Assembly (NCBI GenBank): GCA_002104895.1 | Contig: MCFG01000248.1 | Coordinates: 32,501 to 52,500, forward strand | Source of the DNA: Anaeromyces robustus | Lineage: Eukaryota; Neocallimastigomycota; Neocallimastigomycetes; Neocallimastigales; Neocallimastigaceae | DNA length: 20,000 nt | Reading direction: 5' to 3' | Shown: in pieces, positions 1 to 20,000 of the stretch | How positions within the stretch are numbered: position 1 is the stretch's first letter | Layout of the letters: every line of letters starts with the position of its first letter | Made by a program: the position numbers and the translations under genes | Notes under the pieces: model-generated | Seen by the model: only the letters and a program-made list of their open reading frames with translations | What the model was told of the DNA's origin: nothing | Database searches by the model: none

Positions 1-25
1 AATATATATATATAAATTTTTTAAG

Positions 26-64
26 ATGAGTGAATCTGAATTTGAATCTGAATCTTTTATTTGA
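26..64 (+). other. Possible 3' end of an upstream plus-strand gene
   Basis: From 26 the plus strand reads ATG then MSESEFESESFI and TGA at 62-64, an acidic Ser/Glu/Phe string built of GAATCT/GAATTT hexamers, with richer base composition than the A/T desert around it. The frame is open back to base 1, and TTTTTTAAG before it resembles a splice acceptor. It may be the last exon of a gene lying mostly outside the window. It may also be chance. Confidence 0.2.
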
Positions 65-411
65 AGGAATATGACAAGAATTAATAATTGCTATATTTAT
101 TATCTTTTTAATTATAATATTTTTATATATTATTTATTTATCTTAAATAAATAAATAATGTATTATTTTTCAGTTATAATTATTATTATTAATTTTTTTT
201 TATTTTGTTTTTTAAAAGAGATAAAAAATAATTATTTATTTGTTATATAAATAATAAGTGATTAGTGTAATAAACCAAAAATAATAATTATAATTATAAT
301 AAATAATAAATAATAAATAATAATAATATTAATAAATTTCGGTTCAATGTATTATACATTTAATCAAAAAGAAAAAAATTTTTTATAATATTTTTTTATT
401 AATTTATCTAG

Positions 412-443
412 TTATTTATTATTTATTTATTTATTTATTTATT
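412..443. repeat. (ATTT)n microsatellite
   Basis: About eight near-perfect ATTT units. Confidence 0.9.
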
Positions 444-473
444 GGTGGACCAATTCTTAAATCTTTGTTTATT

Positions 474-474
<1 letters not shown>

Positions 475-504
<30 letters not shown>
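475..504. repeat. Poly-T tract, 30 bases
   Basis: Uninterrupted T run; read in one frame it gives a spurious poly-Phe peptide. Confidence 0.95.
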
Positions 505-509
<5 letters not shown>

Positions 510-735
510 TTATAGATTGCACAAAAAAATAATAATTATAGTTTTGTGTAATCCAAAAAAAAAAAAAAGAAAACAACAAATAATTAAAAAAATAAAAAGT
601 GGATATAAATTATATAAATATTAATTATTAATTATTAATTATTCAGTTCCCTACATTATTTTATTGATTGTAGCATTTCCCAATTTTTTTATTAAAATAT
701 ATTTTAATAATAAAACAAAAAACTGTAACTAAACT

Positions 736-797
736 CTACTCCTTGAGCTTTTTTACTTTTTCATTAATAGTAGATGATTTAGCTGATCCTATTTTGA
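736..797 (-). other. Possible short terminal exon or gene remnant
   Basis: On the minus strand about 18 codons read KIGSAKSSTINEKVKKLKE and then TAG (736-738), with ordinary codon composition in the middle of A/T simple sequence. A TAG suited to a splice acceptor precedes it (about 788-790). No upstream exon is recognisable before the NRPS at 2009, and the fragment is too short to assign. Confidence 0.15.
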
Positions 798-880
798 TTA
801 TGTAATATAATAATTAATATAAAAACACCTTAAAAAATGATGCTTTAATAAGTAAATATAATATAGGTAATTTATAATAA

Positions 881-963
881 TAAATAAATAAATAAATAAA
901 TAAATAATCAAATAAAAAATAATAATAGTAATAATAAATAAATAAATAAATAAATAAATAAAT
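881..963. repeat. Two (AAAT)n microsatellite blocks
   Basis: Two blocks of AAAT/TAAA units (about 881-907 and 931-963) are separated by some 24 bases of A/T sequence. On the minus strand they give YLFIYLFIY-like artefact peptides. Confidence 0.9.
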
Positions 964-1328
964 AGAGATATTATTTATTAAAATTAACTTAATAATGCTC
1001 ATAATAAAAAAGAATTATTTTTTTTTTAAATTATATTTTATTGTTTTTATATTTTTTTTTATAAATTAATAATATAAAATTTAATATTTTATATTATTAA
1101 TTTTGATTATAGAAATTTTTACATTTTTTTAATATTTTATATATGTTTTTTTTTATTTTTTATTTTTTATTTTTATTTTACTTATTAAATAATTCAATAA
1201 TAATAATTTATCAATAATTATTAATAATATAAAAATTATTTATATATTACTGTTATTTTATTTGTATTTTTTTATACTTGTTATTATGTTATTTAACAGA
1301 ATAATTATGAAATATTTCTTATTTTGAT

Positions 1329-1329
<1 letters not shown>

Positions 1330-1373
<44 letters not shown>
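1330..1373. repeat. Poly-T tract, 44 bases
   Basis: The longest homopolymer in the window, immediately before the first copy of a degenerate 23-base repeat. Confidence 0.95.
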
Positions 1374-1376
<3 letters not shown>

Positions 1377-1647
1377 TTTGTTATAAAACAAAATATATAA
1401 TATTTTGTTGTAATTATTTATATTTGTTATTAAACGAAATTTTTGAAATATTTTTTTTTTGTTGTTGCTGTTTTTTATATTAATTAAGCAAAATATTATA
1501 TATTTCGTTTTTAATTTTTTTTTATATTTATTATGTTGTTATGTTATTAAACGAAATATTGAAAATATTTTTGATATAATTTTATATATATATATATGTT
1601 ATATTTGTTATTTATATTTATTATTTATATTTGTTATTAAACGAATT
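1372..1647 (+). repeat. Four degenerate copies of a 23-base element with core GTTATTAAACGAAAT
   Basis: Copies at about 1372-1394, 1418-1440, 1533-1557 and 1625-1647 share TTATATTTGTTATTAAACGAA with few changes, at irregular spacing (46, 115 and 92 bases). The AAACGAA core holds the only recurring G/C bases in the area, so it stands out from the A/T background. All copies have the same orientation. Confidence 0.6.
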
Positions 1648-1936
1648 ATTTTGAAGTAATTTTAAATATATTTTATATAAAAAAATATATCAAAAATATA
1701 TATATATTTTTTTTTAAATTATATTAATTTTGAAATATATATTATTTAATTTAATGTATTATATAATATATATACTATATAATGATATTAACATTAATTA
1801 TTAATATTTTTTTTTTTAATTTTAAATATTTTATATTGTTTTTTGGTTTTTTTTTTTTTTTTTTGACTTAATTTAATATTCCTTGATTTTTTTCTTTTTA
1901 ATTTCTTTTTTTTTTAATTTTGTTTATTTTTTTTCT

Positions 1937-1939
<3 letters not shown>

Positions 1940-1966
<27 letters not shown>
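1940..1966. repeat. Poly-T tract, 27 bases
   Basis: Uninterrupted T run 43 bases beyond the NRPS stop codon; on the gene strand it is a poly-A in the presumed 3' untranslated region. Confidence 0.9.
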
Positions 1967-1975
<9 letters not shown>

Positions 1976-2008
1976 TTCTTATTTTCATATTTAATTTCAT
2001 ATTTTTTT

Positions 2009-5000
2009 TTATTTAAAATAACTTATAAATTTTTTTAAAGCACCTTTAATATTTATCATTTTATTTTGTTTATTGGTATTATTTGCTTTTTTATTATTTG
2101 ATTTGTTTATTTTAGTGTTATTAGTATTATTCAATGATTTTACTTCTGAATTTAAGGATTTATTTTTAATATTATTATTGTTATTGTTGTTTACTTGATT
2201 TTGATTTTCTTTTGTTGTAATATTTTTATTATTTTCATTATTTTCATTATTTTCATCTTGATTATCTATTAAAGTTATATCATTTTTAATTATATTTTCT
2301 TTTCTGAAATACATATCTTTTTTGATGATAGATACATAATTATTTAACATGGATTTAATTAATTCACTGTTATATAGTACTTCATTATATATGAAACTCA
2401 TTTTATAGTTATCTTTATTTTCATATACAATGAACATAAAGTCTGGTGAATTTTCCAACGTTAATAAATCTTTAGTTCCTTTAAATGTTAGTTCTTCATC
2501 ATCACTTGTAACATTAAGTAAATCTTTTCTATCAAGTATTTCAAAGATTTCTTCATATCTTATATGTTTACCTAATTCAACATCATCACCACCTTGCATT
2601 TCATATGGATCAAATTTAAACCATGAATTACAAGTTGGAAGACCTAATGTTTCAGATACCGTTGAAAATGGTAAATTATAATCGTAAACAGTTAATAACA
2701 TATTCATTACATTCTTAATTATATCAATTAAACTTAAATCTTCAATTTTAACTAAAATTGGAATATATTTTGCAAATAAACCAATTAAGTTTTCGGTGGA
2801 AGAATTATTTCTATTTGAACTAATAAGTGCTGTATAAATACTAGTATTATTAGAATAAATAGATAATATTAAACTGTAAACCGTTAATAATATAGCTGTT
2901 TTAGATAAACCATATTTCTTTGAAATTGAATTGATTTTATCATAAAATTCGGTATCGGTAGTGATCGATACTTCATTATACTTTTTCTTTTCATTTTCAC
3001 TCTCACTCTTCATGGAATTTTCTTTTGTGATGATTCTTAAGTTTTCGTGATAACCTTCAAATAAAGATTGATAATAATTCATTTGATTTGAATAAGATTC
3101 AGAATGAACAAGTTCATCATAATAGATAGCATAATCACTATATTGAATTGGTAATTCCTCTAATTTACCATTATTATAAATTACATTTAATTCATTTATT
3201 AAAATACCAAAGGAATAACCATCCGCTATTCTATGATCCATATCAATCATTAATACGGATTTATTGATCATTCCTACTCTAATTAATAAATCTTTAGTAA
3301 TATCAAATGGTCTTATGAATTTTGAAAAGTTTTCAATAGTATATTCTTCAATTTTAACTTCGACATGATCTCTTGTTTTAACAAACATTTTATATTTACC
3401 ATTTATTTCCTTTTCAATAAAGTAGGATCTTAATATATCATGTCTGTCAAAGATCACAGCTAAAGCATCCGTTAATTTTTGAATTTGGACATCTTTAGGT
3501 AATTGATAATAACTAACCATATTACCTGAATATTCACTTAAAAAGTCTAAATCAAAGTGATTGGCATTATAGGTGAAGTTGGATAAAATAGATGTACTTG
3601 GGAATTCATTTTGGTTTCGTTTTTCAATGACAGTACTATTAAATTTGTTGGATAATTTAATATTTTCAATAGCCATAGCTAAATCTTTAATGGTTGAATT
3701 TTTCATGACATCTTTCATGGTAATGTGAACATTACAGAATTTCTTTATTTCAGCTACTGTTCTAATTGCATTCAAACTATTTCCTCCTAATTCATAGAAA
3801 TCACTCATGATACCAATTTCATTTTCCGCCATATTAAACATATCACTATAAATTTTACAAATAATTTTTTCAGTTTCGGTTACTGGAGCAACGTATTTTT
3901 CTTTATTTAAATCTTCAATATTTGGTTTAGGTAATGCCTTCTTATCTAATTTACCATTATTTGTAAGTGGTAATTCATAAATTCTAATAAAGTATCTTGG
4001 AATCATATATTTTGGTAATTTATCCTTTAAGTAATTCTTAATTTCGTTGGATTCAATATTATTGGAAGTTAGGTAGTAACAAATTATGTATTTGTCTCCA
4101 TTCTCATTGGTTTCACAAAGAACAACTGAATTTTCAATTCCTTCTATTTCTTTGACAGTATTTTCAATTTCACCAAGTTCAATTCTTTGTCCTCTTATTT
4201 TAACTTGGAAATCGTATCTTCCTATACATATGATTTCACCATTTTCTGTCCATTTACCAATATCTCCTGTTCTATAAATAATTCGGTTATGTTCATCATG
4301 ATTGAAATTGAATGGATTTTCAACAAACTTTTCATTTGTTAATTCTTTTTGATTTAAATATCCCTTACCAACACCATATCCTCCAATACATATTTCTCCT
4401 TCAATACCTACTGGAACTGGTCTTAGGTAATGATCTAAGATATAAATTTGGAAGTTACATAATGGTTTACCAATAGTAATGACACTTGGATCACGATCAA
4501 GTACCTTAATATTAGATACTACAGATGTTTCAGTTGGTCCGTAGACACTACATACCTTACCATTACTACAATTTTGGATATTCTTTACAATGGTATTTTC
4601 AACCTTTTCACCTCCCAATAATACCCATTTAACATTTCTAAGGGAAGCGGAGAATTTTTCAAATTTCAAATAATTTTCCATTCTTGATGGAACGGTAAAG
4701 ATATAATCAACGTTATATTTAGTGATTAAATTACTTAATAATTCAGGATTATTGTAGTCTTCATCATTACCTAAAATAATGGTACTACCTCTTAATAATG
4801 GATAATTAATTTCACCAATAGAAATATCATGAGTAAATTTACAAATACCTAATACATTATCGAAATCTTCATCGTAGATACTACCTTCACCATTAAAGGT
4901 TTGACTGTAAAGACAGTAATTTATTAAGTTGCTGTGAGTGATCATGGTTCCCTTTGGTTTACCGGTGGTACCAGAAGTAAATAATATGTAGCATAAATCA

Positions 5001-7885
5001 TCACCTTGATTAACATATTCAATACTTTCAATGTTAGTAGTGTAATCATGTTCTTGTAAAGCATAAGTTTTAATATTTTCATCAAACTTAAGCTTATTCT
5101 CTTTTTCTTCTTCTTCTTCTGAAAGAACATATTTAATAATTAATTTTGCATTAACTTCATTCACCATATATTTAATTCTTTGTTCAGGGAATTCTGGATC
5201 TATTGGTAGGTAAGCAGCTCCAGATTTCATAATACCAAGAATAGCAACAATAAAGTAGTACGATCTCACACTGATAACCGGAACAATATCACCTCTTCCA
5301 ATATTTTGTTTTCTTAAGTAATGTGCAAGAGAATTGGACATTTCATATAATTTTTTATAGGTAATTTTAATTCCATTATTAATAATGGCACATTTTTCTG
5401 GATATACATGAGCAATTCTATCAAATTCTTCATGGTATAATTTATTAAAGTCATAGTCAAAGTGATTATCATTAAATTCTTTAACAATTTTTGTTTTTTC
5501 ATGCTCTGGAATATATTCAATACTCTTGACTTCTTCGCCAAATTTAGAAATACTTTTCATGACTTCAACGTAACTATTAACAATTTCATTAATAATTTTA
5601 TCATTGTATAAGTCTTTGTTATATAATACATTAATACTGCAATCATTACTATTTTCAATGATCATCATAACAAAATCAAATTTAGAGATATTATTGGCTT
5701 CTTTCATTATTTCCTCCATTAATGATGTCATTTCTTCATCAAATTCATTTTCATTAACAAATATATTATTTTTGTTAGACGAAGATGTGTTTATATATGG
5801 TTGATATATAATGGTATTGTCAAGAGTTTTTATTTTCAATGATTCAAATATTTCAGTTAAGGAAACATCTTGATTGTTATAGGCATTAAATAATAAATCG
5901 GTATTACGTTTTAAAATATCAATAAACTTTTCATTTTCATTATATTTTAATAAAAGTGGAATGGTACTAACAAACATACCAATCATATTTTCAACATATT
6001 GACTATATCTGTTAGCATTAATAGTGGATGTATAGATAGTATTTTGTCCTGTGAATTTTGATAAAACATATCCATAAATACTAATGAAGAAACTTGTTTT
6101 ACTAATACCATTATTTTTGACGTATTTATTAATAGTTTTACATAATTGTGAATCAACAGTCACTGAACTATATTTAATGTTTGAATTATGATTATTATTA
6201 TTTTTCGTATTCTTTTCTTTATTTTCGCTGTTTTTCTCCTTTTTAGGAATATTTAATAATTCATAATCACAATCAAACATATCATGATAGAATTTAATTT
6301 GACTGTCAAAGTATCCATGATTCTTTTTGTCATTCATATATATGGCGTAATCACTGAATTGAACTTCAAGTTTATCAACATGATTATCATAATAATAATT
6401 ATTTAATTCATTCATAATCACCAATAAAGATGCACCATCATATATAATATGATGAACGTCAAATAATATAATTCTATTCTCAATGAAACCTACTCTAATT
6501 AATGGAGCTTTGGACACGTCAAATGGTCTAACGAAGGAATTAACATTTTCAAATGTATACGATTCAAATTCTAATGAACATTCATTATCAATAAATCCGT
6601 AAACTTTAATTTCCCCATTAACTTCTTTTTCTTCATATCTACTTCTTAAAATTTCATGATTATTAAATACCTTGATAAGACCTTCTTTCACCTTTTCAAT
6701 ATCAACTCCTTCATTCAATTTAAATAGAGAAGGTTCATTATATATAATTGTATTTGGATTTTTGCTAGAATCAATATAGACACCTAATTGTTGAGAAGTA
6801 ACTGGGAATTCTAACTTATTTTGTTTTTCAATGATTTCAATTTCTCTTGAAAGGGTTTCATTATTTAAAATTTCATTAATATGTTGACCTAAGTTATAAA
6901 TAACTGAATAAGAATTAATATCTTTAATAGTTAATCTAATATTAAATTCTTTTTCAATTTTTGTAATAACTCTTATGGCATTCAAACTATCTCCACCTAA
7001 TTCGAAGAAATCACTCATAATTCCAATTTCTTTGGAATCAATATTAAATATTTCACTGTAAATCTTACAAATACATTTTTCAATTTCGGTTTCTGGGGCA
7101 ACATATTTTTCTTTAATGTAATCATTAAGATCTGGCTCTGGTAATTCTTTTCTATTTAATTTACCACTAATCGTTAATGGAATTTCATATATTCTCTTAT
7201 AGTAATTTGGAACCATATATAATGGTAATTTCTTCTTGAGATATTCTCTAATTTCTTTTCCATTAATTTGTTCATCAGATGAAACGAAATAGCACATTAA
7301 GAATTTTTCTTCATTTTCTTTCTTTTTATCAATAACGATACAATGTACGATACCTTCAATTTCTTTAATAATACTTTCAATTTCTCCTAATTCAATTCTT
7401 TGACCATGAATCTTAACTTGGAAATCAATTCTACCTAAATATTCAATGTCACCATTTTCCGTCCATTTTCCAAGATCACCTGTTCTATACATAATATCAC
7501 AATATTTATTATTATCAAAATTGAATGGATTTTTGATGAATTTTTCTTTGGTTAATTCTTCCCGGTTAAGGTATCCCTTACCAATACCATAACCTGAAAT
7601 AAATAATTCACCTTCTACTCCAATTGGTACAGGTTTAAGATATTTATCCAATAAGTATCCCTTATAATTACATTGTGGTTTTCCAATAGTTACTTTACTA
7701 TCCTTAGTATCGTCTATTTCTTTATAGGTTGAGGTAACGGTACATTCAGTTGGACCATAACCATTGTAAATCTTACAATTAGAATATTTATGAATTTCTT
7801 TACATAAATTAATAGAAAAGTCTTCACCAAGTAAAATCAAAGTTTTTATTAAACTCAAGGATTTTCTGAAATCTGGATCTTCCAA
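2009..7885 (-). CDS. NRPS segment 5: rest of A4, T4, C5, A5, T5, terminal C, tail
   Basis: The open frame covers about 1,958 residues; it has no ATG at its 5' end (the first codon is TTG), because it continues A4 from segment 4. Residues counted from 7885: A4 remainder 1-249 with YGPTECTV and YRTGDLG; T4 262-340 with Ser300 in ELGGDSL; C5 350-799 with HHIIYDG at 478-484 (6454-6434); A5 816-1319 (5440-3929) with FTSGTTGKPKG at 969-979, FTHDIS (D1020), YGPTETSV and GKLDKK; T5 1331-1410 with Ser1370 in ELGGNSL; a terminal C-like domain 1419-1866 with DHRIADG at 1550-1556 (3238-3218); and a hydrophilic tail to 1958. No thioesterase or reductase follows, so the terminal C domain is the likely release or cyclisation unit. 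The stop is TAA at 2009-2011. Confidence 0.92.
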   Translation of the reverse strand: MEDPDFRKSLSLIKTLILLGEDFSINLCKEIHKYSNCKIYNGYGPTECTVTSTYKEIDDTKDSKVTIGKPQCNYKGYLLDKYLKPVPIGVEGELFISGYGIGKGYLNREELTKEKFIKNPFNFDNNKYCDIMYRTGDLGKWTENGDIEYLGRIDFQVKIHGQRIELGEIESIIKEIEGIVHCIVIDKKKENEEKFLMCYFVSSDEQINGKEIREYLKKKLPLYMVPNYYKRIYEIPLTISGKLNRKELPEPDLNDYIKEKYVAPETEIEKCICKIYSEIFNIDSKEIGIMSDFFELGGDSLNAIRVITKIEKEFNIRLTIKDINSYSVIYNLGQHINEILNNETLSREIEIIEKQNKLEFPVTSQQLGVYIDSSKNPNTIIYNEPSLFKLNEGVDIEKVKEGLIKVFNNHEILRSRYEEKEVNGEIKVYGFIDNECSLEFESYTFENVNSFVRPFDVSKAPLIRVGFIENRIILFDVHHIIYDGASLLVIMNELNNYYYDNHVDKLEVQFSDYAIYMNDKKNHGYFDSQIKFYHDMFDCDYELLNIPKKEKNSENKEKNTKNNNNHNSNIKYSSVTVDSQLCKTINKYVKNNGISKTSFFISIYGYVLSKFTGQNTIYTSTINANRYSQYVENMIGMFVSTIPLLLKYNENEKFIDILKRNTDLLFNAYNNQDVSLTEIFESLKIKTLDNTIIYQPYINTSSSNKNNIFVNENEFDEEMTSLMEEIMKEANNISKFDFVMMIIENSNDCSINVLYNKDLYNDKIINEIVNSYVEVMKSISKFGEEVKSIEYIPEHEKTKIVKEFNDNHFDYDFNKLYHEEFDRIAHVYPEKCAIINNGIKITYKKLYEMSNSLAHYLRKQNIGRGDIVPVISVRSYYFIVAILGIMKSGAAYLPIDPEFPEQRIKYMVNEVNAKLIIKYVLSEEEEEKENKLKFDENIKTYALQEHDYTTNIESIEYVNQGDDLCYILFTSGTTGKPKGTMITHSNLINYCLYSQTFNGEGSIYDEDFDNVLGICKFTHDISIGEINYPLLRGSTIILGNDEDYNNPELLSNLITKYNVDYIFTVPSRMENYLKFEKFSASLRNVKWVLLGGEKVENTIVKNIQNCSNGKVCSVYGPTETSVVSNIKVLDRDPSVITIGKPLCNFQIYILDHYLRPVPVGIEGEICIGGYGVGKGYLNQKELTNEKFVENPFNFNHDEHNRIIYRTGDIGKWTENGEIICIGRYDFQVKIRGQRIELGEIENTVKEIEGIENSVVLCETNENGDKYIICYYLTSNNIESNEIKNYLKDKLPKYMIPRYFIRIYELPLTNNGKLDKKALPKPNIEDLNKEKYVAPVTETEKIICKIYSDMFNMAENEIGIMSDFYELGGNSLNAIRTVAEIKKFCNVHITMKDVMKNSTIKDLAMAIENIKLSNKFNSTVIEKRNQNEFPSTSILSNFTYNANHFDLDFLSEYSGNMVSYYQLPKDVQIQKLTDALAVIFDRHDILRSYFIEKEINGKYKMFVKTRDHVEVKIEEYTIENFSKFIRPFDITKDLLIRVGMINKSVLMIDMDHRIADGYSFGILINELNVIYNNGKLEELPIQYSDYAIYYDELVHSESYSNQMNYYQSLFEGYHENLRIITKENSMKSESENEKKKYNEVSITTDTEFYDKINSISKKYGLSKTAILLTVYSLILSIYSNNTSIYTALISSNRNNSSTENLIGLFAKYIPILVKIEDLSLIDIIKNVMNMLLTVYDYNLPFSTVSETLGLPTCNSWFKFDPYEMQGGDDVELGKHIRYEEIFEILDRKDLLNVTSDDEELTFKGTKDLLTLENSPDFMFIVYENKDNYKMSFIYNEVLYNSELIKSMLNNYVSIIKKDMYFRKENIIKNDITLIDNQDENNENNENNKNITTKENQNQVNNNNNNNIKNKSLNSEVKSLNNTNNTKINKSNNKKANNTNKQNKMINIKGALKKFISYFK

Positions 7886-10800
7886 AAAATAATCTAAATC
7901 TTGTTGGTGTAGTATTTATAAATTCAACGTTATTTTTATTAATGTATTTAGAAAGTAAGTCAATATTTTCACATAAGTTATCGACTAAGACTATGGTTAA
8001 TCCATTGACTAAACTTAATGTGATTTCATTATGATAAATATCAAATGAAAAGTTGGTGAGAGCAAGCATATTACTTACATTATCCTTTCTTATTATACCA
8101 TGTACCGATAAGTTGCTATTATTATTAAATTGTCTTATATTATTATATATATTGAAATGACTGACTAATACACCTTTTGGTTTACCCGTTGTACCAGATG
8201 TGAATAAGACATAACATGTATCATTATCTTCATTGATATTATTACTAGAATTGATGTTTACCTTATAATCATGTTGTTTTAAATCATACATAACATAATT
8301 TTCATTTAATTCAACTAAACTATTAATAACATTTTGAGTGTTAGAGAAGAGAATAATTTTTGGTTGAACTTCATTCAAAATAAATTGAATACGTTCAATT
8401 GGTAATTTTTTATCAATTGGTAAGAAAGCACCACCTGCCTTAGAAATAGCAAGTGTACTGATAATGAAATATGGAGAACGATCACAAATTACAGGAACAA
8501 TATCATTTCTAGTAATACCACATTTTCTTAAATAATGAGCTAAAGAATTACTCATTTTATCTAATTCATTATATGTTATAGTGGATTCATTATAGACAAT
8601 GGCACATTTATTTGGATTTTCTTTTGCAATTCTACTAAATTCAATATGATATAAATTATCATTTCCTTCAATGTTAACATCATTATTAAATCCATTTATA
8701 ATTTTTTCTTTTTCATCACTTGGAATATACTCAATGTTTTTAACTTGTTCTTCAAATGAGGAAATATTTTTAATCACTTCAATAAAACTATCAATGATTC
8801 TATTAATCATTGGGTTATCATAAATGTTTCTGTTATATTCAATAACAATTGTATAATTATTTTCACGTTCAACCACTTCACAAGTTAAATTAAACTTTGA
8901 TTTATTATTGTTTTCGTCTACAATTTCTTCAACATTTAATGGTACTTCATTTTCAGTGATTACACCTTCCATATTATCATTTGTACTTGATTTAAGGTAT
9001 GGTTGATATATGAATGAATTTTTTAATTTTTTCAATTTTAATAAATTGAATATTTCTGATAATGAAATATCTTGGTTATCATACATATCTACTAATAAAT
9101 TCATATTTCTTTTAATAGTATCAATGAATTTTTCATCTTCATTTTCATATTTCAAAAGAATTGGTAATGTACTGACAAACATACCAATCATGTTTTCAAC
9201 ATATCCATTATTTCTGTTGGCACTAACAATCGAACTATAGATAATATCTTGTCCACTGTATTTAGATAAAACATATCCATAAATACTAATAAAGAAGGCT
9301 GTCTTACTAATACCATTATTTTTAATATATTCATTAATTTTTTCACTTAATTCTACATCAATAATTTTTGTATTATTTCCGATGTTAGTATTTATTTCAT
9401 TATCTTCTTCTGAATCTTCATTTATATTAATATTTTCCTTCTTTGGAATATTTAATATTTCATAATCACATTCAAACATTTTACGATAAAATTCAATTTG
9501 GTTTTCAAAGTATCCTTTTTTCTTCTTTTCATCCATACTTATGGCATAATCACTATATTGAATTTGTAATTCATCAATTTCATTATCATAATAATATTTA
9601 TTCAATTCATTTGTGATAATTAATGTAGTCGTACCATCAGCAATAATATGATGTATATCAATTAAAAGAATCTTATCTTCAATAAAACCTACTCTAATTA
9701 ATGGTGCCTTAGATAAATCAAATGGTCTAACAAACGATTTAACATTTTCAAATGTATAGGATTCAAATTCTAATGAACATTCATTATCAATAAATCCATA
9801 AACTTCAGTTTGTCCATTAATTTCTTTCTTTTCATACTTACTTCTAAATATTTCTTGATTTTCAAATAATTGATTAATTGCTTCTTTGATCTTTTCAATG
9901 TTAATGCCTTCATTTAATTTAAATATTGAAGGAATATTATAAATAATGGTGTTTGGATGTTTTATAGAATCAATATAGACACCTAATTGTTGAGCAGTTA
10001 TTGGGAATTCTAATTTATTTTGTTTTTCTATAATTTCAATATCTTTTTTTCCATTTCCATTATTTAATATTTCTTCAATATGTTTTCCTAATTGACTGAT
10101 AACTGAATGTAAAAGAATATCCTTAATACTTAATTTAACATTAAGTTCTTTTTCAATTTTAGAAATAACTCTGATGGCATTTAAACTATCTCCACCTAAT
10201 TCGAAGAAATCACTCATAACGCCAATTTCTTTGGAATCAATATCGAATATTTCACTGTAAATTTGACAAATACATTTTTCAATTTCGGATTCTGGTGCAA
10301 TATATTTTTCTTTAATTAAATCTTCAATATTTGGTTCTGGTAATGATCTTCTATCTAATTTACCATTGGAGGTTAATGGAATTTCTTGAATTCTCTTATA
10401 ATAATTTGGAACCATATATAATGGTAATTTCTTTTTGAGGTATTCTCTAATATATTTACCTTGAATTTCATCGTTAGTTGTAATGAAGTAACACGTTAAA
10501 TATTTTTCTCCATTTTCTTTGAACTTATCAATAACAACAGAAGATTCAATATCTTCAATTTCTTTAACCGTATTTTCAATTTCACCAAGTTCAATTCTTT
10601 GACCACGAATCTTAACTTGGAAATCAATTCTTCCTAAATATTCAACTTCTCCATTTTCTGTCCATTTACCAATATCTCCTGTTTTATACATAATTCTGTT
10701 ATGCACTTCATTATCGAAATTGAATGGATTTTCTATATATCTTTCTTGTGTTAATTCTTTACGATTAAAGTATCCCTTACCAACACCATAACCACCAACA

Positions 10801-13800
10801 TAGATTTCACCTTCTACTCCAACTGGTACTGGTTTAAGATATTTATCTAAAATGTATACTTTACAATTACATAATGGTTTACCAATCGTAATTAAAATTT
10901 CTTCATTTGGTTGACCATGAATTTGTTTAGAAAATTGTTTACTGGTACAAATAACAGTTGCTTCCGTAGGTCCATAACCATTGATTATTTCTGCATCGGA
11001 ATATTTGAAAAGTTCTCTTATTAAATTAAGATTTAAATATTCTCCTCCAAATAATATCCATTTAACATTCTTGATACAATTTCTAAACTTTTCAAATTTC
11101 ATATAATTTTCAATTCTGGAAGGAACACTAAAGATATAATCAACGTCATAAGTACTAATTAATGAACTTAACCTATCTGGACTATTAAATTCTTCGTTAC
11201 TACATAATACTAAAGTTGTTCCTTTCAATAATGGATAATACACTTCTCCCATTGACATATCAAATGTAAATTTAGAGAATACTAAGGCATTATTAATATT
11301 CTTTTCATAAATGTAATCTTTGCCGTTAATTGTTTGACTGTACAAACAATAATTGATTAAATTATTATGAGTAACTAAAGTACCCTTTGGTTTACCAGTA
11401 GTACCTGAAGTGTATAAAATATAGATTAAATCATCACCTTCATTAACATTTTCAATATCCTCAATGTTTTCTGAATAATTATGATTTTCAATTAAATATT
11501 CTTCCACATGATTCAATTTAATATCTTTATTGTTAGAAGTAGCTAAATATTTAAGAATGATTTTTGGATTTGCTTCATTAATGATATATTCAATACGATC
11601 ACTTGGGAATTCAGGATCAATTGGTAAATAAGCTGAACCAGATTTCATTACAGCCAATGTAGCCACGACAAATAAGTAAGATCTATCACATAAAATAGGA
11701 ACAATATCACCTTTGCCAACCCCTTTACTTCTTAAATAGAAAGCTAAAGAATTACTCATTTCATCAATTTCCTTAAAAGTAAATTTCATTCCTTGATAAA
11801 TAATAGCATTTCTATTTGGATATTTCTTTGCAACCTTACTAAATTCAACATGATATAATTTATCAAAATCATATTTAATATTTTCTTTATTAAATGAAAG
11901 TAAAATATTTTCTTTTTCTAATTCAGGAATGTATTCGATATCCTTAACCATTTCTTCGAAATGAGAAATATTCTTAATGACTTCAATATAACTATCAAGA
12001 ATCTTATTGATCATCGAATCATCGTATAAATTCTTATTATATTCTACATGAATGGTGTAATTATAATCATTTTCGGAAACGTCAACTAATAAATCAAACT
12101 TGGATACATTATTAAATTCATTAAGAATATTTCTATCCGAATCAAAGACCTTACCATCTAAATCAAATATGTTGTTTTCGATATTCTTAACATTTTTAAT
12201 ATTTGGTTGGTAAACAAAAGCATTATTAATATTTGGTAATTTTAATGCTTTAGTAATATCAGATAATGAAATATCTTGATTATCATAAATATTGACTAAT
12301 AAATTCATATTTCTCTTTATGATGTCAATAAATTTTTCATTTTCATTTTCATATTTCAAAAGAATTGGTAAAGTACTGACAAACATACCTATCATGTTTT
12401 CTACGTATCGATTGTTTCTATTAGCACTAATAATTGAACTATAAATAATATCTTGTCCACTGTACCTGGATAAAATATATCCATAAATACTGACATAGAA
12501 AGCCGTCTTACTAATACCATTATTTTTAGTATATTCATTAATAGCTTGACTTAATTTACTATCAATGATCTTTGTACAATTTACAATATTGGAACTACTT
12601 TCTTCATTTATTTATTGTTTTCTTTCTTTGGAATATTTAATACTTCATATTCACATTCAAACATTTTACAATAGAATTCAATTTGATTTTCAAAATATCC
12701 TTCCTTCTTCTTTTCATCCATATATAATGCATAATCACTGAATTGTACCTCAAGCTCATCAACTTCATCATCATTATAGAAATGATTTAATTCGTTCATA
12801 ATAATCGTTGAGGTAACACCATCCGATATAATGTGATGCATATCAATTAATAAAACTTTATCTTCAATGAAACCTACTCTTATTAATGGAGCTTTCGATA
12901 AATTAAATGGTCTAATAAAGTTTTTAACATTGTCAAATGTATACGATTCAAATTTTAATCGGCATTCATTATCAATACAGCCGTAAACTTCAATTTCACC
13001 ATTAACTTCTTTTTCAATATATTTAGATCTAAGTATTTCTTGTTTTTGAAGTAATTCACCAATGGCACATTTAATCATTTCTATATCAACATTATCTTTA
13101 AATTTAAATATTGATGGTACATTATAAATAATTGTGTCAGGATTTTTAATGGTATCAATATATACACCTAATTGTTGAGCAGTGACTGGGAATTCTAATT
13201 TATTTTGTTTTTCAATAATTTGAATTGCTTTAACGGCACCTTCATCATTATTGATAATTTCTTCAATACGTTTTCCGAAATCATAAATAACTGAATTTAA
13301 AAGAATATCTTTAATATTTAATTTAATATCAAGCTCCTTTTCATTTCTGGTGGTGACTCTAATAGCATTTAAACTATTACCTCCTAATTCATAGAAATCA
13401 CTCATTACCCCAATTTCACTTTCATTCATATTAAACATTTCACTGTAAATTTGACAAATACATTTTTCAATTTCAGTTTCCGGTGCTACATACCTTTCTT
13501 TATTTAAATCTTCAGAACTTGATTCTGGTAAAGCTTTTCTATCTAATTTACCATTAGAAGTTAATGGAATTTCTTGAATTCTCTTATAATAATTTGGAAT
13601 CATGTAGAGAGGTAATTTCTTTTTGAGATATTCCTTAATATCTTTTACTTGAATTTCATCATCATCATTCGAGGAAATGAAGTAACAAATTAAATATTTT
13701 TCACCATTTTCCTTCTTACTGTCAATGACAATGGATTGTTGAATACCGCTTACTTCATTAACGGTATTTTCAATTTCACCAAGTTCAATTCTTTGACCAT

Positions 13801-16800
13801 GAATTTTCACTTGGAAATCAATTCTACCTAAATATTCAATTTCACCATTTTCTGTCCATTGACCAAGATCCCCAGTTCTATACATCATGTTGTTATGGTC
13901 ATCATAATTAAAATTGAATGGATTTTCAAGGAATTTTTCTTTAGTTAAATTTTCACGATGAAGATATCCCTTACCAACGCCATAACCTCCAATAAAGATT
14001 TCACCTTCAACTCCAATTGGAACTGGTTTAAGATATTTATCTAAGATATAAACTTTGGTATTACATAAAGGTTTACCAATGGAATTAAATAAACCATTTT
14101 TATAATCATTTTCAATATTTTCTTTGGTATACTTTTTGATAATACAACAAACCGTGGTTTCGGTTGGACCATAACCATTTAAAACTTTTATGTTATTATT
14201 AATAAGTTTCTTTACGAGTTGATATTCCAATTTTTCACCTCCAAGCAGCATAAATTTCAAAGTTTGAATGGATTCTAAAAATTCCTTGTAATTTATATAA
14301 TTTTCAATTCTTGAAGGAACACTCCATAAACAATCGATTTGATGTTTTTGAATTAATTTACTAATGGCAATTGGATCATTAAATTCTTCATCGTTAGAAA
14401 GGACAATTTTATTACCTCTTAGTAAGGGATAATGGATTTCAGATAATGACATATCAAATGTGAATTTTGAAAATGCTAAAACACTATGAATACTCTCTTC
14501 ATAAAGATCATCCTGACCATTAATCTTTTGACAATAAAGACAATAATTAATTAAATTATTGTGAGTCAATAAAGTTCCCTTTGGCATTCCTGTAGTTCCT
14601 GAAGTAAATAGTACATAACTTAAATCATCACTGACATTGACATTATCAACACCGAAAGTATTTTCATCGTATTTATGATGTTGTAATTGATATTCCACAA
14701 TACCCTTATTTTTGAATTGCACCTTATTTCTATTTTCTTTATCGGTAATGAATTCAAGAACAAATTTTGCATTAACCTCCCTTACCATATATTCGATTCT
14801 TTCCATTGGGAAATCTGGATCAATTTGTAAATAGGCAGCACCAGATTTCAATACAGCAATAAAGGCAACAATAAAATAATAGGATCTTTCACAAATAATT
14901 GGAACAATGGCATTTCTTCCAATATTTTGTTTTCTTAAATAATAAGTTAAAGAATTACTCATTTCATCCAATTCACGATACGTAATGATGGTATCATTAA
15001 ACACGACAGCACATTGATCAGGAATTTCTTTAGCCAATTTACTAAATTCAACATGATACAATCGATCAAAGTCATAGGTAAAGGAATTTCTATTAAATTC
15101 TTCCATCATTTGAATTTTTTCGCCTTCTGGAATATATTCAATAGTTTTGAGAGGATCATCAAATTTCATAATATTTCTAATGACGACTTCATAACTGTCA
15201 AGAATACGACGTATAATTTTGGAATCATACGTTTCATGATTATAATTAATAGAAATGGTATAGTCAAATTTTGTTAAAGGATCATTTCTGTTTAATTCAT
15301 TTGGATCTTCATAACTTACAAAAATATCTGTTCCATGGCCATTATTGGAAGATACTGTACTACTTTTTTCTTCTAATTTATTTTTGGGTTGATAGATGAA
15401 TGAATTTTTCATATTCTTTAAATTTAATAATCTTGATAATTCGGAGAAAGAGAGTTCCTGATTATTATAAATTTCCATGACCATATTCATATTTTGTTTA
15501 ATGGTCGTTAGGAAGGAGGTATCCGGATGATCATATTTTAATAATATAGGAAGAGTACTCACAAACATACCAAACATATTTTCAATAGAATGATGATGAC
15601 GATTAGCACTCATAATCGAACTATAAATCCTATCTTGACCACTATACTTTGATAAAACATATCCATAAATAGTAATGAAAAATGCGGTCTTACTAATACC
15701 ATGACTTTTAACGTATTCATTAATTAAATGACTAGCGGATTTATCAATATTTTTGTTTAAAACGAATATATCGGAATCATCATCTTTTTCCGTTTCATTA
15801 TTTTTCCTCTTTTTTGGAAGATTTAGGATTTTGTAATCGTTGGACGAAAGTAAATTTTTATAAAATTCAATTTAATCCTTATAATCGCCATGATTCATTT
15901 TTTCGTTGACGTGAAGGGCATAATCACTGTATTGAATGTCTAATTCGTGAACCTGATCTGTATTATAATAATGATTGAGTTGTTCTTTAAGCGCTAAAAT
16001 TGTTGAACCATCCGATATAATATGATGCATATCCACTAATAATACCTCATTTTCAATAAAACCTATTCTAATTAATGGTGCCTTTGATAAATCAAACGGT
16101 CTAACAAATTCATTTTTATTATCATAGGTGTAATTTTCAAATTTAAGTTGACATTCATCATCCACTTCCCCGTAAATTTCAATTTTATTATTAATTTCCT
16201 TTTCGATATATTTCGTTCTAAGAATTTCTTGTTTTTCAAATAATTGCGTGAATCCTTTCTTTATCTTTTCAATATCGATATTGTGATTTAATTGGAAATA
16301 ACTTGGAATATTATAAATAGTACTTTCGGGGTTTTTAATGGAATCAATATATACCCCTAATTGTTGAGTGGTTACCGGGAATTCCTTTTTATTTTGTTTT
16401 TTAATGATTTCCACTTTATTATGGAAATGATTATTTCCATTCCTTTGAATTTCTTCTATTCTTTTACCCAAATCACAAACCTTTGGATAAGTAAATATAT
16501 CCTTAATATTTAATTTAATTTTTAATTCTTTTTCGATAGCAGCAACTGTCTTAATAGCACTTAAACTTGTTCCACCGATTTCAAAATACGTAGAATACTT
16601 ACCAATTTTATCAAGATCAATATGAAAGGCTTGACTATAAATTTTACAAATGGTCTTTTCAATTTTAGTTTCTGGGGCAACATAATTACTACTTAATAAA
16701 CGATCAATATCTGGTTCAGGTAAGGATTTTCTATCCAATTTACCATGAGCAGTTACTGGAACTTTATCAATTTGAATGAAATAACTTGGAATCATATACA

Positions 16801-19086
16801 TTGGAAGTTTTGTTTTCAAATAATTTCTAATATCTTCCCCCGTGATATTGTTAGATTTGGTAATGTAATAACCAACTAAATATTTTTCATTACTTCCCTT
16901 TTTCATTTTATCAATCACCACGGTGTAGTCAATACCTTTAATTTCTTTTACAATTTGTTCAATTTCCGGTAATTCAATTCTTTGACCTCGAATTTTAACT
17001 TGAAAATCTTTTCTACCTAAATGAATGACTCTGCCATCCGGAGTCCATTTACCAAGATCTCCGGTACCGTACATTTTTAATTTTTTATGAGAATTTTTAT
17101 AAGGGGAGTAAGGGCAATCAATAAAGGTTTCTTTAGTTAATTTTTCTAAATTAAGATAACCACTACAAATACTACGACCCCCAAGATAGATTTCACCTTC
17201 TACGCCAACAGGAACTGGTTTATAATTTTCATCTAAAATATAAACTTGATAGTTACAAGCAGGTTTACCAATACTAATTGTTCTATTATTAATAATATCA
17301 TCATGACTAATATAACTTAAAGCACCAAAAGCCGTAGTTTCTGTCAAGGCATAACTATAATAAATTTTATCATTGGTATGTTGAATAAATAGTTGTAGTA
17401 CATCTCTTGTTAAACTTTCACCGCCAAAGAATAAAGTTTTAAAATTGGCAACAGCCTTTCTAAATTTTTCATTATTTAAATAATTTCGAATTCGAGTACT
17501 GGTACAAACAGCAATTTCTGTATTATACTTTAAAATAATATCGCCCAATAAACTTGGATTATTGTATTCTTCTTCGCTACACAAGACAACGATAACATGT
17601 TTAATTAATGGGAAAAATATTTCGGCGAAACACATTACATACGTAAATTTACTGAAAGCTAATACAGCTTCTGGATTACCAAAGACATCCCTTCCTCCTT
17701 GATAGGTGAGAGCATATTGAGTACTATTAATTACATTATCATGATTAATTAGAATACCTTTAGGTTTACCAGTAGTTCCGGAAGTAAAGAACATACAACA
17801 TATATCATCGCTAGTGTTGACATTAGGGACATCATGTGTATTTTGACGGTAGTCATGACCATCTAATGAATATTCAAAAATAGAATCGTCAAAATCAAAG
17901 GTATTTTCCTTGGATTGATGAGGAATATATTCCAAAATAATTTTAGCCTTGACTTCATTGACCATATACTTGACACGATCTTTAGGGAATTCTGGATCAA
18001 TAAATAAAAAGACACCTCCTGCTTTCATAATAGCAATTGAAGCAATAACATAGTAATAGGAACGTTCACAAATAATAGGGATAACCTCATTTCTTTTAAC
18101 GCCAAGTTTTCTTAAATAATGACCTAAAGAATTTGTCATTTCATTTAAGGTACCATAGGTAAATTTTTGATCTTTGAAAACAAGAGCTGTTTTTTCAGCA
18201 TTTAATTTTGCAATTTTACTAAATTCTGTGGGATAAATTTTTTCGTAACCATAATCATAAATATTTTCATTGAAGTCATAAAGAATTTTATTTTTTTCCT
18301 TTTCACTAATATATTCAATATCACTTAAAATTTTACCATAATTATCAGGAACTTTAACGAAGACTTCGATAAAACTTTCTAAAATATTTTGAATTAAAGT
18401 GTCATCATACAAATTTGTATTATAATCCAAAGAAATAAGGTAACCATCCTTTTGATCCATAACACGGAAAGCTACATCCAAATTTTTATTTTTTTTTAAA
18501 AATTTATCAAATCCATAATTCATTTGATCAAAAGATTCAAAAAGGAAACAATTATTAGGTTTAAGTAAGCTTAACTTTCAGATATTTCTGAAAATAAAAT
18601 TGATGGATTTTTATAATGATAATAATAATAGGTTAAACAATGGTCAATGTCATTAAATATATCCATTAATGTACCATTTTTATTACATTTAATTAAAAAT
18701 GGTTGAGTGGTGATAGTGGTGGTAATATCTTCTTCATCACTACATCTTCCTTCTTCTCTTCCTATGTCATTTCCACAAAATAAGGTATAAATAATTTCTT
18801 GACCGGTATACTTGTACATAACAAAACCATAAATACTAAGTAAAAGAGAAACAGGATTTAAATGATTAGATTCCACAAACCCTTTAACCTTTTCATAATA
18901 ATCATTAATAATTAATGATTCTTGATGTTTAAATACTTTTTCATTTCCTCTAAATTTTTGGTAATATTCCTTTTTAGGAACGGCTAATACATTGAAATCA
19001 CAATTAAATCTTTCTTTTAAGAAATTCAATGGGTTTTCAGAATTTTCCTTGGAATTAAGATTATGACCACTTGTTAAATGATTCAT
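2009..19086 (-). CDS. Five-module nonribosomal peptide synthetase locus, frame interrupted four times
   Basis: This giant gene would assemble a short peptide on carrier proteins in the cytosol, without ribosomes. Domain order from the N terminus is half-C, A1-T1, C2-A2-T2, C3-A3-T3, C4-A4-T4, C5-A5-T5, terminal C, Asn-rich tail; about 5,680 residues. Five A domains carry the A3 loop (FTSGTTGKPKG or close), the A7 motif TGD, A8 GRxDFQVKIxGQRIE and A10 GKLxRK. Carrier serines lie at 16567, 13375, 10187, 6988 and 3778 (first base of each codon), spaced 3188-3210 bases. No thioesterase, epimerase or methyltransferase is visible. The start at 19084-19086 has A at -3 and an A-rich leader. The frame is interrupted near 18575, 15872, 12606 and 7885, yet similarity to sister modules continues across every site without an intron-like gap. 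Family identity is certain from motifs; whether the gene is functional, and the product, are not known. Confidence 0.93.
2012..2284 (-). other. Asn-rich C-terminal tail with basic amphipathic end
   Basis: About 91 residues after the terminal C domain are dominated by Asn, Lys, Glu and Thr, encoded by AAT/AAC-rich sequence, with runs such as NNNNNNN. The last 16 residues (MINIKGALKKFISYFK) are less biased and could form a basic amphipathic helix. It could be a docking or membrane-association element, or simply AT-driven low complexity. No known domain is recognised. Confidence 0.7.
2288..3631 (-). other. Terminal condensation-like (release or cyclisation) domain
   Basis: The last catalytic domain is a C-domain relative lying after T5, where many fungal NRPSs have a terminal C domain that releases the peptide, often by cyclisation. 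It keeps the second His, Asp and Gly of HHxxxDG as DHRIADG (3238-3218); the first His is Asp. Its start (FPSTSILSNFTYNANHF) lacks the TAQQLGVYIDS segment shared by C2-C5, so it is a distinct lineage. The C-lobe keeps YGLSKTAILLTVYSLILS and NRNNSSTENLIGLF. Function is inferred from position and motif. Confidence 0.8.
7139..8654 (-). other. A4 adenylation domain, divergent N-terminal subdomain, frame change inside
   Basis: Fourth adenylation domain. Its first part differs clearly from A2, A3 and A5: it has IDKKLPIERIQFIL where they have IDPEFPxxRIEYMV, SHFNIYNNIRQF where they have THxNLINYCLYS, and FSFDIYHNEITLSLV where they have FTFDMSxGEVYYPLL. From about the A5 motif (YGPTECTV) onward it again resembles its sisters (YRTGDLGKWTENG, IDFQVKIHGQRIELGEIE). 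Asp235 is present (codon 8042-8040); the pocket reads roughly DINNLGGVT plus Lys. The frame changes at a run of six T near 7885, between motifs A4 and A5. Confidence 0.78.
7824..12608 (-). CDS. NRPS segment 4: C-lobe of C3, A3, T3, C4, N-subdomain of A4
   Basis: The frame is open from about 12608, so the Met at 12395 lies inside the C3 domain and is not a start. Residues counted from 12395: C3 ends near 164; A3 is 181-687 (11855-10335) with YTSGTTGKPKG at 328-338, FTFDMS (D379), YGPTEATV and GKLDRR; T3 is 698-780 with Ser737 in ELGGDSL; C4 is 788-1230, whole, with HHIIADG at 915-921 (9653-9633); A4 begins near 1248 with FTSGTTGKPKG at 1398-1408 (8204-8172). C4 holds an acidic/Asn-rich linker at about 988-1008 between its lobes. 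A3 specificity residues read roughly DMGFLGGVI plus Lys. The similarity leaves this frame at a run of T (about 7885) inside A4; the last 20 or so residues to 7824 are out-of-frame read-through. Confidence 0.9.
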   Translation of the reverse strand, partial: NEESSSNIVNCTKIIDSKLSQAINEYTKNNGISKTAFYVSIYGYILSRYSGQDIIYSSIISANRNNRYVENMIGMFVSTLPILLKYENENEKFIDIIKRNMNLLVNIYDNQDISLSDITKALKLPNINNAFVYQPNIKNVKNIENNIFDLDGKVFDSDRNILNEFNNVSKFDLLVDVSENDYNYTIHVEYNKNLYDDSMINKILDSYIEVIKNISHFEEMVKDIEYIPELEKENILLSFNKENIKYDFDKLYHVEFSKVAKKYPNRNAIIYQGMKFTFKEIDEMSNSLAFYLRSKGVGKGDIVPILCDRSYLFVVATLAVMKSGSAYLPIDPEFPSDRIEYIINEANPKIILKYLATSNNKDIKLNHVEEYLIENHNYSENIEDIENVNEGDDLIYILYTSGTTGKPKGTLVTHNNLINYCLYSQTINGKDYIYEKNINNALVFSKFTFDMSMGEVYYPLLKGTTLVLCSNEEFNSPDRLSSLISTYDVDYIFSVPSRIENYMKFEKFRNCIKNVKWILFGGEYLNLNLIRELFKYSDAEIINGYGPTEATVICTSKQFSKQIHGQPNEEILITIGKPLCNCKVYILDKYLKPVPVGVEGEIYVGGYGVGKGYFNRKELTQERYIENPFNFDNEVHNRIMYKTGDIGKWTENGEVEYLGRIDFQVKIRGQRIELGEIENTVKEIEDIESSVVIDKFKENGEKYLTCYFITTNDEIQGKYIREYLKKKLPLYMVPNYYKRIQEIPLTSNGKLDRRSLPEPNIEDLIKEKYIAPESEIEKCICQIYSEIFDIDSKEIGVMSDFFELGGDSLNAIRVISKIEKELNVKLSIKDILLHSVISQLGKHIEEILNNGNGKKDIEIIEKQNKLEFPITAQQLGVYIDSIKHPNTIIYNIPSIFKLNEGINIEKIKEAINQLFENQEIFRSKYEKKEINGQTEVYGFIDNECSLEFESYTFENVKSFVRPFDLSKAPLIRVGFIEDKILLIDIHHIIADGTTTLIITNELNKYYYDNEIDELQIQYSDYAISMDEKKKKGYFENQIEFYRKMFECDYEILNIPKKENININEDSEEDNEINTNIGNNTKIIDVELSEKINEYIKNNGISKTAFFISIYGYVLSKYSGQDIIYSSIVSANRNNGYVENMIGMFVSTLPILLKYENEDEKFIDTIKRNMNLLVDMYDNQDISLSEIFNLLKLKKLKNSFIYQPYLKSSTNDNMEGVITENEVPLNVEEIVDENNNKSKFNLTCEVVERENNYTIVIEYNRNIYDNPMINRIIDSFIEVIKNISSFEEQVKNIEYIPSDEKEKIINGFNNDVNIEGNDNLYHIEFSRIAKENPNKCAIVYNESTITYNELDKMSNSLAHYLRKCGITRNDIVPVICDRSPYFIISTLAISKAGGAFLPIDKKLPIERIQFILNEVQPKIILFSNTQNVINSLVELNENYVMYDLKQHDYKVNINSSNNINEDNDTCYVLFTSGTTGKPKGVLVSHFNIYNNIRQFNNNSNLSVHGIIRKDNVSNMLALTNFSFDIYHNEITLSLVNGLTIVLVDNLCENIDLLSKYINKNNVEFINTTPTRFRLFFGRSRFQKILEFNKNFDFTW
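12608..15871 (-). CDS. NRPS segment 3: C-lobe of C2, A2, T2, N-lobe of C3
   Basis: This continues segment 2 in the same frame after the TAA. The bases 15871-15614 read on as C-domain sequence (IEFYKNLL, ILNLPKK, HGISKTAFFITIYGYVL), so the ATG at 15613 is not a true start. Residues counted from 15613: C2 ends near 167; A2 is 186-697 (15058-13523) with FTSGTTGMPKG at 336-346, YGPTETTV at 481-488, YRTGDLG, GRIDFQVKIHGQRIE and GKLDRK; T2 is 708-790 with Ser747 in ELGGNSL; C3 begins near 798 with HHIISDG at 926-932 (12838-12818). A2 keeps the amino-anchoring Asp (FTFDMS, D387). Residues at the usual ten specificity positions read roughly DMSWLGGVC plus Lys; I do not assign a substrate. The frame ends in an AAT/AAA-rich linker between the two lobes of C3. 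Confidence 0.9.
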   Translation of the reverse strand: MEFYKNLLSSNDYKILNLPKKRKNNETEKDDDSDIFVLNKNIDKSASHLINEYVKSHGISKTAFFITIYGYVLSKYSGQDRIYSSIMSANRHHHSIENMFGMFVSTLPILLKYDHPDTSFLTTIKQNMNMVMEIYNNQELSFSELSRLLNLKNMKNSFIYQPKNKLEEKSSTVSSNNGHGTDIFVSYEDPNELNRNDPLTKFDYTISINYNHETYDSKIIRRILDSYEVVIRNIMKFDDPLKTIEYIPEGEKIQMMEEFNRNSFTYDFDRLYHVEFSKLAKEIPDQCAVVFNDTIITYRELDEMSNSLTYYLRKQNIGRNAIVPIICERSYYFIVAFIAVLKSGAAYLQIDPDFPMERIEYMVREVNAKFVLEFITDKENRNKVQFKNKGIVEYQLQHHKYDENTFGVDNVNVSDDLSYVLFTSGTTGMPKGTLLTHNNLINYCLYCQKINGQDDLYEESIHSVLAFSKFTFDMSLSEIHYPLLRGNKIVLSNDEEFNDPIAISKLIQKHQIDCLWSVPSRIENYINYKEFLESIQTLKFMLLGGEKLEYQLVKKLINNNIKVLNGYGPTETTVCCIIKKYTKENIENDYKNGLFNSIGKPLCNTKVYILDKYLKPVPIGVEGEIFIGGYGVGKGYLHRENLTKEKFLENPFNFNYDDHNNMMYRTGDLGQWTENGEIEYLGRIDFQVKIHGQRIELGEIENTVNEVSGIQQSIVIDSKKENGEKYLICYFISSNDDDEIQVKDIKEYLKKKLPLYMIPNYYKRIQEIPLTSNGKLDRKALPESSSEDLNKERYVAPETEIEKCICQIYSEMFNMNESEIGVMSDFYELGGNSLNAIRVTTRNEKELDIKLNIKDILLNSVIYDFGKRIEEIINNDEGAVKAIQIIEKQNKLEFPVTAQQLGVYIDTIKNPDTIIYNVPSIFKFKDNVDIEMIKCAIGELLQKQEILRSKYIEKEVNGEIEVYGCIDNECRLKFESYTFDNVKNFIRPFNLSKAPLIRVGFIEDKVLLIDMHHIISDGVTSTIIMNELNHFYNDDEVDELEVQFSDYALYMDEKKKEGYFENQIEFYCKMFECEYEVLNIPKKENNK
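15872..18577 (-). CDS. NRPS segment 2: rest of half-C, A1, T1, N-lobe of C2
   Basis: The frame is open from about 18577; its first ATG is at 18523 and residues below count from there. Residues 1-80 finish the first C-like lobe. A1 is residues 91-605 (about 18253-16709), with FTSGTTGKPKG at 246-256, YGTGDLG at 485-491, RKDFQVKIRGQRIE at 504-517 and GKLDRK at 594-599. T1 is residues 613-693, with Ser653 in EIGGTSLSAI. The N-lobe of C2 starts near residue 703 and carries HHIISDG at 833-839 (16027-16007). A1 is the most divergent A domain: motif A4 reads FTYVMCFAEIF with Val where the family has Asp235, and A5 reads YALTETT instead of YGPTETT. The frame ends at a TAA (15872-15874) in line with Gln of the sister domains, and coding similarity continues in the same frame after it. 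Confidence 0.88.
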   Translation of the reverse strand, partial: KLSLLKPNNCFLFESFDQMNYGFDKFLKKNKNLDVAFRVMDQKDGYLISLDYNTNLYDDTLIQNILESFIEVFVKVPDNYGKILSDIEYISEKEKNKILYDFNENIYDYGYEKIYPTEFSKIAKLNAEKTALVFKDQKFTYGTLNEMTNSLGHYLRKLGVKRNEVIPIICERSYYYVIASIAIMKAGGVFLFIDPEFPKDRVKYMVNEVKAKIILEYIPHQSKENTFDFDDSIFEYSLDGHDYRQNTHDVPNVNTSDDICCMFFTSGTTGKPKGILINHDNVINSTQYALTYQGGRDVFGNPEAVLAFSKFTYVMCFAEIFFPLIKHVIVVLCSEEEYNNPSLLGDIILKYNTEIAVCTSTRIRNYLNNEKFRKAVANFKTLFFGGESLTRDVLQLFIQHTNDKIYYSYALTETTAFGALSYISHDDIINNRTISIGKPACNYQVYILDENYKPVPVGVEGEIYLGGRSICSGYLNLEKLTKETFIDCPYSPYKNSHKKLKMYGTGDLGKWTPDGRVIHLGRKDFQVKIRGQRIELPEIEQIVKEIKGIDYTVVIDKMKKGSNEKYLVGYYITKSNNITGEDIRNYLKTKLPMYMIPSYFIQIDKVPVTAHGKLDRKSLPEPDIDRLLSSNYVAPETKIEKTICKIYSQAFHIDLDKIGKYSTYFEIGGTSLSAIKTVAAIEKELKIKLNIKDIFTYPKVCDLGKRIEEIQRNGNNHFHNKVEIIKKQNKKEFPVTTQQLGVYIDSIKNPESTIYNIPSYFQLNHNIDIEKIKKGFTQLFEKQEILRTKYIEKEINNKIEIYGEVDDECQLKFENYTYDNKNEFVRPFDLSKAPLIRIGFIENEVLLVDMHHIISDGSTILALKEQLNHYYNTDQVHELDIQYSDYALHVNEKMNHGDYKD
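16709..18253 (-). other. A1 adenylation domain with non-canonical substrate pocket
   Basis: Adenylation domain of the loading module. The phosphate loop FTSGTTGKPKG (17788-17756) and the C-terminal motifs are intact, including the A10 Lys. By alignment to GrsA PheA the ten specificity positions read about V-M-A-T-F-G-S-A-F-K. Position 235, an Asp in A2-A5 that binds the substrate amino group, is Val (codon 17636-17638). In known families loss of this Asp goes with substrates lacking an alpha-amino group, such as keto, hydroxy or other carboxylic acids. A5 is also changed (YALTETT). Alternatives are a degenerate, inactive domain. The specificity reading is a hand alignment. Confidence 0.75.
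18571..19086 (-). CDS. NRPS segment 1: N-terminal half condensation domain
   Basis: This open frame of 171 residues is the N terminus of the synthetase. It matches only the C-terminal lobe of the downstream C domains: VLAVPKKE aligns with VLNIPKKE, and YGFVMYKYTGQEIIY with YGYVLSKYSGQDIIY. It begins almost exactly where the sister C domains have just finished their HHxxxDG-bearing N-terminal lobe, so no catalytic histidine is present. Residues 114-128 are Asp/Glu/Thr-rich where the sister domains read SANRNNGYVENMIG. The frame stops at 18571, but residues continuing SLSEIFNLLKL-like similarity resume at once in another frame. The ATG has A at -3. A start further upstream with a missing N-lobe exon is possible, but the 900 bases beyond it show no coding-like sequence. 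Confidence 0.75.
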   Translation of the reverse strand: MNHLTSGHNLNSKENSENPLNFLKERFNCDFNVLAVPKKEYYQKFRGNEKVFKHQESLIINDYYEKVKGFVESNHLNPVSLLLSIYGFVMYKYTGQEIIYTLFCGNDIGREEGRCSDEEDITTTITTQPFLIKCNKNGTLMDIFNDIDHCLTYYYYHYKNPSILFSEISES

Positions 19087-19570
19087 GTTTACGTTTTTTC
19101 TTCTTTTTTTTTTTTTTTTTTAAAAAATTACTTTAAAAATCTTTTTTTTTTTCTTCCTTTTTTTTTTAATATAAAATATTATTATATTAAATTAAAATTA
19201 TTTATTTTTATATTTCTTTAATTATTATAGTGTATTTTTTTTTAAAAAAAAAATATATATTATTTAAAATTATAATAAAATTTTTCTAATATATATTTTA
19301 TTGTTATTATATTATATTAAATTATTAGATGATAATCTCTGAATAATTTTATATTTTAAATAATTTATATAAAATTATTATATTATATTATATTATATTA
19401 ATTTTATTTTTTTTTTACTTATTAGTTTTTTGTTAAATAAATTATGAAAAATTATAGTTAAATATTCCTTTGATATTATTTAATATAAAAAATAATTAAT
19501 TTTTTTGATTATTATCAGAGTTAAAAGTTTTTTCCTTTCAATTTATAAATATATAAATTTTTTTTTATTC
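19087..19570. promoter_or_regulatory. AT-rich 5' flank of the NRPS
   Basis: Upstream of the start codon (reading the minus strand) lies an A-rich leader including an 18-base A tract (19104-19121 as T on plus), then A/T sequence with several TATATTATATTA strings (about 19300-19320 and 19378-19400). It must contain the promoter if the gene is expressed. No specific box can be told from the background and no coding-like sequence for a missing N-lobe is visible. Confidence 0.35.
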
Positions 19571-19969
<399 letters not shown>

Positions 19970-20000
19970 GTCTATATTGTAAAAGAAAAAAAAATTTTTT

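Follow-up and report, generated by a model that had tools for sequence, protein, structure and literature searches.

A peptide synthetase copy, probably inactivated recently, in Anaeromyces robustus and a putative acid-start, terminal-C-release plan in its gut-fungal family

How would a peptide assembly line of bacterial appearance start and release its product in an anaerobic gut fungus? This question is raised by a stretch of 20,000 nucleotides from Anaeromyces robustus (contig MCFG01000248.1, positions 32,501 to 52,500), hereafter the window, which carries a non-ribosomal peptide synthetase (NRPS) locus ending in a condensation (C) domain. NRPSs have been reported in four anaerobic gut fungi, A. 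robustus among them, and 44% of gut-fungal condensation domains are sister to or nested in those of bacteria, including Clostridium cellulovorans (Swift et al., 2021; PMC8106346). Bacterial-affinity NRPSs in this species are already known. The joint explanation favoured here, with a probability of roughly 0.68, is that the multimodular NRPS copy in the window was inactivated recently, that its family has a single bacterial-type origin, and that the family lines start from an acid and release through the terminal C domain (Ct).

Five minus-strand open reading frames of 1958, 1523, 1001, 883 and 171 aa cover the locus. Pfam searches (E up to 0.001) matched them to Condensation, AMP-binding, AMP-binding_C and PP-binding only, with a best E-value of 3.2e-132, far beyond chance. 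Custom profiles for C, adenylation (A) and carrier (T) domains, built from the window and iterated over fetched paralogs, gave the order half C-A1-T1-C2-A2-T2-C3-A3-T3-C4-A4-T4-C5-A5-T5-Ct (Table 1), and the repeating C, A and T of a modular NRPS are present. The five C-A-T units of the preliminary description are borne out by five A, five T and six C domains, except that the first C is a C-terminal half only. Its other observations largely hold as well: a C domain comes last in the map, and at the same Pfam threshold no thioesterase (TE), epimerase (E) or methyltransferase (MT) was found in the window ORFs, nor was a C-terminal reductase (PF07993). The DNA is AT-rich and fungus-like (7–12% GC in the flanks, 20–31% in the gene), and the QQLGVY motif noted at C starts is found in the internal C2–C5 and not in the terminal C.

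Table 1. Features of the NRPS locus, in window positions.
Feature	Position	Strand	Evidence
Half starter C, profile positions 166-449, without HHxxxDG; spans the frame change at about 18574	18269..19086	-	profiles, trees
ATG start of the window NRPS	19086	-	
Frame change 1, about 18574	18571..18577	-	C431 sibling reads through in one frame
A1, starter A, code VMAVLFSAF, Val replaces Asp235	16736..18223	-	profiles, A tree
T1	16445..16660	-	profiles
C2, broken by in-frame TAA	15092..16393	-	profiles
In-frame TAA, lesion 2	15872..15874	-	absent from C431
A2, code DMSWMLGVC	13544..15046	-	profiles
T2	13253..13468	-	profiles
C3, interrupted at 12608-12611 (about 12610) by frame change 3	11889..13204	-	profiles
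A3, code DMGFIFGVI	10356..11843	-	profiles
T3	10065..10280	-	profiles
C4, internal C, intact, HHIIADG	8685..10019	-	profiles
A4, read as two pieces on either side of frame change 4 (near 7890, within 7824-7915)	7157..8639	-	
T4	6866..7081	-	profiles
C5, internal C, intact	5471..6820	-	Pfam, profiles
A5, code DIGFVLVVV	3947..5425	-	profiles
T5	3656..3871	-	profiles
Terminal C (Ct), DHRIADGYS, member of the terminal-C clade	2228..3616	-	profiles, trees
Asn-rich linker, basic C-terminal tail (...MINIKGALKKFISYFK), stop	2009..2227	-	

What had been taken for one assembly-line gene from 2009 to 19086 proved to be interrupted four times, once by an in-frame TAA and three times by a change of frame, the coding sequence lying in five frames. 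A sibling copy on another contig, C431, shares the start of the window gene and about 900 bp of its upstream flank, and is 97% identical to it over 13083-18911 and 90% over 4950-12681. All four window lesions are absent from C431, which reads through each. The sibling has lesions of its own, namely an in-frame TAA at C431:11598-11600 and, near 14839-14952, a deletion of some 290 bp accompanied by a change of frame; the copy ends at 25843. Downstream of this truncated copy lies an ORF at C431:30987-31739 that appears reverse-transcriptase-like, a label read from the translation. Compared piece by piece over five matches (80% or more, 100 aa or longer; the last window piece left out), the two copies gave dN/dS values of 0.13–0.30. 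Both copies were therefore under constraint until recently, and the decay is recent. The dS values range from 0.03 to 0.10 by piece, identity is uneven along the locus, and the last module of C431 is closer to a different window module. Gene conversion or module shuffling may explain this uneven likeness.

An unbroken gene in the living fungus, with all four breaks put down to tiny introns or to errors of sequencing or assembly, is unlikely. The three frame changes do lie near short A or T runs, where some lesions could be assembly errors, and the low dN/dS against C431 would also suit an unbroken gene. Nevertheless, the TAA cannot be explained as a run-length error, and the piecewise C431 matches reach the breaks, leaving little space for an intron. 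Moreover, three other loci of the same assembly (37, 21 and 21 kb) carry no break at all. Over the seven fetched loci, 18 breaks were counted in 172 kb, with none in C93, C424 and C50a, two each in C158 and C431, four in the window and ten in C50b. A Monte Carlo test of this unevenness, with counts and lengths entered by hand and with loci that were those fetched rather than a random draw, gave 2 of 100,000, or 0.008 when C50b was set aside. The uneven spread therefore argues against a uniform error rate. In addition, an alternative genetic code with TAA as a sense codon was ruled out: frames of 12,319, 7076 and 6970 aa are open under the standard code, and stops are rare inside C domains (7 of 92 scored matches). 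Recent inactivation thus remains part of the favoured explanation, and the window copy probably makes nothing now. The undescribed tetra- or pentapeptide that had been predicted for it was an overreach for a gene with four lesions; an intact ancestor would still have had five modules.

The ancestry of the family was addressed by domain phylogenies. In a FastTree analysis of 309 C rows, from which C domains covering less than 80% of the profile (less than 25% for window pieces) were dropped, all 109 gut-fungal rows, 8 window pieces among them, formed one clade with support 1.0 among bacterial-type sequences. The terminal C domains made one subclade of it (n = 12, SH support 1.0) and the starter C domains another (n = 11), with support of 0.75 when the window half C was included and 0.98 when it was not; the rest were other C domains. 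IQ-TREE, run on a subset of 94 sequences in which 18 further gut-fungal and 28 further bacterial rows were drawn at random, recovered the gut-fungal clade (48/48) at UFBoot 100. Inside it, the terminal-C clade (n = 12) reached UFBoot 98 and the starter-C clade (n = 13) 100, the latter including the half Cs of the window and of the proteins P0006 and P0056. Five C domains of reductase-carrying proteins form the sister of the gut-fungal clade (UFBoot 100), and the next group out (100) consists of Ruminococcus and Clostridiales C domains, a Paenibacillus one among others. The A tree gave the same picture: 94 of 94 gut-fungal rows formed one clade (1.0) among bacterial-type sequences, with a starter clade of 16 (0.994), after rows below 30% (genome), 80% (gut-fungal proteins, 18 of 31 used) and 85% (others) had been dropped. 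Three metagenome proteins, P0053, P0056 and P0070, were counted as gut-fungal by similarity.

The suggestion of a bacterial-type ancestry in a fungus is thereby upheld, since the sampled Neocallimastigales C and A domains are single clades among bacterial-type sequences; the window domains of both kinds fall inside these clades. The trees suggest one bacterial-type ancestor for the sampled C and A domains of the Neocallimastigomycota NRPS family, probably a gut Clostridia-like one. A scan of bacterial genomes with two short patterns narrowed 83 stretches to three loci in metagenome-assembled genomes, from Ruminococcus UBA3767, Ruminococcus RUG13311 and Clostridiales RUG460, so that the nearest donor is poorly sampled. 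The RUG names of two of them presumably denote rumen genomes.

The preliminary description had gone further and proposed a mixed origin, that is, a bacterial line that acquired or kept a CT domain of the Dikarya type cyclising the peptide head-to-tail. This is very improbable. A terminal C is present, TE is absent, and the terminal C loses the first His of HHxxxDG and keeps the second, all of which would suit such a domain. The phylogeny, nevertheless, places the terminal C domains as a nested subclade of the same Neocallimastigales clade as the internal ones, and no Dikarya CT was included in the tree. Mixed origin had been tied in advance to a split of the C domains between clades; all sampled gut-fungal C domains, whether starter, internal or terminal, lie in one, and by that test it fails. 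Searches of PDB sequences with a Ct profile scored 110 bits for LgrA, 105 for TycC, 73 for PsoA and only 26 for the CT domain of TqaA, while an internal-C profile scored 150 for TycC and 139 for LgrA and did not reach TqaA at E 10. The Ct is therefore slightly more TqaA-like than an internal C is, which profile breadth or convergence would explain. No Dikarya protein occurs among the named ones of the 84 window-Ct matches listed, many of them unnamed; Piromyces sp. E2 supplies the best matches (49 and 51%), and A. robustus, P. finnis and Orpsp1 (a code for Orpinomyces) are represented too. For the Ct of the paralog C424, one of 48 matched proteins is from Dikarya (psoA). A plasmid search with the Ct gave identities of 21–24% for the best 20 of 319 records. 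Furthermore, the first A domain lacks Asp235, which makes the free N-terminal alpha-amine needed for head-to-tail closure unlikely.

This starter A domain is a general feature of the family. Code positions follow GrsA numbering. Asp235 is missing in 16/16 A domains of the starter clade vs none of the other 75 gut-fungal A domains that could be read (of 78, three have a gap at 235), and in 8/194 bacterial control A domains. The first A domains of P0131, P0132 and P0134 lack it too, which brings starter-type domains to 19/19. The same holds for all eight genome loci read (window, C431, C424, C50a, C50b, C93, C158 and C47), although these counts are of sequences and not of independent events, as P0057 repeats C424 and the window and C431 are siblings with the same A1 code. 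Within the starter clade, residue 235 is V in six, N in four, A in three, I in two and G in one. In bacterial loci L033–L035, the first A likewise lacks Asp235 (AICVISASI), and in the tree it is placed outside the starter clade of the fungi. It is the alpha-amino group of the substrate that Asp235 contacts (PMC11355689), and keto-acid A domains typically have an aliphatic residue at this position; one of them keeps Asp235, which shows that the residue does not decide the matter by itself (PMC10949194). The window codes match none of the seven codes listed in PMC11355689. Judging by these motifs, the starter A domains probably load a non-alpha-amino acid. Its class is uncertain, as residue 235 varies, and aryl and beta-amino acids would be compatible as well.

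The first C domain appears dead. The readable starter C domains have HRxxxD followed by a residue other than Gly (S, D, K, E or N) in 10/10 cases, and the window half C lacks the motif. The half-C start was also considered as decay of the window copy; this was rejected as its only source, since C431 has the same start and upstream flank and since half-C starts are found as well in P0006 (Orpsp1), P0132 (Piromyces sp. E2), P0134 (A. robustus) and P0056. P0131 begins with an A domain and no first C. Two proteins depart from the pattern, P0066 (A. robustus) and P0050 (Orpsp1): their first C is of the internal type, and their first A retains Asp235. They are either exceptions to the start rule or gene models cut at the start. 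P0066 reads C-A-T-Ct, and its Ct is sister to that of the window.

At the other end of the line, the terminal C domains seem catalytically competent. In the 12 of the clade, the catalytic (second) His is kept in all, the first His is replaced by N, S or D in all, and DG is kept in 11. Six further terminal C domains (His 6/6, DG 5/6) bring the totals to 18/18 and 16/18, and most share the motif [NSD]HxxxDG[YF]S. Internal C domains, by comparison, have HH in 83/84. The predicted Ct structure is of moderate confidence (pLDDT 74). Behind the Ct, the window, C424, C50a, C93, C158 and C50b have a linker that is repetitive or rich in Asn, and their last 20–25 residues are basic and amphipathic. In a post hoc comparison this tail was extreme relative to internal 25-mers of the same protein at 6/6 A. 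robustus loci (fractions 0 to 0.0005); the signal was weaker in P0001–P0004. It is possibly a membrane or docking tail.

Taken together, the plan in those lines of this genome whose start was read comprises a dead or halved first C, an A domain without Asp235, a T, (C-A-T)n with HHxxxDG C domains and Asp235 A domains, a terminal C and often a basic tail. The first C, being without the catalytic His and halved or absent in other lines, would do no chemistry. A1 would load a carboxylic acid, be it aliphatic, aryl, keto or hydroxy, that carries no alpha-amino group, and the elongation modules would add amino acids in order, expected to be L because no E domains were found. Ct would then receive the chain carried by the last T and pass it on, either to a free acceptor, whether amine, alcohol or water, or to a hydroxyl on the starter or on a side chain. 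With the starter in module 1, the product of an intact version of the window line would be an acid followed by four amino acids. As the capped chain would lack a free alpha-amine, head-to-tail lactam closure would be unlikely; release onto an amine or alcohol in solution or onto water, or else lactone formation with a hydroxyl, would be favoured. Gene models with one module, half C-A*-T-Ct, point the same way: in P0132 and P0134, whose A domain lacks Asp235 and where Pfam confirms A, T and terminal C, the Ct would be left without a carrier-bound acceptor. These lines are candidates for simple acyl-conjugate formation, and they may be annotation fragments, several P proteins being partial gene models. 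We infer from the sequences that the family makes L-peptides capped with an acid, and that Ct releases them by transfer to a free nucleophile or to a hydroxyl of the chain itself.

A competing account keeps ordinary peptides: the starter A would still load alpha- or beta-amino (e.g. anthranilate-like) acids through another contact, and Ct would cyclise the product head-to-tail. A beta-amino aryl acid, as in fungal anthranilate A domains, also lacks the alpha-amine that Asp235 binds, and position 235 is variable. Such a start is nonetheless doubtful given that Asp235 is lost in every starter-type A domain and kept in every readable other one, and an acid start is preferred.

The window is one of many NRPS loci in the A. 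robustus genome (70.17 Mb, 769 contigs), which holds at least 76 scored C-domain matches among 165 candidates. Intact paralogs include C424 (6970 aa; P0057 of A. robustus matches this ORF in 99% of sampled 12-mers), C50a (7076 aa) and C93 (12,319 aa, 11 modules in one ORF). In C93:13062-50018, three A domains have an identical code and C domains score equally in pairs, which suggests that modules were duplicated within the gene not long ago. The NRPS at C50:55278-76635 (C50b) is in 11 open pieces, its decay being more advanced than that of the window. Exon-by-exon searches of the genome found one TE match (C445, from 5 candidates) and six matches of 8 candidates to the reductase PF07993, for instance on C590. 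Three-module NRPSs ending in a reductase were seen in Piromyces, Orpsp1 and a metagenome (P0006, P0056, P0062), and the 3728-aa frame at C590:32536 is probably their Anaeromyces counterpart. Speculatively, the bacterial ancestor may have resembled such lines most closely. The text searched of the rumen gene-cluster paper PMC8241843 does not refer to reductase domains.

In origin, then, the window is an ordinary family member that is broken here and leads to a coherent, testable rule. If true, this rule would offer a sequence-level reading for many orphan gut-fungal NRPSs, as makers of acid-capped rather than plain peptides, and would imply an independent origin of terminal-C release in fungi. 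The genes for rumen chemistry would be the intact C424, C50a and C93 and not the broken window copy. When A. robustus is grown together with Fibrobacter, six of its NRPSs increase (PMC8406330), a result tied to the present loci by species only. As for precedent, the main text of Swift et al. does not mention 'thioesterase' or 'terminal', and a description of the Asp235-less starter A, dead starter C and terminal C was not found in the portions of PMC8106346 searched, supplements lying outside the search. Nor was the start and stop rule found in the listed titles and abstracts on anaerobic-fungal NRPSs or on terminal C and HRxxxDD (15 of 29 listed for the latter), with supplements again outside the search.

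Among known systems, enniatin and beauvericin synthetases start from a hydroxy acid, and their defining feature is an N-methyltransferase domain with twin T domains. The window differs in having no MT and single T domains, and the gut-fungal lines differ in their many modules and in C domains that form one clade among bacterial-type sequences. Enniatin-type enzymes have a non-catalytic N-terminal C, catalytic middle C and a C-terminal C (PMC11546977); to judge by their motifs, the gut-fungal lines would share this layout and would likewise begin with something other than an alpha-amino acid. The motifs in question at the start are the halved first C of the window, the HRxxxD of its paralogs and the first A without Asp235. 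The X domain of glycopeptide lines has HRxxxDD (PMC11546977), with HR for HH as in the fungal starter C; this is a likeness of motif only, and the fungal domain is the first of its line and does not sit beside the last T. The bacterial loci L033–L035 resemble the fungal lines in C and A domains near the fungal clade and in their first A, but by Pfam and custom profiles they read A-T-C-A-T-C-A-T-reductase (NAD_binding_4) without a terminal C, and L033 runs off its contig. Finally, the CT domain of TqaA, like the gut-fungal Ct, replaces a TE and has xHxxxD with the catalytic His, whereas the profile match between them is far weaker than that to LgrA, and the gut-fungal starter probably lacks a free alpha-amine. 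The odds seem evenly balanced that gut fungi evolved a release of their own, in which duplication of a bacterial-type elongation C domain gave rise to a starter C that is dead and a terminal C that is live as an acyltransferase, alongside a non-amino-acid starter A. This would yield acid-capped peptides phylum-wide and acyl conjugates in one-module lines, released onto soluble acceptors or as depsipeptide rings, in convergence with the CT domains of Dikarya.
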